Shown: positions 1-64,000 of the stretch, one piece after another
How positions within the stretch are numbered: position 1 is the stretch's first letter
Layout: each line of letters opens with the position of its first letter
Origin: Acidimicrobiales bacterium
GTDB lineage: Bacteria; Actinomycetota; Acidimicrobiia; Acidimicrobiales; SHLQ01
Direction: 5' to 3'
Length of the DNA stretch: 64,000 nt
Assembly (NCBI GenBank): GCA_020629635.1
Contig: JAHDCX010000009.1
Span: forward strand, 62,001 to 126,000
Translations under genes and position numbers: made by a program
The notes under the pieces: generated by a model
Told to the model about the DNA's origin: nothing
Seen by the model: the letters and a program-made list of their open reading frames with translations, nothing else
Database searches by the model: none

Positions 1-86
1 GGGATGGCCAGCGCAGCTTCGACGAGGACAGCGCCGCGGTCGCGCGGTGGTCGACCAGATGAAGGGGTGAACAGGGAGCGGAGCAT
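1..86 (-). CDS. TadE-like protein, N-terminal fragment cut by window edge
   Basis: Reading leftward from an ATG at 86, the first 29 residues begin MLRSLFTPS and reach RDRGAVLVEAALAIP before the window ends. That RGA-x-x-VE-x-AL pattern is the conserved start of TadE/TadG-type pseudopilin-like proteins, where the segment around the glutamate opens the single membrane helix. The same pattern occurs in the complete gene just upstream (105..695), so the two are probably an operon pair of Tad (tight adherence) system minor subunits. A purine-rich stretch just before the ATG could serve as ribosome binding site. Only the first 86 bases are visible, so length and exact subfamily are unknown. Confidence 0.6.
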   Translation of the reverse strand, partial: MLRSLFTPSSGRPPRDRGAVLVEAALAI

Positions 87-104
87 GGGGAACCTCACAG
101 GGCC

Positions 105-695
105 TTACAGGTCGAGCTCGACGACTTCGACGGTCGATGCGGTCAGCGTGATGTCGCTGAAGAAGCCGGTGATGAACTCGTGCTCGTACTCGATGTACAC
201 GCCGATGTTGTCCCACTGACTGCGTTGTTGAGGCTTCAAACCCTTCTGGAGGCCCGGAGGCTCGTCCGCAGGATTGGCCGGGTCGACTTCGTAGCTGGCG
301 ACATCGAGGAACTCGGGTCCGTACGAGTTGCACAGGAAGTCCTGCGTCTTCGGGAGGTCGCCGTCGATACAGGTGGTCGGGAGCTCCGCGTCGAGCGACG
401 TCGCGCTGAAGATGATGACCTTGCGGATCGGACGCTGGAGGCCTCGTGAGCGGGCGTCGATCTCCTGGAGGATGGCCTGATCGGCGAGTGGATCGTCTCG
501 TTCGATCGAGGCGATGCGAGCTGCGCTTCGCGAGATGTCCTCGATGGCGAGGTTGCTACGGAACATGAGACCGAATTCGATCCCGCCGAACACCACAAAG
601 AAGAACAGTGGCGCCACGAGTGCGAACTCGACCATGGCTGCGCCGCGATCACGCGGACGCCGCTCGCGAGGGTTTCGTCGAAGCCGTTCGAACAT
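105..695 (-). CDS. TadE/TadG family pilus assembly protein
   Basis: 196 residues. A short basic N-terminus leads to RDRGAAMVEFALVAP and a hydrophobic helix (about residues 19-45, ending EFGLMF), the hallmark of TadE-like proteins, which sit in the inner membrane and take part in Flp/Tad pilus assembly or secretion. The rest is an extracytoplasmic domain with two cysteines in a C-x(10)-C arrangement (TTCIDG, FLCNS). The gene is followed after 18 bases by a second TadE-type start (1..86), so an operon continuing left is likely. The ATG at 695 gives the correct short cytoplasmic head. Function is by family; no ATPase (TadA) or prepilin gene is visible here. Confidence 0.8.
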   Translation of the reverse strand: MFERLRRNPRERRPRDRGAAMVEFALVAPLFFFVVFGGIEFGLMFRSNLAIEDISRSAARIASIERDDPLADQAILQEIDARSRGLQRPIRKVIIFSATSLDAELPTTCIDGDLPKTQDFLCNSYGPEFLDVASYEVDPANPADEPPGLQKGLKPQQRSQWDNIGVYIEYEHEFITGFFSDITLTASTVEVVELDL

Positions 696-812
696 GTTGC
701 TGTCTTCGGCGCGTTCGGCTCAAAGATGTACACCCCGGGGACGGATTCGGTTCGATCGACCCAGATCCCCCCGAAGATGTGCCCGGTGGCCCGAGCGGCA
801 ATCATTGGGGCC

Positions 813-1256
813 ATGCGCATCGCACTCGGCAGTGATCACGCCGGCTTCGACCTCAAACAGCACCTTCTCGCCCATCTCGGCGGACGCGGGTTCACGACCA
901 TCGATCTCGGGACCGACTCGACCGAATCGGTCGACTATCCCGAGTTCTGCGCGGCGGTGGGCCGTGCGGTCGTTGCCGGGGAGGCCGACTGGGGCATCGT
1001 CCTCGGAGGTTCGGGTCAGGGCGAACAGTTGGCGGCCAACAAGGTGCGTGGCGTGCGTGCGGCGCTGTGCAACTGTCTCTACACGGCACGGATGGCGCGA
1101 GCACACAACGACGCCAACGTGCTGTCGATTGGCGCTCGCGTCGTGGGCATCGGCCTCGCCGAGGAGATCACCGATCTCTTCGCCGACACGGCCTTCGAAG
1201 GTGGCCGCCACCAGCGGCGCGTCGATCAGGTGATGGCGATCGAACACGAGGGCTGA
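813..1256 (+). CDS. rpiB: Ribose-5-phosphate isomerase B
   Basis: 147 residues, matching the RpiB/LacA/LacB family length. It interconverts ribose 5-phosphate and ribulose 5-phosphate in the pentose phosphate pathway. The start at 813 gives MRIALGSDHAGF, the family N-terminus with the phosphate-binding SDHAG motif; longer upstream frames do not match. The loop GSGQGEQLAANK carries Glu71, as in the mycobacterial subtype where Glu replaces the catalytic Cys of enterobacterial RpiB (established for M. tuberculosis RpiB). Transcribed divergently from the TadE pair and convergent with the giant repeat gene, whose stop lies 12 bases away. Confident assignment. Confidence 0.93.
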   Translation: MRIALGSDHAGFDLKQHLLAHLGGRGFTTIDLGTDSTESVDYPEFCAAVGRAVVAGEADWGIVLGGSGQGEQLAANKVRGVRAALCNCLYTARMARAHNDANVLSIGARVVGIGLAEEITDLFADTAFEGGRHQRRVDQVMAIEHEG

Positions 1257-1268
1257 CGCCCCCGTCGA

Positions 1269-4200
1269 TCAGGAAACCGGCTGATCATCACGATCACGTG
1301 ACCCTCGTCGTCGCCGTCGCTCGCCGTGATCGGCACCTCGACGGAGTCGGCGCGGCGACGGTTGGTCGGTGACATCGACGACACCGTCGCGCAAGTCGAT
1401 CACGACCTCGTTCGGATCGCGACGAGGCCGGCTCGAACGGCGAACGTCACGCCACGTCCGATAGCGGCGCCAGCCCGTCCAGAGGCCGAGGAGCGCAAAG
1501 AGCACGAAGACCGCCGTGCCGAGGATGAGGAGGCGTTGCTCTTCCGTGGTTGCGCCGGCGAACGGGTTCAGGCTCGTTTGGCCGGTCCGAGACGCAAGCT
1601 CGACCGACGCCGTCGCCGAAACCAGTGCACTCGGGGCGATGTCGAGACGGCCTGCGATGGACCGAGCTTCGAACTCGACCGGGAACTCGAGCGCGTCTCC
1701 TCGCGGCGCGGGTGACGACACGACGAAGGTGAGCTCGGCCGACTCCCCGACACGGAGCACGTTCGACGCCCGGAGCAGACGAACGTCGCGCGAGCCGTCG
1801 AAGCTCGTGTTGACGGACAGCTCATCACTCGACAGGTCCCGGACCGTGAACGGAACGCTCCACGCGTCGTCGAGGTCGGCCACCACACGTGTCTGTGTGG
1901 CGTTGATGTCGCCAGCGTTGGTGAGCGTGATCTGCCACGTGACATCGAACCAGTCGTCGCGGGCCGCTTCGACGACGTCGATGGGCACCGCAACGATCTC
2001 GAGTTGCGGGGTCGGGTTCTCGACCGTCACGGACGTCGCGAGGTCGTTGTCGCCGGGCTCCTGGTTCTGATCGGGGTCCGGGTCGGCACCATCGGTCGAG
2101 TCGTCGATCACGGTGCCAGAGAATGGATCTGCGCCGACGGCGAAGGCAGACGAACGATACGGCCCCGGGAAGGCCTTGGACGGCAGCACAAATGCGTCGT
2201 ACTGGATGCGGCACTGTTCTTCGGGTCGCAGTTCGACACCGGACACGAGCACGGGGTCGATCGCACCACCGTCGTAGGAGGATGATGCCTTGCCGGTGCA
2301 CGGCGAGTCCGCCTCGGTCCGCACCCGTGAGGTCACGAAGGTCGACCCGAGGCCAAATGCCTGGGCGAGCTGGTCGTGGACCTCGACGTCGGTGAGCGGG
2401 AATGGCCCTGCGTTCTGCACGAGGATCTCGTAGGTGACGGCGACGCTCCCGTCCGCCCGCACACTGGGCTCGCCGATCACCTGTTTCGCGACGCCGAGCT
2501 CGCCCTGCACCGAAAGCCGTGCGAGCGTCGTCGCTTCGATGACTTCGCCATCGTCACCACCAGATCCGAGGCCGACCCCACCCGGGGTCCGTGCGCTGAC
2601 GTTGACCCGGGTGTGGTACACGCCGCGGGTTTCGGGAGCGAGTGTCAGGTCGAGTTCGATGGTTGCCGTTTCACCCGCCGGGAGCGTGTCCCAGCCAGCG
2701 AGGAGAGAGACGTCACCGGCAGGGCGAGGGGGCTCATAGGGAATCGGCTCCCCGTCGGCGTCGAGCTCGACGTCCGGCCGCGGCGGAATCCCGAGACCGT
2801 CGTAGTTCTCGTTGACCGTCAGGGTGTCGGACCGAATATCTCGGACAATGATCGTCGACTGCCAGCCAAAGGCCGACAGGAGGTCCTCACGGACTTGGAG
2901 ACTCCGGAGTTCGATGTCGCCCGCGTTGGTGACGTCGACGGCCAGCGACACATCGAAGCGTCCGCTCGGGCTCCACTCCGGGCGCCGCGTGAGGCGCTGC
3001 TCGACGACGAGATCCGGTTGTTCGACGAACACCACGGGTTGGCTTGCCGTGGTGACAACTCCGACCGGTGTTCCCGTGGGCGACACGGCCGACGCTTCCG
3101 CACCCCACTCGAACGGACCGAGAGAGTTGCCGGGCTCGACCTCGGTCACCGTCACGATCTCTGCCGCGGCACCAACGGCGAGGGTCTGACCCCATCGCAC
3201 GATTTCGCCCCGCCGGTCGGGCTCATCGGGGGCGAGCACGTCGATCGTCGAGGAGCGAATCTCCGTGGTCCCCGCCGGTGCGCCCTGGAAGATCGCGAAG
3301 ATGTCCTCGCCGAGACGAATGTTTTCGAGATCGGTCGTACCGCTGTTGCGAATCGAGTACTGCGTTTCGATCGTGTAGGAGCCGTCACGGTTGTTGGTGA
3401 CGGATTGTTCGAGGACGGAGAGCGAGACCGACGGCAGGTCGATCGTGGTCTGCTTGCTCGCCTCGGTGATCGCCTGCGCTGGGGAGACCGCGATCACGTC
3501 GATGGGAGCCATGAAGGGTTCGACCTCACCATCGGGACGAACGGTGAACACGACGGTCAGTTCGCCCACCCCGCCAGCGACGATCGATTGTCCCGGCGTC
3601 AACATGGAGATGGACTCTCGGGTGGTGAACTGCTCGGAGACCTCGAACGATTCGCTGAGCAATCCATCGACCCGATGCTCGACATCGCCGAACAGTGCGT
3701 TGGCATCCAACGCGACGTCGAGGTCGTCGAGTCGGACATCGCCCTCGTTGACCACCGTGAGATCCAGTACGACTCGGAACGACCCGTCGCCCATGTTCTC
3801 GACCAGTTCGATCTCCGACGAGACCGACACGGCTGGAGCCTCCTCGAACGAAACCGGGGGGGTCTCGATCTCGACGGAGGCAATCTTGCCCGACGGGGAC
3901 GGAGCAGTGATCGTCGTCGGCACGGTCCACGGACCGAGGGCGTCGACCGGTCGAACGACGAGCGATCGCTCGACCCGACAAACGCCGCCCGGCGCCAACG
4001 GCTCGGCCGACGTGATGAGCGCGCACTCGTCGAGAAGGAGGGCCTGCTCGACAAGACGATCGCCGAACTGGCTCGTCAAACCATCGTCGATCTCCAGTCC
4101 GACCAACGGCACATCGCTCGTGTTCTCCACGGACATGGAGAACGTGGCGTCGTACAACCCATTGCCCCGATTGCCGTCGACCACCAGGGAGGACTCCGCA

Positions 4201-7200
4201 ATGGCCGCGACCGTCTCGCTGAAGTTGACGTCATCGGGAGTCGCCGAGCTGGTGACGATCGCGCCCGCAGGTGAGGTGGCGTCGGCGACGAAGGTGGTCG
4301 CCCACGGGCCGAGTTCGCTCAGTGGACGCACGATGGTGCTGGTTCGGAGTTCGCAGGTCGAACCGGGTCCGAGCGGAGCGACGAAACCGACCTCGGAACA
4401 CCCGTCGCTCGTGATGGTGAGGTCGACGATCCGTTCACCGAACGTCGAGCCGATTGCGTCGTTGAGGCGAACCTCATACAACGGCACATCGCCGTCATTA
4501 CGGACGATCACCCCGTGATCGACCGTGTAGGTGCCGTCGCCGTTGTTGACGATGTCGCTGCGGTTCGCCGCGACGGCGATCGACGGTGATTCCTCGAGCA
4601 GCACCTCCGGCACACCGAGCGACGAGAAGGCCTGCACCGAACCCGACTCCACCACCGGAGCCAACTCGACCGCAACGACCCCGAAGCGATCTTGTGCGCT
4701 GGGAGCGGCCGTCACCGCCCACGGTCCGAGTTGAGCGGCTGGTCGAATCCTGCCGATGACCGAGACCACGCAGGTGTCGTCGACGCCGAGTCCGGTTCCG
4801 CAACTTCCGCCTCGCCGCGGCTCGGAGACGAGTACGCCACCGAACACCGAATCGAAGTCGTCGACGACGGCGATCTGGTCGACCGCGGCCACCCCGCGGT
4901 TCTGGAGAACGAGGCGATGCCGCACCGTGTAGGTCCCGTCGCCGTTGTTCTCGCTGGTCAGGGTTTCGTCGGCGACGGAGAACATCGGGATGGATCGGCT
5001 CACCGCGGCGGGCGTCGATTCGACCGGCTCCAATGTCGGCGGGATTCCGGTGGCGGTCGTCTCGAGACGCCAGGGCCCTGGCTCCCCGGCGACGTCGACG
5101 ACGACCGTCGCAAACCAGTCGCCGGATGCGCCGACCCGCAGGATGTCGCTGGCCTCGAGGAAGCTGGCGGAGCCCGCCGTCCACGTCGGGGCGATGACAA
5201 AGTCGTCGCTCGAGAGGCCCTCGACCACGATCGGGCGGCCGTCGAAGGCGGCCTGGAGGTCGAGTACTGCCGAGAGCGACCCAACGTTGACGTCGCCAGT
5301 GTTCTCGATTCGTCCGGTGAGTCGGAACCGCAGCTGACCGTCGTCGAGGGTGTCGATGCCGAGCACCCGAAGATCGGACACCAACTCAGGGTTTTCGACG
5401 AACGTGATCGGGTCAGATGCTCCGGTGGCGTCGACGACGACCGTCGATGTTGAGGACGCCACCGCCGAGGCGGACACGTTCCAGTCTTCGAGCTGGGCGG
5501 CTGGCGCAACCTCGACGGTGAATGCGACACGGCACGAGCCGGCCTCACCATTCGCCCCCGACGGCAGCAACGGTTGGCGGGGCGACACGCGTCCGCAGGT
5601 GTCTGCCCCGGCCCGGACGCTCTGTACGCCATCACCAAACGTCCCCGCGATGTCGTTGTCGACGAATACCGAGGTGAGCGGGACGTCGCCGGCGTTCGTG
5701 ACGACGAACTCGAGGTCGACGGCGTGCACGCCGTTCCCGAAGTTTCGGGTCGGCTCGTGTCGAACGGCGACCTCAATCTCCGGCGACTCCGGGAGATCGA
5801 ATTCGATCGGGTCGCCCGTCTCGATCAGCTCTTCGCCTCTCGGAGCGACTGCGCTGACGATTGGGGTGATCGTCCAGTCCGCGATGGCCGCGCCGGGACG
5901 GACGGACACGTCGTAACGGATCGCGCAGCGATCGCCGGGCTCGAGATCGAGCCGGGACGCAAGGACCAGCGACGAGCGCGATCGGCTCGGCGTCTCTGCG
6001 CCCGCGCAGGTGGTCGACAGCGCACGGAACTCCTGTGCGAAGACCCGACGTGGTTCGGTGGTCGATCCATCGCCGACGTCGATCCGGAGGAGCCCGTTTC
6101 GCAGATTCTGGTCACCGTCGTTGGTGATGGTCGCCGTGCCGGAGATTCGGTACGACCCGTCACCGACATTCACGATCGTCGGGGGTCGTACCTCGGAGGC
6201 GATCGAGGGGTTCTGGCTGAGGGTCAGCCCTGCCAGCGCGAAGTCCGTCGCAGAGCGCACACCGGATCGAGCCGTGACCTCGATCGGACCGCGGTAGTCC
6301 ACGCCTTCAGCGGTGGGCGCGATACCGGGCCACACGATGAGCTCGATCTCGACAACACAGGTCGACCCGACCGACATCGAGTTCGGCGATGCGAGAAGCC
6401 GGACGCGGCGTCCGACCCCGGTGTACCGATCGTCGATTCCTCCAGCGCAGGGACCATCGGCTTCGGCGCTGATCACCGAGACGTTCGTGCCCTCGCCGAA
6501 CAGTTCCTCGAGGTCGCGGATGATCGACAGCTCGGCCAGCGCCGTTTCGCCGTCATTGGTGACCGAGATCCGCTCTCGGAGCCGAACGGTGCCATCGGAG
6601 GCGAGGTTTGGCTCTTCGACCCAGCGGTGATCCACGTCGAGCGTGGGCGTTGGTGCACCAAAGCCCGCTGCGCCGCCGGTCGCCGTGTCGATCTGCGCAC
6701 CGGAGTTGGCCAGCACGGCCGTGAGACCGACGGTGACATCGTCGACCGACCCGCGGACACGCAGCTCAGGGTTGGGCGAACCGACTCCTTCGGACCACGC
6801 CGGATCGTCGAAGTCCGGTTCGTATTCGACGACGAACTCGAACGTCTGCGGCTTGCCGTCCCGCAACGGTTGGCGGCCGTCGAAGAGTTCGGTCTGGGCG
6901 GACCCGTCGAAGGCGTCTGACACGACTCCCTCGTAGAACTCCGGGACCTCCCACTCGGTCACCTCAGCCGACGAGAAGCCGGGTGCGCGCACGTCCAGCT
7001 CGACCTGGAAGTTGTCGATGATCGTGTCCGGGCTGGCGGGTCGCTGGTTCTTGAGCGCACGGGCGCTCGCATTGCGAAGATTGTTCGTGACGACGACGCG
7101 GTGGCGGGCGACGAAGCGCTGTCGATCGGCATCCCAGGTCGGGGCTTGTTCGACCGAGGCGTGCAGCACGAACGCCGGGCAACCGATGACCCCCAGCAGG

Positions 7201-7733
7201 TCGACGGCCGATGCCCCATCGTTGGACAGCAACACCTGATCGACGCCGGTGTGGACGTCGATGCGGGCACGTTGGTAGCCGCCGAGCCGTCCTGACGTGA
7301 CGAGTGTGCGACCTTCTTCGGCGATCTCGAGTGAGCCGAGCACGGTGACGGCATCGAGTCGGCGCGTCACGTCGTTGAGCGAGGCGTCCACCCGGACGGT
7401 ATCGAGTCGGTTGACTCGGGCGAAGAGCCATTCGGTGTGGAACAGCGGCTCCGGCAACGTCACCTGGACTCGGCTTCCGGCATCCGGCAGGCGGATCGCG
7501 GGACCCGAGTCGGTCATGACGGCTTCTGCGCCGCGGGCAATCACGACGCCGTCGGTCGGCTCGACCCCGTCGACGTCTTGGACGGCGAGTGGGATGCGAA
7601 CGGGGGCTCGACACCAACTGGCCTCTTCACGTGGAGCCGCGTCGTCACCCTGCGCCGAGATCGCCACGATGCCCAAGAGCAGGCAGGCTGCGACGAGCGC
7701 AAAGATCTTCGCCAGTGTTTTCGACTTCGACAC
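1269..7733 (-). CDS. Giant secreted, membrane-anchored protein with tandem Ig-like (DUF11-type) repeats
   Basis: 2154 residues from a GTG start. Residues 1-28 form a signal peptide (basic SKSKTLAK, hydrophobic core, A-x-A-like cut). A unique N-terminal region of about 190 residues follows, then about 13 modules of roughly 110-150 residues. Each module has a core such as NNGDGTYTV, then V-x-N-x-GDVPL and D-D-x-x-x-x-FG, and most end in a 'G-P-W' beta strand segment. These resemble DUF11/conserved-repeat surface domains (beta-sandwich stalks). Near the C-terminus is one membrane helix (about 2067-2088, LLILGTAVFVLF) and then a 66-residue very basic cytoplasmic tail containing DPNEVVIDLRDGVVDVTD. 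The layout is a long cell-surface stalk or adhesin. There is no sortase motif. The ligand is unknown. Confidence 0.8.
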   Translation of the reverse strand: MSKSKTLAKIFALVAACLLLGIVAISAQGDDAAPREEASWCRAPVRIPLAVQDVDGVEPTDGVVIARGAEAVMTDSGPAIRLPDAGSRVQVTLPEPLFHTEWLFARVNRLDTVRVDASLNDVTRRLDAVTVLGSLEIAEEGRTLVTSGRLGGYQRARIDVHTGVDQVLLSNDGASAVDLLGVIGCPAFVLHASVEQAPTWDADRQRFVARHRVVVTNNLRNASARALKNQRPASPDTIIDNFQVELDVRAPGFSSAEVTEWEVPEFYEGVVSDAFDGSAQTELFDGRQPLRDGKPQTFEFVVEYEPDFDDPAWSEGVGSPNPELRVRGSVDDVTVGLTAVLANSGAQIDTATGGAAGFGAPTPTLDVDHRWVEEPNLASDGTVRLRERISVTNDGETALAELSIIRDLEELFGEGTNVSVISAEADGPCAGGIDDRYTGVGRRVRLLASPNSMSVGSTCVVEIELIVWPGIAPTAEGVDYRGPIEVTARSGVRSATDFALAGLTLSQNPSIASEVRPPTIVNVGDGSYRISGTATITNDGDQNLRNGLLRIDVGDGSTTEPRRVFAQEFRALSTTCAGAETPSRSRSSLVLASRLDLEPGDRCAIRYDVSVRPGAAIADWTITPIVSAVAPRGEELIETGDPIEFDLPESPEIEVAVRHEPTRNFGNGVHAVDLEFVVTNAGDVPLTSVFVDNDIAGTFGDGVQSVRAGADTCGRVSPRQPLLPSGANGEAGSCRVAFTVEVAPAAQLEDWNVSASAVASSTSTVVVDATGASDPITFVENPELVSDLRVLGIDTLDDGQLRFRLTGRIENTGDVNVGSLSAVLDLQAAFDGRPIVVEGLSSDDFVIAPTWTAGSASFLEASDILRVGASGDWFATVVVDVAGEPGPWRLETTATGIPPTLEPVESTPAAVSRSIPMFSVADETLTSENNGDGTYTVRHRLVLQNRGVAAVDQIAVVDDFDSVFGGVLVSEPRRGGSCGTGLGVDDTCVVSVIGRIRPAAQLGPWAVTAAPSAQDRFGVVAVELAPVVESGSVQAFSSLGVPEVLLEESPSIAVAANRSDIVNNGDGTYTVDHGVIVRNDGDVPLYEVRLNDAIGSTFGERIVDLTITSDGCSEVGFVAPLGPGSTCELRTSTIVRPLSELGPWATTFVADATSPAGAIVTSSATPDDVNFSETVAAIAESSLVVDGNRGNGLYDATFSMSVENTSDVPLVGLEIDDGLTSQFGDRLVEQALLLDECALITSAEPLAPGGVCRVERSLVVRPVDALGPWTVPTTITAPSPSGKIASVEIETPPVSFEEAPAVSVSSEIELVENMGDGSFRVVLDLTVVNEGDVRLDDLDVALDANALFGDVEHRVDGLLSESFEVSEQFTTRESISMLTPGQSIVAGGVGELTVVFTVRPDGEVEPFMAPIDVIAVSPAQAITEASKQTTIDLPSVSLSVLEQSVTNNRDGSYTIETQYSIRNSGTTDLENIRLGEDIFAIFQGAPAGTTEIRSSTIDVLAPDEPDRRGEIVRWGQTLAVGAAAEIVTVTEVEPGNSLGPFEWGAEASAVSPTGTPVGVVTTASQPVVFVEQPDLVVEQRLTRRPEWSPSGRFDVSLAVDVTNAGDIELRSLQVREDLLSAFGWQSTIIVRDIRSDTLTVNENYDGLGIPPRPDVELDADGEPIPYEPPRPAGDVSLLAGWDTLPAGETATIELDLTLAPETRGVYHTRVNVSARTPGGVGLGSGGDDGEVIEATTLARLSVQGELGVAKQVIGEPSVRADGSVAVTYEILVQNAGPFPLTDVEVHDQLAQAFGLGSTFVTSRVRTEADSPCTGKASSSYDGGAIDPVLVSGVELRPEEQCRIQYDAFVLPSKAFPGPYRSSAFAVGADPFSGTVIDDSTDGADPDPDQNQEPGDNDLATSVTVENPTPQLEIVAVPIDVVEAARDDWFDVTWQITLTNAGDINATQTRVVADLDDAWSVPFTVRDLSSDELSVNTSFDGSRDVRLLRASNVLRVGESAELTFVVSSPAPRGDALEFPVEFEARSIAGRLDIAPSALVSATASVELASRTGQTSLNPFAGATTEEQRLLILGTAVFVLFALLGLWTGWRRYRTWRDVRRSSRPRRDPNEVVIDLRDGVVDVTDQPSPRRLRRGADHGERRRRRGSRDRDDQPVS

Positions 7734-7938
7734 GTTGTTGAGGCGCCCGGGGGTTGCGGATGGTCGCGTCGATTGCCCGCCTCGACCCGACCTCGCAAAA
7801 CTAGCGAGAACTCAACTCAAATCTATGGATGGCGAGTGAGTTGACATACCTGCGCTCGACGGGCTCGATACAGTCCCTCATTACCCCACACTTTTGGTGT
7901 CAATACGAAACACGGATATTTCGGTAGCCTTCTTTCCG
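7734..7938. promoter_or_regulatory. Divergent intergenic region with candidate promoter(s)
   Basis: The 205 bases between the giant gene (leftward) and the winged-helix regulator (rightward) are AT-richer than their surroundings. A perfect -35-like hexamer TTGACA sits at 7841-7846 on the + strand, with a poorer -10 candidate near 7867 (GATACA), about 20 bases away. The segment from 7895 to 7935 (TTGGTGTCAATACG, then TATTTCGG) precedes the regulator start. No clear ribosome binding site was found for either gene. A regulator placed divergently like this often binds the shared region, but that is inference. Confidence 0.35.
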
Positions 7939-8220
7939 ATGGAAATCTCAGACACTTGGCAGTTCCTCACGAACCACACCCACGTGCTGCTCGCGATTCG
8001 CCGGAACCCCGACATCCGGCAGCGTGAGATCGCTCAGCTCGTCGGCATCACCGAGGGCGCCGTTCAACGGATCATCACCGAGCTCGAAGCTGCGGGCTGC
8101 CTGACCCACGAGAAGATCGGGCGCCGCAACCACTACTCGATCGTCACCGACGCAGACCTGCGCCACCCGATGGAGGATCGTCACAACCTCGGCGAGCTTC
8201 TGTCACTTCTCGAGGACTGA
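7939..8220 (+). CDS. Small winged-helix (MarR-like) transcriptional regulator
   Basis: 93 residues from the ATG at 7939 (MEISDTWQFLTNHTHV). Almost the whole protein is one winged helix-turn-helix: helix 2/3 is REIAQLVGITEGAVQRIITELEAAG and the wing is CLTHEKIGRRNHYSI. This is the MarR/ArsR-type DNA-binding fold without an obvious metal or ligand site. It lies upstream of ccdA and divergent from the giant surface protein gene, so either neighbour may be its target. An in-frame upstream start at 7894 would add 15 residues unlike the family, so the shorter start is preferred. Target and effector cannot be read from sequence. Confidence 0.75.
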   Translation: MEISDTWQFLTNHTHVLLAIRRNPDIRQREIAQLVGITEGAVQRIITELEAAGCLTHEKIGRRNHYSIVTDADLRHPMEDRHNLGELLSLLED

Positions 8221-8289
8221 CGGGAAGCTCGACTCGCTGCAGCGGGTTCCGCCTGCATCGAGATCGAAACACTCAGCGCAGCCTCCTAC

Positions 8290-9021
8290 GTGCTCGCCTT
8301 CGGGGCGGGAGTCATTTCCTTCCTGTCCCCGTGCGTCCTGCCGATTGTGCCCGGCTACCTGTCGGTGATCACGGGTCTCGACATCACCGCCGACGATGGC
8401 CGCGATGCCCGAACGACGGTCGGCATCGCTCGAGACACGGGCCTGTTCGTCCTCGGGTTCGGGGCCGTGTTCGTCGGGCTCGGACTGTCTGCCTCGACCG
8501 TCGGCCGAGCACTCTTCGACAACCAACTCCTGTTGACCCGCATCTCCGGTTTTCTGGTGCTTGGCATGGGGGTGTTCGTGCTCGCGCAGACCGTTGCCAG
8601 CGACCCTCGGCTCTTCCAGGAGGCACGGTTTCATCCCGACCTCGGGCGCTTCGGGCGAGCCGCACCGCCGATCGCCGGCGCGGCGTTCGGCTTCGGGTGG
8701 ACTCCATGCATCGGACCCGTGCTCGGCTCGATCCTTGCGATCGCGGCGGCGTCGGGACGCGCGTGGGCTGGCGCAACGCTGCTCGGCGTCTACGCCCTCG
8801 GTCTCGGCCTGCCGTTCTTGGCGACGGGCCTCGCGTTCCATCGACTGCGCGGCGCCTTCGACTGGCTGAAGCGTCACAGCCACGCCGTCACGCTGATCAG
8901 CGGATTCTCGCTGGTGGTGTTCGGGTGCCTTCTCGTCCTCAATCGACTCATCTGGGTCACCTCGCAACTCCAGAACCTGCTGCGCTCGGTCGGTCTGGAA
9001 TGGATCGTCAACCTCGGCTGA
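8290..9021 (+). CDS. ccdA: Cytochrome c biogenesis protein CcdA-type thiol-disulfide transporter
   Basis: 243 residues, about six membrane helices, in the range of CcdA proteins. It passes reducing equivalents from cytoplasmic thioredoxin across the membrane to an extracytoplasmic thioredoxin-like partner. The two signature cysteines are present: one in FLSPCVLPIVPGYLS (helix 1, Cys15) and one in GWTPCIGPVLG (helix 4). The frame is open back to 8221 but the only usable start before helix 1 is the GTG at 8290; the ribosome binding site is weak. A TlpA-like gene begins 12 bases after the stop, its likely redox partner. A second such pair in reversed order lies at 55830-57328. Confidence 0.87.
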   Translation: MLAFGAGVISFLSPCVLPIVPGYLSVITGLDITADDGRDARTTVGIARDTGLFVLGFGAVFVGLGLSASTVGRALFDNQLLLTRISGFLVLGMGVFVLAQTVASDPRLFQEARFHPDLGRFGRAAPPIAGAAFGFGWTPCIGPVLGSILAIAAASGRAWAGATLLGVYALGLGLPFLATGLAFHRLRGAFDWLKRHSHAVTLISGFSLVVFGCLLVLNRLIWVTSQLQNLLRSVGLEWIVNLG

Positions 9022-9033
9022 AAGGCCTCTCCC

Positions 9034-9654
9034 ATGGCATCGAGATCAACGTCGAAATCGAAGAAGCGTGCATCGAAGCATGCACCCCCGACGAAGAAAA
9101 GGAGCCTCTCGGCCGGCGTCCAGTGGGCGCTCATCTTCGGGGTCGGCGCACTGATCATCGGGGCGATCGTGTTTGCCGGGATCCGCGACGCCGTGGACGA
9201 CGGGGGCGAAGGCGTCGTCACGGCCACGGCGTTCGACTTGCCGGCACTCGGCGATGACGACAACCCCGACAATCGGGTACGGCTCGCCGACTTTCGAGGC
9301 ACTCCCACCGTCGTCAACTTCTTCGCATCGTGGTGCGTGGAGTGCGACCGTGAACTCCCGGCGTTCAGGGACACCGCGGAGTCGCTCGCCGGTCAGGTCG
9401 ACTTCATCTTCGTCAATACCAACGAGACCGGAAACTGGGAGTCGATGGTGGAACGAAACGGCATCGGCGACTTCACTCTCGCGAAGGACATCCAGGGCAC
9501 GCGCCGCAACGGCCTGTACCGAAGCCTTCGCGGAACCGGCGGCATGCCGATGACCGCCTTCTACGACGCGGACGGCAACCTGCTTGACGTCGCCCTCGCG
9601 GTCTTCGACGAAGGATCGCTCCGCACCCGGATGTCTGCCCTCGGGATGATCTGA
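9034..9654 (+). CDS. Membrane-anchored TlpA/ResA-like thiol-disulfide oxidoreductase
   Basis: 206 residues. A very basic head (STSKSKKRASKH), a single membrane helix at about 30-50 (WALIFGVGALIIGAIV) and an extracytoplasmic thioredoxin fold. The active-site motif is FFASWCVECDRELP, a CxxC with V-E between the cysteines, and the cis-proline loop is seen as GGMPMTAFYD. Proteins of this type reduce or oxidise disulfides outside the membrane, for instance in cytochrome c maturation. It directly follows ccdA (12-base gap), so CcdA probably keeps it reduced. Nothing in the immediate area shows which substrate it serves. Confidence 0.87.
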   Translation: MASRSTSKSKKRASKHAPPTKKRSLSAGVQWALIFGVGALIIGAIVFAGIRDAVDDGGEGVVTATAFDLPALGDDDNPDNRVRLADFRGTPTVVNFFASWCVECDRELPAFRDTAESLAGQVDFIFVNTNETGNWESMVERNGIGDFTLAKDIQGTRRNGLYRSLRGTGGMPMTAFYDADGNLLDVALAVFDEGSLRTRMSALGMI

Positions 9655-9657
9655 ACG

Positions 9658-10158
9658 TCAGAGCTCGCGCGGCCGCACGAGCTGGAGGAGACGGCATGTT
9701 CCCACGTCGATCTCCTCCCACGGGCCCTCGAACTCGAAGTGGGCAACCGCTGCGGTCGTCATCAGCTTGCCGTCGGCGTTCGTCGCGACCGCTCGCCCCG
9801 ACAACGTCTCGACCAGGTCGTCGAAGCCCGGGTTGTGCCCGACGATGAGCACGTGGTTCTCGTGCTGCACCCGGAGCTCCTCCATCCACCGTTCGGAGCT
9901 TGCAAGATAGAGGTCCTCGACGAACTCGATCGCCGACGGTTCGAGTGCCAGCCCGCGCTCGACATGCTCCGCCGTTTGTCTGGCCCGGACTGCGGCCGAC
10001 GACACAACCCGATCCGGAATCAGATCCCGCTCGTGAAGCCATTCCGCCATCCGCGACGCAGCACGGTGCCCTCTCGGAGCGAGGGGTCGATCGAAATCTG
10101 CGAGATGTGGAGAGGACCAATCCGACTTGGCGTGCCGCATCACCAGAAGCTCGACCAT
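9658..10158 (-). CDS. sixA: SixA-type phosphohistidine phosphatase
   Basis: 166 residues from the ATG at 10158 (MVELLVMRHAKSDW). This is the histidine-phosphatase fold: RHAK near the N-terminus carries the nucleophilic His9, and GHNPGFDDLVE carries the second catalytic His. SixA proteins remove phosphate from phosphohistidine on partner proteins such as histidine-containing phosphotransfer domains or PTS components. The longer frame from 10251 adds unrelated residues overlapping the upstream methyltransferase gene, so it was not used. It lies 23 bases downstream of the methyltransferase stop on the same strand, so the two are likely cotranscribed. The physiological target is unknown. Confidence 0.85.
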   Translation of the reverse strand: MVELLVMRHAKSDWSSPHLADFDRPLAPRGHRAASRMAEWLHERDLIPDRVVSSAAVRARQTAEHVERGLALEPSAIEFVEDLYLASSERWMEELRVQHENHVLIVGHNPGFDDLVETLSGRAVATNADGKLMTTAAVAHFEFEGPWEEIDVGTCRLLQLVRPREL

Positions 10159-10181
10159 TGGATGAGCCTGCCACATCGCCT

Positions 10182-10991
10182 TCAGCGGCGTATACCGACG
10201 ATCACCGTCCAGCCGAGGGTCGCCCGATCGTGGCGCTGCGACTCCACCCACTCCTCCAGCGCCGCGTCGTGGCGCTCCGGATCAACGTCTTGGCGGGCGC
10301 GCCAACGAGCGTGCGCGGCCATCGTTTCCTCGACGTAGCGGTCCCAGCGTTCGTCGGATGTGGTCACGGTCGTGACTACGTCGAGGCCCATCCGATCCAG
10401 ATGCGCGACGAGCTCCGCCGCACTCGGAATCGACGGTCGTTCGTCGGCGGCGAGGTGGTCTCGCCGCAACATGTCGCCAAAGACGAGACGTCCGCCGGGC
10501 TGCAATGTCCGGCCCATCGCGGTCAGCGTGCCGACAGGCCCAAGCCAGACCCAGGACGCTCCGAGACACGCAACGACATCGGCCTCACCGATCTTGGCGA
10601 TCTGAGACTTGGCATCCCCCAGGATCCAGCGGACAGCTGTGCTCGATGCATCTCGACGCGCCGCCCGGTCGATCATCCAGGGCGAAAGGTCCACCCCGAC
10701 CGTTTCGACATCGGCTCGGACACGAAGCCGATGCAGCAACGCCCCGGTGCCACAAGCAAGATCCAGTGCCCGCTCGCCATCGCTGGCCACAATGGCCTCG
10801 ACGACGCAATCGACATCGGCGGAGCTCATCGGCGTGGCGATGTCGAGGCCGTCGTGCAACGCTTCGAAGACCTCGAACCGTGCGGCCAGCTCCGAGACAT
10901 CGAGGCCCGGTTCGATCTCGACATGTTCGGGAAGTTGCACGAGTGCAGTCTGCAGGTCACCGCCATGTTCGGTGTGTCCAGTTTCGACCAT
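10182..10991 (-). CDS. Class I SAM-dependent methyltransferase
   Basis: 269 residues. Motif I is ALDLACGTGALLHRL, followed by the acidic post-I strand VGVDLSPWMID, and the later strand is LQPGGRLVFGDML; together these define the Rossmann-type SAM-binding core. The C-terminal third (ERWDRYVEETMAAHARW) is a helical extension seen in uncharacterised methyltransferases acting on small molecules. Probably cotranscribed with sixA downstream. It is divergent from the SnoaL-type gene, with only 54 bases between the starts. The substrate cannot be inferred. Confidence 0.8.
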   Translation of the reverse strand: MVETGHTEHGGDLQTALVQLPEHVEIEPGLDVSELAARFEVFEALHDGLDIATPMSSADVDCVVEAIVASDGERALDLACGTGALLHRLRVRADVETVGVDLSPWMIDRAARRDASSTAVRWILGDAKSQIAKIGEADVVACLGASWVWLGPVGTLTAMGRTLQPGGRLVFGDMLRRDHLAADERPSIPSAAELVAHLDRMGLDVVTTVTTSDERWDRYVEETMAAHARWRARQDVDPERHDAALEEWVESQRHDRATLGWTVIVGIRR

Positions 10992-11045
10992 TTGCTGTCG
11001 AGGCCGAACCTCGTCACGCCGGGCCGACGTGCGTACGGTCGCACC

Positions 11046-12131
11046 ATGGCCGTCATCGAAACCATCACGCTTCGCCTCACCCCCGGAGCAGACATCACCG
11101 CCTTCTCTCGGGCCAACGCACGTGTCGAAGCGGAGTACCTGCCCGAGCAGTCGGGCTTCAACGTCGGGTCGCGGGTCACGACCCTCGACGACGACGGCAC
11201 GTGGACCATCTCGCTCCGGTGGGACTCCGCTGCGGACGCCGACGCATCGATGGCGTCGTTCATGGACGCACCCGCAACGCAGGATTACCTGTCGATGATC
11301 GACATGACCGCAATGGAGATGCGTCGCTCGGTGGAGATTGCCTCACCTCGTGCCCGGAGCCTCGATCACGCCACCCGGCTCTACATGGAAGGCATCCGGG
11401 ACGGCAATGCCCGCGCCGCCGTCGAGGCCTACACCGGTGACCGCTACACGCAGCATTCCACCGGGGTTCGCGACGGGGTCGAGGGCTTCGTCGAGTTCTT
11501 CGAACCGTTCATCGAGCGCAACCCGAAGCGAGACATCGACATCGTTCGGTCGATTGTCGATGGACGATTCGTGTTCTTGATGGCCGCCCAAAGTCTCAAC
11601 GACGGCGAATCGCGGTGGGTGACCACAGATCTGTTCGACACCGACGGCAACGACAAGATCATCGAGCACTGGGACGTGATCCACGAATGGGGCGGCGAGA
11701 ACCCCGGAGGGCACACCCAAGTCGACGGCGCCACCGAAATCACCGACCTCGACAAGACCGAGGAGAACAAGGTCGTCGTACGTCGCCTGCTCGAAGAAGC
11801 GTTCATTCTCGAGCCGACCGCGAGCTTCGACGAATTCATCTCGTCGGAGACCTACATCAATCACAATCCCGATGCGCCGGACGGCATCGAGGCCCTCAAG
11901 GAGATGGATCGCATGGCTCGCGAGAAGGGCGAGACCCTCTACTACAAGAAGGTCCACCGAATCGTTGGGCAAGGGAACTTCGTGGTGTCGTTCGCCCACC
12001 AGGTGTGGAACGACATCGACTACGCCGCCTTCGACATCTTTCGCCTCGAAGACGGCATGATCGTGGAGCATTGGGACAACGTCGAGGTCCTGCCCGATCC
12101 CGCAGATCTGGTGAACTCTGGCAAGTTCTAG
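11046..12131 (+). CDS. Fusion protein: N-terminal ABM-like domain plus two SnoaL-like domains
   Basis: 361 residues from the ATG at 11046 (MAVIETITLRLTPG); the frame runs further upstream but opposite the methyltransferase gene. Residues 1-100 resemble an antibiotic-biosynthesis-monooxygenase (ABM) type ferredoxin-like domain (SGFNVGSRV, WTISLRWDSA). Two SnoaL-like NTF2-fold domains follow. The first (about 105-230) has YTQHSTGVRDGVEGFVEFF and IIEHWDVIHEW. The second (about 245-355) has YINHNPDAPDGIEALKEM and IVEHWDNVEVLP. SnoaL domains are small-molecule cyclases, isomerases or hydrolases. The enzyme activity here is not known. It ends 3 bases before the patatin gene, so an operon is likely. 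Confidence 0.75.
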   Translation: MAVIETITLRLTPGADITAFSRANARVEAEYLPEQSGFNVGSRVTTLDDDGTWTISLRWDSAADADASMASFMDAPATQDYLSMIDMTAMEMRRSVEIASPRARSLDHATRLYMEGIRDGNARAAVEAYTGDRYTQHSTGVRDGVEGFVEFFEPFIERNPKRDIDIVRSIVDGRFVFLMAAQSLNDGESRWVTTDLFDTDGNDKIIEHWDVIHEWGGENPGGHTQVDGATEITDLDKTEENKVVVRRLLEEAFILEPTASFDEFISSETYINHNPDAPDGIEALKEMDRMAREKGETLYYKKVHRIVGQGNFVVSFAHQVWNDIDYAAFDIFRLEDGMIVEHWDNVEVLPDPADLVNSGKF

Positions 12132-12134
12132 GGC

Positions 12135-12995
12135 GTGACAGTCGGGATTGTTCTCGGGGCCGGCGGCGCGTTCGGGTGGGCGTTCCACCTCGGCGTGATC
12201 GAAGGTGTCCGACGCTCACTCGGCCATGACCCGTCGGGCGCGGACCGCATCATCGGCACCTCCGCAGGTGGGGCCATCGCGGCCAGCCTGCTCGCGGGCG
12301 CAACCACCGACGAGGTGCTGGCCACCATCAGCACCCCTCCGGACCCCGAAGACATGGCGAAGATGCGGGCCGCGGCAGCCGAGTTCCGCAAACCGTGGAA
12401 ACGTCTCCGTCCCGTCGCCCCCGGACTCGCCCGACGGGCCTGGCGAACGCATCCTGCAGCCGCGCTCGTTGGCTTGTTACCTGGCGGGGTGTTCCCGACT
12501 GCGCCGCTGCGTCGTTTCCCGGCCCCGAGCGACGAGTGGCCATCGACGTTGTGGATGCCGTCGGTGCGGATGTCCGACGGCGAGCTCGTCGTCTTCGGGC
12601 GCGACCAGCTCGATGTGTCTATCGCCGATGCGATCGAAGCGACCGCCGCCGTTCCGGCGATGTTTCAGCCGAAGACGATCGGCGACGAGCGGTATCTCGA
12701 CGGCGCGGTCCGATCGGCAACCAACGCCGACCTCCTCGTCGACGAGCACCACGATGTCGTGCTCATCTCCTCGCCGATGACGAAACCCGGGCGCGGGGTG
12801 ATCCGTGCGCGGGCTCGACGTCAGCTCGAACAAGAGGTCGCGCTCCTCGCGGAGACCGGAACCCGAGTCGTGATCGTGCAGCCGACGGAGGCGATCCTCG
12901 ACATGGTGCAGGGCTACCCGCGGACCAACCACACGGCGGGCCCAAAGATCGTCGACGCCGTCGCCGAACTGACCGCCACCCGCGTCACCCGCTAA
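12135..12995 (+). CDS. Patatin-like phospholipase
   Basis: 286 residues from a GTG at 12135. The patatin signature is complete: the oxyanion loop GAGGAFGWAFHLG, the nucleophile elbow GTSAGG (Ser43) and the catalytic aspartate in YLDGAVRSATN. Bacterial members are Ser/Asp-dyad lipid acyl hydrolases. There is no signal peptide, so it is likely cytoplasmic or membrane-associated. The start lies 3 bases after the SnoaL-type gene's stop. Its own stop is followed at once by the 86-bp tandem repeat. A C-terminal segment (ILDMVQGYPRTNH) fits the NTE-like patatin subgroup of Actinobacteria. Substrate unknown. Confidence 0.85.
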   Translation: MTVGIVLGAGGAFGWAFHLGVIEGVRRSLGHDPSGADRIIGTSAGGAIAASLLAGATTDEVLATISTPPDPEDMAKMRAAAAEFRKPWKRLRPVAPGLARRAWRTHPAAALVGLLPGGVFPTAPLRRFPAPSDEWPSTLWMPSVRMSDGELVVFGRDQLDVSIADAIEATAAVPAMFQPKTIGDERYLDGAVRSATNADLLVDEHHDVVLISSPMTKPGRGVIRARARRQLEQEVALLAETGTRVVIVQPTEAILDMVQGYPRTNHTAGPKIVDAVAELTATRVTR

Positions 12996-12997
12996 GG

Positions 12998-13213
12998 CTC
13001 CGGCCAACCGCAGCGCGAGCCTTTTGCGAGCCGTGCGGCGAAAGACAGCACCGGCCGGCTTGGCCGGTCGGTGTGGAGGGGGCCTCCGGCCAACCGCAGC
13101 GCGAGCCTTTTGCGAGCCGTGCGGCGAAAGACAGCACCGGCCGGCTTGGCCGGTCGGTGTGGAGGGGGCCTCCGGCCAACCGCAGCGCGAGCCTTTTGCG
13201 AGCCGTGCGGCGA
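12998..13213. repeat. 86-bp tandem repeat, about 2.5 copies, filling a convergent gap
   Basis: Copies begin at 12998, 13084 and 13170 with a spacing of exactly 86 bases; copies 1 and 2 are nearly identical and copy 3 stops after about 43 bases. Each full unit contains a direct repeat GCGAGCC-tttt-GCGAGCC and a perfect 7-bp hairpin, ACCGGCC then GGCCGGT around a 5-base loop (13050-13068 and 13136-13154). The array starts 2 bases after the patatin stop and ends 3 bases before the complement of the SDR stop. It therefore occupies the 3' ends of both convergent transcripts. A terminator or 3'-UTR role is inference. Confidence 0.9.
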
Positions 13214-13216
13214 GAA

Positions 13217-14011
13217 TCAGCGCCTGCCGCCGTCGACGAGGAATTGTTGCGCGGTGCAGGCGGCGCCATCGTCAGCTGCCAGGAACAGGACCATCTGCGC
13301 GAACTCGCGGGGGTAGATCCGCCGCTTGATCGCCTGGTCCCGCAGCGTGCCCTCTTCACCTTCGGGCGACCACCACTTCTCCAGCTGACGTTCGGTCGCC
13401 ACCCAGCCGGGAAGCACCGTGTTGACCCGCACGCCATGGGGACCGAAGGTGCGTGCCATCGTGCGAGTGATGCCTTCCACACCCGACTTCGCGATCGCAT
13501 AACCAGGGAAGAAGTCTTCCTGCATCATGTAGCTCGACGAGCCGACGTTGACGATCGATCCTCGGCCCCGCTCGATCATCGCGGGGGCGACCGACTGCAG
13601 GGCAAAGAAGAAGTGGCGGAGGTTCGTGTTCAGGCGGTCGTCCCAGTAGTCGACGGTCATGTCTTCCCAGCCGTGACGATCGTCGTTTGCCGCGTTGTTC
13701 ACCAACACGTCGAAGCCGCCGACCTCCTGGGACAGTTCGGCGATCGTCGCCTGCATGGCCCCGATGTCGACCAGGTCGACCTTGCGAAAGATCGGCGTGT
13801 ATGCGACGTCCTCCGCCTCGCAGGCGGCGACCACCTCCGCGGCCTTGGTTTCCTGAAGATCCAAGAAGGCAACGCGCGACCCCTGCTTGGCGAACTCGGT
13901 GACCAAGCCTGCACCGACGCCGTCGGCACCGCCGGTGATCAGCACCGCCCGGCCGGCGAGCGAGGGGTACGACGCGTACTCGGCGTCCGGGGCAGCAGCT
14001 GGATCGATCAT
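13217..14011 (-). CDS. Short-chain dehydrogenase/reductase (SDR)
   Basis: 264 residues from the ATG at 14011, chosen because a strong ribosome binding site (AAGGAGG) lies 8 bases upstream. Classical SDR features: cofactor loop TGGADGVGAG, NNAANDD, the serine in VNVGSSS, and the catalytic Tyr/Lys in YAIAKSG. The N-terminal strand is followed by FLDLQE, an acidic end that suggests NAD(H) preference. It lies 74 bases downstream of the amidohydrolase gene on the same strand, which hints at a shared degradation pathway for a carbonyl or lactone compound. The real substrate is unknown. Its 3' end abuts the 86-bp repeat array. Confidence 0.85.
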   Translation of the reverse strand: MIDPAAAPDAEYASYPSLAGRAVLITGGADGVGAGLVTEFAKQGSRVAFLDLQETKAAEVVAACEAEDVAYTPIFRKVDLVDIGAMQATIAELSQEVGGFDVLVNNAANDDRHGWEDMTVDYWDDRLNTNLRHFFFALQSVAPAMIERGRGSIVNVGSSSYMMQEDFFPGYAIAKSGVEGITRTMARTFGPHGVRVNTVLPGWVATERQLEKWWSPEGEEGTLRDQAIKRRIYPREFAQMVLFLAADDGAACTAQQFLVDGGRR

Positions 14012-14085
14012 CGGTCCTCCTTGCGAAGCAGACGTCGGTCGACGCCCTCGCCAATTCAAGCAAGCTTTGTGACCCTCGACGCCGA

Positions 14086-14874
14086 TCAGAAGTCGTAGAG
14101 CTTCTGCGGGTTGTCGACAAGGACCTGCTGACGGAGCCCGTCGGTCGGCAGCCAACGATCGCGCAGTTCGGCAATCGTCCCGAGATCTGGCGGATCGGCT
14201 TGTCCGGGGTGAGGCCAGTTGGTGGCCCACAGCATTCGATCCGGTGCACGACGGACGAGTTCGTCAACGCACTCGCCGACCAGGTCGTATCGGTGGGTTG
14301 CGTCCGTCGCCGACTCATACGGTGCCGAGAGCTTGACGTGTGCGCCGGCGTCGACAAGTCGCAGCAGCGCGGCGAACGCCGTCGAGTCGGGCGTGACCGG
14401 CGGCATGAATCGGCCCACATGATCGATGACCAGTGGGCACGGCAACGCAAGGAGCTGATCGAGCCGGGCCGCGAGTTCGTGGCCATCGAGTTGCAGTTGA
14501 ATGTGCCAGCCAGACGGGGCGATCGCTGCGGCCACGGCGTCGAGCTGCTCCCATCCGACCGCACCACCGGGCAGCATGTGAAACCGTGCGCCTCGAGCCC
14601 CCAACGCGGTCATCGAACGAATCAGCTCTGAGCTTGCGTTGGTGTCGATGACGACGACCGCTCGGGCCGAGTCACCGATTGCGGCCAGCGCGTCGAGTTG
14701 GCAGCGATTGTCGAGTCCGTACGTGGTCGGCTGAACGATGACGACGCGCTCCAGATCGAGCGCTTCCTGGACGGCGCGGTAGTCGGCGAGGGTCGCGTCT
14801 GGTGGACGAAGCACCGAGCGTGGGTCAGCCGGGTAGGAGGAGTCGTAGAAGTGCATGTGCGTGTCGCAGATCAC
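14086..14874 (-). CDS. Amidohydrolase family protein (PDC-lactonase-like)
   Basis: 262 residues. The TIM-barrel amidohydrolase start is MICDTHMHFYD, giving the H-x-H metal motif. Further landmarks are VVIVQPTTYGLDN, the strand-4 segment HIQLQLDGHE, PLVIDHVGRFMPP and the C-terminal MLWATNWPHPG with the conserved aspartate replaced by Asn. The arrangement resembles 2-pyrone-4,6-dicarboxylate lactonase and related hydrolases of aromatic breakdown. It sits just upstream of an SDR on the same strand. Without other lignin- or protocatechuate-pathway genes nearby, the precise reaction remains open. Confidence 0.78.
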   Translation of the reverse strand: MICDTHMHFYDSSYPADPRSVLRPPDATLADYRAVQEALDLERVVIVQPTTYGLDNRCQLDALAAIGDSARAVVVIDTNASSELIRSMTALGARGARFHMLPGGAVGWEQLDAVAAAIAPSGWHIQLQLDGHELAARLDQLLALPCPLVIDHVGRFMPPVTPDSTAFAALLRLVDAGAHVKLSAPYESATDATHRYDLVGECVDELVRRAPDRMLWATNWPHPGQADPPDLGTIAELRDRWLPTDGLRQQVLVDNPQKLYDF

Positions 14875-14888
14875 GAAGCGAACCTAGA

Positions 14889-15830
14889 TCACGGTGCCGG
14901 ACACTCGACGCCGAACAGTTCGGCCCGTGCCTGGGCCGCACTCACGAAACGATCGACGAGTGTGTCGGGGTCGTTGACCTGTGCCCACGTGACGTAGAGC
15001 AGCTGCCAACCAGCCGCCACGAGATCGAGGTCGCGAGCGTTGTCGGCCTGAGTCGCAGCCGTGCCCCAGTGAAAGGTCCGGTTGTGTGCCTCGATGCCAA
15101 GACGAAGTTCGGGGCAGGCGATGTCGATTCGATAGTGGCGGCCGTGCGCAACCACCTCGTGCTGGAGGACCAGCGGGGGCAGAGCGGCCTGCGTCAGCAA
15201 CTTCGCCACGAGCCTTTCAAACCAGCTGTCGGTGACCCCGCCGACGCGTCGAGGGTCATCAAGTACGGCGCGAAGCGTCGCCACTCCCCCAGGCTTGCCG
15301 GTACCCAAGCGATCCATCGTGTCGACGAGCCACCGTTGCGAATGGCTCCGAAGGAACTCGTCGAGGCACCGTTCGAGTGTTTCGCGCTCGACATGCGGGC
15401 CCAGGGAGCAGAGGGTGGCGGCTGCGTTCAGGGTCGGGATACGGTCGATGAGTGTCGTGTCTCTGGCCGGGTCGATGGCGTTCCACCATCGCAGGTCGGC
15501 ACGTGCGTGTCCGTTGCGTCGGCGTGCCGGAACCCAGACCGTGGGCCTCTCTGGCGCATCCATCCAACCGTGGAGCCAGGCTGCGCTGCGCATTCCGGCG
15601 ACACCGCCGTCGACGGAAAGCACCGCCGCCAACAGCACTTGCTGGGGCGTGGATGGAAGCGCTGCGAAGCTCCAGACGCGGGGATGCAAGCGGAGCAACT
15701 CGCCCGCCTGCTCGCGCCGCCTGAGGCGGTGTTGTGGGATTCCGATGTGGGCGGCCTCGGTCGTGCTGAAGGCGTTGTGTCGAGAGGCCGCGAGCTCGAC
15801 GAGTGCCCGGAGGCGTTCGTCGGAGTGCAT
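14889..15830 (-). CDS. AbiEi-like N-terminal plus DUF559-type C-terminal domain protein
   Basis: 313 residues. The N-terminal 70 residues (AFSTTEAAHIGIPQHRLRRREQAGELLRLH) match the winged-helix start of the AbiEi/type IV antitoxin-like family. The C-terminal part is a DUF559/Vsr-like nuclease fold: YRIDIACPELRLGIEAHNRTFH has the D-x(n)-E pattern of that fold, followed by a strand such as GWQLLYVTW. Such proteins are common as single genes in Actinobacteria and have no established function. No AbiEii-type toxin gene adjoins it, so a toxin-antitoxin role is not supported. It follows a large hairpin at 15870-15925. Confidence 0.7.
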   Translation of the reverse strand: MHSDERLRALVELAASRHNAFSTTEAAHIGIPQHRLRRREQAGELLRLHPRVWSFAALPSTPQQVLLAAVLSVDGGVAGMRSAAWLHGWMDAPERPTVWVPARRRNGHARADLRWWNAIDPARDTTLIDRIPTLNAAATLCSLGPHVERETLERCLDEFLRSHSQRWLVDTMDRLGTGKPGGVATLRAVLDDPRRVGGVTDSWFERLVAKLLTQAALPPLVLQHEVVAHGRHYRIDIACPELRLGIEAHNRTFHWGTAATQADNARDLDLVAAGWQLLYVTWAQVNDPDTLVDRFVSAAQARAELFGVECPAP

Positions 15831-15879
15831 GTCCGCACGTTAGACCCGGTGTACGACAGTGACCGGCGGGCGCGACCGC

Positions 15880-15925
15880 GATCTCCCCGGAATGCGCGCG
15901 GTCGCGCGCGGATCGCGGGGAGATC
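15880..15925 (-). terminator. Long GC hairpin after the D-2-hydroxyacid dehydrogenase
   Basis: A perfect 10-bp inverted repeat, GATCTCCCCG (15880-15889) and CGGGGAGATC (15916-15925), encloses a second palindromic core GCGCGCGGTCGCGCGC. A further copy of GCGCGACCGCG just to the left can pair with the core instead. The structure overlaps the stop of the leftward dehydrogenase gene and precedes the next gene. It has no U-run, so it fits an actinobacterial-type terminator or an mRNA-protecting hairpin. The role is inferred from position only. Confidence 0.5.
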
Positions 15926-16922
15926 AGCCGTTGCGAGCGGCCCAGAACGCCCGGAGCCGGTCGGCGGACTCGGGGTTGACCGAACGTGGGGGCAGCGCGC
16001 CCTCTCCGATTGCGGCAACCTGGTCGACGGCGCTTCGGGCCTGGGCATCAGCATTTTCGGGGGTCAGACCCCCGAGGTGCGGCGTGGCGACCACATCGGG
16101 ACGAGCAGCGAGGGCCGCAGACGGCCGTTGGTCCGGAGCCCGGCCAACGTCGCAGGCGAAGCCCGCGAGCCGGCCCGAGTCGAGGGCCTCCACAACGGCG
16201 TGTTCGTCGACGAGTTCGCCGCGCGACACGTTGACGAGCGAGGCGCCCGGCTTCATGGCGGCCAGGGCAGCAGCGTCGATCAGGTCGTCGGTTTCGGGCG
16301 TGGCCGGAGCGAGCGGAAACACGACGTCGGATCGGCCCAGAAGTTCCTCGAACGAGACGAACTCGACCCGTGCGGTCTCCGTCCGCGGAGACACGTCGTG
16401 AGCGATCACCCGCATCCCGATCGCCCCAAGCAATCCCGCCAGATGGGACCCAATCGCGCCGAGCCCGATGATTCCGGCGGTTGCACCAGCGAGCTGACGA
16501 CCCGAACGCTGAGGTGGTTCGGTGCCGACGCGGTAGTCGTGGTCCGATGCCGCGATGTTTCGCCAGAGATCGATGAGCAGTCCGAGCGCCAATTCGGCCG
16601 TGCTCGGGACGAAGCTCTTGTCGGCGCGGGCTACCAGGACTCCCGCCTTCGATGCGGCGTCAACGTCGATGGTCGAAATGTCGACCGCCGTTCGGAGGAA
16701 GGCAAGCACCTCGTCGTGAGCGGCGAAGAACGCGGCGCTGCCCGGCGTGGCGCGGTGCGCCACGATCACGTCGCACCCTGCCGAGGCGTCGAGGAGCTCC
16801 TCATCGGCGAGGTCGTGATCGGTGGGATTGAGGACCACCTCGGCGAGGGCCTCGAGCTCGGGCAGCGCCCGGCCGAAGTACGCCTCGCGGTCTTCGGTGT
16901 TGTGGGTGAGAAAGACGCGCAT
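15924..16922 (-). CDS. D-isomer-specific 2-hydroxyacid dehydrogenase
   Basis: 332 residues from the ATG at 16922 (MRVFLTHNTED). The nucleotide-binding core is GIIGLGAIGSHLAGLLGAIGM with a following acidic strand end (IAHDVS). The catalytic Arg is in VNVSRGELVD and the catalytic His in TPHLGGLTPEN. The conserved glutamate normally found after 'DVF' is not obvious: the region reads CDVGRAPDQRP. Substrate specificity is therefore uncertain. Family members oxidise or reduce D-2-hydroxy acids such as D-lactate or phosphoglycerate analogues with NAD(P). It is divergent from a methyltransferase gene 25 bases away. Confidence 0.82.
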   Translation of the reverse strand: MRVFLTHNTEDREAYFGRALPELEALAEVVLNPTDHDLADEELLDASAGCDVIVAHRATPGSAAFFAAHDEVLAFLRTAVDISTIDVDAASKAGVLVARADKSFVPSTAELALGLLIDLWRNIAASDHDYRVGTEPPQRSGRQLAGATAGIIGLGAIGSHLAGLLGAIGMRVIAHDVSPRTETARVEFVSFEELLGRSDVVFPLAPATPETDDLIDAAALAAMKPGASLVNVSRGELVDEHAVVEALDSGRLAGFACDVGRAPDQRPSAALAARPDVVATPHLGGLTPENADAQARSAVDQVAAIGEGALPPRSVNPESADRLRAFWAARNG

Positions 16923-16947
16923 CGCTCTGCAACGTACTGTCAATGCC

Positions 16948-17613
16948 ATGGGGGATGAACTCGACGACATGACCGAGTCGATGCGCGGCGCGATGAGTCT
17001 CGACGGCGACATCGACAAGCTGTCGGACTTCTATCAAGGCTGGGCGGCCGACTACGACGACGATGTCGCGAGTCATGGCTACGGGCTGCCAGAAGCGATG
17101 GTTCGCACCCTGCAGCTCGCGATCGGCGAGGTTCGCCCCGACTCCCCGGCATTCACCCGATCACCAGCGGTGCTCGACGCCGGATGCGGAACCGGGCTGG
17201 TGGGGGTCGCGCTCCATGCGGCGGGATGGACGACGCTCGATGGCGTCGACCTCTCCGAAGAGATGGCCGCCAAGGCCACCGAACGAGGCATCTACCGAAC
17301 GGTACGAGGCGGCGTCGATCTGACGATTCCGCCCGACGAGAGCCTCCGGGCCGCCGCGCCCATCGTCACCGTGGGCGGCGTCTTCACCGTTGGCCACGTT
17401 CCACCCGAAGCGCTTGAGCAGATGGCTGCGCTCGTCGAGCCCGGCGGCATCCTGATCGTGAGCACCCGCCGCGCCTACCACGAAGAGACGGACTTTCACG
17501 TCGTTCGCCAGCGCCTCGAGGATTCGGGCGCTCTGAAGCCGCTCGTGCACCTCGCCGACCAGCCGTACACGATGGATTCGACCGGCGACTACTGGGCCTG
17601 GCAGGTCAGCTAG
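16948..17613 (+). CDS. Class I SAM-dependent methyltransferase
   Basis: 221 residues from the ATG at 16948 (MGDELDDMTESM). The SAM-binding motif is VLDAGCGTGLVGVAL, then LDGVDLSEEMAAKA, and the later strand LVEPGGILIVSTR. The lead-in YQGWAADYDDDVASHGY is typical of Williams-Beuren-type/UbiE-like methyltransferases whose substrate-binding start contains W-A-x-x-Y-D. No neighbour indicates the substrate. It stands alone, divergent from the hydroxyacid dehydrogenase and convergent with the SDR at 17676. Confidence 0.82.
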   Translation: MGDELDDMTESMRGAMSLDGDIDKLSDFYQGWAADYDDDVASHGYGLPEAMVRTLQLAIGEVRPDSPAFTRSPAVLDAGCGTGLVGVALHAAGWTTLDGVDLSEEMAAKATERGIYRTVRGGVDLTIPPDESLRAAAPIVTVGGVFTVGHVPPEALEQMAALVEPGGILIVSTRRAYHEETDFHVVRQRLEDSGALKPLVHLADQPYTMDSTGDYWAWQVS

Positions 17614-17620
17614 CAAACCA

Positions 17621-17643
17621 TGGGGTCAGGTCTGACATAGCAA
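17621..17643. repeat. Short dispersed element, copy 1 (GGGGTCAG...GACATAGCAA)
   Basis: A 23-base sequence starting TGGGGTCAGG and ending GACATAGCAA lies in the 62-base gap between two convergent genes. The same sequence, inverted and with one base changed, recurs at 30817-30838. Nothing else in the window matches. TAGCAA also appears just before it at 17611, as a possible short flanking direct repeat. Motifs of this GGGGTCAG type resemble REP-like sequences mobilised by RAYT transposases; no such gene is present here, so that is inference. Confidence 0.6.
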
Positions 17644-17675
17644 CAGGCGGTTCAGCCGAGATCGACGAGACCGAG

Positions 17676-18446
17676 TCAGCTCCGGGGCCAGAGTGTTTCG
17701 GTGTGTCCGTCGACGCCGATGACCTGGCCCGAGATGTGGCGTGCGTAGTCGCTCGCGAGGAACACGTTGAGATCGGCGATCTCTTCGGGGTCGACGTAGC
17801 AGAGCATCGAGGTCCCGAGCGCGTACTGGCGTCGCACCTCCTCGGGATCCATCGCCTCGGTCTCGGCGTGGGCGGCGATCACGCGCTCCATCCGGTCGCC
17901 ATTCACGTTGCCCGGCACGACGCCGTTCACCCGGATGTTGTCCGGGCCGAGCTCCATGGCCAGGGTCTTGGTGAATCCGGTCGACGCCCACTTGGCAGCG
18001 ACATAGGGCGCACGGGTCGGATAGCCGAAGATGCCCGCTCCCGAGATCAGGTTGATGATCACACCGGACTGTTGGGCCTTGAAGATCGGAACGACCCGGC
18101 GAGCGCAGTAGAACTGCGCGTCGATGCACACAGCCATCGTCTGACGCCACTCCTCGTCGGTCACGTCCTCGACGAGTTTGGTCGGACCCGCGATGCCGGC
18201 GTTGTTGACGAGGATGTCGAGACCACCCGGGAGGATCTCGTCGAAGATGGCATCGAGTTGGGTCGACACGCTGACATCGCATTCGAAGGTCGTCACGTCG
18301 TCGGGCAGGGTGGCCAACCCGGTCGGGTCGATGTCACACGTGAAGACCTCGGCTCCCGCATCTCGCATGGCGAGCACCGTGGCTCGACCCATTCCGGCAC
18401 CGCCCGCCGTGATGAAGACCCGGCGGTTTTCGAGGGTGATTTCCAT
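17676..18446 (-). CDS. Short-chain dehydrogenase/reductase (SDR)
   Basis: 256 residues beginning MEITLENRRVFITAGGAGMGRAT. It has the cofactor glycine motif GGAGMGRA, TCDIDP at the end of strand 2 (an aspartate, suggesting NAD), NNAGIAGPTK, ISGAGIFG and the catalytic Y-x-x-x-K in YVAAKWAS. The C-terminal ISGQVIGVDGHTETL closes the fold. The substrate is unknown. It reads divergently from the SRPBCC/YCII/ECF42 operon across a 128-base region that contains a perfect palindrome and the ECF42-type promoter. Confidence 0.87.
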   Translation of the reverse strand: MEITLENRRVFITAGGAGMGRATVLAMRDAGAEVFTCDIDPTGLATLPDDVTTFECDVSVSTQLDAIFDEILPGGLDILVNNAGIAGPTKLVEDVTDEEWRQTMAVCIDAQFYCARRVVPIFKAQQSGVIINLISGAGIFGYPTRAPYVAAKWASTGFTKTLAMELGPDNIRVNGVVPGNVNGDRMERVIAAHAETEAMDPEEVRRQYALGTSMLCYVDPEEIADLNVFLASDYARHISGQVIGVDGHTETLWPRS

Positions 18447-18468
18447 CGCCGGAGTCTGCCGGATGAGA

Positions 18469-18480
18469 TTTCTCGAGAAA
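18469..18480. promoter_or_regulatory. Perfect 12-bp palindrome, candidate operator
   Basis: TTTCTCGAGAAA is a perfect inverted repeat in the divergent region between the SDR (start 18446) and the SRPBCC operon. It lies 23-34 bases upstream of the SDR start codon and just outside the ECF42-type promoter. Its position suits a repressor site for the SDR. The cognate regulator is not identified. Confidence 0.4.
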
Positions 18481-18494
18481 ATTCCGGATTTCTC

Positions 18495-18520
18495 TGTCGA
18501 ATGCTGTCGAGCGCTGCGTC
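18495..18520 (+). promoter_or_regulatory. Candidate ECF42-type promoter (TGTCGA - 16 bp - CGTC)
   Basis: TGTCGA at 18495-18500 is followed after 16 bases by CGTC at 18517-18520, the -35/-10 layout of ECF sigma promoters. The published motif for ECF42 sigma factors is, from memory, TGTCGA at -35 with a CGA/TC-type -10. A second TGTCGA at 18505-18510 overlaps the spacer. The motif stands directly upstream of the operon that ends with an ECF42-like sigma gene, so positive autoregulation is likely. Transcription would start near 18527, giving about a 48-base leader. Confidence 0.65.
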
Positions 18521-18574
18521 ACGGGGATGAAAGCGGGCACCACGCCCGACAAGAACCCTCCGAAAGGACCAGCC

Positions 18575-19045
18575 ATGAGCACCACCACCGCACCCATCAA
18601 CCTCGACGTCGCCATGTTCATCGAGGCATCGCCCGAGACCCTGTACGACCTCGTCGCCGATGTGACTCGCATGGGCGAATGGAGCCCAGAGACGACGTCG
18701 GCCGAATGGCTCGGCGACAATCACGAGGCCGTTGTGGGCGCCCGCTTCAAGGGAACCAACACCGCCGGACCGAATACGTGGAGCACCAAGCCGACCGTGA
18801 CGGTCGCCGAACGGGGCCACGAGTTCGCCTTCGAGGTCCCCGGCAAGTCGGGACCGACCTGGACCTATCGCTTCGAGCCGGTCGAAGGCGGTACGCGGGT
18901 CACCGAGTCGGTTCGTCAACAGAAGCGTTCGCCGCTGTTCATTCGTCTGCTACAGAAGCGTGCTGGCATCACCGATCGTGCCGCCGACCTTCGTGTCAAC
19001 ATGCAGACCACGCTCGACAACCTCGCCGCGGCCGCCACGGCCTGA
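18575..19045 (+). CDS. SRPBCC (START-like) family protein
   Basis: 156 residues from the ATG at 18575, with a ribosome binding site (GAAAGGA) just upstream. It is a helix-grip fold protein of the polyketide cyclase/dehydrase type: VAMFIEASPETLYDLVADVTRMGEWSP is the usual first strand-helix pattern and YRFEPVEGGTRVTESV the later strands. Such proteins bind hydrophobic ligands; the catalytic role is not evident. It is the first gene of the operon with the YCII protein and ECF42 sigma factor, directly behind the TGTCGA-type promoter, so it is probably part of that regulon. Confidence 0.82.
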   Translation: MSTTTAPINLDVAMFIEASPETLYDLVADVTRMGEWSPETTSAEWLGDNHEAVVGARFKGTNTAGPNTWSTKPTVTVAERGHEFAFEVPGKSGPTWTYRFEPVEGGTRVTESVRQQKRSPLFIRLLQKRAGITDRAADLRVNMQTTLDNLAAAATA

Positions 19046-19104
19046 CCATTTCGAACAGCACAACCCTCAACACATCGAAACCGAAACGAAAGCAGAAACC
19101 ACAA

Positions 19105-19467
19105 ATGGACTACATGATTCTTCTCCACAGCGAAGAGGCCGACGGCGACATGCCGGCACCCGGCTCGCCCGAATTCGAAGCGATGATGGGCGAATGGATG
19201 GCCTACAACCAGCGCCTGATCGATGGTGGCCACTGGATCGGCGGCGCCAGCCTCACTCCGAGCGGTATGACCACGACGATCGCCAAGACGCCTGATGGCG
19301 CCACGGTCACCGATGGCCCGTTCATGGAAACGAAGGAAGTGATGGGCGGGTACTACGTCATCTCCGCAGCCGACCTCGACGAAGCCATCGAGCTGGCGAC
19401 GGCGGTCCCGATGCCGCACTGCAACATCGAAGTCCGCCCGATCGCCTTCCGCCCCGACGCTGACTGA
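19105..19467 (+). CDS. YCII-related (DGPF) domain protein
   Basis: 120 residues beginning MDYMILLHSEEADG. The family mark is the DGPFMETKEVMGGYYVI segment, the 'DGPF' motif, in a ferredoxin-like YCII fold. Proteins of this group are encoded beside ECF42 sigma factors in many bacteria; that linkage is established, though the molecular role is not. Here it sits between the SRPBCC gene (59 bases) and the sigma factor (30 bases). It probably belongs to the sigma factor's regulon and may take part in a stress or detoxification response. Confidence 0.88.
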   Translation: MDYMILLHSEEADGDMPAPGSPEFEAMMGEWMAYNQRLIDGGHWIGGASLTPSGMTTTIAKTPDGATVTDGPFMETKEVMGGYYVISAADLDEAIELATAVPMPHCNIEVRPIAFRPDAD

Positions 19468-19497
19468 GCGTCCCGACCCACGATCGGAGAACACGAC

Positions 19498-20739
19498 GTG
19501 CCGCTGACGTCCGAGGTCGACGCTGCGCTGACCGAACTGACCCGAGAACACTCGGGCCGGGTGCTGGCCATTCTCGCCAGCCGCTTCGGCAGCGTCGACC
19601 TCGCCGACGACGCCGTCCAGGACGCGCTCGTCCGAGCTCACGACCACTGGCCCGCCGAGGGCATCCCCAACAACCCTCCGGCATGGCTGATGACCGTGGC
19701 TCGCCGCCGAGCGATCGATCTCCTGCGAAGGGCGGAGTCGGCCGACCGACGGCTCCTCGCCTCCGCACCCGAACTCATGCTCGACGAAGACCCCACCACC
19801 CCCACCCACCTGGTCGACGACACCCACGACGACCCCGCCATCGACGAACAGCTCCGGCTCATGTTCCTCTGCTGTCATCCGGCGATCCGCCAGGACGCGC
19901 AGGTTGCTCTCACGCTTCGACTCGTGGGCGGCCTGACGACCGAAGAGATTGCGGCAGCCTTCCTCGTCCCGACGCCGACTCTCGCCCAACGAATCAGTCG
20001 AGCGAAGGCGAAGATCCGCGACGCGGCGATTCCGCTCGCCATCCCAGACGACCTCGACACCCGCGTCGACGTGTTGCTCTCCACGCTGTATCTCGTCTTC
20101 AACGAGGGCTACCTGTCCCGATCGGAGACAAGTGCCCAGCGCCTCGATCTCTGCCTCGAAGCGATCCGCTTGACGGCGTTGCTGTCGACACTGCTTCCCG
20201 ACAATCCGGAAGTGACGGGCCTGCAAGCGCTGATGGCGTTTCATCTCGCTCGCCGGGCGACCCGCTTCACCACCGACGGCGAGCTGGTGCTCCTTGCGGA
20301 TCAGGACCGACGCCGATGGGATCATGCGTTGATCACGCGGGCCAACGCCACCCTCCATCGGGCCATGTCCGCCCGGGCGCCCGGCCGCTACCAGGTACAG
20401 GCGTTGATCGCCTCGTACCACACGAACGCCTCGAAGTCTGACGACACCATCTGGGCTCGAATCGTCGGGCTGTACGAGCAACTCGCGCAGATGGATCCGT
20501 CTCCGGTGGTCGCGTTGAATCATGCGGCTGCGGTCGGCGTGGCCGGCGGGCCGACCGAGGGCCTCGCATTGATCGACGGGATCGAAGGCCTCGACGACTA
20601 CCACCTGTTGCACACGACCCGGGCCGAACTGCTGGAGAGGGCCGACCGATCGGACGACGCTCGCGACGCTTGGCGTCGGGCCGCAGAGCTCGCCACCAAC
20701 CCCGCCGAACGCCTTTTGATCGAACGCCGCGTCGGCTGA
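19498..20739 (+). CDS. ECF42-type RNA polymerase sigma factor with C-terminal extension
   Basis: 413 residues from a GTG, with GGAGAA 9 bases upstream. Residues 1-180 hold sigma-70 regions 2 (VLAILASRFGSVDLADDAVQDALVRAHDHWP) and 4 (TLRLVGGLTTEEIAAAFLVPTPTLAQRISRAKAKIR). About 230 more residues follow (YLVFNEGYLSRSETSAQRLDLC, VVALNHAAAVGVAGGPTEGL). This long TPR-like extension is characteristic of ECF42. In that group the extension controls activity in place of an anti-sigma factor, and none is encoded here. The upstream YCII gene and the TGTCGA promoter support the assignment. The signal it senses is unknown. Confidence 0.88.
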   Translation: MPLTSEVDAALTELTREHSGRVLAILASRFGSVDLADDAVQDALVRAHDHWPAEGIPNNPPAWLMTVARRRAIDLLRRAESADRRLLASAPELMLDEDPTTPTHLVDDTHDDPAIDEQLRLMFLCCHPAIRQDAQVALTLRLVGGLTTEEIAAAFLVPTPTLAQRISRAKAKIRDAAIPLAIPDDLDTRVDVLLSTLYLVFNEGYLSRSETSAQRLDLCLEAIRLTALLSTLLPDNPEVTGLQALMAFHLARRATRFTTDGELVLLADQDRRRWDHALITRANATLHRAMSARAPGRYQVQALIASYHTNASKSDDTIWARIVGLYEQLAQMDPSPVVALNHAAAVGVAGGPTEGLALIDGIEGLDDYHLLHTTRAELLERADRSDDARDAWRRAAELATNPAERLLIERRVG

Positions 20740-20762
20740 GCCAACCGACCGAGCCATCGCGA

Positions 20763-21989
20763 TCAGTCGGGCAGCATTGGCACGCTGAGGCCGGTGTCTC
20801 GGCCGATGCTGCCGGCGCGGCCGATCGATGCGGAGCCGAACTTGTCGCGGACACCATCGAGCGCGACGTCGAGCGGGGAGCCGTCGGCGAACGGCAACGC
20901 GAGTTGGATGGCGCTGGCGTCGGACAGGTTCGTCACCGAGAGACCGAGGAGCGTGATCCCCTTCTTCGAGATCGTGGGCCGCATCTCTTCGAGGAGCTCC
21001 GACGCCATGGCCAGGATCCGATCCGTCTCGGCTGTGGCGATCTCGAGCGACCGGGATCGGGTGGCTCGGCTGAAGTCGTCGAAGCGGAAGCGAAGTACGA
21101 CCGTGCGACCGACGCGATCGGCGTTGCGCATCCGGTGCGTCACTCGATCGACGATCTCGCGGAGCAAGGCATCGAGCTCTCCGGGCTTCTTGGGTCGGCG
21201 ACCAAGCGCTCGTTGCGACCCCATGGACGACCGGCGCTTTCGATGCTCGACCGGCCTCGGGTCGCGGTTGTGCGCAAGCGCATGGAGCTTGCGACCCGCG
21301 GCGACGCCCACGAGGCCGATGAGCGTCTGCTCCGGAAGATCGGCCACGTCGCCGACCGTGCGGAGGCCGACGTCGTGCAGCTTGCTCGACGTCTTCTCGC
21401 CAACGCCCCACAGTCGTTCGACCGGAAGCGGCCGGAGAAAGTCGAGCTCACCGTCAGGCGGCACGACGAGGAGACCATCGGGCTTGGCGACACCGCTGGC
21501 GACCTTGGCGAGGAACTTCGTTCGGGCGACGCCAACGGTGATGTTGAGTCCGACCTCGTCTCGGACTCGCGCTCGAAGATCGGCGGCGATCCGCTCGGGG
21601 CTACCGCTGATCTTCGACAACCCGCCGACGTCGAGGAACGCTTCGTCGATCGAGAGACCCTCGACCACCGGCGTGGTGTCGTCGAACACGTCGAACACGT
21701 CTCGACTGGCTTGGGAGTAGGCCTCCATCCGAGGTTCGACGACGATGGCCTGTGGGCACAGTTCTCGTGCCTGCCGCCCGTTCATCGCCGTCCGGATACC
21801 GAACGCCTTCGCTTCGTAGCTTGCGGCGAGGACGACGCCGCCACCAACGATGACCGGACGTCCCCGAAGCTGCGGCGCGTCACGCTGTTCGACCGACGCG
21901 TAGAACGAGTCGAGGTCGGCGTGAAGGATCGTCGAGTCGGCGCCAGGTCGGTACACGAACGTATGTTCGCACACCACGCCTGCGCCCAC
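20763..21989 (-). CDS. dinB: DNA polymerase IV (Y-family)
   Basis: 408 residues from a GTG at 21989; an in-frame stop lies 54 bases upstream, and no other start is available before the first motif. The palm starts at ILHADLDSFYASVEQRD (metal-binding Asp) and continues with PVVEGLSIDEAFLDVGGL, the second catalytic acidic pair (DE). GVARTKFLAKVASGVAKP and a helix-hairpin-helix region (LWGVGEKTSSKLHDVGLRT) follow, then the little finger. It lacks the usual beta-clamp peptide QL-x-LPF in perfect form but has IQLALPF at 379-385, which fits. Translesion synthesis across DNA damage. The neighbouring genes do not explain its regulation. Confidence 0.92.
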   Translation of the reverse strand: MGAGVVCEHTFVYRPGADSTILHADLDSFYASVEQRDAPQLRGRPVIVGGGVVLAASYEAKAFGIRTAMNGRQARELCPQAIVVEPRMEAYSQASRDVFDVFDDTTPVVEGLSIDEAFLDVGGLSKISGSPERIAADLRARVRDEVGLNITVGVARTKFLAKVASGVAKPDGLLVVPPDGELDFLRPLPVERLWGVGEKTSSKLHDVGLRTVGDVADLPEQTLIGLVGVAAGRKLHALAHNRDPRPVEHRKRRSSMGSQRALGRRPKKPGELDALLREIVDRVTHRMRNADRVGRTVVLRFRFDDFSRATRSRSLEIATAETDRILAMASELLEEMRPTISKKGITLLGLSVTNLSDASAIQLALPFADGSPLDVALDGVRDKFGSASIGRAGSIGRDTGLSVPMLPD

Positions 21990-22373
21990 AATCGGGCGTG
22001 ACGCTCGCCCCGACGATTCGGCCGCCGACCACGGTGTTGTGGAGTGCCTGCGTCATGGTGGCCGATCCTCAGCGATCCGGGTTGGAGAAGCGCCGTGGAG
22101 CGCCACTCAGACCGATGTGTTCGCCGGGCGCTGCATAGATGGCTGCCCGACCTCCTGGCCGATTCTCGTGACGCCCTCGGACGTCTCCGGGCTTGCGAGG
22201 ATCCGTCGTCCAGAGTCCGTTCCACCACGTTGCATTGCGCATGATTCCCACCTCTCGGTTGCTGCTTCTTGTCGAGAATCAGCATCGACGAGACCGCCAT
22301 CCCGAACAGACAGCTGGGCGCCAAACCTGGCGTGATGCCCGTCATACGGGCGCCGATTTGCGACGCCTGGGCG
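21990..22373. other. 384-base region with no recognised gene, between dinB and the next gene
   Basis: Apart from the possible small reading frame at 22069..22242 this region shows no recognisable coding, RNA gene or strong hairpin. Both flanking genes read leftward, so it must hold the dinB promoter. No clear LexA-type inverted repeat (GAAC-x4-GTTC form) was found near the start of dinB. Confidence 0.4.
22069..22242 (-). CDS. Possible 57-residue small protein upstream of dinB
   Basis: An ATG at 22242 is preceded by a convincing ribosome binding site (GAGAGGTGGG, about 4 bases away). The product begins MRNATWWNGLWTTDPRKPG and is rich in Arg and Gly. It matches no family I recognise. It ends 79 bases before dinB on the same strand, and another ribosome-binding-site-like sequence follows its stop. 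It may be a short regulatory or damage-induced peptide, or chance. Codon use is only weakly gene-like. Confidence 0.35.
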   Translation of the reverse strand: MRNATWWNGLWTTDPRKPGDVRGRHENRPGGRAAIYAAPGEHIGLSGAPRRFSNPDR

Positions 22374-23036
22374 TCAGATTCGGCGATATCGGTAGCCGGC
22401 GCGGGTGCGATCGACGACCTCGAATCGTTCGAGGGCGCGGAGGCAGTAGGCCAGTTTGCGTGCACTCTCTCGCGAGTAGCCGCCTCCGCTGGCCAGATCT
22501 GCCGTCGTGAAGACGCTCGGCAGGTCGGCCGGAACCCACCGATCCAGATCGGCCGCCGAGCGGAACTCGACGGTGTCGACGATCGCGTCGAGCTCTCGGT
22601 TCACCACCCGCCAGCCGCCGCGGCCACGACGCGCCCGCGGGTCGTGCTCACGGTGAGCGACCACATCGACCACGACCACGTCGAGCCCGAAGTTGGGATG
22701 GTCGAGCAGCGTCGGGATCGACACGAGCTGGTCGAGCACGTCCATCGCGTTGCCGGTCTTCGGCGAGCGCCGTCGACCACCATCGGGGCGCACGAGCGTT
22801 GTTCGGCGCGCGATCGGATGCACGAGCAGAACGCGGTTGCCTTCGAGAAGACGGTCGAACTTCGGACCGAGCGCGGCGAAGGTGCCCGTCTGCACCTCGA
22901 CGAGAGTGTCGTCGGCCCGGACGAGATCGATGATCATCCCGTCGAGCGGCACCTCGAACCGGTCCCCCGGCGCTGCGTAGTGCCGCTTCAGCGCGTCGTG
23001 CAGGCCGCTCTCATTGAGCGTGCCGATGCCGCTCAC
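22374..23036 (-). CDS. Uncharacterised protein with PD-(D/E)XK nuclease-like fold
   Basis: 220 residues from the GTG at 23036, chosen because GTGA overlaps the stop of the upstream gene by 4 bases. Residues 1-80 read SGLHDALKRHYAAPGDRFEVPLDGMIIDLVRADDTLVEVQTGTF then AALGPKFDRLL. The D-x(n)-E-V-Q pattern with a following lysine is that of the PD-(D/E)XK fold (Asp in IIDLV, Glu in VEVQ). The last 80 residues look like a winged helix (FTTADLASGGGYSRESARKLAYCLRALERFEVV). No domain name is certain. A nuclease activity is inference from the motif only. It is translationally coupled to the TIGR03084 gene. Confidence 0.6.
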   Translation of the reverse strand: MSGIGTLNESGLHDALKRHYAAPGDRFEVPLDGMIIDLVRADDTLVEVQTGTFAALGPKFDRLLEGNRVLLVHPIARRTTLVRPDGGRRRSPKTGNAMDVLDQLVSIPTLLDHPNFGLDVVVVDVVAHREHDPRARRGRGGWRVVNRELDAIVDTVEFRSAADLDRWVPADLPSVFTTADLASGGGYSRESARKLAYCLRALERFEVVDRTRAGYRYRRI

Positions 23037-23824
23037 GAACGAGGGGCCGGGCCGTCGGTCGCTGGTCCGGCGAAGACCTGGGCCTTGCGCATCCAGTCGC
23101 GGGCGGCGTCGCCGGTCACGGTGAGCGCAGTGTCGTCGATGTGTCGGCGTTGGGTGACGACCAGACAGAAGTCGTTGGCCGACCCTTCGATCCGTTGTTC
23201 GGCGTCGGCGTCGCCCAAGTCCCAACGTTCGCCCGACGGCGCGTCGAGTACGACACCGACAGGCACATCGGGCATCTCGAGGCGACGGTTCTTGTAGGTC
23301 CAGCCACGGGTGATGACGCCAAGGCGTGCCACGTGGAGGATCCGATCGGTGGGCTGGCGTTCGACCCCGACCGTGTCGGCCACGTCCTGACCGTGCGCCC
23401 AGCACTCCATCAGGCGGGCCGTGAGGAACGACTTCGCCCCCATCGACGGGCCGTACCACTCCACTCGCTGGTCGTCAGCGAGTGTTGCCGACGCGTCGGC
23501 GAGCGCCTGCCGCTCGGCTCGCCAGGCGCCGAGGCGTTCGGCCGGCGGCATCTGTCGGTACGCACCGAGCGTCGCTTCGTCGACGGCTTCCTCGCTCGTG
23601 AAGGCGGTGAGCAGTTCGGCTCGGTGAGCGACGAAGGCGGCCTCGTCTCGGATGGCGAGCGCTGCGGTGGCGTCGAAGTAGGCCAGGTGCCCGATCTGAT
23701 CGCCGATGGTCCAGCGAGGGCTGGCCGTAGGCGTCGCCCACGCCTCGTCGGGGAGGGGTCCGACGAGACGGTCGAGCGACTCCTGTTCGGCGATCAGATC
23801 GGCGCGTACCTGGCTGACGTCCAC
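23033..23824 (-). CDS. TIGR03084 family protein (DinB-like/maleylpyruvate isomerase-like)
   Basis: 263 residues. The four-helix DinB-like fold shows the family landmarks WTIGDQIGHLAYFD (a metal-binding His), GPSMGAKSFLTARLMECWAHGQDVADTVG (two more His positions) and a C-terminal SCP2-like beta region (LVVTQRRHIDD). Related proteins are mycothiol-dependent isomerases and transferases of Actinobacteria; TIGR03084 itself has no proven substrate. It overlaps the following nuclease-like gene by 4 bases, which suggests the two proteins are made together. It fits a mycothiol-using host. Confidence 0.82.
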   Translation of the reverse strand: MDVSQVRADLIAEQESLDRLVGPLPDEAWATPTASPRWTIGDQIGHLAYFDATAALAIRDEAAFVAHRAELLTAFTSEEAVDEATLGAYRQMPPAERLGAWRAERQALADASATLADDQRVEWYGPSMGAKSFLTARLMECWAHGQDVADTVGVERQPTDRILHVARLGVITRGWTYKNRRLEMPDVPVGVVLDAPSGERWDLGDADAEQRIEGSANDFCLVVTQRRHIDDTALTVTGDAARDWMRKAQVFAGPATDGPAPRS

Positions 23825-23916
23825 GTCAGCTTCCGGCGAGCGCTTGTCGAGTCACCCTTCGGAACGTACCTCATCACCGGATGGCAGTGGGGTGACTGCG
23901 TATGCCGATACGGGCA

Positions 23917-24183
23917 TCAGCGGCGGAGGTGATCGATTCGGGTTGAGGAGCCGAGTCGTTTCCACCACGGGAGCGTGCGAGCCCTTGCTTCTGCGACCTC
24001 GACCATCGCATCGCTGAAGTCGTTGGCGCGAGTCTCGACCTCGTCGTCGGTGAGTGCGGCTCGGGGCTGGGCGTCGGCTGCCCGCGAACCGTCGTCGGTC
24101 CGAGAGCCCGGGATCGCCTTGACGAAGGTCGGGTCGGTATCGACGATCCTGGACATGCCCAAACGGCCACCGCCGTTGCCCAT
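23917..24183 (-). CDS. Uncharacterised 88-residue protein
   Basis: Residues begin MGNGGGRLGMSRIVDTDPTFV and end with the helix DDEVETRANDFSDAMVEVAEARARTLPWWKRLG, probably amphipathic with a tryptophan pair. Codon third positions are strongly GC-biased, as in a real gene. It starts 2 bases after the stop of the 67-residue gene upstream, so the two form a small operon. No family recognised. There is no signal peptide or clear metal motif. Confidence 0.55.
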   Translation of the reverse strand: MGNGGGRLGMSRIVDTDPTFVKAIPGSRTDDGSRAADAQPRAALTDDEVETRANDFSDAMVEVAEARARTLPWWKRLGSSTRIDHLRR

Positions 24184-24185
24184 CG

Positions 24186-24389
24186 TCAGCGCCTTCCGAC
24201 GAAACGGGCGAGGCGCTCACCGATGGGCGCCACCTCGACTTCGCGGGCATGCGCATACCGGCGGCGCCGGCCGAAGCGGTGCAGACGCAAGGGACCTGCG
24301 TGTTCTGCGTTCTTCACCGCTCGGGCCGACTCGACGATGTCGTCGACGTTCAGGACGTCGAGGTTTCCGCCTGGTGCTCGTCCTACCAT
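24186..24389 (-). CDS. Uncharacterised 67-residue protein, probably leaderless
   Basis: Begins MVGRAPGGNLDVLNVDDIVESARAV and ends in a basic region (RFGRRRRYAHAREVEVAPIG). No family recognised. The start codon follows a -35/-10 pair so closely (6 bases after the -10) that the transcript would begin at the ATG itself. Codon use is gene-like. It is the first gene of a two-gene unit with 23917..24183, and is transcribed divergently from the acyl-CoA carboxylase beta subunit. It could bind nucleic acid given its basic half, but that is a guess. Confidence 0.55.
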   Translation of the reverse strand: MVGRAPGGNLDVLNVDDIVESARAVKNAEHAGPLRLHRFGRRRRYAHAREVEVAPIGERLARFVGRR

Positions 24390-24395
24390 GATCTA

Positions 24396-24425
24396 TAGGT
24401 AATAACACTGTAGGGTTATTGTCAA
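24396..24425 (-). promoter_or_regulatory. Near-consensus promoter for a leaderless gene, with operator-like inverted repeat
   Basis: On the minus strand a perfect TTGACA (24425-24420) is followed, after 18 bases, by TACCTA (24401-24396), then 6 bases to the ATG at 24389. AATAAC and GTTATT (24401-24406 and 24415-24420) form an inverted repeat spanning the promoter spacer, which suits repressor binding. This segment is notably AT-rich compared with its surroundings. The carboxylase gene starts 50 bases away in the other direction, so control of both is possible. Confidence 0.55.
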
Positions 24426-24475
24426 GTGATTTCTGATCTGGCCATCACGGCGGCGAGAAGAACTACGGTCGCGTC

Positions 24476-26089
24476 ATGTCGAGGACTCGGATCGGGAATG
24501 TGCTGCGAAGCCGACTCGACACGTCGAGCCCCGAGTACGCCGCCAACCTCGCCGAGATGGAATCGATGTGGGCGATGGTCGAGGCCGAGCTCGGCTCGGT
24601 GCCAACGATCGGTGGCCAGCGCTACGTCGACCGTCACCGCAACCGGGGCAAGATGCTCGTGCGCGAGCGGATCGAGCAGTTGGTCGATCCCGACACTCCC
24701 CTCCTCGAGCTGAGCCCGCTCGCCGGTTGGGGAACCCAAGACCCGGTCGGGGTCGGGACGTGCAACGTGATCGGCGTCGTGGAAGGCGTCGAATGCCTGA
24801 TCACGGGCACCGACATGACGTACCGCGGCGGGTCGATGAACCCCACGTCGGTCAAGAAGGGCGAGCGCATGTACGACATCGCTCGCCGCAACCGCCTGCC
24901 GATCATCGTGCTGAACGAATCCGCCGGTGCCGACCTTCCGCGACAGGCCGACATCTTCATCCAGGGCGGCCAGTCGTTCCGCAACCTGACACAGCTGTCG
25001 GCCGAAGGCATCCCCACGATCTGCGTTGCCTTCGGCCCCAACACGGCGGGCGGTGCCTACGTGCCGGGGATGAGCGACTACACCGTCTTCGTCAAAGAAC
25101 GCGGCACGGCCTATCTGGGCGGACCGCCGCTCGTGAAGATGGCGATCGACGAGATCGTCGACGAAGAAACGCTCGGCGGCGCCGAAATGCACTCCCGCAC
25201 GAGCGGCCTCTCCGACTGGCTCGCCGTCGACGAAATGGACGGCCTTCGCCTCGCGCGCCGCGTCGTCCGACACCTCCAATGGAAGAAGCTCGGCCCGGGC
25301 CCGACAGAGCCCGACGATCCGCCGCTCCACGACCCCGATGAGCTGATCGGGTGTGCGTCCGCGGACGTGCGCATCCCTTTCGAGATCCGGGAGGTCCTCG
25401 CCCGTCTCCTCGACGGCAGCCGATTCGAGGAGTTCAAACCGCTGTACGGCGACAAGCTCGTGTGCGGGTGGGGGTCGATCCACGGGTTTCCCGTCGGTGT
25501 GCTCGGCAACAACGGAATCCTGTTCAGCGAAGAGGCCAAGAAGGGCGCCCAGTTCATCCAACTGTGCAATCGCACCGACACGCCGCTGCTGTTCCTCCAC
25601 AACATCACCGGCTTCATGGTCGGCTCGAAAGCCGAGCAGGGTGGCATCATCCGTAACGGCGCCAAGCTGATCAACGCCGTCTCCAACTCGACGGTGCCCC
25701 ACCTCAACCTGATGGTTGGCGCCAGCTACGGGGCCGGCAACTACGGGATGGGCGGGTACAGCTACGACCCGCGGTTCATCTTCACGTGGCCCAACCATCG
25801 GATCGCCGTGATGGGGCCGAAGCAGTTGGCAGGCGTGATGGACATCGTCGCCCGCAACGCGGCGGCAGGGCGAGGCATAGAGGTCGACGAAGACCAGCTC
25901 GCCGCACGCACCGCCGCGCTCGAGGGCCAGATCGAGATCGAATCGACGTCGCTGTACTCGACCGGCCGAGTGTGGGACGACGGCATCATCCACCCCAACG
26001 ACAGCCGGACCGTGCTCGGCATCGCCCTCAGCGCGTGTCACAGCAACGTCGTCTCCGGCACCGACCGCTACGGAACATGGCGGCACTGA
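24476..26089 (+). CDS. Acyl-CoA carboxylase beta subunit (carboxyltransferase)
   Basis: 537 residues, as expected for a full carboxyltransferase. It moves CO2 from biotin to an acyl-CoA such as methylcrotonyl-, geranyl- or propionyl-CoA. Landmarks include RERIEQLVDPDTPLLEL, LITGTDMTYRGGSMNPTSVKKGER, an acyl-CoA-binding strand LNESAGADLPRQ, and GPNTAGGAYVPGMSDYTV. The second half has GFMVGSKAEQGGIIRNGAK and VGASYGAGNYGMGG. The order of motifs resembles the MccB/AtuC branch more than AccD5. The alpha (biotin-carrying) subunit is at 27183, separated by a small lipoprotein gene and an opposite-strand gene. The exact substrate is not certain. Confidence 0.9.
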   Translation: MSRTRIGNVLRSRLDTSSPEYAANLAEMESMWAMVEAELGSVPTIGGQRYVDRHRNRGKMLVRERIEQLVDPDTPLLELSPLAGWGTQDPVGVGTCNVIGVVEGVECLITGTDMTYRGGSMNPTSVKKGERMYDIARRNRLPIIVLNESAGADLPRQADIFIQGGQSFRNLTQLSAEGIPTICVAFGPNTAGGAYVPGMSDYTVFVKERGTAYLGGPPLVKMAIDEIVDEETLGGAEMHSRTSGLSDWLAVDEMDGLRLARRVVRHLQWKKLGPGPTEPDDPPLHDPDELIGCASADVRIPFEIREVLARLLDGSRFEEFKPLYGDKLVCGWGSIHGFPVGVLGNNGILFSEEAKKGAQFIQLCNRTDTPLLFLHNITGFMVGSKAEQGGIIRNGAKLINAVSNSTVPHLNLMVGASYGAGNYGMGGYSYDPRFIFTWPNHRIAVMGPKQLAGVMDIVARNAAAGRGIEVDEDQLAARTAALEGQIEIESTSLYSTGRVWDDGIIHPNDSRTVLGIALSACHSNVVSGTDRYGTWRH

Positions 26090-26586
26090 TGCCAGGGCGG
26101 GCAGCGCTGCGATTCGGGCCGGTCGCAGCAGTGAGCCTGATCTTCGCGAGCTGCAGCTTCAGTAGCGGATCGGAGGTCCTTGCCGCGTGCGGTGGCCCCT
26201 TCGACGATCTCGACCGTGACCCGGGCTCAGCCAGGGGAGCCGCACTTGTGTTTGATGCCGAGGTATACGCCCCAGGCGATCGCGCAGGAGTCGACTGGGA
26301 CGCCAAAGACCGAGACCGAATCCTCACGGGCGACGAATGGGGCATCGAATGCTGGAACGGCGACGCGTGGATGGACGCTTGGCTCGCCGTCGGCATCTAC
26401 TTCGACGACCCATCGTTCGTGTACCTCGAAGACGAAACGGGCGTCACCGACGATGGTTTCCCTGCCCTACCGGGCGTGATCGTGATCCCCAAGGATGCGC
26501 CGGACGGGCTCTACCGCACTCGCCAACTCGTCGACATACGCAAAAGAACGGAAGCGATTGGGTACTTCGAGGTCCTCAGCCGCTGA
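26089..26586 (+). CDS. Small putative lipoprotein
   Basis: 165 residues. The ATG at 26089 overlaps the carboxylase stop (TGATG), so it is probably coupled; an alternative in-frame ATG lies at 26077. A hydrophobic segment ends in LIFASCSFSSGS, a lipobox-like site with Phe at -3, which is atypical. The mature part (GVDWDAKDRDRILTGDEWGIECWNGDAWMDAWLAVGIYFDD) is acidic and aromatic. No family recognised; probably membrane-attached outside the cell. Its cotranscription with the carboxylase suggests no clear role. Confidence 0.6.
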   Translation: MPGRAALRFGPVAAVSLIFASCSFSSGSEVLAACGGPFDDLDRDPGSARGAALVFDAEVYAPGDRAGVDWDAKDRDRILTGDEWGIECWNGDAWMDAWLAVGIYFDDPSFVYLEDETGVTDDGFPALPGVIVIPKDAPDGLYRTRQLVDIRKRTEAIGYFEVLSR

Positions 26587-26595
26587 CGAGAACTG

Positions 26596-27102
26596 TCAGT
26601 CGACCTGTTTCCAGCCGATCCGCTTGGCTGCAGCGGCGACCGCATCCAGCACAAGTGCGTCCGTACCAGTACCAAGAAGCCGATAGCGGTCGTCATCGAG
26701 CGCGACGACCACGAACACCGACGTGATACCAGCCTCCGCATAGGACGGGGCCTTGCGCTTGACGTCGTCGTCTACCGAGCTCACCGCAACTTCGACGACG
26801 TGGGCGATATCAGCTGGGGCCGGGTGCCGACCCTCGATCTCGGGCTCCGGAACACGAAGAACCGTTGCGTCCGGCTCGGGAAAGCCATCGTCGAGTTCGA
26901 TCGGGTTCTCCCGGACCACGTACTCCGGGCCGAAGACGTTGATCAGCTGCACGATGATGGCGCTGAGCAGGTGACGATGCGTTGGGCTTGGGGTCACGTT
27001 CTTGTGGATCTTTCCGTCGATGAGCTGGGTGTTGACCAACACGCCCTCATCGACGGCGCGGAGGTACTGGTCCTTGGACCACGTCATCTCCGTCATCGCC
27101 AT
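26596..27102 (-). CDS. Uma2 family (DUF820-like) putative nuclease
   Basis: 168 residues. The PD-(D/E)XK fold of Uma2 proteins shows as PEPDATVLRVPE (Asp), AHVVEVAVSS (Glu) and the lysine of DDDVKRKAPSYAEAGITSVFVVVALD. Uma2 proteins are very common in Cyanobacteria and Actinobacteria and their biological role is not established, despite the restriction-like fold. It is the only gene reading leftward between the carboxylase subunits, so it looks inserted in that cluster. The N-terminal MTWSKDQYLRAVDEG fits the family. Confidence 0.8.
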   Translation of the reverse strand: MAMTEMTWSKDQYLRAVDEGVLVNTQLIDGKIHKNVTPSPTHRHLLSAIIVQLINVFGPEYVVRENPIELDDGFPEPDATVLRVPEPEIEGRHPAPADIAHVVEVAVSSVDDDVKRKAPSYAEAGITSVFVVVALDDDRYRLLGTGTDALVLDAVAAAAKRIGWKQVD

Positions 27103-27182
27103 GGGTGCATTCTACCGACCTCGTCTGACACGGGCCGCGGCCACGATGGCCTCGGCGGCACGCAACTCGTACGATCCGGTTC

Positions 27183-29201
27183 ATGAGGTCTCTGCTGATC
27201 GCCAACCGGGGCGAGATCGCGGTGCGTGTGGCACGCACGGCCGCACGGATGGGGATCTCGACCGTCGGCGTGTACTCCGAGCCGGATCGCAACGCCCTGC
27301 ACGTCGATTGGGTCGACCGAGCCGTTGCGCTCGGCGGGTCGTCGCCAGCCGAGTCGTACCTGAGCGGCGACGCGATCATCCAGGCGGCACTCGACAACGG
27401 CGCCGAGGCCGTGCACCCGGGCTACGGGTTTCTGGCGGAGAACGCCGACTTCGCTCAGGCGGTGACCGATGCCGGATTGATCTGGGTCGGGCCGACGCCA
27501 GCCCAAATCCGTTTGCTCGGCGACAAGGTTGCGGCGAAGGCTGCGGCGCTCGAGGCAGGTGTGCCGACGACCGCGATCGTCGAGTTGGCGCCGGGGTCGA
27601 TCCCCGCCGACGTGCCGATGCCCGCACTCGTGAAGGCGGCTGCAGGCGGTGGTGGCCGCGGCATGCGCATCGTGCGATCGGCTGACGAACTCGGCGAAGC
27701 CGTCGACGCCGCCGCCCGAGAAGCTGAGGCCGCGTTCGGTGACGGGACCGTATTCGTCGAGCCGTGGATCGAACGCGGCCGCCACATCGAAGTCCAGATC
27801 ATCGGAGACGCCCTCGGCAACGTCGTTCACCTCGGCGAACGCGAATGCTCGATCCAGCGCCGCAACCAGAAGGTGTTCGAAGAGGCCCCTTCGGCAGGCA
27901 TCTCCGCTGAGACTCGGACTGCGATCCTCGAGGGCGCAGTCGCCCTCGCCCGCCACGTCGGCTACGAGAATGCGGGCACGGTCGAGTTCCTCGTTGGAGA
28001 CGACGGCTCGATCACGTTCCTCGAGGTGAACACTCGGCTCCAGGTGGAGCACCCGGTGACCGAAGCGGTGACCGGACTCGACCTCGTCGAGCTGCAGCTG
28101 CGGGTCGCGCAGGGCGAACCACTGCCGATCACGCAGGACGATGTGGCGATCGACGGTCATGCGATCGAAGTTCGGATCGTCGCGGAAGATCCTGCGGCGG
28201 GCTGGCTGCCATCCACCGGACCGCTCGAGATCGTCCAATGGGCAGACGGCGTCCGGGTCGACGCCGGCTTTCGTTCGGGAGGCGAAGTCTCGGCAGAGTA
28301 CGACTCGTTGCTCGCCAAGCTCATCGCCCACGGCCCCGACCGCACGACGGCCGCTCGCGTGCTCGCGCAGGCGTTGCGACGCAGCCGCGTCGTTGGCGTG
28401 AAGACCAACCTCGACATGGCGACAGCCGTCCTCACCGAGACCGACTTTCTTGCCGCCGCCACACCGACGGCGTATCTGGCTGAGCATCCCGAGGTGCTCG
28501 CCGCGTCCGGTCCTGCCGGCGCCGACCTGGATGCCCTCGTGTTGGCGGCCACCTTCGCGCTCGAAGACATGAACCGCAGCGACGACGGGGTTCTCGGTTT
28601 CGCCCCATCGGGATGGCGCAACCTTCGCATCCAGGGACAGCGTCGGACCTGGCTCGACGGCCCGGCCGAGCACCACGTCGAATATGTACGCCGAGGCGAT
28701 TCCGCCGACGTGCTTCTCGGCTCGCCGCCCGAACCGGGCGAGTCAGGTGCACTCAGAGAAGACGACCGCCGTTCGGCACGCGTTCGGATTCTGGACCTGA
28801 ACCCCATCGAGGGTGACGCCGTTCAGCTTGCGCTCGAGATCGACGGTGTTCGGCGGGCGGTCCGAGTCGACCTCGACTTTCGCGGCGCCGAACCCGTCGC
28901 CCACGCGGCATCGTTTACCGGTTCACGGTCATTCGTCCTGGCTCCACGGTTTGTCGACCACGACGCCGACAACGGAGCAGGCGGGCCGATCTGTCCGCTG
29001 CCAGGCACGGTTCTCGCCGTGCATGTGGCCGAGGGCGATGAGGTCGCCGAAGGGCAACTGCTCATGGTCGTCGAAGCGATGAAGATGGAGCATCGGATCA
29101 TGGCCAACGCCGCCGGGTCCGTCGTGGCTGTGCACTTCGGCGAGGGCGACCGGGTGGACGCGGGAGATCTTCTCGTCGAGCTCGGCGACCTCGATGCCTG
29201 A
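27183..29201 (+). CDS. Acyl-CoA carboxylase alpha subunit (biotin carboxylase + biotin carrier)
   Basis: 672 residues. The biotin carboxylase part opens with LLIANRGEIAVRVARTAARMG, has the ATP-binding KAAAGGGGRGMRIV and the catalytic segment FLEVNTRLQVEHPVTEAVTGLDLVE. The C-terminal biotinyl domain carries VVEAMKMEH, with the biotinylated lysine near residue 634. ATP-dependent biotin carboxylation supplies the beta subunit encoded at 24476. The domain layout (BC, intervening domain, BCCP) is of the MccA/AtuF/PccA type. Its stop overlaps the next gene by 8 bases. Substrate undecided; the nearby AtuA-family gene hints at an acyclic-terpenoid or similar pathway. Confidence 0.92.
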   Translation: MRSLLIANRGEIAVRVARTAARMGISTVGVYSEPDRNALHVDWVDRAVALGGSSPAESYLSGDAIIQAALDNGAEAVHPGYGFLAENADFAQAVTDAGLIWVGPTPAQIRLLGDKVAAKAAALEAGVPTTAIVELAPGSIPADVPMPALVKAAAGGGGRGMRIVRSADELGEAVDAAAREAEAAFGDGTVFVEPWIERGRHIEVQIIGDALGNVVHLGERECSIQRRNQKVFEEAPSAGISAETRTAILEGAVALARHVGYENAGTVEFLVGDDGSITFLEVNTRLQVEHPVTEAVTGLDLVELQLRVAQGEPLPITQDDVAIDGHAIEVRIVAEDPAAGWLPSTGPLEIVQWADGVRVDAGFRSGGEVSAEYDSLLAKLIAHGPDRTTAARVLAQALRRSRVVGVKTNLDMATAVLTETDFLAAATPTAYLAEHPEVLAASGPAGADLDALVLAATFALEDMNRSDDGVLGFAPSGWRNLRIQGQRRTWLDGPAEHHVEYVRRGDSADVLLGSPPEPGESGALREDDRRSARVRILDLNPIEGDAVQLALEIDGVRRAVRVDLDFRGAEPVAHAASFTGSRSFVLAPRFVDHDADNGAGGPICPLPGTVLAVHVAEGDEVAEGQLLMVVEAMKMEHRIMANAAGSVVAVHFGEGDRVDAGDLLVELGDLDA

Positions 29202-29997
29202 CGACGTCTACACGCACGGGCACCACGACAGCGTCCTTCGGTCACATCGGTGGCGAACGGTGGAGAACTCGGCCGGCTATCTGCTTCCCCACTTGTCATC
29301 CACGACCGCGCTGCTGGATGTGGGCTGCGGCCCCGGGACGATCACGTGCGACTTCGCCGAACGAGTCGACTCGGTCATCGGGATCGACGTCGCCAACGAC
29401 GTCCTGGAGAAGGCACGATCCGAGGCTGACGAACGGGCGCTCACGAACGTGTCGTTCGAGGTCGGATCCGTCCACGAGCTGCGATTCGCCGACGACACGT
29501 TCGACGTCGTCCACGCCCACCAGGTACTGCAGCACCTGACAGACCCCGTCGCCGCCATCGGCGAGCTGGTTCGTGTCACGAAGCCAGGTGGCATCGTCGC
29601 CGTCCGCGACGCGGACTATCACGCGATGGCGTGGCATCCCTCCGCCCCCGAACTCGACCGCTGGATGCACCTCTACCAGGCAGTCGCTCGTGCCAATGGC
29701 GCCGAACCCGACGCCGGCCGCCGACTCATCGAGTGGGTCCTCGCCGCCGGCGTGGACCGTACGAACGTCGTTGCATCCGCCGACACCTGGTTGTTCAGCG
29801 CCGAGGAGGAGCGATCGTGGTGGGCCGACCTCTGGGCTGAGCGCACGACATCATCGTCGTTCGCCGAGCAGGCCCGGGCCTACGGGCTGACGACAGCGGA
29901 CGAACAGGCACAGCTCGCCGCCGGGTGGCGCCGCTGGGCGGACGAGCCGACGGGATGGTTCATCGTGGCGAACGGCGAACTCATCATCCGGACCTGA
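29194..29997 (+). CDS. Class I SAM-dependent methyltransferase
   Basis: 267 residues. LLDVGCGPGTITCDFAERV is motif I, VIGIDVANDVLEKARSEAD follows, and FDVVHAHQVLQHLTDP and VTKPGGIVAVRDADY are motifs III-V of the UbiE/Methyltransf_11 group. The C-terminal half (SWWADLWAERTTSSSFAEQA) is a lid-type helical region. It overlaps the carboxylase alpha gene by 8 bases, so it is in the same operon. The substrate is unknown. Confidence 0.85.
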   Translation: MPDDVYTHGHHDSVLRSHRWRTVENSAGYLLPHLSSTTALLDVGCGPGTITCDFAERVDSVIGIDVANDVLEKARSEADERALTNVSFEVGSVHELRFADDTFDVVHAHQVLQHLTDPVAAIGELVRVTKPGGIVAVRDADYHAMAWHPSAPELDRWMHLYQAVARANGAEPDAGRRLIEWVLAAGVDRTNVVASADTWLFSAEEERSWWADLWAERTTSSSFAEQARAYGLTTADEQAQLAAGWRRWADEPTGWFIVANGELIIRT

Positions 29998-30033
29998 CGG
30001 CCGTCGCGTTCCAGCGTCGACAAGACTGGCGCC

Positions 30034-30771
30034 ATGAACGCAATGCGGGACCTCTTCCTGGCCGAACTTGGTACAGAGATCGACGTCAACGACTTCTCGC
30101 GGACCTGTTCCATCGTCCGGCTCGAACCGGACCGGGCAGGGTCCGACATCATCGTCGGATACCGGGTCGGTGACACGACGATCATTCGGGCCGAACCCGA
30201 CCACGGCCCACTCGTTGCGCCGCTCAACCGAGATGACGAGGCGCTGGACTACGACGCACTGCGCGCCTGGGCGATCGAGCACGGGTGGGAGGAGTTCGAC
30301 GGCAATCACACCCACGTCCTCGAAGACGGGCGCTTCGTGCCGGCACCGACTCCCGACGGACTGACGCTGGTCCGTCTCGACGCCGAGACCGACGGCGACG
30401 AGATCCGAGCCTTCCTTGCCTCGAACGACCCCGAAGACGTCGAGGCAGCCGACTTCGAACCCGACGAGCTCGACCCCTACATCGTTGGTCTGCTTGACAC
30501 GGATGGAACGCTCGTCGGTGTGGCGTCGGCCGTGGAGTGGGAAGAGGGATCGGCCTTCGGCGACATCGGCATCGTGATCGGCGACGCGCTTCGAGGCCGC
30601 GGCGCAGGCAAGGCACTCACCACAGGCCTGCTGTCGATGCTGGACGACGCAGGGGTCAAGCCGTTGTATCGCTGCAACTGGACCCGTCCCGTCAGCCGCA
30701 AGCTCGCGCTCAGCCTCGGTTTCGAACAGGTCCTCGAACTCATCGCATTCCGCCCCGCAAACACCCCCTGA
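30034..30771 (+). CDS. GNAT family N-acetyltransferase
   Basis: 245 residues. The C-terminal half is a GNAT domain: IGIVIGDALRGRGAGKALTTGLLSMLDDAG includes the acetyl-CoA-binding R-G-R-G-A-G loop, followed by CNWTRPVSRKLALSLGFEQ. The N-terminal 100 residues (WEEFDGNHTHVLEDGR) are a different, uncharacterised domain. It lies 36 bases after the methyltransferase gene, same strand. The acceptor substrate is unknown. The downstream gap to the AtuA gene contains a 62-base element with inverted ends. Confidence 0.8.
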   Translation: MNAMRDLFLAELGTEIDVNDFSRTCSIVRLEPDRAGSDIIVGYRVGDTTIIRAEPDHGPLVAPLNRDDEALDYDALRAWAIEHGWEEFDGNHTHVLEDGRFVPAPTPDGLTLVRLDAETDGDEIRAFLASNDPEDVEAADFEPDELDPYIVGLLDTDGTLVGVASAVEWEEGSAFGDIGIVIGDALRGRGAGKALTTGLLSMLDDAGVKPLYRCNWTRPVSRKLALSLGFEQVLELIAFRPANTP

Positions 30772-30778
30772 GTCACTT

Positions 30779-30840
30779 CGGGGTCAGACACCAACGTGAC
30801 CGACGGGTCGAACCTCTTGCTATGTCAGACTTGACCCCAC
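30779..30840. repeat. Short dispersed element, copy 2, with inverted ends
   Basis: The 70-base gap between the GNAT and AtuA genes holds CGGGGTCAGACACC at 30779-30792 and, at 30817-30838, TTGCTATGTCAGAC then TTGACCCC. The right half is the reverse complement of the element at 17621 with one substitution. The two ends share GGGGTCA in inverted orientation, so the whole could fold or form a mini-element. It ends 3 bases before the AtuA start codon at 30842. A REP/RAYT-like origin is inference. Confidence 0.55.
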
Positions 30841-30841
30841 G

Positions 30842-32626
30842 ATGACCGAGCCGATTCGTATCGCCAACTGTTCGGGGTACTTCGGCGATCGGCAGTCGGC
30901 GGCACGCGAGATGGTCGAGGGTGGCCCGATCGACGTGTTGACCGGCGACTGGCTGGCCGAGCTGACCATGTTGATCCTCAGCCGCATCCGGGCGAAGAAA
31001 CCCGGCGGCGGATACGCGGGCACCTTCGTGAAGCAGATGGAGGAGGTCATGGGGACCTGCCTCGATCGGGGCATCAAGGTCGTCACCAACGCAGGTGGCC
31101 TCGATCCCGACGGCTGCGCCGATGCCGTCGCCGAGGTCGCCGACACCCTGGGTCTCTCGCCGACGATCGCGTGGGTCGGTGGCGACGATCTCACGAACCG
31201 CTTCGCGGAGCTCGTCGCCTCCGGAGACATCGGACCGTTCGACGGATCGCCCGTCGACGCCGACGGCATCCTCACCGCAAACGCGTACCTCGGCTGTTGG
31301 GGCATCGTCGACGCCCTCAGCCGCGGCGCCGACATCGTCATCACCGGTCGCACGACGGATGCGGCGGTCGTGTGCGGTCCGGCCGCGTGGCATCACGGTT
31401 GGGAGCGCGACGACCTCGATCGCCTCGCCGGCGCTGTTGCGGCCGGTCATGTCATCGAATGCTCGGCGCAGGCCACGGGAGGCAACTACAGCTTCTTCAC
31501 CGAGGTCGACGGCTGGGACGAGGTCGGTGGGCGAGCCCGTTTCGGCCACCCCTGGGCGGAGATCGCTCGCGACGGGTCTGCCGTGATCGGCAAACATGAC
31601 GGGACAGGTGGAGCCGTCACGGTCGGCACGGTGACCTCGCAGTTGCTGTACGAGATCGGCGCGCCGGCATATCCCGGTCCCGACGTGACGGCTCGCTTCG
31701 ATGCCCTCGAGCTCGAACAGGTCGACCGAGACCGCGTTCGAATCAGCGGGACGGTCGGCGAAGCTCCACCGCCCACCCTCAAGGTGGCAACGAACCGCAT
31801 GGGCGGTTTTCGCAACTCGATGACCGTCGGCCTTGTCGGGCTCGACGTCGAGGCAAAGGCCGCACTCTGCGAAGCGGTGTTCTGGGACGCCTACCCGTAC
31901 ACCGCCGACGAACTCGACGAGGTGCACATCTCACTCAGTCGGACCGACCACGCAGACCCTCACTCGAACGATGCCGCCACGGCACGGTGGACGATCACCG
32001 TGAAGGACGACGATTCGCACAAGGTCGGCCGGGCGTTCTCCAACGCAATCACGTCGACGGCGCTGGCGAGCATCCCGGGCATGCACGGTTTGAGCGGAGC
32101 CCCGAAGGCAGCCGACCCGTTCGGTGTCTACCAGCCGGCGACCGTGTCTCGAGACGTTGTTCCGCAGCACGTGCACGTGCTGGGCGGCGAGACGACCATC
32201 GTCGAATCGTCCGCCCCATCCGGGCCGCATGCCTCGATCGAATCACCGACCACCGAACCCGCGCCCGCTGGCACCACGGTCGACCTCCCGCTCGGCACGA
32301 TCATCGGCGCGCGCTCCGGCGACAAGGGCGGCGACGCCAACCTTGGGGTCTTCGCCCGCTCCGACGAGGCATGGGTGTGGCTCGACACCTTCCTCACTAC
32401 CGAGCAGCTCCGAACCCTGCTCCCCGAAACGGCTGCGCTCGACATCGACCGACATCGTCTTCCCCGCATCCGCTCGCTCAACTTCGTCATTCATGACCTG
32501 CTCGGCGACGGCGTCGCCGCCAGCACACGACCCGATGCTCAGGCGAAGTCGCTCGGCGAATGGCTCCGGGCGCGCGTGGTTGCCATCCCTGAGCGCGTGC
32601 TCTCCGCCGAGCGCGGAGACAGCTGA
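30842..32626 (+). CDS. AtuA-family (DUF1446) protein with C-terminal AtuA-like domain
   Basis: 594 residues. The N-terminal 450 residues are the DUF1446/AtuA domain: RIANCSGYFGDRQSAAREM, VLTGDWLAELTMLILSRI, VVTNAGGLDPDGCADAV, and GADIVITGRTTDAAVVCGPA. A 100-residue C-terminal AtuA-like ferredoxin-fold part follows (IIGARSGDKGGDANLGVFAR). In Pseudomonas, atuA lies in the acyclic terpene utilisation cluster beside geranyl-CoA carboxylase subunits. Here it is downstream of both carboxylase subunits on the same strand. The catalytic activity of AtuA has not been established. A leucine or other branched-acid pathway is an alternative. Confidence 0.87.
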   Translation: MTEPIRIANCSGYFGDRQSAAREMVEGGPIDVLTGDWLAELTMLILSRIRAKKPGGGYAGTFVKQMEEVMGTCLDRGIKVVTNAGGLDPDGCADAVAEVADTLGLSPTIAWVGGDDLTNRFAELVASGDIGPFDGSPVDADGILTANAYLGCWGIVDALSRGADIVITGRTTDAAVVCGPAAWHHGWERDDLDRLAGAVAAGHVIECSAQATGGNYSFFTEVDGWDEVGGRARFGHPWAEIARDGSAVIGKHDGTGGAVTVGTVTSQLLYEIGAPAYPGPDVTARFDALELEQVDRDRVRISGTVGEAPPPTLKVATNRMGGFRNSMTVGLVGLDVEAKAALCEAVFWDAYPYTADELDEVHISLSRTDHADPHSNDAATARWTITVKDDDSHKVGRAFSNAITSTALASIPGMHGLSGAPKAADPFGVYQPATVSRDVVPQHVHVLGGETTIVESSAPSGPHASIESPTTEPAPAGTTVDLPLGTIIGARSGDKGGDANLGVFARSDEAWVWLDTFLTTEQLRTLLPETAALDIDRHRLPRIRSLNFVIHDLLGDGVAASTRPDAQAKSLGEWLRARVVAIPERVLSAERGDS

Positions 32627-32647
32627 GCGCGAGACCTTCTCCCAGCT

Positions 32648-33124
32648 CTAGCCGGATGCTGCTGCTCGTTCGGCAATGGTTGCGATGAAGGAGCCTTCGA
32701 GTCCGCCCTCGGCGTACACGTAACACATCATGGTTCGGTCGCCATCGCGCCAGCCGTCCTCGGTCGGGACAAAGACATTCCAGTCGAAGTCATCGGGGAG
32801 ATCGGTCTGCCGAACGACCGCATCGCCGACATCGTCGAAGCATCGCTGGAACACTCGATCCCAGTACCCCTCGTCGTCGTCGGCGGGGTACTCCCCATCG
32901 GCTGAGTCGATCGAGTACAGCGAGACGAACTGGCCATCGTGGGCCGCGTCGCACGGCGTGGTCTCCGTGCGATCGAACTCTTCGTCCGGAACGATGAAGC
33001 AATCTCCGGGACGGACTTCGGCGTTTGAGGTGGTGTCGCGATCCCGTACCCAGCCGATCGCCACGACGAGGAGGAACGCGAGTGCGACGAGCACCTTCGG
33101 GTCCTGGAGAGGGAACGCCTTCAT
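32648..33124 (-). CDS. Septum-formation-like membrane protein
   Basis: 158 residues from the ATG at 33124 (MKAFPLQDPKVLVALAFLLVVAIGW). The residues around 10-28 form one membrane helix. The extracytoplasmic part matches the Septum_form pattern: VRPGDCFIVPDEE, then CDAAHDGQFVSLYS and CFDDVGDAVVR, with four cysteines. Family members are small actinobacterial envelope proteins with roles at the septum suggested only by association. A longer frame up to 33226 exists, but it would abut the start of the divergent sigma gene. Confident at family level, not on function. Confidence 0.7.
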   Translation of the reverse strand: MKAFPLQDPKVLVALAFLLVVAIGWVRDRDTTSNAEVRPGDCFIVPDEEFDRTETTPCDAAHDGQFVSLYSIDSADGEYPADDDEGYWDRVFQRCFDDVGDAVVRQTDLPDDFDWNVFVPTEDGWRDGDRTMMCYVYAEGGLEGSFIATIAERAAASG

Positions 33125-33229
33125 CACCAAGGGATCGGCGGACGCTCCTGGGGTTCCGCATGGGTCGTGCGCATCACGCGAGAACGCGCCTGATACGTCT
33201 GAGCCTGCGGCGGACACATACTGCATGTG

Positions 33230-33730
33230 ATGGTTGCGGCGACCGATCGGCAGACGCGCTTCGAGTCCGTCTATCGCGCCCATGTTGCGGCGATCGGCCG
33301 CTATGCGTCTCGGCGAACAGATGCGGCCGACGCGGTGGATGTGGTGGCCGAGACGTTCGCCGTTGCGTGGCGGCGAATCGACGAGGTGCCGCCCGACGCC
33401 CTGCCGTGGTTGTACGGCGTCGCTCGCCGCGTACTCGCCAATCAGCGGCGCGGTGGCATTCGGCGGACTGCGCTCCACACCCGTCTTTGCGAGGCGTGGG
33501 TGCAACCGGTGTCTCCCCCGCCGGCACACCTCGAAACGCTCCGAACGGCGATCCATTCACTGACAGAAGCCGACCGCGAGATCCTTCTCCTGGCGGGTGC
33601 GGAGGAACTCTCGCCTAGAGAGATTGCGGTGGTGCTCGACCTGCGCCCTGAGGTTGCCCGCAACCGCCTGAGCCGAGCCCGCCAGCGCCTCCGAGACGCG
33701 ATGCCCGATGACGAAGGAGCGAGCGCATGA
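33230..33730 (+). CDS. ECF-type RNA polymerase sigma factor
   Basis: 166 residues. Region 2 is FESVYRAHVAAIGRYASRRTDAADAVDVVAETFAVAWRRIDEVP, and region 4 is SLTEADREILLLAGAEELSPREIAVVLDLRPEVARNRLSRARQRLRDAM. This is a standard ECF sigma length. The next gene overlaps its end by 4 bases (ATGA) and encodes a one-helix membrane protein, the arrangement of sigma/anti-sigma pairs. The region-2 start codon could be the GTG at 33227 or ATG at 33230; the ATG is preferred. The extracytoplasmic signal is unknown. Confidence 0.88.
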   Translation: MVAATDRQTRFESVYRAHVAAIGRYASRRTDAADAVDVVAETFAVAWRRIDEVPPDALPWLYGVARRVLANQRRGGIRRTALHTRLCEAWVQPVSPPPAHLETLRTAIHSLTEADREILLLAGAEELSPREIAVVLDLRPEVARNRLSRARQRLRDAMPDDEGASA

Positions 33731-36408
33731 TGGACGAGGAAATCCGAGACCTCTTCGCCGAAACCGAACTCCAGATCGACCCGGGCAGCCGATCGGCCGA
33801 CCTGCTGTTGGAGAGTCTCAGAACGGCCCCTGCCCCGCTCCGTGGCCACGGAGATGACGTGGCTGCACCGCTGATCGACGGTCCAGCGGCTTGGGATCGG
33901 CCGCGAGTGTGGATATTGGCGGGCGCTGTTGCGGCCACAGCTGCCTTGATCATCGGGGCCTTGGAGTTGCGTGTCGACAACGCATCCGTCATCAGCGAGG
34001 CACCGGACCAAATCCAGGCGGACCAAAACGAAAGCGTCGACCTCATCTTCGTGAACGGCATGGCGAATCCCATCGTCATGTTCTTGGAGACCGACGTCGA
34101 CACCCCTTCATCGGCATTGACGGAGTGTGCGGCGGGCATCCGCGAGGTCACCGCCGGAAGTACCCCAGCTTCGATGGCCGTCGCATCGTTGCCGCCGTCG
34201 GGCCTCGGTGCATCCACGGTGCTGAGCGCACCTGGTGCGATAGGCGAGTGCCCTCCACAGTCCGATGCATGGACACTGTTCTCCCAACCGGCAAGCGGTG
34301 TTGAGCTCGCAACTGCAGATTCGAGCGCAACCACGAACCTGGGAGATGCGTACGCGCTACGGATCAGCGGGTTCGTGGCCAGTGATGTGAGGTCCATGGA
34401 ACTGATCGGCGACGCAGTCGTGGAGCAGACGTATCGCACCGCGTTCGGCCGCTTCTGGATCGACGCGCAGCTCGATCAGGAGATCATCGATCCGACGATG
34501 AACTTGTCCACCGTCCTACTCACGTTCCGCGATGGCACCGCCATCGAGCATGAACTGCTCGCCGAAACGACGTCGTCGACGTGTCGCGACTCTGGGTGCA
34601 TCCGCAGCTTCATCCGCCAACTCTCGCTTGATGCCGAAGCATCTGGTCAGGCTGCACAGGCGGACCGCCTTCGCGATGGGGTACTGACACAGGACGAATA
34701 CGACGACTCTGTTTCGGCCTTCATCGACTGCCTCGCATCCGCGTCCCTCGCCCGATCTGGGGTACCTACCGTCTTCGTGATTGAAGGAACTGCTGAGTTC
34801 GGCGCAGGAAAGACCTGCGAGCTGACCACGATGCGGTGGGTGGAATCGGCTCGCGCCGAAACGAACCTTCTCCTTCTTTCGGGCCCGAACGATCCGTTGG
34901 GTGGCACCGAAGAGGTGGTCGACGCCGAAACGACGCAGCCCGAACCTGATGGGTCCTCGGCGGCTCCAAATGAGCGCGAAGTGCTCTCGAGTATGTGGCG
35001 CGCGGAAGCGCAGCGGATCTTCCAGGGTGGTCTCGGACCCAACGAGATCCGCTCCCGGAACACTGGCGCGTACATCGACGAAGCCGCGATCGATGCCTAC
35101 GCCGACCACTTCGCCTGGACGTTCGAGGATCGCCTCACGATCGAGACCTCCGAGTACTCGCCCTTCCCTGATACGAGCGACGCTTTCACACCGATCGTCA
35201 CCGTGATCTCCCAAGACGACCCGACGAGATCCGCGGCCTTCGTGATGCGGTACACGCTCGAAACGTTCCGGCTCGAAGTCGAACGGCTACCGAGCCCAGA
35301 AGTCCCGGAGCTTTTCGTCGAGACGGCCGGGGACGGCACGACGGCGATCACCATCGCCACCGCCGGCACCGAAGGGTGGCCACAGGCCTTTGTCGACGGC
35401 GAGCCGGTGCCCACCGAGTCCGATCTCGGCTCCCGCACGACGACGATCACCATCGATGACCCATGGACGGGGACGAAAGTGGTCACGCTCGCCACGCCCA
35501 CGCCCGAAGCACCTGGAGCGGCAAGCTACGGCATCACCTTGGAGAAGGACTTCGCCGATCCCATAGCACCGCAGCAGCGCATCGAGCGCGCTGAACTACC
35601 GCTGGTGCTGAGAGTCCCCGAGCTCGGCACGCCAGACGAGCGAGCAGCCGTCGCATGCGCCCAAGGGGTGGCTGCGCTGCCCACAGCGAGATTTGTCACG
35701 CCTCCTGCGGTCCTCGAGCTGTCTGTAATCGATTCGACTCGGTTGGGTTCAGTCGCGCTCGCGTTGCACGATCCGGCCCGCACCTGGGCGGCGTTCTGCG
35801 AAAGGCCTGGTTCGGGTCCTTCAGGTATCCCTGGCTTCCCGCTCCCGCAGATAGGGCCGGACCAACCTGCGAACGTGCTCACCTTCGGGAGCATTGGCGC
35901 GACAACCCCCGACGGCGAACCGCTGATTTCGATTCACGGACAACTCCGTGCGGACGTCGCCGAGATCCGGCTCGACAGCCCCGATGTGATTGATCAGGCC
36001 TTCGCCGCAAGTGACGGCTGGTACGTGATCGACTCGGTCATCCAGCCGACAAGTCCCGTGTTGTCGGCGGATCAGACACCGCTCCTGATCACCTACACGG
36101 ACGGACGCGTCGAGTCTTTTGCCGAGGGATACGAGGTCGCCTGTGCCGGCCGCTCTTGCCTCGCGGACGTGCTTTCGAGCCTGCCAAGTTCGACCGAAAG
36201 CGGGGTCCTTCGCAACGGTGTCCTGACGCAAGAAGAGTACGACGCTGCAGCCAGGCGATTCAGCGGCTGCCTCGGAGCCGGGGCTGACGACCTTTCGTCC
36301 GCGGTGGTCACAATCGATGACGACCAAGAGTTCCCCTGCTACGTCGACTTCGCGCCAATCGACCAAGCGAGGATGTGGATTTCATGGGTGACGCTGGCTG
36401 ACGGGTGA
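33727..36408 (+). CDS. 893-residue membrane protein, probable partner of the ECF sigma factor, with internal duplication
   Basis: A cytoplasmic head of about 60 residues (EEIRDLFAETELQIDPGSRSADLLLE) precedes one membrane helix at 61-80 (VWILAGAVAATAALIIGALE) and a long outside region. That region holds two homologous halves, about residues 130-385 and 637-885. Both have a Cys-rich start, an ISG or IHG strand, an LL(T/I)-x-x-DG strand, and a shared stretch GVLTQ(D/E)EYD followed by a CL pair. A central domain lies between. The head could bind the sigma factor, but lacks a zinc anti-sigma motif. The overlap with the sigma gene supports that role. Not recognised as a named family. Confidence 0.65.
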   Translation: MMDEEIRDLFAETELQIDPGSRSADLLLESLRTAPAPLRGHGDDVAAPLIDGPAAWDRPRVWILAGAVAATAALIIGALELRVDNASVISEAPDQIQADQNESVDLIFVNGMANPIVMFLETDVDTPSSALTECAAGIREVTAGSTPASMAVASLPPSGLGASTVLSAPGAIGECPPQSDAWTLFSQPASGVELATADSSATTNLGDAYALRISGFVASDVRSMELIGDAVVEQTYRTAFGRFWIDAQLDQEIIDPTMNLSTVLLTFRDGTAIEHELLAETTSSTCRDSGCIRSFIRQLSLDAEASGQAAQADRLRDGVLTQDEYDDSVSAFIDCLASASLARSGVPTVFVIEGTAEFGAGKTCELTTMRWVESARAETNLLLLSGPNDPLGGTEEVVDAETTQPEPDGSSAAPNEREVLSSMWRAEAQRIFQGGLGPNEIRSRNTGAYIDEAAIDAYADHFAWTFEDRLTIETSEYSPFPDTSDAFTPIVTVISQDDPTRSAAFVMRYTLETFRLEVERLPSPEVPELFVETAGDGTTAITIATAGTEGWPQAFVDGEPVPTESDLGSRTTTITIDDPWTGTKVVTLATPTPEAPGAASYGITLEKDFADPIAPQQRIERAELPLVLRVPELGTPDERAAVACAQGVAALPTARFVTPPAVLELSVIDSTRLGSVALALHDPARTWAAFCERPGSGPSGIPGFPLPQIGPDQPANVLTFGSIGATTPDGEPLISIHGQLRADVAEIRLDSPDVIDQAFAASDGWYVIDSVIQPTSPVLSADQTPLLITYTDGRVESFAEGYEVACAGRSCLADVLSSLPSSTESGVLRNGVLTQEEYDAAARRFSGCLGAGADDLSSAVVTIDDDQEFPCYVDFAPIDQARMWISWVTLADG

Positions 36409-36490
36409 ATCGGGGCGCCGGGTGATGTGATGGGCGGAACATCTTCGGCAGGATCGTGGTTACCGCATTGGACGACCCCCGAAAGGCACG

Positions 36491-37768
36491 ATGCCCACCG
36501 CACTCCCCCGAACGTCGGTCGAAGTCACCGACTTTCAGGTGGTCCGGGACGAAACCGAACGTCTCGCTGCCCGCCTCACGCCCGAAGACCAACAGATCCA
36601 GTCGATGCCCGATGTCTCGCCAACGAAATGGCATCGAGCGCACATCACCTGGTTCTTCGAGACGTTCCTGCTCCTCCCCCACCTTCCCGACTACGAGCTC
36701 TACGACGAGGTGTTCCAGTTCCTCTTCAACTCGTACTACGAGCAAGCCGGCCCCCGACACGCCCGCCACGAACGAGGACTGATCTCCCGTCCGACCGCCG
36801 ACGAGGTGACGGCCTACCGACGCCACGTCGACGCGGCGATGCGTCGGCTCATCGACGAGGTCGTGCCCGCCAACGACGACCTGGCACAACTCGTTCGTCT
36901 CGGACTGCACCATGAGCAACAGCATCAGGAGCTGATGCTCATGGACATCAAGCACGTGTTCTGGAAGAACCCCCTTCGACCCGCCCTCCACGAGCGGCCA
37001 GACCGTCCCGCCACCACGGTCGGGCCGCTCGGGTGGGTCACCCACGAGGGTGGGCTCGTCGAGATCGGCTACGAAGGCGACGGTTTCCACTTCGACAACG
37101 AAGGACCCCGCCACACCCAGTTCGTTGCGCCGTACGCCCTGGCCGACCGACTCGTCACCTGCGGCGAATGGCTCGAGTTCATGGCCGACGACGGCTACCA
37201 CGAGCCCATCCTGTGGCTGAGCGAAGGCTGGGCCACCATCACACGCGAAGGCTGGGAGGCGCCCTTCTACTGGGAGCCGACTGCGTCGGGCTGGCACGTC
37301 CACACGCTGCACGGCATGCAACCGGTCGACCCCGACGAACCCGTCGTCCATCTCAGCTACTACGAAGCCGATGCGTTCGCCCGATGGGCGGGTGCCCGCC
37401 TCCCGACCGAAGCCGAATGGGAACACGCCGCCCACCGATCGCTCGGCGACGCACAACCCGCCGGCAACCTCGCGGATCGAGGACACCTCCACCCGGTGCC
37501 AGCCGCAACCGCCGACGGATCACTTCGACAGATGTTCGGCGATGTCTGGGAGTGGACCTCGAGTTCGTACTCGCCATACCCCGGATTCGCCCCGGCCGAG
37601 GGCGCTGTCGGCGAATACAACGGCAAGTTCATGGTCAACCAGTACGTGCTGCGCGGCGGCTGTTGCGCCACCCCGGCCGGCCATGTGCGAGCGACCTACC
37701 GGAACTTCTTCCCCACCCACAGCCGCTGGATGTTCTCCGGCCTTCGACTCGCCAAGGACCTCACATGA
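36491..37768 (+). CDS. egtB: Ergothioneine biosynthesis sulfoxide synthase
   Basis: 425 residues, as in known EgtB. It joins a sulfur donor to hercynine (trimethylhistidine) using iron and O2. The DinB-like N-terminal domain supplies the three iron-binding histidines: H51 in KWHRAHITW, and H141 and H145 in LGLHHEQQHQELML. A formylglycine-generating-enzyme-like domain follows with EGPRHTQFVAPYALA, WEWTSSSYSPYPGF and the C-terminal FVNQ-like FMVNQYVLRGGCC. The next gene egtD overlaps by 4 bases (ATGA). The subtype (gamma-glutamylcysteine or cysteine as donor) cannot be told; egtA and egtC are not in this window. Confidence 0.93.
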   Translation: MPTALPRTSVEVTDFQVVRDETERLAARLTPEDQQIQSMPDVSPTKWHRAHITWFFETFLLLPHLPDYELYDEVFQFLFNSYYEQAGPRHARHERGLISRPTADEVTAYRRHVDAAMRRLIDEVVPANDDLAQLVRLGLHHEQQHQELMLMDIKHVFWKNPLRPALHERPDRPATTVGPLGWVTHEGGLVEIGYEGDGFHFDNEGPRHTQFVAPYALADRLVTCGEWLEFMADDGYHEPILWLSEGWATITREGWEAPFYWEPTASGWHVHTLHGMQPVDPDEPVVHLSYYEADAFARWAGARLPTEAEWEHAAHRSLGDAQPAGNLADRGHLHPVPAATADGSLRQMFGDVWEWTSSSYSPYPGFAPAEGAVGEYNGKFMVNQYVLRGGCCATPAGHVRATYRNFFPTHSRWMFSGLRLAKDLT

Positions 37769-38739
37769 CCAACGCGCTCACCGTCGACGTCCATCTCGAT
37801 CCCGACTGGTTCGAACGCACGCTCCGCGCTGACGTCCTCGAAGGTCTCACCGGCTCGTTCAAAGAACTCCCGCCCAAGTGGTTCTACGACGACCGCGGTT
37901 CTGCCCTCTTCGATCAGATCACCCGGCTCGACGAGTACTACCCGACCGAAGCCGAACGCACGATCCTTCGGGCACGTGCCGACGAGATCGCCATCACGAG
38001 CGGCGCCGACACCCTCGTCGAACTCGGATCCGGAACTGCCGACAAAACCCGCGTGCTGCTCGATGCAATGGCTCGCATCGGCCGGCTCGACCGGTACGTA
38101 CCGTTCGACGTGAGCGAAGGCATTCTGCGGTCGAGCTCGCTGGAGCTGATCACCGAATACCCGGGGCTGCGAGTCGAGGGGGTCGTCGGCGACTTCGAAC
38201 ACCACCTCGATCAGGTCCCCGGCGGAGGGCGCCGCGTGATTGCGCTGCTCGGCGGCACGATCGGCAACTTCGGACCGGTCGGTCGCAAGGCGTTGCTGAC
38301 CGACGTCGTGTCCGGCATGCAACGCGGCGACACCTTCCTTCTCGGTACCGATCTCGTGAAAGACACCGGTCGACTCGTGGCCGCATACGACGACAGCCAA
38401 GGGGTCACGGCCGAATTCAACAAGAACGTGCTGCACGTGCTCAATCGTCGGCTCAACGCCGACTTCGAGCCCGATCGTTTCGAGCACGTCGCCCGGTTCG
38501 ACGACACCGACGAATGGATGGACCTGCGACTGCGCTCGCTCGAAGACCAGACGGTTCGGATCGCGGATCTCGACCTCGACGTGCACTTTGCCCGCGGCGA
38601 AGAGATGCGTACGGAGATCTCGGCGAAGTTCCGACGCGACGGCGTCGCCAAGGAACTCGCCGCCGTCGGACTCGAGCTCGAGCGATGGTGGACCGATCCC
38701 GCAGGTGACTACGCGCTCTCGCTGTCGTCGCTGCGGTGA
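37765..38739 (+). CDS. egtD: L-histidine N-alpha-methyltransferase (ergothioneine biosynthesis)
   Basis: 324 residues, close to the 321 of mycobacterial EgtD. It trimethylates histidine to hercynine, the substrate of EgtB. Landmarks: KWFYDDRGSALFDQITRLDEYYPTEAERTIL, the SAM motif LVELGSGTADKTRVLLDAM, VPFDVSEGILRSS, LLGGTIGNFGP, and the C-terminal MRTEISAKFRRD. The ATG at 37765 overlaps the egtB stop by 4 bases, so the two are translated together. A classical egtBD pair; no egtC, egtA or egtE beside it. Confidence 0.95.
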   Translation: MTNALTVDVHLDPDWFERTLRADVLEGLTGSFKELPPKWFYDDRGSALFDQITRLDEYYPTEAERTILRARADEIAITSGADTLVELGSGTADKTRVLLDAMARIGRLDRYVPFDVSEGILRSSSLELITEYPGLRVEGVVGDFEHHLDQVPGGGRRVIALLGGTIGNFGPVGRKALLTDVVSGMQRGDTFLLGTDLVKDTGRLVAAYDDSQGVTAEFNKNVLHVLNRRLNADFEPDRFEHVARFDDTDEWMDLRLRSLEDQTVRIADLDLDVHFARGEEMRTEISAKFRRDGVAKELAAVGLELERWWTDPAGDYALSLSSLR

Positions 38740-38764
38740 GTCGCGCGCCGCACGTGCCCGTCGC

Positions 38765-39199
38765 TCAGTCGAACGAGTAGCGATAGACGTTGGTTTCGCG
38801 TTGGACGAAGCCGATCCGCCGATAGAGGCGATTCGCCGCTTCGCGACTCGGGCGGCTCGTGAGATCGACCGTCGTCGCGCCCGCCTCACGAGCGATGTCG
38901 AGGGCTCGTTCGTTGAGGATGCGGCCGACACCTTTCCCGCGTGCCGCTTCGTCGACGACCACGTCCTCGATCCACGCCCGCAGCCCCGTCGGAATCCGGA
39001 ACATGGCGAGGGTCATCGAACCAACGATCCGTCCGTCTTCATCGCGGGCGATCAACACCGTCGACGCCTCGCTTCCGACGATCGCCCCGAGCGCGTCCGC
39101 GTCGGGTGCCGGGTTCGAGCGGGACAGTTGCGGAATGAGCCGGGCGAAGGCCTCGATGAGCTCGTCGTCGACGGCGGTCGCCTCATGGATCTCGATCAT
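38765..39199 (-). CDS. GNAT family N-acetyltransferase
   Basis: 144 residues from the ATG at 39199 (MIEIHEATAVDDE). The GNAT core is AWIEDVVVDEAARGKGVGRILNERALDIAREAG, including the R-G-K-G-V-G acetyl-CoA loop, followed by SRPSREAANRLYRRIGFVQRETNVYRY. The strand and helix order match the small-molecule acetyltransferases. Longer frames upstream do not match. The substrate is unknown. It is convergent with egtD, which ends 25 bases before its stop. Confidence 0.85.
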   Translation of the reverse strand: MIEIHEATAVDDELIEAFARLIPQLSRSNPAPDADALGAIVGSEASTVLIARDEDGRIVGSMTLAMFRIPTGLRAWIEDVVVDEAARGKGVGRILNERALDIAREAGATTVDLTSRPSREAANRLYRRIGFVQRETNVYRYSFD

Positions 39200-39261
39200 G
39201 TTCGCGATGGTACGACGCAACGCGCGTGGGATCACCAACCCTCACCGCTACCGTTTTTGTC

Positions 39262-40131
39262 GTGACTAGCCAGATCGGCGGCGCCGCACACGTCCGCTGT
39301 TCCGAACTCCCGGAGCTTCGCTCTCCGGTTCTCATCTGCGCCTTCGAAGGTTGGAACGACGCGGGAGACGCCTCCTCCACGGCCGTTGGCCACGTCCTCG
39401 ACCGCTGGGGAGCAGAGAAGTTCGCCTCGATCGACCCCGAAGAGTTCTACGACTTCACGTCGTTGCGACCGACGGTGGAGATCGTCGACGGCTTCGACCG
39501 AGCGCTCCACTGGCCGGAGAACTCCTTCCACGCCGCACGTCTCGAAGACGCACCCTTCGACGCGGTGCTCCTGTTGGGCGTCGAACCGCAGATGCGCTGG
39601 CGCACGTTCTGCGACCAGGTCCTCGAGACGGCCCGCGCCGTGGGTGCGGAGATGGTCGTGACCATGGGGGCACTCCTCGCCGACGTCCCACACACCCGAC
39701 CAGTGCAGGTCATCGGCACGGCCTACGACGAAGCCACCGCCCAGCGCCTCGGCCTCGAGCCTTCGAACTACGAAGGTCCGACCGGCATCCTCGGCGTCCT
39801 CCACGCACAAGCTCGTGATGCGGGCTTCACGGTGGCATCCCTGTGGGGCGCGGTCCCGGCGTACATCCCGGGCGCGACCAGCCCCAAGGCTGCGTTGGCG
39901 CTGGTCGAGAAGCTGACCACCTTGCTCGACGTCAACGTCTACACCACGGACCTCGAGATCGCGACAGTCGCCTACGAGCGTCAGATCAGTGAACTCGTCG
40001 CCGAAGACGAGGACACCGCAGAGTTCGTCCACGAGCTCGAGGAACGTTTCGACGAAGAAGCCGAGTTCCTGTCATCGGACTCGCTCGTCGACGAGGTCGA
40101 GCAATTCTTGCGAGACCAGCGCAACAACTAG
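39262..40131 (+). CDS. PAC2 family protein
   Basis: 289 residues from a GTG at 39262; a TACCGT sequence 8 bases upstream would allow a leaderless start. The PAC2 (proteasome assembly chaperone 2-like) fold is seen as LRSPVLICAFEGWNDAGDASSTAV, then FYDFTSLRPTVEIVDG, LLLGVEPQMRW and VASLWGAVPAYIPGATSPKAALALVEKL. The C-terminus (AEFVHELEERFDEEAEFL) is an acidic coiled-coil-like region. Actinobacterial PAC2 proteins are conserved, and a proteasome link is suspected but not proven. No proteasome genes are in this window. Confidence 0.88.
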   Translation: MTSQIGGAAHVRCSELPELRSPVLICAFEGWNDAGDASSTAVGHVLDRWGAEKFASIDPEEFYDFTSLRPTVEIVDGFDRALHWPENSFHAARLEDAPFDAVLLLGVEPQMRWRTFCDQVLETARAVGAEMVVTMGALLADVPHTRPVQVIGTAYDEATAQRLGLEPSNYEGPTGILGVLHAQARDAGFTVASLWGAVPAYIPGATSPKAALALVEKLTTLLDVNVYTTDLEIATVAYERQISELVAEDEDTAEFVHELEERFDEEAEFLSSDSLVDEVEQFLRDQRNN

Positions 40132-40156
40132 CCGGGCCCTGCGCCGTCAACCTCGA

Positions 40157-41008
40157 TCAGGAGGACGTGGCGCCGATCGCCCCTTTGGCGAAGTTGATCA
40201 TCGAACCGAGCGTCTGCTCCCAGTTCGGCTCATTCAGCACCTCGTGCTCCATGCCCGGGATGACCTGGCGGGTCGCGACCGGCTGTGCGCCGATCGGCTC
40301 CGAGGCCGAGGCTGGTGCGATCCGATCGCTTCCTCCGTGTGCGACATAGGTGGGGATCGTCAACCGATCCACTCGCTCGCGGGACTCGGCCATGGCCGTG
40401 AACAATGCGTACCCGAGACCGGCCGTTGCGCCCTCGACCCGTAGCGGGTCGTCCCGGTACTGGATACCGACGTCGGGGTCCGTGGACAACAGTGATCCGT
40501 CGAACTCGCTCTTGATGAACAGTTTTGGCACAAGTCGACCGAGGATCGGCGCGGCGATTCGCTGCCAGCGCGGAATGATCGCGTCGAGCGCCGGACCGCT
40601 CAGGAGGAGCACATCAGGAACCGGCCGCCCGGACACGCAGTAGTTGAAGGCGATCAGCCCACCCATCGAGTGACCGAGCAGGACGACCGGTCGACCGTCG
40701 CCTCGAAGCTCGGCGAGGTTGTCCTCGACGTCATCGAGGAACGTGTCGAAGCTCGGGACGTATCCCCGCCGACCACCCGAGCGCCCGAATCCGTAGTGGT
40801 CGTACGCACGGGTCTGGAAGCCGGCGTCGGCGAGGGTTGCGCCGACATGTTCGTACCGCCCGCTGTGCTCTGCGATCCCGTGCAGCACCAAAGCGTTCGC
40901 GATCGGTTCGTCGGCGTCCCACGTCCGCCGAAACTGCGCGACGCCCGCCCGCGAGGTCACTTCCTCGCCAGTGGAGCGGCCCGCGTATGCCGTACTCGGA
41001 TCAGCCAT
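40157..41008 (-). CDS. Alpha/beta hydrolase, monoacylglycerol-lipase-like
   Basis: 283 residues from the ATG at 41008 (MADPSTAYAGRSTG). The fold is evident: ALVLHGIAEHSGRYEHVGATLADAG, then AYDHYGFGRSGGRRGYVPSF, the nucleophile elbow LLGHSMGGLIAF, and the last His in GMEHEVLNEPNW. The acid is probably Asp in HGGSDRIAPAS. The motif order is that of Hydrolase_4/monoglyceride lipases. Its start overlaps the NUDIX stop by 8 bases, so they are cotranscribed. Natural substrate is likely a lipid ester. Confidence 0.87.
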   Translation of the reverse strand: MADPSTAYAGRSTGEEVTSRAGVAQFRRTWDADEPIANALVLHGIAEHSGRYEHVGATLADAGFQTRAYDHYGFGRSGGRRGYVPSFDTFLDDVEDNLAELRGDGRPVVLLGHSMGGLIAFNYCVSGRPVPDVLLLSGPALDAIIPRWQRIAAPILGRLVPKLFIKSEFDGSLLSTDPDVGIQYRDDPLRVEGATAGLGYALFTAMAESRERVDRLTIPTYVAHGGSDRIAPASASEPIGAQPVATRQVIPGMEHEVLNEPNWEQTLGSMINFAKGAIGATSS

Positions 41009-41687
41009 GATCGATCTCCCAGGGATTGGTTCGCACGCCGTCGAACTCGACGTCGATCGGTTCGCCTCGGATGGTTGCAAACGCTCGGTCCACCCAGCGA
41101 TCGGCACCCACCATTGGTTCAGGAAGCTCATTCTCGCCGAAGAACCCCACATCAGAACATTCGAGCGGGTGGGCCGTCAGTTCGCCACCGGTCGCCCGAA
41201 GGTGGAAGAGGATCGAATACAGCGGGATCCGGGTGAAGCCGAGCCGCATCCCGTCGTGCACGCCGACCATGCGGACGACCTCGCTCTGGATGCCGGTCTC
41301 TTCCCACACTTCCTTCACCGCCACCTCGGCTGGCGAATAGCCGACGTCGGCCCATCCGGTCGGGTAGAGCCAGATCCCCGAGTCGGCGCGTTGCACGAGC
41401 AGCAGCCGGCCGTCATCGTCACCGACGAGCGCACCGACCGTGCTCTTGGGGGTCACGTAACCGGGCACGCCGTGGCCCACGGTCTTGGTCCACTCCGAGA
41501 CGAGCTGCGTCGCATCGATTCGTCGGTCCGCGCCGGCACGAATCTCGGCGGCGACAGCCAGAATCTCCTCGAATCGTTCCTGCTCGTACAGCGACTCGGT
41601 GAAGGCCAGACCGGTGCGGGCCAACGCGGACAACATCTCCGCCCAGCGGAGGAGTTCTTTCTCGGTGACCGTTTCGGCGTCGTCCAT
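41001..41687 (-). CDS. NUDIX hydrolase with N-terminal Nudix_N-like domain
   Basis: 228 residues. The first 65 residues (ELLRWAEMLSALARTGLAFTES, FEEILAVAAEIRA) match the Nudix_N domain, and VTPKSTVGALVGDDDGRLLLVQRADSG starts the NUDIX fold. The box reads GWADVGYSPAEVAVKEVWEETGI: the E-E pair is intact, but the usual first Glu is Tyr and the Arg is Lys, so it is a variant of the consensus. Such proteins hydrolyse nucleoside-diphosphate-linked compounds. It overlaps the lipase downstream and lies 12 bases after glnD's stop. Confidence 0.85.
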   Translation of the reverse strand: MDDAETVTEKELLRWAEMLSALARTGLAFTESLYEQERFEEILAVAAEIRAGADRRIDATQLVSEWTKTVGHGVPGYVTPKSTVGALVGDDDGRLLLVQRADSGIWLYPTGWADVGYSPAEVAVKEVWEETGIQSEVVRMVGVHDGMRLGFTRIPLYSILFHLRATGGELTAHPLECSDVGFFGENELPEPMVGADRWVDRAFATIRGEPIDVEFDGVRTNPWEIDHG

Positions 41688-41699
41688 GTTGGGGCGAGC

Positions 41700-44000
41700 C
41701 TACTTGCGAGCCATGGCGTGGAGAATGGCTCGTTCGACCTCGGCGAGATGTGCCGGGTCCTCGAGCTTGTTGCCGTCGGCCGTCACGTAGAACGCGTCGA
41801 TGACCTCGTCGCCGATCGTCTGGATCCGAGCGGTCGAGATGCCGATCTTCAGCTCCGCCAGGGCGCGAGCGATCCGATACAGCAAGCCGATCTGGTCTCG
41901 CCCGGTCACCTCCACCACCGTGGCGACGTGACTCGTCGCGTTGTCGACCGTCACGGATGGCACGATGCGTTTCGCCGATTGCCGCTTCATCGACCGCGCG
42001 TAGGTTGCCCGTCGATCGTCGACCCGCGCGTCGAGCGCAAGTCGACCCTTCGTCCCCAGCTCCAGTTGCTCGATGAGCCGGCCAGCATCGAACTCGTTCG
42101 TGTGGACGGTGAACTCGCTCAGCGCCATGCCGTCCTCGGTGTGGGCGGCGGCGCGGACGATGTCGAGTCCGTTGAGGGTGAGCACGCCGGCGACGCGGCT
42201 GAAGGCGCCGGCCCGGTCCCGTTGCACGACCGTGACGGTGCGCTCGTCGATGTCGGCAGCAAATACCCCACCGTTCATCAACGCTCGTTGTTTGGGTCCG
42301 GGGAATCGACGTCCGACGACGGCCTGTGGGTCTGCCCCCGACAACACATCGTCGACGCGTTGCACCAGCAGGTTCACGAGGTCGGCCTTCGAACGGTTCC
42401 AGGCGGCAGGACCGGTGGCGACCGAATCCGCTTCGGTGAGTGCGGCGAGCAAGACGAGGAAGTCGACGGATCGAACCGCGTCGGCGACGGTGCGGATGGT
42501 GCCGTCGTCGTCGAGGTCACGCCGAGTCGCGACATCGGGCAGGAGGAGGTGGTGGCGGCACATGTCGACGAGCGTCTCGACGTCGGCTGGTGGGTACCCC
42601 ATCCGTGCCGCGATGGCGGCGATCAACTCGACTCCCACGTCGGTGTGATCGCCGGGATACCCCTTGCCGATGTCGTGGAGGAGGGCGCCGACGACGAGCA
42701 GATCGGGCCGGGCGACACGGTCGACGATCGACGACGCCTCCGCGGCCGCCTCGAGCAGGTGACGATCGACGGTGAACCGGTGATAGTCGTTGCGTTGGGG
42801 TCGACTGCGGCACGGCTCCCATTCGGGGATCATCCGAGACATCAGCCCAACACGATCGAATGCCTCGATCACCGCAATCGCCGGTCGGCCGTAGCCGAGC
42901 AGTTCGGCAAACGCCGAGCGCATCGAGTCGGTCCACGGCGTCGGCGGTGCTGGAGTCTCCGGGAGCAGTCGTAGCGTCCGGCGTTCGATGAAGGCTCGAT
43001 GGCGTGCGGCGACCAACGCCACCTGGAACGGAAGTTCGGGATCGCTCAGATCGGCGTCATCGGTGATGCGCAACAGTCCGCCATCGAGCACGATCCCACC
43101 GTCGAGCGCCTGGGGCGCAGACACCGGATCGCGGAGCGACCGATCGACCCAGAACCATGCGCCGTCGCTCGCCCAAGCGATCGCACGTGCCGCGGCGGAG
43201 ATGTCCGCCATCAGCTCGTCTGCGGTCGAGTACCCGAGCGCAGCCGCGACGTCGTCCTGAAAGTCGAGCGCAAGACGGTCGGTCGCTCGGCTCGTGACCC
43301 GATGCAGGGCGATCCGTGCGCGGAGGATGACCTCGCGGTCATCCGCGATCGTCTCGAGATCCGGGTCCTGACCGAGCACTCCGGTGGCCCGAGCCCAAAC
43401 AAGCGCATTCGTGTCTCGAAGCCCGCCACGCCCGTTCTTCAGGTCGGGGTGCAGCAGAAAGGCCACCTCGCCGTTGGCGTCGTGCATACCGGAGAGACGT
43501 TCGGACAACGCCATGGCGTTGTCCGCAGCCGCTTCCCGCCACTGCGATGCGGCCGCGACGGCGAGGTCGAGTGCGAGCGATTCGTCGCCGACGAGATGGC
43601 GGACGGACAGGAGCGCGGTCGCGGTGTCGAGATCGGTGCGGGCGAGTTTGCAGAGGCCGTCGATCGTGTCGACTCGTTGCCCGAGCTTCAGGCCCGAGTC
43701 CCACATCGGGTACCAGACCCGTTCGGCGAAGTCTTGATGTTCGGCCTCCGGGGTGTGCACGAGCACCAGGTCGAGATCGCTGTGTGGCGCCATCTCTCGG
43801 CGGCCATATCCGCCGACGGCAACGAGCGCGACACCGTCGGGGACTCCAAGGCTCTCTGCGACTGCCCGAACCCAGTCGTCGAGTCGCTCCGTGTGCGCTT
43901 CGGCGAACGCCGTTCCCTGCAACGCGGCATCGTCGAGGAGGTCGGATCGGTCGAGGACGGGAGCGGGCGCCGAAGTCACCGTCCCATCATGCCTGTCCAC
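41700..44000 (-). CDS. glnD: [Protein-PII] uridylyltransferase / uridylyl-removing enzyme
   Basis: 766 residues. The nucleotidyltransferase part has VGGYGRREMAPHSDLDLVLVH with the catalytic D-x-D. The HD hydrolase part has VVGALLHDIGKGYPGDH. Two C-terminal ACT domains contain VVQRDRAGAFSRVAGVL and VVEVTGRDQIGLLYRIARALAEL. GlnD senses glutamine and adds or removes UMP on PII proteins, controlling nitrogen assimilation; in actinobacteria it can adenylylate instead. The start at 44000 overlaps the upstream gene by 14 bases; a GTG at 43979 is an alternative. No PII or amtB gene is near. Confidence 0.9.
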   Translation of the reverse strand: MDRHDGTVTSAPAPVLDRSDLLDDAALQGTAFAEAHTERLDDWVRAVAESLGVPDGVALVAVGGYGRREMAPHSDLDLVLVHTPEAEHQDFAERVWYPMWDSGLKLGQRVDTIDGLCKLARTDLDTATALLSVRHLVGDESLALDLAVAAASQWREAAADNAMALSERLSGMHDANGEVAFLLHPDLKNGRGGLRDTNALVWARATGVLGQDPDLETIADDREVILRARIALHRVTSRATDRLALDFQDDVAAALGYSTADELMADISAAARAIAWASDGAWFWVDRSLRDPVSAPQALDGGIVLDGGLLRITDDADLSDPELPFQVALVAARHRAFIERRTLRLLPETPAPPTPWTDSMRSAFAELLGYGRPAIAVIEAFDRVGLMSRMIPEWEPCRSRPQRNDYHRFTVDRHLLEAAAEASSIVDRVARPDLLVVGALLHDIGKGYPGDHTDVGVELIAAIAARMGYPPADVETLVDMCRHHLLLPDVATRRDLDDDGTIRTVADAVRSVDFLVLLAALTEADSVATGPAAWNRSKADLVNLLVQRVDDVLSGADPQAVVGRRFPGPKQRALMNGGVFAADIDERTVTVVQRDRAGAFSRVAGVLTLNGLDIVRAAAHTEDGMALSEFTVHTNEFDAGRLIEQLELGTKGRLALDARVDDRRATYARSMKRQSAKRIVPSVTVDNATSHVATVVEVTGRDQIGLLYRIARALAELKIGISTARIQTIGDEVIDAFYVTADGNKLEDPAHLAEVERAILHAMARK

Positions 44001-44454
44001 CGTCGGTCTCGGCTCGCCGGCGGAGGTGGAGATGCGCCTTGGCTGCTCCCCAGGCGATGCCCGCCTCGTGGGTCCGTGGCCCGAGGTCCGCGAAGGTCAT
44101 CGGCCCGAGGCCGTAGCGGTCGTCAGGGCGAAGCTCGATGTCCATCGCATCTCGCGTGGGTGGGGTGACTCCGAGCTCGTCGAACCGTGCGGTCAATGGA
44201 TGCGTGGCGCTCCGAAGGCGTTCGAGTGGACCGCTCAGCGGTTCGGCGGGATCGGCCGAGACGAGGACCTCGAGACGAGTCACCGCGTCGGCGACGACAC
44301 GATCGATGGCCTGCTCAGTACCCGGGTCGGGCGCATCGCCGGTCAGGCGACGAACGAGAGCGGCGCACCGGCCGGGCAGCTCGGCGCGAACAGCATCCAC
44401 GAGCGCCTCCCCGTACTGACGGTACGCCGCGAGGTCGTCCGCTGAGTCCCTCAT
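43987..44454 (-). CDS. Uncharacterised 155-residue protein upstream of glnD
   Basis: Begins MRDSADDLAAYRQYGEALVDAV, and is Ala- and Arg-rich, probably all helical (RCAALVRRLTGDAPDPGTEQAIDRVV). The C-terminus is LGPRTHEAGIAWGAAKAHLHLRRRAE. No family recognised and no membrane segment. It overlaps glnD by 14 bases and is likely translated with it; a nitrogen-related role would be inference. Codon usage is gene-like. Confidence 0.55.
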   Translation of the reverse strand: MRDSADDLAAYRQYGEALVDAVRAELPGRCAALVRRLTGDAPDPGTEQAIDRVVADAVTRLEVLVSADPAEPLSGPLERLRSATHPLTARFDELGVTPPTRDAMDIELRPDDRYGLGPMTFADLGPRTHEAGIAWGAAKAHLHLRRRAETDGGQA

Positions 44455-44482
44455 GCACTCGACCTCCGTGCGAGCCTGTCGT

Positions 44483-44974
44483 ATGCGTCCGCAGCGTATC
44501 GAGCCAGGTCCGGGGCAGGAGTCCGTCTGGGATTATCCGAGACCTCCTCGAATCGACGAGTCGTCCGAGCACATCACCGTTTCACGACTCGGCGTCACAC
44601 TGATCGACACGACACGGGCGCAACGGATCCTGGAGACCTCCCAGCCTCCGGCGTACTACTTCGACCCTGCCGATGTCCGAATGGACTTGTTGACCCCGTC
44701 GCTCGCCCGAAGCTTCTGCGAATGGAAGGGCGAGGCGACGTACTTCGATTTGGCGTTGCCTGATCTCGTGGTCGAACAGGTCGCGTGGACCTACCCGTCG
44801 CCGAGCGAACCCTTCGCCTCGATCGCCGGCCATCTGGCGTTCTACGCCCAGAAGCTCGATTGTGTCGTCGACGGCGAGGCCGTCGACGCGAATGAGGGCA
44901 CCTTCTACGGCGGCTGGATCACGTCCAAAGTCGTCGGCCCATTCAAGGGTGGCCCTGGATCGCTGTGGTGGTGA
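44483..44974 (+). CDS. DUF427 family protein
   Basis: 163 residues from the ATG at 44483 (MRPQRIEPGPGQESVWDYPRPPRI). The DUF427 signature is clear: PPAYYFDPADVRMDLL, SFCEWKGEATYFDLAL, VAWTYPSPSEPFASIAGHLAFYAQKLD, and VDGEAV. The fold is a double-psi-like beta barrel of unknown function, common in actinobacteria and others. It is divergent from the unknown gene upstream of glnD and convergent with the sortase-like surface protein. No enzymatic role is known. Confidence 0.88.
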   Translation: MRPQRIEPGPGQESVWDYPRPPRIDESSEHITVSRLGVTLIDTTRAQRILETSQPPAYYFDPADVRMDLLTPSLARSFCEWKGEATYFDLALPDLVVEQVAWTYPSPSEPFASIAGHLAFYAQKLDCVVDGEAVDANEGTFYGGWITSKVVGPFKGGPGSLWW

Positions 44975-46006
44975 TCAGTCGAGAACGAAGAACTCGTCCC
45001 GACGAATCCAGCTGAGCATCAGCCCGCCGATGCCGACGAGAACGAGCGCAAGTCCAAGTACTCGATTCGTGAACGGGGTGGCGCCGGTCCGAGCGAGCTC
45101 TTGAACACCGGCGACCTCGGTCGCGACGGTGGTGGTCGTTTCCGCGGCGGTCGTGGTGCTGGATTCGACGGTCGTCGTCGTCCCGGGTGCGGCGGTGGTC
45201 GTCGTTGTTGTTGCGACGGTGGTCGCGGGCGCCGCCGTGGTGGTTGGTGCAGTCGTCGTCGGGGCCGCCGCCGTCGTCGTCGTCGTCGTGGTTTGGTCGT
45301 TGCCGGAGCTCTCGTCCACCGTCGTCGTGGGCGCCGTGATACTCGCGGCCGATCCGTCGGCCGTGGGCGGCGGTGCGACCGAGGTGGTCGTCGTCGTACT
45401 GGTGGTCGTCGTTGTCGAGGTGGTCGGGCATTCGGTCGACCCGGTGAGATCCTCCACGAGATCGCCCACAAGCGACTCATCGCAGGACGTAGGGTCGGTT
45501 GCGCCGTCCGTACCGTCGCCGGTCTGGGCGAGCACCGTGAAGGCAATGCAGGTCGGGCTGACCGAGTTGATGCCTCCGACGCCGAGATGTTGGAGCTGCA
45601 CCGACGAGATGTCGGCGTCGATGACCTGCTGGTCGAAGGTGGTCACGTTCGCCTGGACGTCGTCGGGTAGGTCGGCCGTGAACGGCGATGTCCAACCCGT
45701 ATCGGCGAGGATCCGCCACTGTTCCTGCGTCTGTGAGACCTGATCGACGCCGTGCACATCGAACGACGCTGCCTGGATTCGGTAGGTCCCGGCGGGAAGC
45801 TGGAGCGGCAAGGACCCCGAGAGCCGTTGGCCATCGAGATTCGCCAACCGCACCCCGGTCGTGTCGATCACGATGTCGCCAACACAGGGGCCGCTGCTCT
45901 GGGCACCCGCAGCGACGACGAGACCCGTACCGACGAGCGAGGCAGACGCCGCAACGAGGGTCAGGCCCACCGCTCGGCGCAGGACACGTCGCGCAATTTG
46001 GCTCAT
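44975..46006 (-). CDS. Thr-rich surface protein with LARTG sortase-like signal (paralogue 1)
   Basis: 343 residues. An N-terminal signal peptide (RRAVGLTLVAASASLVGTGLVVAAGAQS) precedes a domain of about 150 residues: PAGTYRIQAASFDVHG, TDTG-like ADTGWTSPF, TTFDQQVIDADISSVQLQHLGV, and NSVSPTCIAFTV. Then come about 100 residues rich in Thr (TTTTTSTTTTTS, TTTAAPTTTAPT), a spacer or glycosylated stalk. The end is ELARTG-ATPFTNR, a hydrophobic helix and WIRRDE, a sorting-signal layout with A in place of P. A close relative is at 47056. No sortase gene is in the window. Function unknown. Confidence 0.75.
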   Translation of the reverse strand: MSQIARRVLRRAVGLTLVAASASLVGTGLVVAAGAQSSGPCVGDIVIDTTGVRLANLDGQRLSGSLPLQLPAGTYRIQAASFDVHGVDQVSQTQEQWRILADTGWTSPFTADLPDDVQANVTTFDQQVIDADISSVQLQHLGVGGINSVSPTCIAFTVLAQTGDGTDGATDPTSCDESLVGDLVEDLTGSTECPTTSTTTTTSTTTTTSVAPPPTADGSAASITAPTTTVDESSGNDQTTTTTTTAAAPTTTAPTTTAAPATTVATTTTTTAAPGTTTTVESSTTTAAETTTTVATEVAGVQELARTGATPFTNRVLGLALVLVGIGGLMLSWIRRDEFFVLD

Positions 46007-46039
46007 CTGGTCGGTTCCATCTCTCGGTAGATTCGATTC

Positions 46040-46113
46040 GGGCCGCTAGCTCATCGGGTTAGAGCAGGGGACTTTTAATCCCAAGGTGCCGGGTTCGAGT
46101 CCCGGGCGGCCTA
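46040..46113 (+). tRNA. tRNA-Lys (anticodon TTT)
   Basis: A 74-base cloverleaf. Acceptor GGGCCGC pairs with GCGGCCT (one G-T at the end), with discriminator A at 46113. The D-arm is GCTC-ATCGGGTTA-GAGC. The anticodon loop is CTTTTAA with anticodon TTT on the stem GGGGA/TCCCA, whose outermost pair is mismatched. The T-arm is CCGGG-TTCGAGT-CCCGG. No CCA is encoded. It stands between two leftward surface-protein genes and reads the other way. A 6-bp hairpin follows 12 bases later. Confidence 0.9.
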
Positions 46114-46125
46114 CGACAATTCCGT

Positions 46126-46140
46126 GCGGCCTGGGGCCGC
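46126..46140 (+). terminator. Hairpin after tRNA-Lys
   Basis: GCGGCC-TGG-GGCCGC forms a perfect 6-bp GC stem with a 3-base loop, 12 bases downstream of the tRNA end. There is no T-run. It lies just before the stop of the leftward RTX-type gene and could serve transcripts of either strand. Confidence 0.4.
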
Positions 46141-46145
46141 GGACA

Positions 46146-46853
46146 TCACTTCGGATTGGCGACCAGCTCGGTCAGCTCACAGCTCGCGAGGAACGTGGCG
46201 AAGTTGGTGTCGGGGTCGATGCAGCGATCATTGTTCGGGCCGCCGATGAGGCGATCGGAATGACGACCGCCGTAGAGGGTGTCGTCACCCGACATACCTG
46301 CGACTCGGTCCTTCCGGTTCTCGCCGAAGAGAATGTCGTCGCCACTTCCGCCGTAGAGCCGGTCGTTCCCTTCGCCGCCGAAGATCACGTCGTTCTTTGC
46401 GTTGCCGAAGAGCGTGTCGATGCCATCGGAACCGATGATCGTGTCGTTGCCCGAGTCGCCGTAGATCAGATCGTTTCCGCCTTCACCGTTGATCCGGTCG
46501 CGGCCGAAGTTGCCGAAGATGACGTCGTTGCCGCCGCCGCCACAGATGACGTCACTTCCGCCACCCGCACGAATGAGATCGTGGCCGGGCGAGCCGAGGA
46601 TGACGCGTGGCGTCGGATCATCAGAGAAATCGGTGGTCGTCTGCGTGTCCTGAATTCGACCGCGCCGCTCGGGATCGAGCTCGGTCACTTCACCATTCAG
46701 CTCGATGACGTGTGTCGGCGTGAAGCTCTCCCCGTTCACGACGCAGGGCCGCACCGCGGTCTGCGCATTGACGGTCGTCGTCGAGAGGACCGTCGCGCCG
46801 AGCGCCAACACGCCAGCGAGCGCCAGCCACCGAACTGCCTTGATCGAACGCAT
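46146..46853 (-). CDS. Secreted protein with RTX-type nonapeptide (calcium-binding) repeats
   Basis: 235 residues from the ATG at 46853 (MRSIKAVRWLALAGVLALGATVLSTTTVNAQ), with a Sec-type signal peptide. About 14 consecutive nonapeptides of the G-G-x-G-x-D-x-(L/I/V)-x kind follow (GGGGNDVIF, GEGGNDLIY, GGSGDDILF). Such repeats form a parallel beta roll that binds calcium. The tail (PDTNFATFLASCELTELV) has a second cysteine pairing possibly with C43 or C107. It is a small, simple member without an enzyme domain, and no type I secretion genes are seen. It lies between the two paralogous Thr-rich surface proteins. Confidence 0.85.
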   Translation of the reverse strand: MRSIKAVRWLALAGVLALGATVLSTTTVNAQTAVRPCVVNGESFTPTHVIELNGEVTELDPERRGRIQDTQTTTDFSDDPTPRVILGSPGHDLIRAGGGSDVICGGGGNDVIFGNFGRDRINGEGGNDLIYGDSGNDTIIGSDGIDTLFGNAKNDVIFGGEGNDRLYGGSGDDILFGENRKDRVAGMSGDDTLYGGRHSDRLIGGPNNDRCIDPDTNFATFLASCELTELVANPK

Positions 46854-46975
46854 TTTGTGTCGACTCCCTCGAGAACACGGACGGCCACGCACCGACCGAG
46901 GACGCCTCCAGTGGTACCAGTGTCCTGCGCATCGGAGCAAGAGGGGCGGCGAGGTGCCGTCCGGACGCGCAACGA

Positions 46976-47000
46976 CCCCCGGGTTCCCGCTTCCCGGGGG
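46976..47000 (-). terminator. Perfect 8-bp hairpin (second of a pair)
   Basis: CCCCCGGG, a 9-base loop, then CCCGGGGG between the leftward gene at 47056 and the RTX-type gene. It follows the 47016-47039 hairpin in transcription order. No T-run. It probably ends or insulates the upstream transcript. Confidence 0.45.
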
Positions 47001-47015
47001 CCGCTACGGCTTGTT

Positions 47016-47039
47016 GGCGACCGGAACGATCCGGTCGCC
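47016..47039 (-). terminator. Perfect 9-bp hairpin after the LALTG surface-protein gene
   Basis: GGCGACCGG, a 6-base loop AACGAT, and CCGGTCGCC lie 17 bases after the stop of the gene ending at 47056. Stem and placement suit a terminator. There is no U-tract, as is usual in high-GC actinobacteria. Confidence 0.55.
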
Positions 47040-47055
47040 GGTTCTTGACCTTTGG

Positions 47056-47991
47056 TCAGTCTTCGCTGCGACGGGCAGCGATCACTGCGGCACCGCCGGC
47101 GAGCGTCAACGCTGCGCCGACGAGACCCAGCGAAGCGCTGATGTCGCCAGCGCCTGTGAGTGCGAGCTCGGCAGGCGCCGTCGAGGCTGCGGTCGTCGTC
47201 GTGGTCGGCGCCGCAGTGGTCGTGGTGGTCAACGCACCCGCAGCGATCTCGGCGGTCGTCGTCGGAGCCTCCGTCGTCGTCTCCGGAGCGGCCGTCGTCG
47301 TCGGGGCGGCCGTGGTGGTGGTTTCACCCGAGCTGTCGTCGGTCGCCGGAGCGGTGGTCTCCGGTGCCGCGGTCGTCGTCTCGGCCGCCGTCGTCGTCGG
47401 AGCCTCGGTCGTGGTCTCGGGAGCTGCGGTCGTCGTCGGCGCTTCGGTCGTGGTCGGCGCCGCAGTGGTGGTCGTCTCGACCGGCACGGGCTCGAGCCCG
47501 ATGCACAACGGGTGCACGGAGTTGTTCAGGTTGATTCCGGGGTGCTCGTGATAGAGCGTGATCGTCGTGAAGTCGCCCGGCACGACCTGACCCGAGAAAG
47601 TGTCGATGGTCGAGTTGGCCGGCGATGCGTCGGTCGTGAGCGGCGACGAGTAGCCGCTGTCGGTCGTGAAGTACCAGCGCTCGTTGACCTGATCGGGGTA
47701 GTCGGTGTCACCGAACCACGAGGCGATGCGGACGGTGTAGGTGCCGGCAGGCGCGGAGAACGAGTACGGACCCCGAACCGTGTTGCCGGTGTCGGTGAGC
47801 ACCATGGAGGCGTCGAACTGAATCGAGTACTCCATGTCGGCACAGAACTGGTCAGACGGCCGGGTGAGGGGGTCACTCGACGAGTCGAAGGCGAGGCCCT
47901 CGGGCGGAGAGCTCTCCCCGGTGCATGCGGCAACCAGCATCGTCATACCGGCGATCACGGCGACCATGCCTTTGCGGGTCTTGGCGAACAT
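47056..47991 (-). CDS. Thr-rich surface protein with LALTG sortase-like signal (paralogue 2)
   Basis: 311 residues from the ATG at 47991 (MFAKTRKGMVAVIAG). The signal region ends MTMLVAACTGESS, a lipobox (LVAAC). A domain homologous to that of 44975..46006 follows: PAGTYTVRIASWFGD, TTDSGYSSPL, DTFSGQVVPGDFTTITLYHEHPG and NSVHPLCIGL. Then there are about 110 residues of TTTAAPTTTEAPTTT type. The end is LALTG, a 20-residue hydrophobic helix and ARRSED, a sorting-signal layout. It therefore appears to carry both a lipid-anchor and a wall-anchor signal. Function unknown. Confidence 0.75.
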   Translation of the reverse strand: MFAKTRKGMVAVIAGMTMLVAACTGESSPPEGLAFDSSSDPLTRPSDQFCADMEYSIQFDASMVLTDTGNTVRGPYSFSAPAGTYTVRIASWFGDTDYPDQVNERWYFTTDSGYSSPLTTDASPANSTIDTFSGQVVPGDFTTITLYHEHPGINLNNSVHPLCIGLEPVPVETTTTAAPTTTEAPTTTAAPETTTEAPTTTAAETTTAAPETTAPATDDSSGETTTTAAPTTTAAPETTTEAPTTTAEIAAGALTTTTTAAPTTTTTAASTAPAELALTGAGDISASLGLVGAALTLAGGAAVIAARRSED

Positions 47992-48108
47992 GTGGCACTT
48001 CCTGAAGGATCGGGCACGAGTCGAAGCCGTGCGTCGTTCCTCCTGTGATCGGCAGAACCGGGCAGGTCTCAAGGATCTTCCGCTGGGTCATCTGACCCGG
48101 GATCACCT

Positions 48109-49449
48109 TCAGTTGCAGCTCGCCGTGGCCACGCCTTCGCAGGCGATCGCCGGCGCGAGGTCGGCCAGGCCGTCGCAGAGCGACACGTCTCGGAGCGCCA
48201 TCACCCGAACGAAGGACTCATCGATCGTCGCCTGGCTCAATCGACCGGTGTTCACCGCGTCGACGATGCGATCGATCGTTGGTTCGACGTCCTGCAGTCG
48301 ACCGAGCATCACGAGATCGTTCCCCGCGTCGAGGGCAAGCTCTGCAGCTTCGACTCCGCCGTACTGGTTCGTGATTGCGTCCATGTTGAGCGCATCGGTC
48401 ATGACCACCCCGTCGAACCCGAGATCGGTTCGCAAGAGCCCGTCGATCGCCGCGGGCGAAAGGGTGGCGGGTCGTCCGTCGGTGAGGCCCGGCACGACGA
48501 GGTGTCCGACCATCACGGGCGAGTCGACCTGGGCGAGCGCATCACGGAAGGGCTGCAGATCCGACGTGAGCTCGGCAAGCGGTGGAAGCGTGGGCAGACC
48601 GGTGTGTGAGTCCGTCGCCGCGCCATGGCCCGGGAAGTGCTTGATGGTGGGCGTGAGACCGGCGTCGAGGATGCCCTGGGCTGTCGCGACCACGAAGTCG
48701 GTCACGACGGTGGGGTCGGCGCCGAACGAGCGATCACGGATGAACGGGCCAGTGTCGAGGTCGGCGACCGGAGCGAGATTCATCGTGAAACCGAGCGTGC
48801 CGATCCGTTCCGCATGGGTGCGCGCCAGCTGACGAGCGCCGGAGGCGTTTCGTTCTGCGGCGACGGTTCGGGCCGAATCGAGGACGCCGACGAGACCGTC
48901 GAGACGTTGCACCCGTCCGCCTTCCTCGTCCACAGCCACGATCGGTGACGGAATCGCGCTCGACGCGGAGAACGTCGCGATGTCGTCGACAACCGTCGCA
49001 TCCGGTGCACCGAGGACCACCACGCCACCGAGGCTGCCGTCAGCGGCGAGTCTCGTCGCCTCACCAAACTCACTCTGGACCATGACGGGAAACAGGAGTT
49101 GACCGATCCGGACTCGATGAGGAATGGCATCGATGCAGCTCTCGATGGCTTCGAGTTGGGTCATCGGTGCCGTCGTGGCCACGGTTGTCGTGGTTGGCGC
49201 GACCGTCGTCGTGGTCGTTGTCGTCGTCGAGGTGGTCGTTGTGACACGGTCCTCGCCCACCTCAAGCGAGGTTGTGGACACGATGTCGTTGGCGTCAGCT
49301 GCCGCGGCGTCGTTGGCGTCAGCTGCCGCGGCGTCGTTGGCGTCAGCTGCCGCGCCAACGGACTCGACCTCGGGACTTGCCGAAGCACATCCCGCACCGA
49401 AAATGGTCAGCACGCTCAACGCGACGCGGGTCGGAGTGAGGCGCTGCAT
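48109..49449 (-). CDS. Glycoside hydrolase family 3 protein, NagZ-like lipoprotein
   Basis: 446 residues from the ATG at 49449 (MQRLTPTRVALSVLTIFGAGCASAS), a lipobox (FGAGC). A short linker holds the ADANDAAA repeat (three copies) and a Thr-rich stretch. The GH3 barrel starts about residue 110 with RIGQLLFPVMVQ. Signatures include VAVDEEGGRVQRLDG, the catalytic His loop TIKHFPGHGAATDSHTGLP and the nucleophile Asp in GFDGVVMTDALNMDAI. NagZ-type enzymes remove beta-N-acetylglucosamine from peptidoglycan fragments. The anchor puts it outside the membrane, where it could trim cell wall or glycans. Confidence 0.88.
   Translation of the reverse strand: MQRLTPTRVALSVLTIFGAGCASASPEVESVGAAADANDAAAADANDAAAADANDIVSTTSLEVGEDRVTTTTSTTTTTTTTVAPTTTTVATTAPMTQLEAIESCIDAIPHRVRIGQLLFPVMVQSEFGEATRLAADGSLGGVVVLGAPDATVVDDIATFSASSAIPSPIVAVDEEGGRVQRLDGLVGVLDSARTVAAERNASGARQLARTHAERIGTLGFTMNLAPVADLDTGPFIRDRSFGADPTVVTDFVVATAQGILDAGLTPTIKHFPGHGAATDSHTGLPTLPPLAELTSDLQPFRDALAQVDSPVMVGHLVVPGLTDGRPATLSPAAIDGLLRTDLGFDGVVMTDALNMDAITNQYGGVEAAELALDAGNDLVMLGRLQDVEPTIDRIVDAVNTGRLSQATIDESFVRVMALRDVSLCDGLADLAPAIACEGVATASCN
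49285..49355. repeat. Tandem 24-bp repeat (3 copies) in the GH3 gene
   Basis: Three exact copies of a 24-base unit start at 49285, 49309 and 49333, encoding ADANDAAA on the minus strand. It lies in the linker between the lipobox and the Thr-rich stretch, where length changes should be tolerated. Slippage-prone array inside a gene, not intergenic. Confidence 0.9.
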
Positions 49450-49546
49450 GGCGCTGAACGGTAGTCGAGCCACGCCGAGACTCGACCCCGGCCAACGACG
49501 AGAAGGCGTTTCGTGACGTCCGACACAGCTGATCTACACTGCGCGC

Positions 49547-50212
49547 GTGCATCTGCTGCCGAACCTTCGCTCCCGGGTGGCCCTCGTCGTCACGGCGATG
49601 GCGCTTGCGGCGTGTGGAGGCGATGAATCCGATGCCACCGTCGGCACGGTGGCGCCGACCAGCAGCTCCACCACCACCATCGTCATCACGACGACCTCGG
49701 CGACGCCAACCACCCAGGCCACGACCACCACCGAGACGCCCGAGTTCGTGGGGGCCGCAGCATTCACGGGCAATTCGAGTGTCAGCACGGTCGGCATCGA
49801 TCGAATCACCTTCGGCATGACCGTCAATCAGGCCGAACGCGCCGTTGAGGCGGCGTTCGTCCCCGTCGCCGACATCGTCGACATCGAGTGCTACCGGATC
49901 CGCCCGGAGGGTGGTCCGCCAGGTGTCGTCCTCACCGTCACGGCCGGAACGATCGAACGCGTCGACATCACGACTCCGGCCATCACGACCCGCTCGGGTG
50001 CCGGGGTCGGATCGACCGAGGACGAGCTCACCGCGCTCTTCGGGGACAAGCTCACGTCGACGCCGCGTGGCGACGGCGGCAACACCTTGATGTTCACTCC
50101 AGCAGATGCAAGCGACGCGGCCTTCCGGGTCATCTTCGAAACCGACGGCACGACGGTGACGACGTTTCGGTCGGGTCGGGTCCCTCAGGTCGAACCACCC
50201 TCGTACTGCTGA
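49547..50212 (+). CDS. Thr-rich lipoprotein, uncharacterised
   Basis: 221 residues from a GTG at 49547. The signal peptide ends MALAACGGDES, a lipobox (LAAC). A Thr/Ser-rich linker (SSSTTTIVITTTSATPTTQATTTTE) follows. The mature domain (about 75-215) has GIDRITFGMTVNQAERAVEAAF, ECYRIRPEGGPPG and GVGSTEDELTALFGDKL. That layout, with start-up strand GMT and a later T-x-x-G-x-GST, is shared by a widespread unnamed actinobacterial lipoprotein group. No enzymatic motif. It is convergent with a second Thr-rich lipoprotein, whose stop is 10 bases away. Confidence 0.75.
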   Translation: MHLLPNLRSRVALVVTAMALAACGGDESDATVGTVAPTSSSTTTIVITTTSATPTTQATTTTETPEFVGAAAFTGNSSVSTVGIDRITFGMTVNQAERAVEAAFVPVADIVDIECYRIRPEGGPPGVVLTVTAGTIERVDITTPAITTRSGAGVGSTEDELTALFGDKLTSTPRGDGGNTLMFTPADASDAAFRVIFETDGTTVTTFRSGRVPQVEPPSYC

Positions 50213-50222
50213 CCCCGTGCTT

Positions 50223-50792
50223 TCAGCTGGTCTGGTAGCCCTCGGGGAGTCCGGGGGCGAAGCTGTCGCAGTCGATGTGCACCGTGCCGAGGCCGAGTGA
50301 TTCACCGACACCAGAGGCGCCGTCGGCGTCGACGAAGCGCAGCGCGCTTCCCCGAATGAGGTTGCCCTGTACGAAGAGTTCGGCGGGGCGATCGATCGCC
50401 AGCTCCAGGACGCGGTCCTCACCGATCAGGACGGCGACGTAAGCGGCGCCCAAGAACGCCTGCACGACGGCTTGTGTCTGGGCGCCGTCAGTCTCCGAGC
50501 CCAATCCGAGGGCCAACACGTCGCCCGCCCCGGCCGCGTAACACTCGAACACGAACTCCCACGTGTCCTCGCCGATGATGATCTCGCCCGGACTCGAGAA
50601 CTCCGGAGCCGGGACGGTCACCACGGTGGTGTTCACGACTTCGGTCGTCGTCGTGGATGTGGTCGACATTGTCGAGGTCGTGCTCGAGGCCTCCGGCTCA
50701 GCGACGTCGGCGCCAGAGGTGCACGCAACCACGAACAACAGCATCACGATGCTGATCGCAACCGTTCGGATCGACAAAGACGTGGAGGACAT
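50223..50792 (-). CDS. Thr-rich lipoprotein, uncharacterised
   Basis: 189 residues from the ATG at 50792 (MSSTSLSIRTVAISIVMLLFVVACTSG), with lipobox VVAC. A Thr-rich linker (SSTTSTMSTTSTTTTEVVNTT) leads to a domain of about 125 residues: EIIIGEDTWEFVFECYAAGAGDVLALGLGS and DADGASGVGESLGLGTVHIDCDS. The two cysteines could pair. No family recognised. It is in the same surface-protein region and ends 10 bases from the other lipoprotein's stop. Its start lies 14 bases after the stop of the DUF4031 gene (50807), on the same strand, so the two may be cotranscribed. Confidence 0.7.
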   Translation of the reverse strand: MSSTSLSIRTVAISIVMLLFVVACTSGADVAEPEASSTTSTMSTTSTTTTEVVNTTVVTVPAPEFSSPGEIIIGEDTWEFVFECYAAGAGDVLALGLGSETDGAQTQAVVQAFLGAAYVAVLIGEDRVLELAIDRPAELFVQGNLIRGSALRFVDADGASGVGESLGLGTVHIDCDSFAPGLPEGYQTS

Positions 50793-50806
50793 GGCGGCGC
50801 GCGAGC

Positions 50807-51388
50807 CTACTCGGCGTCGGCGAGTGGCCTCGAAGTGAGTTCGATCGACCACAGTCGGCCGTCTGCGCCGTCCGAGGACCGGACGTGGCGGCCTCGTGAT
50901 GGTGCGTCAGCGAGTCGCAGCGGTTCGCCGGTCGCATGAATGAGGAACGCGTCGACCGGGCCGAGCTCGCCAACGCCCTCGTCCCGTCGGAGATGCAACG
51001 CGCCGATGACGTCCTCGAGACGGCTCCGACACGCCTCGACGCCATCGCCATCGAGGCGGTGGTCTGCCTCGAGACGCCTCATCACCGAGACCGGGCCCTC
51101 GACTCGTTCGACGAGATTCCACGAGCGCTTGTCGCTCGGGCGGCGCCGCAATCCGGCCTCTCGGATCCGCCGGACCAGAACCCGGCTGTCGACTTCGAGC
51201 GCGCCCGCAGCGATCGCCACCTCGCGGGTCTCGGTGTCGATGTCGTAGTGATCGCCCTGGAAACCCAGCCGGCGACAGCCCAGCGGAGCAGCGAACTCGT
51301 GCAGTTCGTCGAAACTGCGGTCCGACACCAGGTGGCACCAGAGGCGACCCCGCCACGGCCACCGCGCCTGATCGACCAGAATCGCCAT
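50807..51388 (-). CDS. DUF4031 domain protein
   Basis: 193 residues. The N-terminal 85 residues are typical DUF4031: MAILVDQARWPWRGRLWCHLVSDRSFDELHEFAAPLG and FQGDHYDIDTETREVAI. The C-terminal part (SVMRRLEADHRLDGDGVEACRSRLEDVIGALHL) is an additional helical region, probably HD-like or a DUF4031-associated segment. The function of DUF4031 is unknown. The GDHYD motif suggests a metal or nucleotide site. It is divergent from the RsbW-like gene by 38 bases. Confidence 0.75.
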   Translation of the reverse strand: MAILVDQARWPWRGRLWCHLVSDRSFDELHEFAAPLGCRRLGFQGDHYDIDTETREVAIAAGALEVDSRVLVRRIREAGLRRRPSDKRSWNLVERVEGPVSVMRRLEADHRLDGDGVEACRSRLEDVIGALHLRRDEGVGELGPVDAFLIHATGEPLRLADAPSRGRHVRSSDGADGRLWSIELTSRPLADAE

Positions 51389-51426
51389 CCGTCCACGCTA
51401 GGGCCCGGGCTGACACACTCGAACTC

Positions 51427-51846
51427 GTGGTAGCGACGATCGACGACGACGCCCTCGGCGAAGCCGAGGCCGACGTGATCAGCCTGACCGTGCCCGCAGC
51501 GGACCGTTTCGTACGTCTCGTCCGGATCGGCGTGGCGTCACTCGCGCGCCGACGAGGCTTCTCGGTTCGGGCGATCGACGACCTCCGCCTCGTGGTCGAC
51601 GAATCCTTCATCCTGCTGCTCGGCGCCACCGAAGACGCCGTGGTCGATCACGACGGAGCGGTCGAAGTGACCTTCGAGATCGACGACCACGAGTTGTCGG
51701 TGACCCTCGTCCAGCGGCTCGACGACGGACCCGTGCCGGTCGCGGCGGAGACGATCGCTCGATTCGACGAGGCGATCAGTGCGCTCGTCGACCGCTTCGA
51801 CGCCGACACGGAGTCGGGCGTGGTCCAGTTCACCAAGCGTCGCTGA
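51427..51846 (+). CDS. RsbW-like (GHKL) protein, apparently degenerate
   Basis: 139 residues from a GTG. The fold start resembles anti-sigma kinases: SLTVPAADRFVRLVRIGVASLARRRGFSVRAIDDLRLVVDESFILLLGAT. In an active RsbW the helix reads about E-x-x-x-N for Mg-ATP. Here the equivalent is DESFILLLG, with the asparagine replaced, and no clear glycine-rich ATP lid follows. It therefore may bind a sigma or anti-sigma-antagonist partner without kinase activity. No STAS partner is seen next to it. Convergent with dut. Confidence 0.65.
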   Translation: MVATIDDDALGEAEADVISLTVPAADRFVRLVRIGVASLARRRGFSVRAIDDLRLVVDESFILLLGATEDAVVDHDGAVEVTFEIDDHELSVTLVQRLDDGPVPVAAETIARFDEAISALVDRFDADTESGVVQFTKRR

Positions 51847-51858
51847 GCTCCGTCCGGC

Positions 51859-52305
51859 TCAGTCGGTCGTCACACCCGTCGACCCGAAACCGCCACTTCC
51901 TCGAGCGGAGTCGTCGAGTTCATCGACCTCGACGAATCGTGCGGTCTCGACCCGCTGAATGACGAGCTGTGCGATGCGATCGCCTCTCGCGATCTCGAAC
52001 GGTTCGCTCGGATCGGTGTTGACCAGGAGGACCTTGAGCTCGCCCCGGTACCCGGAGTCGATGAGACCGGGCGTATTCAGACACGTCACGCCGTGCCGCA
52101 ACGCCAACCCACTTCGAGGTTGAACGAAACCGGCGTAGCCGACCGGGATGGCGATCGCCGCGCCCGTCGCAACGAGGGCTCGGCCACCTCCGGGGGCCAG
52201 CGTGACCACCTCCGCCGCCACGAGATCGGCACCGGCGTCACCCTCGGTTGCGTAGGCCGGCATCGCCAGATCGGGATCGAGTCGCTTCAGTGGAATCTCC
52301 AGCAC
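51859..52305 (-). CDS. dut: dUTP diphosphatase
   Basis: 148 residues, the usual length of a trimeric dUTPase. It hydrolyses dUTP to dUMP and PPi, keeping uracil out of DNA and feeding thymidylate synthesis. Motifs: 1 [14 protein letters not shown], 2 [15 protein letters not shown], 3 [16 protein letters not shown], 4 [14 protein letters not shown], 5 [10 protein letters not shown] at the C-terminus, in the correct order. It starts 24 bases from the divergent orn start. Very clear assignment. Confidence 0.96.
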
Positions 52306-52329
52306 GCGGCGACCCTATATCGTGTCCGG

Positions 52330-52875
52330 ATGCTCGCGTGGATGGATCTCGAAATGACGGGCCTCGACCCCGACCGACACGTGATCGTCGAGATCGCAAC
52401 GCTGATCACTGACGACGACCTGCAGCTGGTCGCCGAAGGCCCCGACCTCGTCGTCCACCAGCCGCCCGAAGCCATGGCCACGATGGACGACTTCGTGCGG
52501 GACATGCACACGTCGTCCGGATTGCTCGAGCAGATCGAAGCATCGACGATCTCGCTCGAGGACGCTCGTCAACAGACGATGGCGTTCTTGGTCGAGCACA
52601 TCCCCGAAGCTCGCACGGTGCCGTTGTGCGGAAACTCGATCGGTACCGACCGCCGGTTCCTCGCCAAGCAGCTCCCCGACATCGAGGAGTACCTGCACTA
52701 TCGCTCGATCGACGTGTCGACGATCAAAGAACTCACCCGACGTTGGTATCCCGGTGTCTTGTCGAAGGCCCCCAAGAAGGCCGCAGGCCATCGCGCCCTC
52801 GACGACATCCGCGAGTCGATCGACGAGCTCGCCTACTACCGCTCCGCCGTGTTCCGTGAGCTCACCACCGGCTGA
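52330..52875 (+). CDS. orn: Oligoribonuclease
   Basis: 181 residues. This 3'-5' exonuclease of the DnaQ fold degrades very short RNA (nanoRNA). ExoI: MLAWMDLEMTGLDPDRHVIVEIA (D-x-E). ExoII: PLCGNSIGTDRRFLAKQLPDI. ExoIII: KAAGHRALDDIRESIDEL with the His and Asp. Start codon ATG at 52330; the frame is open further upstream, but only this start gives the family N-terminus. It overlaps the next gene by 20 bases on the same strand. Divergent from dut. Confidence 0.95.
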   Translation: MLAWMDLEMTGLDPDRHVIVEIATLITDDDLQLVAEGPDLVVHQPPEAMATMDDFVRDMHTSSGLLEQIEASTISLEDARQQTMAFLVEHIPEARTVPLCGNSIGTDRRFLAKQLPDIEEYLHYRSIDVSTIKELTRRWYPGVLSKAPKKAAGHRALDDIRESIDELAYYRSAVFRELTTG

Positions 52876-53953
52876 GCCGGCGGCGAAGCCGGAAAAGTCG
52901 GAATCGAGGGCGCCGGACGGCGCCGCAGAAGAGGTCGCCCCCGGCATCTTGCGCGTGATGTTGCCGGTGGGGCTTCCCGGACTCGGTCACGTCAACTGCT
53001 ACGTGCTCGAAGATGCCCACGGCCTGGCGCTGATCGATCCCGGGCTCGCCGACGGTGGGAGCCACACCGCGCTCGCCGACCAGCTCCGGGAGGTCGGGCT
53101 CGACATCGCAGACGTGCACACCGTCGTCGTCACGCACAGCCATTTCGACCACTACGGCGGTCTCGCTCGCCTGCGCAACCTCGAGGGCGGCCGCGATATC
53201 GCCGTCGTGACCCACCGCAACTTCGGTGACGGATGGCGCGAGGCGTATGACGAGGTGTTGGAGTCGCCCGAGGTCGACGACCGGGCACGCGCGGATCTCG
53301 AGATCTGGATTGACGAGGTCCTCCCGAAGCTCCGACGGCCGGTGCCGTGGGGTGGCCTCACCGACGGACCTCCACCGGAGTTCATCCGTTTCGCCGCCGT
53401 GGGCATCGATCCCACCTCGACGCTGCGGCCGCCGGATCCGACCCACGAGGTCGCCGACGGAGACCGCCTGCTGCTCGGCGGTCTCGAATGGACGGTGATC
53501 CACACCCCCGGCCACGCCGACGACCACATCTGCCTGTGGAACGGCGAACTCGGCGTGATGTTCTCGGGAGATCACGTCCTGCCGACGATCACCCCACACA
53601 TCGGCGGCCTCACCGCAGACGCCGACCCGCTTGGCTCATTCTTCGACTCGCTCGACCGCATGGAGTCCTACGAATCGACGATCGTTCTTCCGGCGCACGG
53701 GGACCCCTTCGAGGATCTGGCCGGCCGGGCCCGAGACATCGCGGCGCACCACCGGGACCGGCTGGACCGTGTTCGGTCGATCGGCGAGGAGATCGGCTCG
53801 CAGCCGGTGACGTCGTACATGCAGGGGCTGTTCCGCGAGCGGAGCTGGGGACAAATGGCCGCCAGCGAGACCTATGCCCACCTCGAGTGGCTGCGGTTGC
53901 GTGGAGACGCAACCCGATCAGAATCCGGCGGGACGTTTCACTACGACGTCTGA
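52856..53953 (+). CDS. MBL-fold metallo-hydrolase
   Basis: 365 residues from a GTG at 52856 inside the end of orn; the first 25 residues are Pro/Ala-rich. The metallo-beta-lactamase fold has HSHFDHYGGLARL (the H-x-H-x-D-H metal motif), HTPGHADDHICLW and MFSGDHVLPTITPHIGG, with the last metal His in VLPAHGDPFED. The C-terminus (YMQGLFRERSWGQMAASETYAHLEWLRLRG) is a winged-helix-like cap of the LACTB2/RBD group. Its substrate is unknown; related enzymes act on RNA or thioesters. Coupled to orn by overlap, so an RNA link is possible. Confidence 0.82.
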   Translation: MSSPPAEPAAKPEKSESRAPDGAAEEVAPGILRVMLPVGLPGLGHVNCYVLEDAHGLALIDPGLADGGSHTALADQLREVGLDIADVHTVVVTHSHFDHYGGLARLRNLEGGRDIAVVTHRNFGDGWREAYDEVLESPEVDDRARADLEIWIDEVLPKLRRPVPWGGLTDGPPPEFIRFAAVGIDPTSTLRPPDPTHEVADGDRLLLGGLEWTVIHTPGHADDHICLWNGELGVMFSGDHVLPTITPHIGGLTADADPLGSFFDSLDRMESYESTIVLPAHGDPFEDLAGRARDIAAHHRDRLDRVRSIGEEIGSQPVTSYMQGLFRERSWGQMAASETYAHLEWLRLRGDATRSESGGTFHYDV

Positions 53954-54807
53954 GTCATGAGCTCGCCCGACTCGCTGAAGGTCGCGGCGCGGACGTCGGT
54001 GGTGACCGCCACTCGATGCATCACGCGGCGATTCGGGAGGTAGTCGGCAACGGCGTAGTGCTGAGTGGCCCGGTTGTCCCAGATGGCCACCGTGCCCGGC
54101 TCCCAACGAAGGCGCACATGGTGTTCGGGCCGATTGATCTGATCGAACAACATGGTGAGCAGCCGAGCGCTCTCGGGCGCGGAGAGACCGATCACGAACC
54201 GGGTGAAGGACTCGCTCACATTCAGGTACGGGCGGCCGGTCACCGGATGGTGCGCAACGATCGGGTGCACCGCCGATCCCGCGGCGACGAGCGCGTCCGA
54301 CATCGCCTGAAGGCCTCCCGCTCGATAGGCCGACGTCCGGAACGCACCCATGTCGTGCACCGCATCGAGCGACGCCAGCTCGTCTTGGAGCCCTGCGGGA
54401 AGTGCCTCGAAGGCCGAATACATCGATGCCCACAGCGTGTCCCCGCCGGTCGGCGGCAGGTGGACGGCTTGGAGCACCGAGGCGAAGGGTGGGCTGGCCC
54501 GGTAGGTCATGTCTGCGTGCCACTCGGCGGCGTCGGGTCGTCGGTCTCCGCCCCATTCGAGAACGACGACGTCACGAGACTCGGGATGGCTCTGGTACTC
54601 GTGGTGATCGTTGGTGACGGGGCCGAAGGCCTCGGCGAGCGCGACCAGATCGTTGACCGACCTCGAGAAGTCTCGAAGGACCAGGACCTGGTGGTCGATG
54701 AGCGCGGCGTACAGCGTCTCGGCGAGGCACGGATCGGAAACGGTCCGGTCGTCGAGGTGAACGAGCGCACCGATGGCGGGCGTGAGGCGGTCGATGGTGA
54801 CGGGCAC
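53941..54807 (-). CDS. TauD/TfdA family Fe(II)/2-oxoglutarate-dependent dioxygenase
   Basis: 288 residues from the GTG at 54807; longer frames to 54915 would cross into the divergent regulator's promoter. The iron ligands are H and D in EWHADMTYRA and the C-terminal His in RATQHYAVADYLPN. The 2-oxoglutarate-binding Arg is in NRRVMHRV. Residues GGDTLWASMYSAFEAL and HPVTGRPYLNVSESFTRFVIGL are family hallmarks. Related enzymes release sulfite from taurine or cleave alkyl/aryl ether compounds. The neighbouring LysR regulator probably controls it. Ends overlap the MBL gene's 3' end by 13 bases. Confidence 0.87.
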   Translation of the reverse strand: MPVTIDRLTPAIGALVHLDDRTVSDPCLAETLYAALIDHQVLVLRDFSRSVNDLVALAEAFGPVTNDHHEYQSHPESRDVVVLEWGGDRRPDAAEWHADMTYRASPPFASVLQAVHLPPTGGDTLWASMYSAFEALPAGLQDELASLDAVHDMGAFRTSAYRAGGLQAMSDALVAAGSAVHPIVAHHPVTGRPYLNVSESFTRFVIGLSAPESARLLTMLFDQINRPEHHVRLRWEPGTVAIWDNRATQHYAVADYLPNRRVMHRVAVTTDVRAATFSESGELMTQTS

Positions 54808-54908
54808 GATCCCGCCACGGTACGGCACGCCCTGTCCGGCGTCGCCTGCCGAAAAGACATGTCGCCATGTTCTCGTGTTATGACATCCCTGTGGAGACTC
54901 ATGCAGAG
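54808..54908. promoter_or_regulatory. Divergent region between dioxygenase and LysR genes
   Basis: About 100 bases between the two outward-facing genes. It contains ATGACATCCCTGTGG followed by AGACTCAT, an imperfect inverted sequence of the kind LysR proteins bind (a T-N(11)-A core is possible). The divergent LysR/dioxygenase layout usually means autoregulation plus activation of the enzyme gene. No -10/-35 pair stands out. Confidence 0.35.
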
Positions 54909-55826
54909 ATGGCAACCATGCTCCTCGGAGATACCCATCGGCTCATAGTTTTTCGTCATGCGGCGCGGCTCGGATCGTTCTCTGGTGCAGCCGCTGCGCT
55001 GTCGATCTCCCAACCTGCGGTATCCCGACACATCGCCGCGCTCGAGGATCGAGTCCAGGCCGTGCTCTTCACCCGCAACGCCGGTGGCGCACAGCTGACC
55101 GAGGCTGGCCGTGTGCTCGCCGACGCCATCGACGACGCGTTCGGCGCTCTCGCCGAGGGTCTCGAATCGATCCGGGGCCAATCCAATCAACTCCGTCTGG
55201 CCGTGCAGCCGGCCATCGCCGAGAGCTGGTTGGCGCCGCGTCTCACCGAGCTCCGAACGGCGATGGCCCCGACCGTGCTGCACATCACCATCTTCGATCG
55301 CACGGCCGATCTCTCCGCGAGCGACCACGACGTGTCGATTCAGTTCGATCCTCGGCTCGGCCCGAATGAGCAGAGCGCACCGCTCGTCACCGAGTCGGTG
55401 TTTCCGATCGCCTCGCCCGAGCTCGCCGAGCGCGAAGGTCTCTCGCCATCAACGGACCCCGCGAGGCTGCAACGAGACATTCCGCTTCTGCGAGCGGACG
55501 ATCGGGACCGCACGTGGATCAGCTGGGGCGACTGGTTCGCCGGCAACGGCATCGCCTGGAGCCCCCGGTCCGACGACCTGGTGTACCCGACGTACTCGAT
55601 CCTCGTTCAGCAGGCGCTCGCCGGGCGCGGCGTTGCCCTCGGATGGTCGACGTTGCTGGGCGATCTCGTCGAACGGCGCATGCTCGTGCCTGTCGGACCG
55701 GTCGTGACTCGCCCAGACAAGGCCTACCACCTCGTCTGGGCGTCGGGTCTGTCTCGCCACGACGGTGTCCGTCGTCTCCGTCGATGGCTCCTGGAGATGG
55801 TCGCTGCGGAGCTCGATCCGACCTGA
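54909..55826 (+). CDS. LysR family transcriptional regulator
   Basis: 305 residues from the ATG at 54909 (an alternative start is 54918). The helix-turn-helix is FRHAARLGSFSGAAAALSISQPAVSRHIAALEDRVQAVLF, and the effector domain begins at about residue 95. It has the classic LysR alpha/beta layout (IAESWLAPRLTELRTAMAPTVLHITIFD). It is divergent from the TauD-type dioxygenase and so likely controls it, perhaps in response to a sulfonate or aromatic acid. Effector unknown. Confidence 0.9.
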   Translation: MATMLLGDTHRLIVFRHAARLGSFSGAAAALSISQPAVSRHIAALEDRVQAVLFTRNAGGAQLTEAGRVLADAIDDAFGALAEGLESIRGQSNQLRLAVQPAIAESWLAPRLTELRTAMAPTVLHITIFDRTADLSASDHDVSIQFDPRLGPNEQSAPLVTESVFPIASPELAEREGLSPSTDPARLQRDIPLLRADDRDRTWISWGDWFAGNGIAWSPRSDDLVYPTYSILVQQALAGRGVALGWSTLLGDLVERRMLVPVGPVVTRPDKAYHLVWASGLSRHDGVRRLRRWLLEMVAAELDPT

Positions 55827-55829
55827 GGT

Positions 55830-56735
55830 TCAGGCTGCTGGCTCGACGTTGGGCGGATCGTTCTCGGTGCCGCCACCCGCCGAGCCGAAGCGACGCCAGA
55901 TGAGCGCCGCTGCGCCGATCAGGAGGCTTGCGGCCAGCAAGACGAGTCCAAAGCCCTCACCGCGAGACGAAACCCAGTTCTGCACGTCCGCCTGGATGCC
56001 GTCGATGAACTCCAGCACACCGTTGCTGTTGTTGAGCGGATCACGCTGGAACCAGCCGTGCATCATGAGGAAGATGCCGGCAAGCACGAGCAGGACCCCG
56101 CTGATCCGGTTGATGAACGGAAGCAGTGAGCGCATCTTGTTGGCGACCTGCGCCCGGCCAGCCGCCATCGCCATCGTGAGGAACACGATGACCGAGCCCA
56201 TGCCAAGGGCGTAGGCGACGAACGCCCACAGAGAGCCCCCAGTCGCGTCGGAGTTGGACACCGAGTTCGTCACCGCGATGAGGAACGGACCGATCGTGCA
56301 TCCGAGCGAGACGACCCCGTAGCTCACCCCGAAGAGGAACATCGATCCAAGTTCGCGGCTGTCGGTACCCATGTTCGTCTTGGGGAGGTTGAGGACCGGC
56401 TGGAAGCCACGGAGCATCATTGCCCCGAGGACCAGGATCAGCAGGCCCGAACCGATGGTCACCGCCCACAACGCGTCCTGGACTGCAGATCGAGCCCCGG
56501 CCGACAGGACGACCTCGAAGAGGACGCCGAAGATACCGAAGATCAGCACGAAGCCGAGCGTGAGCGCCGCACCCACTTTGGCGCCCCGCATCACGCTGCG
56601 AGAGAGCGTGGTTTCGTCGGAGTCGAGTCCGAGGAAGTACGTGAGGTACGTGGGCAACATCGCAAAGCCGCACGGGTTGAAGGCGGCCACCATCCCAGCG
56701 GTGAATGGCCAGGCGAGAAGGCTGAGCTCGGGCAT
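55830..56735 (-). CDS. CcdA-family thiol-disulfide transporter (second copy)
   Basis: 301 residues from the ATG at 56735. It has six or more membrane helices, with the cysteine motifs GMVAAFNPCGFAMLPTYLTYFLG and GVVSLGCTIGPFLIAV. Compared with the first CcdA (8290), it has an extra C-terminal loop and helix (VQNWVSSRGEGFGLVLLAASLLIGAAALIWRRFG), possibly an outside domain. The start overlaps the stop of the TlpA gene upstream by one base (TGATG). It probably transfers reducing power to that partner. The two modules differ in gene order and cysteine context, so may serve different substrates. Confidence 0.88.
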   Translation of the reverse strand: MPELSLLAWPFTAGMVAAFNPCGFAMLPTYLTYFLGLDSDETTLSRSVMRGAKVGAALTLGFVLIFGIFGVLFEVVLSAGARSAVQDALWAVTIGSGLLILVLGAMMLRGFQPVLNLPKTNMGTDSRELGSMFLFGVSYGVVSLGCTIGPFLIAVTNSVSNSDATGGSLWAFVAYALGMGSVIVFLTMAMAAGRAQVANKMRSLLPFINRISGVLLVLAGIFLMMHGWFQRDPLNNSNGVLEFIDGIQADVQNWVSSRGEGFGLVLLAASLLIGAAALIWRRFGSAGGGTENDPPNVEPAA

Positions 56736-57328
56736 CAGGACTCCTGAAGCAGTTCGTCGGTGATCTTGTCGGTGAGTGCCTCGGCGTTGAGCGGACCACT
56801 GAACACGCTGGTCACGCGGCCGTCGGCATCGATGAAGACGGTGGTCGGCATGCCGATCCCACCGAATTGGGCGTACACGTCGCCGTTCGGGTCCGCACCC
56901 ACCAGGTAGCTGACGCCGGTCTCGGCGACCAGGGCGCGGGCGGACTCGGGCCGATCTTGCATGGCGAGACCGATGAATCGCACGTCGTCGCCGAAGGACT
57001 GGCTGACGTTCTCGAAGTCGGGCATCTCGGCAATGCAGCTCGGGCACCACGAGGCGAAGAAGTTCAGAACGACGGGCGTTCCGGCCGGAAGGTCCGACAA
57101 CGCGGTCGTGAACTCGTCGTCGAGGTTGTCCCACCGAAAGTTGACCGGTTCGCCGGAGGCGTCGGTTTCGACGTCTCCGGCTTCGACACCACTGTCGGCG
57201 ATGATCGCGCCGTCAGAAAGTCGAGCCGTGTTGGCGCCATCGGAGGAGCAGCCAGCGGCGACGAGCGCGAAGAAGCACAGCACGGCCCCCGCTCTGCGGG
57301 CTCTGGTCGAAATCACCGTCGTGTTCAT
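56735..57328 (-). CDS. TlpA-like thiol-disulfide oxidoreductase lipoprotein
   Basis: 197 residues from the ATG at 57328 (MNTTVISTRARRAG). The signal peptide ends FFALVAAGCSSDG, a lipobox (VAAGC). The thioredoxin-type domain has FFASWCPSCIAEMPDF (CxxC with P-S, the common TlpA/ResA form), FIGLAMQDRPESA, and the cis-Pro loop GGIGMPTTVFID. It is anchored outside the membrane and its gene overlaps ccdA, its likely electron source. It differs from the 9034 gene by its lipid anchor and CPSC site. Substrate may be a cytochrome or a secreted protein. Confidence 0.9.
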   Translation of the reverse strand: MNTTVISTRARRAGAVLCFFALVAAGCSSDGANTARLSDGAIIADSGVEAGDVETDASGEPVNFRWDNLDDEFTTALSDLPAGTPVVLNFFASWCPSCIAEMPDFENVSQSFGDDVRFIGLAMQDRPESARALVAETGVSYLVGADPNGDVYAQFGGIGMPTTVFIDADGRVTSVFSGPLNAEALTDKITDELLQES

Positions 57329-57449
57329 CGTCAACACCAACCCCTAGTTTCTTCGGCAGCATTCCACGACGAATGCAGTCCACGTCGAGTTCTCAACCTG
57401 TTCTCATCCCACTCTTGAATCGCCGGGGCCCCCTCGTAGGGTCAACGAG

Positions 57450-58199
57450 GTGAGCAACCGCGACGAGCTGGTGCCGGAGCCCTCAACCGGTCGAGTCTTC
57501 CGGACCGAGCGACGCGTCTCGATCGCCGACGCCGATTCGGCCGGCCGCATGGAGCTCGACGCCGTTGCCCGGTTCCTCCAGGACGCCGGCAACGACGACA
57601 CCGACGACGCTGCACTTCCGGAGCTGGGGCTCGCATGGGTCGCCCGGCGCGGACGCTTTGTCGTTCGAACCCCCGCTGTGGCCCGAGAGGCCCTCTCGAT
57701 CACGACCTGGTGCTCCGGTACAGGTCGACGGTGGGCGGAGCGCCGGACAACGCTCATCGGCGCAGACGGCGCCCGCATCGACGCCGCTGTGGTGTGGGTG
57801 CACGTCGACACGACCACCGGTCGACCGGTCCGCTGGGGCGAGGACTTCGCCGAGCGGTACCTCGAGGCGGCACAAGGCCGCGAGGTCGATGCCAAGCTCC
57901 GATTGCCCAAACGACCGCTCGAGCACGCGGCTCGACACTCGTGGCGGTTCCGTCGAACGGACCACGATGCGTTCGGTCATGTGAACAACGCGGCCTACCT
58001 CGCCGTTGCCGAGGAGCTCGTGACCGAGCGACTCGCCGGACCAGCCGATGTCGAGATCGAATGGCGAAGTCCGAGCTGGGCGGACGAATCGTTGACCGCC
58101 CACGTCGGAGACGAGCGCGATTCGGCGATCTTGCATCTCTCGGGGGCGGACCCGAGCGACGTTCGGACGGTGATCTCGGTGTCGCCGATCAGGGACTGA
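57450..58199 (+). CDS. Acyl-ACP thioesterase-like (double hot-dog) protein
   Basis: 249 residues from a GTG. It is of the acyl-ACP-thioesterase/4HBT type with two hot-dog domains. The first begins VFRTERRVSIADADSAGRMELDAVARFLQDAGND and the second SWRFRRTDHDAFGHVNNAAYLAVAEE, whose D-x-x-x-H-V-N-N is the known active-site region. It would release fatty acids from ACP or CoA carriers. The last 11 bases overlap the 3' end of the opposite pdxH gene. Substrate chain length unknown. Confidence 0.82.
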   Translation: MSNRDELVPEPSTGRVFRTERRVSIADADSAGRMELDAVARFLQDAGNDDTDDAALPELGLAWVARRGRFVVRTPAVAREALSITTWCSGTGRRWAERRTTLIGADGARIDAAVVWVHVDTTTGRPVRWGEDFAERYLEAAQGREVDAKLRLPKRPLEHAARHSWRFRRTDHDAFGHVNNAAYLAVAEELVTERLAGPADVEIEWRSPSWADESLTAHVGDERDSAILHLSGADPSDVRTVISVSPIRD

Positions 58200-58824
58200 C
58201 GATCGACCGATGCCAGAGGGCGTCGTCCCGGTCGTAGCGAACACGGTCGTGGAGCCGACTCGGTTGGCCCTGCCAGAACTCGATCCGGACCGGGTCGATC
58301 CGCCACCCGCCCCAGAACTCGGGTCTGGGCACATCGACGCCATCGAATCGAGCCGTCACCTCATCGAGACGGTCGAGCAGGACCGAACGGCTCTCGATCG
58401 TCGAACTCTGATCAGAGGCCCAGGCTCCCAGCTGGGATTCGCGCGGTCGACTGGCGAAATACGCGTCCGACTCGTCGTCACTCACCCGAGCGGCTGCGCC
58501 TTCGACGTGAACCTGGCGATGCAACGGGTACCAGTGGAACGTCAGCGCCCCGAATCCGCTGGCCTCGAGTGCTCTGGCTTTGTCTGACGTGTGGTTCGTG
58601 TAGAAGACGAAGCCCCGGGAGTCCACGCCGCGCAGCAACACGTTGCGACCTCGCGGGCGACCGCGGCCGTCGACGGTGCTGAGGACCATCGCGGACGGTT
58701 CGTCCACGTCGGCGGACACCGCAGCATCGAACCAGTTGCCGAACTGGTCGAACGGATCCACCGCAAAGGTGTCCGGATCGATCCCCTCGGCTTCGTATTC
58801 GGTTCGTCGAGCCTGCAGGTCCAT
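58189..58824 (-). CDS. pdxH: Pyridoxamine 5'-phosphate oxidase
   Basis: 211 residues from the ATG at 58824, as usual for PdxH. FMN-dependent oxidation of pyridoxine/pyridoxamine phosphate to pyridoxal phosphate. The split-barrel signatures are MVLSTVDGRGRPRGRNVLLRGVDSRGFVFYTNHTSDKARALEA, then FHWYPLHRQVHVEGAAARV and the C-terminal FWGGWRIDPVRIEFWQGQPSRLHDRVRY, with the FMN/PLP-binding residues. Transcribed convergently with the thioesterase gene, overlapping by 11 bases. Very clear. Confidence 0.95.
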   Translation of the reverse strand: MDLQARRTEYEAEGIDPDTFAVDPFDQFGNWFDAAVSADVDEPSAMVLSTVDGRGRPRGRNVLLRGVDSRGFVFYTNHTSDKARALEASGFGALTFHWYPLHRQVHVEGAAARVSDDESDAYFASRPRESQLGAWASDQSSTIESRSVLLDRLDEVTARFDGVDVPRPEFWGGWRIDPVRIEFWQGQPSRLHDRVRYDRDDALWHRSIVSP

Positions 58825-58865
58825 GGCGAGAGTGTGCCATTGCACCCTGACTACGGTGGGACTCG

Positions 58866-59258
58866 ATGGGACGTGCGGGGCAAATGGCAACGATCGTCGC
58901 CGGCGGTGTCGTGGGCACGGTGTGCCGAGTGCTCGTCTTCGTCGCATTCGAGTCCGTGGGGGCCCAGCGATTCGGTTGGGACGGTGTCGTGCCCGCCACA
59001 TTCGTGGTCAATGTGTGGGGAGCGGCGCTGCTCGGCTGGGCAAGTCGGCGCTTTGGGCGGTCCCGGTGGCGCGCCCCGCTCTCCATCGGCTTCTGTGGGG
59101 GCTTCACGACGATGTCGACGCTCGCCGTCGACGTCGTCACGATCGCCGATGGCGACGGCCGCTGGCTCGCGGGAATCGGGTACGCGGCGATCTCCGTCGC
59201 CGCGGGATTGCTGGCCTTCGTGACGGGACGGCGCATCGGAGAGGCGGCAACGCCGTGA
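58866..59258 (+). CDS. crcB: CrcB/Fluc fluoride channel, subunit 1
   Basis: 130 residues, four membrane helices. Motifs: GGVVGTVCRVLVF (helix 1), PATFVVNVWGAALLGW (the conserved Asn) and FCGGFTTMSTLAVDV in helix 3, the break with the Phe-box region. Fluc proteins export fluoride as dual-topology dimers. Here it is the first of an overlapping pair with the 59255 gene (GTGA overlap), the arrangement that gives heterodimers. No fluoride riboswitch was recognised upstream. Confidence 0.9.
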   Translation: MGRAGQMATIVAGGVVGTVCRVLVFVAFESVGAQRFGWDGVVPATFVVNVWGAALLGWASRRFGRSRWRAPLSIGFCGGFTTMSTLAVDVVTIADGDGRWLAGIGYAAISVAAGLLAFVTGRRIGEAATP

Positions 59259-59602
59259 CCGCCGTGTTCTGGGTCGTGGTGGCCGTCCTCATGGCTGGCC
59301 TCGGGACGTTGCTTCGTGCCGTTGCGACCGGGGTCGAAACGAGCGTGCGGCGTCGATCGTTGGCGACGTTGGTCGTCAACGTGGTGGGTTCGGGAATTCT
59401 CGGGTGGTTGACCGCCCGCGGCGTCGACCGCGACTCGCTGGTGTTTGGCGTGTTCGGGCTGGGAGCGCTCACCACCTTTTCGTCGTTCGTGGGCTTGGTG
59501 GTCGAGCTCCACGAGTCGGGAAATCGACGGGCCGCCGCGGCATATGCGATCGCCACGGTCGTGGCATCGATCACGGCTGCACAGGCCTTCCATGGCGGCT
59601 GA
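59255..59602 (+). CDS. crcB: CrcB/Fluc fluoride channel, subunit 2
   Basis: 115 residues from a GTG overlapping the stop of the first crcB by 4 bases. Motifs: MAGLGTLLRAVATG (the G-x-x-R start), LVVNVVGSGILGWLT (Asn) and FGLGALTTFSSFVGLVVEL. It has four predicted helices and matches the family more closely than its partner in the T-T-F-S-S motif. The pair should assemble as a heterodimer in the membrane. Downstream a DUF2071 gene follows within 20 bases, on the same strand, probably unrelated in function. Confidence 0.9.
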   Translation: MTAVFWVVVAVLMAGLGTLLRAVATGVETSVRRRSLATLVVNVVGSGILGWLTARGVDRDSLVFGVFGLGALTTFSSFVGLVVELHESGNRRAAAAYAIATVVASITAAQAFHGG

Positions 59603-59622
59603 AGAACGACACGATTGTTGCC

Positions 59623-60378
59623 ATGTCCGACTCCTCGCTTCACCCCCCGATTCCTCCGCACACCATTCGCTTCGAGGTCATGCGGATGTGGTGGCGGAAC
59701 CTCTGCTTCATTCACTGGCCCGCAGAGCCCGCCGAGGTGCAGGCGATGCTTCCGGCCGGATTGACGGTCGACACCTGGGACGGCGCGGCCTGGCTGGCCC
59801 TCGTGCCTTTCGAGATGGAGGTGATGCTCCCGGGTGGCATTCCGATCCCCCGTGAAGGACGCTTCCCCGAGACGAACATCCGGACCTATGTCCGGGGTCC
59901 GGACGGCACTCCGGGGGTCTGGTTCGACTCGCTCGAGGCGGGGCGGCTCTCGGCGACGGTCGCCGCTCGGGTCAGCTACGGCCTCCCCTACTTCTGGGCG
60001 GACATGTCGGTCACCGGCGCCGGCGATGTCTGGACCTACCGGTCGAGGCGACGATGGCCCGGACCGAAGCCGGCAGCAAGCGAGGTCGCCGTTCGTGTCG
60101 GTTCGCCCATCGCAGACGCCGAACAATCCCCCTTCGAGCGGTACCTGACGGCGCGATGGGGGCTGTTCTCGACGTTTCACGGTCGTCTCGTCTACGCCCC
60201 CGTCCACCACGGCACGTGGCCGCTGCAGCACGCGTCGCTGCTCCACCTCGACGACACGTTGTCGGTCGCTGCCGGCCATCGCCCACCGCCAGACGATGCC
60301 GTGGTGCATTGGACGCGCGGAACCGAAGTTCGCATCGGCCGTCCGCGACTCGTGCCGCTAGCCTCCAGACATGGGTGA
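59623..60378 (+). CDS. DUF2071 (YqjF-like) family protein
   Basis: 251 residues from the ATG at 59623 ([12 protein letters not shown]). Signatures: [74 protein letters not shown], and [17 protein letters not shown]. These define DUF2071, an acetoacetate-decarboxylase-like barrel of unknown role. It ends inside the start of guaB (8-base overlap), so it is cotranscribed with it. Function unknown. Confidence 0.88.
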
Positions 60379-61837
60379 GCATCTCGATCCGAACAAGGGC
60401 GTTTTCTCCGCCGGGCCGGCCCTGACCTTCGACGATCTGCTCGTCGTCCCGGGGTACTCCGAAGTCCTCCCCGACCAGGTCGACACGACGACCACGCTGG
60501 GCGACATCGAGTTGCGGGTGCCACTGATGAGCGCGGCGATGGACACGGTCACCGAAGCCCCTCTGGCGATCGCCATGGCGCGTGAGGGCGGCATCGGCGT
60601 CCTGCACCGCAACCTTTCTCCCGAACAGCAGGCGGAGCAGGTCGACCTCGTCAAGCGTGCTCAGGCGGGGATGATCTCCGATCCGATCTCGCTCCCGCCG
60701 ACCGCCACGCTCGACGACGCCGAAGCCTTGATGGCGCGTCACAAGATCAGCGGCGTGCCGATCTGCGAGCCCGATGGTCGTCTCGTCGGCATCCTCACCA
60801 ATCGAGACGTTCGATTCTGTACGCCCGACGAATACGACCAGCCCGTGACCTCGTTCATGACCGCGGATGCGCTCGTGACTGCGCCGGTTGGCACCACACT
60901 CGAAGACGCCAAGGCGGTGCTCCACCAACATCGGATCGAGAAGCTGCCGCTCGTCGACGCCGATGGCCGACTCGCGGGGCTCATCACGGTGAAGGACATC
61001 GACAAGCGCATCGAGAAGCCCAACGCCACGCTCGATGCGTCGGGGAGGCTCCGTGTCGGTGCCGCGGTCGGCGTGACCGACACCGCTGAGCGCACCGAGG
61101 TCCTCGCTGCCGCCGGCGTGGACATGGTCGTGATCGACACTGCTCACGGGCACACGGCCGGTGTCATCGATGCGGTCCGGACGATCAAGAAGGGGTGGCC
61201 CGAGCTCGTCGTCGTCGGCGGCAACGTGGTCACCGCCGAGGGGGTCGACGCCCTTGTCGAGGCGGGTGCTGATGTGGTCAAGGTCGGGGTCGGGGCCGGA
61301 TCGATCTGTACGACGAGAATCGTCGCCGGTGCGGGCATGCCCCAGATGAGTGCCATCTACGACTGCGCGGTCGCCGCACGGCAGCACGGGGTCCCGCTGA
61401 TTGCCGACGGTGGCGTCGTGACGTCTGGGGACATCGTGAAGTGCTTCGTGGCGGGTGCGCACGCCGTCATGGTCGGAAATCTCCTTGCCGGCACCGACGA
61501 GGCCCCCGGCGAACTCGAGCTCGTCGATGGGGCAATGTGGAAGACCTATCGAGGCATGGGTTCCGCCGGCGCGATGCGTGGTCGCGCCGCAGACCGCTAC
61601 GGGTCTGGTCAAGCCCCGGGCAAACACGTCCCGGAGGGTGTCGAAGCTCGGGTCCGCTATGCGGGGTCGATCGGCGACCTGATCGGCCAGATGGTGGGTG
61701 GGCTTCGCTCGGGCATGGGGTACGCGGGCGCCGCCGATCTCCACGACCTGCGCGACCGGACGAAGCTCGTCCGGATCACGTCCTCAGGACTTCGCGAATC
61801 CCATCCCCATGATGTCGCGGTGATGCGCGACGAGTGA
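60371..61837 (+). CDS. guaB: IMP dehydrogenase
   Basis: 488 residues. It oxidises IMP to XMP with NAD, the rate-limiting step to GMP. The two CBS domains lie between the barrel halves ([29 protein letters not shown], then [27 protein letters not shown]). The catalytic loop is [17 protein letters not shown] with the active Cys, and the flap shows [18 protein letters not shown], with the R-Y dyad. The N-terminal [15 protein letters not shown] and [23 protein letters not shown] fit. It overlaps the DUF2071 gene by 8 bases. Confidence 0.97.
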
Positions 61838-61883
61838 AAGACTGCGCGTCGACAAGCTGGCGGGCGAGCAGGAGAAGGGTTCA

Positions 61884-62120
61884 GTGTTTCTCCGCAGTGC
61901 AGAAAAGGCGCGAGCCGTCACGACGATGTTGCAGCGCATCGCTGACGTTGGCGAGGACGTTGGCGAGCGGGATCGACGCATCGCTGCGGCGTGGACGATC
62001 GGCGCCTCGGCGCAAGAGCTCCATGACGCGACCGGCATTCCCGGTGCTGAGCTGAAGTCGATCCTGCAGTCGCAGGGGATGGACACCTCACGTCGCGCGC
62101 GAGGTTGGCGACGTCGCTGA
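61884..62120 (+). CDS. Small protein with helix-turn-helix-like region
   Basis: 78 residues from a GTG at 61884, with the ribosome binding site GGAGAAGGG 4 bases upstream. The middle (RIAAAWTIGASAQELHDATGIPGAELKSILQ) reads like a helix-turn-helix or sigma-region-4-type motif. The C-terminus is basic (SRRARGWRRR). It follows guaB by 46 bases on the same strand. It matches no named family in my knowledge. A DNA-binding role is inference. Confidence 0.5.
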   Translation: MFLRSAEKARAVTTMLQRIADVGEDVGERDRRIAAAWTIGASAQELHDATGIPGAELKSILQSQGMDTSRRARGWRRR

Positions 62121-62129
62121 CGAGCAGCC

Positions 62130-63029
62130 TCAGCCTTCTCGCACGACCGCCTTGCTGAATCGCAGTCGGAGGTTGGAGAGCAACATCTCCGCGCTCGCTG
62201 CGGGCACGCTCACAACGGCCAACACGGCAACCTCGCCATCGCCCAACGGCGAGAGGGGGATCACGGTCGGCGCGGTACCGATGAGCTTGGCCAGTTTCTG
62301 AACTGGAGAGTCGCCGGGACCGGTGGCCGGCAGGAGCATGCGGATCTGACGATGCCCTGCGACGGGTTCCGGAACGGCGGCTGACGGGTAGGTCCACGTC
62401 GAGGACGAGTCGAGACCCTGCATACCGTCGACGGCCGCGACCTCGATCCACTGTCCATTGCCTCGAGCACGACCCTGGCTGGTCGTCCAGGACTGGGCGC
62501 GTTCGGGGGTCGGTTGTCCAGCCGCGGTCAGGCTGAGGAAGAGATTGCCTGCGGGCACGGAGACTTCGGGGGTCGAAGGGGGCGCAGTTGCGCCCTCCGG
62601 CTGGGGGGTCGGCGACGTCGCCTCCGGCGGCGCAGCGGCGGCAACCGGGGTCACCGCGTGACCGGTCTTCTCCACTCGGAAGCCATGGTGTTCGAGCGTT
62701 TCGACGGTGCGTGACGCAACGGCGCCTTCATCGATTGGCCAGCTCTCCGCGGGACCCAGTCGAAACTTGGTGACGTGCCACGACCGAAGGGTGTGGTTCT
62801 CGCCCGTGACCGGGTTCGGAACCCACTCGATGGCGGTGTGCGGAGGCGAAGGGTTGGCGGGGACGTTCCATCCAAGAGCCCGAAGCGCCTCGAACGCCTC
62901 CCCTGGCGGGTGCAGTCCATCGAAGGACAGGACCGTGTCGGGATGACGCCCGACCGTGGCGACATGGACGATCGCGGCGCGCTCAAAGCCGGCTTCCGAG
63001 GTCGTGGTGGCACTGGCTGTGTCGGTCAT
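62130..63029 (-). CDS. Uncharacterised 299-residue protein with Pro/Thr-rich linker
   Basis: Starts at the ATG at 63029 with GGGAGGG 6 bases upstream. Residues 1-110 form one domain (VLSFDGLHPPGEAFEALRALGWNV, HTAIEWVPNPVTGENHTLRSWHVTKFRLG) and 150-299 another (SVPAGNLFLSLTAAGQPTPERAQSW, PVAGHRQIRMLLPATGPGDSPVQKLAKLIG). A Pro/Thr/Ala linker (PPEATSPTPQPEGATAPPSTPE) joins them. There is no signal peptide. No family recognised. It is convergent with the guaB-side small gene and divergent from the ABC-F gene. Confidence 0.65.
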   Translation of the reverse strand: MTDTASATTTSEAGFERAAIVHVATVGRHPDTVLSFDGLHPPGEAFEALRALGWNVPANPSPPHTAIEWVPNPVTGENHTLRSWHVTKFRLGPAESWPIDEGAVASRTVETLEHHGFRVEKTGHAVTPVAAAAPPEATSPTPQPEGATAPPSTPEVSVPAGNLFLSLTAAGQPTPERAQSWTTSQGRARGNGQWIEVAAVDGMQGLDSSSTWTYPSAAVPEPVAGHRQIRMLLPATGPGDSPVQKLAKLIGTAPTVIPLSPLGDGEVAVLAVVSVPAASAEMLLSNLRLRFSKAVVREG

Positions 63030-63135
63030 GGCGGACCCTCCCGCGGATCTTCGATGGCTGGAAGATCGGCAGATCGGGGTGGTCTTCTGGTGAGTCGATC
63101 GGCCCAAACGCTTGTCGTCACTCCAGACTGAGTCC

Positions 63136-64000
63136 GTGGGCAGCATCGTCGTCTCCGAACTCGAATATGCGCCGCCGGCGGCCGAACCGCTGTTCTTCGA
63201 CGTTTCGTTCACGATCAAGCCGGGCGAACACGTGGCGCTCATCGGCGCGAACGGCGTCGGCAAGTCGACGATCCTACGAATCCTGAGCGGCGAGCTCGAG
63301 CCCGATGCGGGCGTCTTTCAGCTGGCGGGTTCGATGCTGCGCATGACCCAGGACGTCGGCATGTCCTCGCCCGAGCAGCCGCTTCGGGAGATGCTGATCG
63401 AGGTCGCTCCGCCGGCTCTGCGTGACGCGGGCCGCTCGTTGTTCGCCGCGGAGGCCGCGATGGCGGCCGGAGACGATGACGGCACGGGCTACGCCGAGGC
63501 GTTGACCGCCTGGGGAGACTTGTCCGGGTACGAACTCGAAGCCGCGTGGGCAGCTGCTGCGGCCAGGAGCGTGAAGACTCCCGTCGACGACTTCGCCACG
63601 CGCACGGTCGCCGAACTCTCTGGCGGCGAACGGAAACGACTCGTCCTCGAGCTGTTGCTGACGGCGGCGCCCGACATCTTGTTGCTCGACGAGCCCGACA
63701 ACTACCTCGACGTTCCGACTCGCACGTGGCTCGAGCAGCGCATCGTCGACTGTCCGAGCACGATCCTCATGGTGAGTCACGACCGGACCGTGCTCGAGCG
63801 GGTGGCCACGAAGATCGTCGTGATCGAGGGCAGCGGCTGCTGGGTGCACGGCGGTTCGTACGGCACGTATCCCGAGGCGCGCGAGGCTCGCCAGAAACGT
63901 CTCGGCGATGCCGTGCAGCGGTGGAACGACGAGGAGCGGCGCCTCTATCGGCACATGAAGATCATGAAGCAGCGCGCCGAGCTCAACGCCGGCAACGCCA
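63136..64000 (+). CDS. ABC-F family ATPase, N-terminal part (cut by window edge)
   Basis: The reading frame opens at the GTG at 63136 and runs beyond 64000, so only 288 residues are seen. Walker A is GANGVGKST, the ABC signature is LSGGERKR and Walker B is DILLLDEPDNYLD, followed by the H-loop SHDRTVLERV and the linker GGSYGTYPEAREARQKR. This is the first ATPase domain and start of the interdomain linker of an ABC-F (Uup/EttA-like) protein; these act on the ribosome, some giving antibiotic resistance. The second domain lies outside the window. The exact subfamily is undecided. Confidence 0.9.
   Translation, partial: MGSIVVSELEYAPPAAEPLFFDVSFTIKPGEHVALIGANGVGKSTILRILSGELEPDAGVFQLAGSMLRMTQDVGMSSPEQPLREMLIEVAPPALRDAGRSLFAAEAAMAAGDDDGTGYAEALTAWGDLSGYELEAAWAAAAARSVKTPVDDFATRTVAELSGGERKRLVLELLLTAAPDILLLDEPDNYLDVPTRTWLEQRIVDCPSTILMVSHDRTVLERVATKIVVIEGSGCWVHGGSYGTYPEAREARQKRLGDAVQRWNDEERRLYRHMKIMKQRAELNAGNA

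Follow-up and report, generated by a model that had tools for sequence, protein, structure and literature searches.

Which promoter serves a sigma factor encoded at the end of a three-gene operon that contains no anti-sigma gene, and which genes would that sigma factor serve in turn? This question is raised by the window, a 64,000-nucleotide stretch of an Acidimicrobiales bacterium contig, where a promoter-like site and co-directional genes for an SRPBCC protein, a YCII protein and a sigma factor span positions 18495-20739. ECF42 sigma factors are widespread, their regulons and control are poorly known, and the strict form of the promoter described below names three directly testable targets. 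In this study, we arrived at an explanation that we consider likely, in which an ECF42-type sigma factor drives its own operon and two distal genes via a promoter with a 16-bp spacer, its activity being set by a TPR extension and its transcript carrying a hairpin at the 5' end.

Gene content and identity of the sigma factor

The features of the locus are listed below in window coordinates.

18475-18494, + strand: A/T-rich box gagaaaattccggatttctc just 5' of the -35 element, possible UP-like element, kept in five same-genus orthologs
18495-18500, + strand: -35 element TGTCGA (extended form TGTCGAAT), invariant in five same-genus orthologous operons
18517-18520, + strand: -10 element CGTC (extended form TGCGTCA) after a 16-bp spacer, conserved as TGCG[T/A]CA
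18529, + strand: predicted transcription start, CGTC+9, by analogy to S. meliloti SMc01149
18534-18548, + strand: predicted 5'-leader stem-loop CGGGC-ACCAC-GCCCG, +6 to +20 of the transcript (leader z -2.09)
18562-18568, + strand: Shine-Dalgarno-like GAAAGGA, from sequence inspection
18575-19045, + strand: SRPBCC (Polyketide_cyc2) gene, 156 aa (PF10604, E 2e-17), start from ortholog N-termini
19105-19467, + strand: YCII/DGPF gene, 120 aa, containing TDGPFMETKE (PF03795, E 2e-14)
19498-20739, + strand: ECF42-type sigma gene, 413 aa, GTG start, from Pfam, structure model, Foldseek and tree

The initial annotation had described three genes on one strand that end in a sigma factor of 413 residues next to a DGPF/YCII protein. 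All three genes lie on the + strand in that order, and the YCII assignment was borne out by the PF03795 match. A 172-aa SRPBCC ORF starting at 18527 was rejected as over-long, since ortholog N-termini and the GAAAGGA sequence favour the ATG at 18575. The flanking genes, an SDR (17676-18446, - strand) and a DinB/IMS polymerase (20763-21989, - strand), both encode enzymes and lie on the strand opposite to the operon. No anti-sigma gene was found co-directional with or adjacent to the three genes, which agrees with the earlier description of an operon lacking an anti-sigma factor. The order SRPBCC-YCII-sigma was also present in five same-genus genomes and in L122, L124 and L126.

The sigma protein matched Sigma70_r2 (PF04542) and Sigma70_r4_2 (PF08281), both above cut-off, and DUF6596 at 114 bits. 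In an AlphaFold model made with 40 sequences (pLDDT 91, pTM 0.86), the C-terminal half was almost wholly helical. Foldseek on this model returned TPR folds, for example 2fo7 (TMt 0.69) and 2pl2 (TMt 0.68), with every E above 0.001. No Pfam TPR domain matched the window's sigma protein, and its PDB sequence matches were limited to the sigma core. With regions 2 and 4, DUF6596 and a C-terminus modelled as a TPR fold, the protein is ECF42-type as judged by domains, model and gene context rather than by the ECF classification's own group model. The long ECF42 C-terminal extension that had been claimed for it is thus supported by the DUF6596 score and the TPR-fold model.

In previous reports, ECF42 proteins carry a TPR-rich extension of about 200 residues at the C-terminus and have YCII as a conserved neighbour (PMC8999054), with no identifiable anti-sigma factor nearby (PMC6180224). 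At the locus, we found a sigma core, a long extension with a TPR fold, an adjacent YCII/DGPF gene and no adjacent anti-sigma gene. Sven_0747, Sven_4377 and Sven_7131 of S. venezuelae and ECF-10 of P. putida are like the window in having the extension, a YCII neighbour and no nearby anti-sigma factor, but the window locus differs in its 16-bp promoter spacer and in an operon that includes an SRPBCC gene. It has been proposed that the TPR extension sets ECF42 activity (PMC8999054); by analogy to the studied ECF42 proteins, this would probably hold for the window's sigma factor, perhaps via a partner protein. ECF41 (SigJ-like) factors also carry a fused regulatory C-terminal extension and have mostly local targets, and their promoters end in CGTC with a spacer of 16 +/- 1 bp (PMC3426412). 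They differ from the window in a SnoaL-like instead of a TPR extension, a -35 element of TGTCACA, other target enzymes and candidate leaders without the hairpin.

In a tree of 105 sigma relatives, the window's sigma factor fell in a 14-row clade (SH-aLRT 100), and an uncultured Acidimicrobiales bacterium, nested within the same-genus rows, was among its closest named relatives. Residues typical of this clade include D37, A153 and L180; the LADDAV pattern with which contigs were searched has a bearing on the first of them. The window's genome encodes two more ECF42 sigma factors with YCII partners (C12 = L017, C13 = L016). In a Gaiellaceae MAG (L129), an ECF42 operon with two consecutive YCII genes was seen.

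The operon promoter and its spacer

When the upstream regions of the five same-genus operons were aligned, the block TGTCGAAT-N12-TGCG[T/A]CA was kept and the flanks had diverged. TGTCGA and CGTC stand before the first gene exactly 16 bp apart, as first noted. It had also been claimed that this motif agrees with that of ECF42. For the predicted promoter, this held for the two elements, a TGTCGA-type -35 and a CGTC-type -10 being present and conserved, but not for 16 bp as the norm, since most of the ECF42 promoters identified here have 17. A second TGTCGA (18505-18510), described as overlapping the first site, was rejected as a promoter: it lacks a CGTC 16-18 bp away and thus a -10 element, and the two closest orthologs do not have it.

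Just 5' of the -35 element, AT content rose to 56% between 20 and 11 nt 5' of TGTCGA, compared with about 33% around this bin (73 promoters), and the A/T-rich box here is a possible UP-like element. An inverted repeat in the same place, AGAAAT-N5-ATTTCT, was considered as an operator; it was absent at the distal sites described below and was reread as the A/T-rich box. The 5' end of the transcript had been placed at about 18527. In S. meliloti, two mapping methods put the start of SMc01149 at the ninth base 3' of CGTC (PMC6180224 Table 1). By this analogy the window's start is predicted near 18529, two bases from the earlier estimate and better supported; it falls 3' of the upstream ATG at 18527. 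The operon promoter lies 54 nt from the ATG.

To place the spacer among other ECF42 operons (80 named contigs and the family genomes), we compared the loci with an identified promoter, many loci having given none; their promoters mostly had a 17-bp spacer. The 16-bp spacer was found in 11/11 promoter-identified members of the 14-sigma clade and, outside it, in L153 and L189. L215 (57% identical; spacer 16) and L233 (50% identical; candidate spacer 16) were found later than the tree. S. meliloti RpoE10 promoters have 17 bp, as counted from the sequences printed in PMC6180224. The promoters of the other two ECF42 sigma factors of the genome (C12, C13) have 17-bp spacers and different -10 letters. 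These sequence comparisons indicate that the 16-bp spacer is mainly a trait of one well-supported ECF42 clade. The difference between 16 and 17 bp also suggests a way in which the three ECF42 paralogs of a single genome might be kept from cross-talk.

Predicted regulon and probable autoregulation

A genome search for TGTCGA-N16-CGTC had been proposed as a check, with this site as the only expected match. The bare motif gave 86 matches in the 4.45 Mb genome versus 94 expected under an order-3 Markov model; it is at chance level and too loose to serve as a specific genome test. The strict form TGTCGAAT-N12-TGCGWCA gave 3 matches versus 0.025 expected (order-3 Markov model built on part of the genome), and still 3 at one mismatch. 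This pattern was derived from the operon upstream regions, that of the window's operon included, and the two distal sites were not used. It had one site in each of the five same-genus genomes with the operon, whereas five further genomes of the genus had no match.

One distal site (C31:136358-136384, - strand) lies 52 nt before an SRPBCC gene whose product is the closest paralog of the operon SRPBCC protein, at 55% identity, the next-best paralog having 33%. The other (C33:195791-195817, + strand) lies 51 nt upstream of a YCII-like gene that stands alone and whose product scored 21.8 bits, just below the Pfam YCII cut-off of 24. As the strict form matches three sites, the sigma factor probably has two targets beyond its own operon, and the promoter sequences probably define a regulon of three promoters: those of the operon, the C31 SRPBCC paralog and the C33 YCII-like gene. 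The matching promoter would put the two distal genes under the sigma factor.

No comparable distal sites were found in the same-genus relatives, most of whose genomes are incomplete, and one-mismatch sites in these relatives (L098-L101) were set aside as lying within or beside unrelated genes. In genome G019, a second promoter copy stands before an SRPBCC frame that is shortened and a YCII gene; it was found with a looser pattern, most other matches of which were in unrelated sequence. In L203 (genome of L122), the same promoter stands before a shortened distal SRPBCC frame and an intact-looking YCII frame, with no sigma gene directly after. In a Schumannella sp. MAG (L206), a clade-type promoter precedes a frame beginning MTGITYPPDAG..., by eye neither SRPBCC nor YCII. 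At about 631-1202 of L097 (G000:C31:134500-138000), the distal SRPBCC gene is faced by a convergent macro-domain-like gene that may be frameshifted.

The SRPBCC gene had been suggested as an added output, and the S. meliloti ECF42 factor RpoE10, which controls such a gene, offers a precedent by analogy. Overexpression of RpoE10 raised SMc01149-SMc01148, and the SMc01149 product has a hydrophobic-ligand domain (PMC6180224). The counterpart of SMc01149 in strain Ak57 is adjacent to the sigma gene and annotated SRPBCC, and the printed RpoE10 target promoter precedes it. RpoE10 is like the window's factor in its YCII-sigma pair and in an SRPBCC-type target (SMc01149) with its own TGTCGG...CGTC promoter. 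It differs in its 17-bp spacer, in having the SRPBCC gene as a separate downstream unit and in an operon that RpoE10 does not induce. Within the clade, an SRPBCC gene was in the operon of 9/14 members, and also in L215 and L216; none was detected in the clade members L070, L125, L127 and L128.

The initial annotation had considered that the sigma factor probably controls its own operon. This is likely from the promoter before the first gene, which is conserved in five orthologs, and we infer that the sigma factor binds there and activates its own transcription. It would guide RNA polymerase to TGTCGA-16 bp-CGTC before the SRPBCC-YCII-sigma operon and, by driving that operon, amplify itself. 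Autoregulation is not universal in ECF42, because in S. meliloti RpoE10 left its own operon uninduced (PMC6180224). The same result favours an alternative in which transcription of the operon starts mainly at a promoter for the housekeeping or some other sigma factor, and the ECF42 factor serves the distal SRPBCC and YCII-like genes alone. We consider this unlikely: the operon promoter shares the strict sequence and a near-equal distance to the ATG with the distal sites, it is kept in five same-genus orthologs, and a crude scan of 18300-21000 found no sigma-70-like promoter.

A predicted hairpin in the leader

The sequence 3' of the -10 element was seen to hold inverted repeats that differ in sequence and stand in one place, and the idea of a hairpin that arose from this was tested afterwards. 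A hairpin was scored in the 40 nt from 4 nt after the -10 element if its stem score was at least 14 and its centre lay at positions 14-18; the criterion was fixed on a discovery set that included the window and was left unchanged for two later sets. Hairpins were found in 30/44 ECF42 leaders of the discovery set (mean z -1.58), compared with 4.1% of dinucleotide shuffles. They recurred in 8/11 promoters with another -10 type (7% in shuffles) and in 13/18 from newly fetched genomes (4% in shuffles). The window's own hairpin has five pairs only, with p 0.07 in the 40-nt test. By median, the hairpins began at +5 and ended at +22 of the predicted transcript. The commonest loop was of 5 nt (25/52), and loops of 4-7 nt had A as first base in 28/41.

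Windows 5' and 3' of the hairpin zone were near chance; one upstream of the promoter had a slight fold bias (mean z -0.34). Strong stems were present in 33% of 276 leaders of other genes in the ECF42 loci, defined by a simple ORF rule, compared with 29% in shuffles. Among candidate ECF41 leaders of the same class, hairpins were present in 2/25 (3% in shuffles), a control weaker than it appears because many candidate ECF41 transcripts look leaderless: in L244-L273, several candidate promoters had an ATG 8-10 nt after CGTC, suggesting leaderless transcripts.

That both distal promoters and hairpins are coincidences of GC-rich sequence would fit the chance-level count of the bare motif. This is very improbable, since the strict form gave 3 sites versus 0.025 expected, each preceding a gene of the operon's families, and the hairpins replicated under the same criterion in two later sets, with flanking windows, the leaders of other genes and those of ECF41 near chance. 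The inverted repeat could instead be a DNA operator for a repressor. It sits in the initially transcribed region, a common place for operators. However, its sequence differs across species while pairing is kept: in 14 hairpins with five-base loops, the six inner pairs were standard in 82/84 cells versus 44 when partners were dealt anew, although the shuffle test carries more weight than this count because these hairpins were chosen for pairing. The count was made ungapped by script because a MAFFT alignment gapped the short hairpins. The kept pairing and the loops, which often start with A, fit RNA better, and we regard the operator as quite unlikely.

On the preferred reading as an RNA hairpin, the transcript would begin with a short stem-loop that most likely protects the mRNA 5' end or otherwise tunes expression, a 5' stability element being our leading guess. 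A less probable, tentative idea is that it acts as a regulatory RNA specific to the ECF42 transcripts of Actinomycetota and Chloroflexota. As one example, the TPR extension, which is fused to sigma region 4, might recognise the hairpin while it emerges from the polymerase, or a dedicated RNA-binding protein might do so; the RNA output would then act back on the sigma factor behind it. Should it be real, the hairpin would be an RNA feature common to the transcripts of one sigma group. An Rfam search gave no match for it, and a limited literature search, with the primary ECF42 papers outside its scope, found no described ECF42 leader hairpin.

As predicted from sequence, a hairpin at a fixed place recurs in actinobacterial and some chloroflexotal ECF42 leaders, the related bacteria concerned being high in GC. 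In the discovery set it was present in 26/36 leaders from Actinomycetota, 4/6 from Chloroflexota, 0/1 from Gemmatimonadota and 0/1 from Fibrobacterota. It was found in 0/16 distinct candidate promoters of ten proteobacterial and cyanobacterial plasmid records, by which the hairpin as a general ECF42 trait was rejected. Among the S. meliloti RpoE10 promoters examined, 1/3 had a hairpin: SMb20475 has a stem at the matching position in a leader that folds no better than shuffles (z -0.32), and the SMc01149 and SMc01151 leaders have none at that place. One Gemmatimonadota leader with a hairpin was seen in the later set of 11 promoters.

Follow-up and report, generated by a model that had tools for sequence, protein, structure and literature searches.

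The 64,000-nt stretch of an Acidimicrobiales contig analysed in this study (the window) carries, at 33230-36408, an ECF sigma factor gene overlapped by the gene for an 893-residue membrane protein. The pair probably represents a two-gene sigma/anti-sigma cassette, in which a class-II-like cytoplasmic tail of the partner would restrain the sigma factor for as long as no envelope signal reaches the partner's ectodomain. The genes overlap, the partner has a single-helix topology and a duplicated outer domain, the pairing is conserved in other genomes, the domain recurs beside ECF genes, and an element upstream of the sigma gene is also conserved. None of the family libraries searched contains this sensor-like domain, and it is the ectodomain that is new, the two-gene arrangement being already known.

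The sigma gene (33230..33730, + strand) begins with ATG, with an in-frame GTG at 33227 as a possible alternative start, and specifies a protein of 166 aa. Sigma70_r2 and Sigma70_r4_2 are both found in it over the curated Pfam cut-offs, and SigL and CnrH are among PDB sequence matches; with both of these regions present, region 3 absent and a length below about 200 aa, it has the make-up of an ECF sigma factor. The partner gene (33727..36408, + strand) shares the four nucleotides ATGA with it, and the original prediction of an ECF sigma factor with an overlapping 893-residue partner was right in coordinates, lengths and overlap. Directly downstream of the pair (36491-37768) is a gene for EgtB, of ergothioneine biosynthesis (TIGR03440, 587 bits), and a Septum_form domain protein (E 5e-10) is encoded divergently from the sigma gene (32648-33172, - strand). 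Elsewhere in the window, a 2154-aa ORF with DUF7507/DUF11 matches (1269-7733, - strand) probably specifies a large surface protein.

The partner, a proposed membrane-bound anti-sigma factor, starts with a cytoplasmic tail of 60 residues (33727..33906) that may bind the sigma factor, followed by a TM helix at about residues 61-79 (33907..33963). The Kyte-Doolittle maximum there is 2.29 and every other separate segment stays at or below 1.3, in agreement with the one membrane helix foreseen. The view that this is not a zinc anti-sigma factor also held, as residues 1-60 contain neither HxxxCxxC nor any cysteine, and a zinc-type class I reading was therefore rejected. A class I domain of any kind is not recognisable either, the tail measuring 60 aa against about 100 aa for an ASDI and giving no match in Pfam or NCBIfam. 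For the partner as a whole nothing rises above the Pfam cut-off, and the anti-sigma models of Pfam and NCBIfam do not match. Membership of SHOCT (19 bits against a Pfam cut-off of 27) was rejected, as was that of CU044_5270 and of NF033790 (CnrY-type), neither of which gave a match. In its layout the pair has features of a class II (CnrY-type) factor, namely a short cytoplasmic domain, one TM helix and an adjoining ECF gene, and the first 40 residues match an N-terminal profile of 69 ECF partners modestly, scoring 16.4 where the best of 100 column shuffles reached 11.7. The full-length AlphaFold model of the partner (pLDDT 31) is unusable, so that two tail helices, residues 4-11 and 22-32, which appear in a partner model of pLDDT about 30, are suggested rather than established. 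The tail, short and without a zinc motif, bears a weak resemblance to those of class II (CnrY-type) anti-sigma factors.

Outside the membrane the partner carries two copies of one domain, copy 1 at residues 100-385 (34024..34881) and copy 2 at residues 610-893 (35554..36405). Their homology, which had been proposed from an alignment along cysteines and a shared motif, was confirmed by self-alignment with BLASTP (E 3e-10 over 145 aa, 28% identity) and by a local Smith-Waterman alignment that spans most of both segments and scores 133, whereas 1000 shuffles that preserved composition reached 74 at most. The strongest stretch between the halves covers few residues around a single motif, which might point to a compositional or chance effect; this is refuted by the shuffles and by the fact that both copies independently match the single copy of the orthologues described below (z 36.2/38.9 for copy 1, 19.7/10.3 for copy 2), and its probability is negligible. 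Each half falls into two modules, one a beta module that is Ig-like, the other helical and bearing DGVLTQxEYD, a division that had gone unnoticed in the original prediction. In copy 1 the beta module lies at residues about 193-277 (34303..34557) and the helical EYD module at about 286-384 (34582..34878; alignment A3). The motif itself reads DGVLTQDEYD at residues 317-326 (34675-34704) and NGVLTQEEYD at 830-839 (36214-36243), matching the predicted GVLTQ(D/E)EYD. The cysteine register was likewise upheld: C134, C175, C286, C291, C335 and C364 of the first half, the last four in the helical module, align with cysteines of the second, and all six are invariant across seven homologous copies, as are one G and one E inside DGVLTQxEYD. 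This conservation suggests that disulfides may form in the ectodomain copies. The AlphaFold model of copy 1 has a mean pLDDT of 68.9, and its beta module (model residues 94-178) resembles Ig constant domains over 82 residues with Z 6.3, where 8 would be the firm level; the profile of this module also marginally matches the Ig-like repeats of Bap (E 6e-4). Between the copies lies a middle region, residues about 413-600 (34963..35526), another feature beyond the original prediction. It is shared with the orthologue in genome G012 (alignment A1), and a distant match to it occurs in G034 near a contig end.

Relatives of the pair were sought in 19 genomes of the family, and an orthologous pair was found in two others of the same genus, G012 and G016, where the sigma factors are 59-60% identical and the partners 29-35% identical over the matched part. 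A scan of genome contigs with the whole partner gave no relatives. The orthologous partners carry a single copy of the domain, followed by an unrelated PD40/TolB-like C-terminal region that replaces copy 2, so the duplication is seen only in the genome studied here. Copy 2 has diverged about as far from the single copy of the orthologues as it has from copy 1, so that the duplication is not a recent event. The PD40/TolB-like region also matches in G024, G328 and G001, with no sigma gene in the stretches examined. The pair is kept in all three genomes while the neighbouring genes differ, which is consistent with a two-gene cassette. Within the wider clade, sigma factors are 37-49% identical and the partners downstream carry different ectodomains: a single-TM protein, its ectodomain of another kind, is encoded after each of five further related sigma genes of the family, and two further related sigma proteins, a second sigma factor in each of G012 and G016, themselves carry a fused TM segment and ectodomain. 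At L014 (5777-7687, + strand) and L015 (6612-8411, - strand) the reading frame of an ECF sigma factor runs on into a TM helix and an ectodomain; only about 15 residues separate region 4 from the membrane, there is no zinc-finger domain, and TGTAACGCGCGGG is present upstream of both genes. At L017 (66-2363, - strand) the ECF partner has neocarzinostatin-like domains (Pfam PF00960 in three stretches, NCBIfam chromo_anti in four).

Upstream of the sigma gene, at 33190..33220 (+ strand), there is a promoter-like bipartite element, CTGATACG-N14-GGACANNTA, a candidate autoregulated ECF promoter. In G012 and G016 the orthologous sigma gene is preceded by these boxes at this spacing, the remaining upstream sequence being dissimilar, and the exact pattern, CTGATAC-N15-GGACA across the three loci, occurs once per genome in all three, always before this sigma gene. 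A degenerate form, defined with these upstream sequences already in view, lies no more than 120 nt upstream of seven of the 11 clade sigma genes, with nine matches in 338204 positions overall, and in only three of 71 AWWPG-linked loci (see below). A search for a regulon turned up no exact site in any of the three genomes besides the one already noted, and allowing two mismatches added seven matches to the three exact ones, against two for a reversed control, too few for naming a regulon. The element suggests that this sigma clade may be autoregulated.

The domain is also linked to ECF genes beyond the genus. Full-domain relatives occur in another family of the order, two in G361 and one in G035, and each directly follows or overlaps an ECF gene; further matches to the beta module in G216, G062, G210 and G590 (E 1.2e-4 or better) directly follow ECF genes as well. 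Outside the genus-level orthologues, all of the seven best beta-module matches adjoin an ECF gene. Matches to the beta region at E 7e-4 or worse (G309, G174, G179, G422 and G604) are without a sigma gene and look spurious, that of G309 being an ApbC-like protein, and they were rejected. Proteins matched by the EYD module only are mostly putative lipoproteins without a sigma gene, the exceptions being in G243 and G042, and none was found near L051 in G311, which matches through this module only. In G454, G564, G706 and G715 (L078-L081, L084-L092) there are many unnamed putative lipoproteins that carry one isolated DGxVTxxEYE...C module; several of them lie close together in one genome, and no sigma gene was found with them. 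The expected linkage to sigma factors thus stands for the full domain and fails for the GVLTQEEYD motif alone, because the helical module occurs in such lipoproteins. Dissimilar halves, or homologues away from sigma genes, had been named as grounds for abandoning the idea; the halves are homologous and full-domain homologues lie beside ECF genes, so neither applies to the full domain.

A broader set of ectodomains, AWWPG, was collected by a scan seeded on the AWWP motif alone and comprises 75 loci, a few of them near-identical and nearly all from actinobacteria. An ECF gene is directly upstream in 70 of these, and, taking the nearest start codon, 57 of 69 partners overlap it by 4 nt. None of the 69 has HxxxCxxC, and their median tail is 55 aa. 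In profile comparison the window domain scores 36.7 (A2) and 68.9 (A3) against this set, where the best of 60 shuffled profiles gave 15.4 and 15.9 and reversed profiles 10.5 and 12.6, respectively; the AWWP motif itself is absent from both window copies. Profile likeness above controls and adjacency to an ECF gene are both found for the window domain, and, on this comparison, the AWWPG ectodomains are distant relatives of its beta module. Scans of six and then 50 AWWPG proteins gave only weak Pfam and NCBIfam matches, and the set is unnamed in both libraries. When 18950 NCBIfam models were compared with the 50 proteins, the most matched, all weakly, were CU044_5270 (13 proteins), an anti-sigma model (8) and CnrY/NccY (7).

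Two other roles for the partner have to be weighed. It could be an activator or co-sensor of the sigma factor, serving as signal relay or scaffold instead of inhibitor, or it could do both, as RskA reportedly does. We consider this unlikely: the window partner lacks a recognised anti-sigma domain, and two related proteins tether the sigma factor directly to the membrane, so that some members may act by tethering without an inhibitory domain, but the size, topology, gene order and overlap of the partner fit anti-sigma factors, and matches to anti-sigma models, though weak, recur among its relatives. It is more unlikely still that the partner, as an adhesion or envelope protein, is above all an effector driven by the sigma factor, the pairing then reflecting regulation of the partner and not by it. 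Adhesins commonly contain Ig-like and Bap-like modules, the beta module has a Bap-like profile match, and the EYD module is shared with putative lipoproteins lacking a sigma gene; however, gene order, overlap, single TM helix and short tail persist while the ectodomains change, and a kept cytoplasmic tail would be superfluous in a pure effector.

For a sigma/anti-sigma cassette, we infer the following course of sigma binding, inhibition, signal, release and autoregulation. The sigma factor would be held inactive, probably by the short, zinc-free tail of its co-translated membrane partner, whose two short helices would clamp sigma2 and sigma4 as in the class II (CnrY-type) mode. The two divergent outer domains, each Ig-like with a cysteine-bearing helical part, probably sense an envelope condition or ligand, and the signal would free the sigma factor through a change of conformation or through proteolysis of the partner in successive steps. 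With the element at 33190-33220 as promoter, the freed sigma factor could then transcribe the operon to which it belongs. More speculatively, and with considerable doubt, anti-sigma factors that are zinc-free and class-II-like may form a large class without a name across Actinomycetota, in which tail and overlap are conserved and ectodomains exchanged; the present member would have two cysteine-bearing sensor heads per chain, placing one sigma factor under combined or thiol-dependent control.

Among ECF sigma factors, no more than about one in three has a recognised class I anti-sigma partner nearby (PMC7406223), and pairs like this one suggest where missing ECF regulators may lie, among short-tailed, zinc-free proteins with exchangeable ectodomains that are unnamed in present family libraries. 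Class I factors (RsrA, RskA, RseA, RsiW) include membrane partners encoded beside an ECF gene, as here, and non-zinc forms among them exist, but the mean ASDI length is 101 aa (PMC7406223) compared with about 60 in the window tail, and the window partner lacks both a zinc motif and a Pfam or NCBIfam anti-sigma match. In the class II mode two helices bind sigma4 and sigma2 (PMC7406223, PMC4598750). CnrY/NccY share with the window partner a short zinc-free tail, one TM helix and an accompanying ECF gene, and their model NF033790 is weakly matched by seven of 50 distant relatives, though not by the window partner, which unlike CnrY/NccY is actinobacterial and has an ectodomain of about 800 residues. 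The actinobacterial CU044_5270 family (NF038083) weakly matches the N-terminus and TM helix of several ECF partners, but not the window partner, whose ectodomain differs. The beta module marginally resembles the Ig-like repeats of Bap (7dm0, 6m3a) in sequence pattern, Bap being a repeat adhesin and not a regulator. ECF48, ECF52 and ECF53 have the sigma factor fused to TM extensions (PMC8999054), as the L014 and L015 proteins fuse it to a TM helix and ectodomain, whereas the window pair consists of two genes without a zinc-finger domain. Membrane-anchored, non-zinc anti-sigma factors are already known, and the novelty is narrower than originally implied, lying in an ectodomain that is new and duplicated only in this genome.
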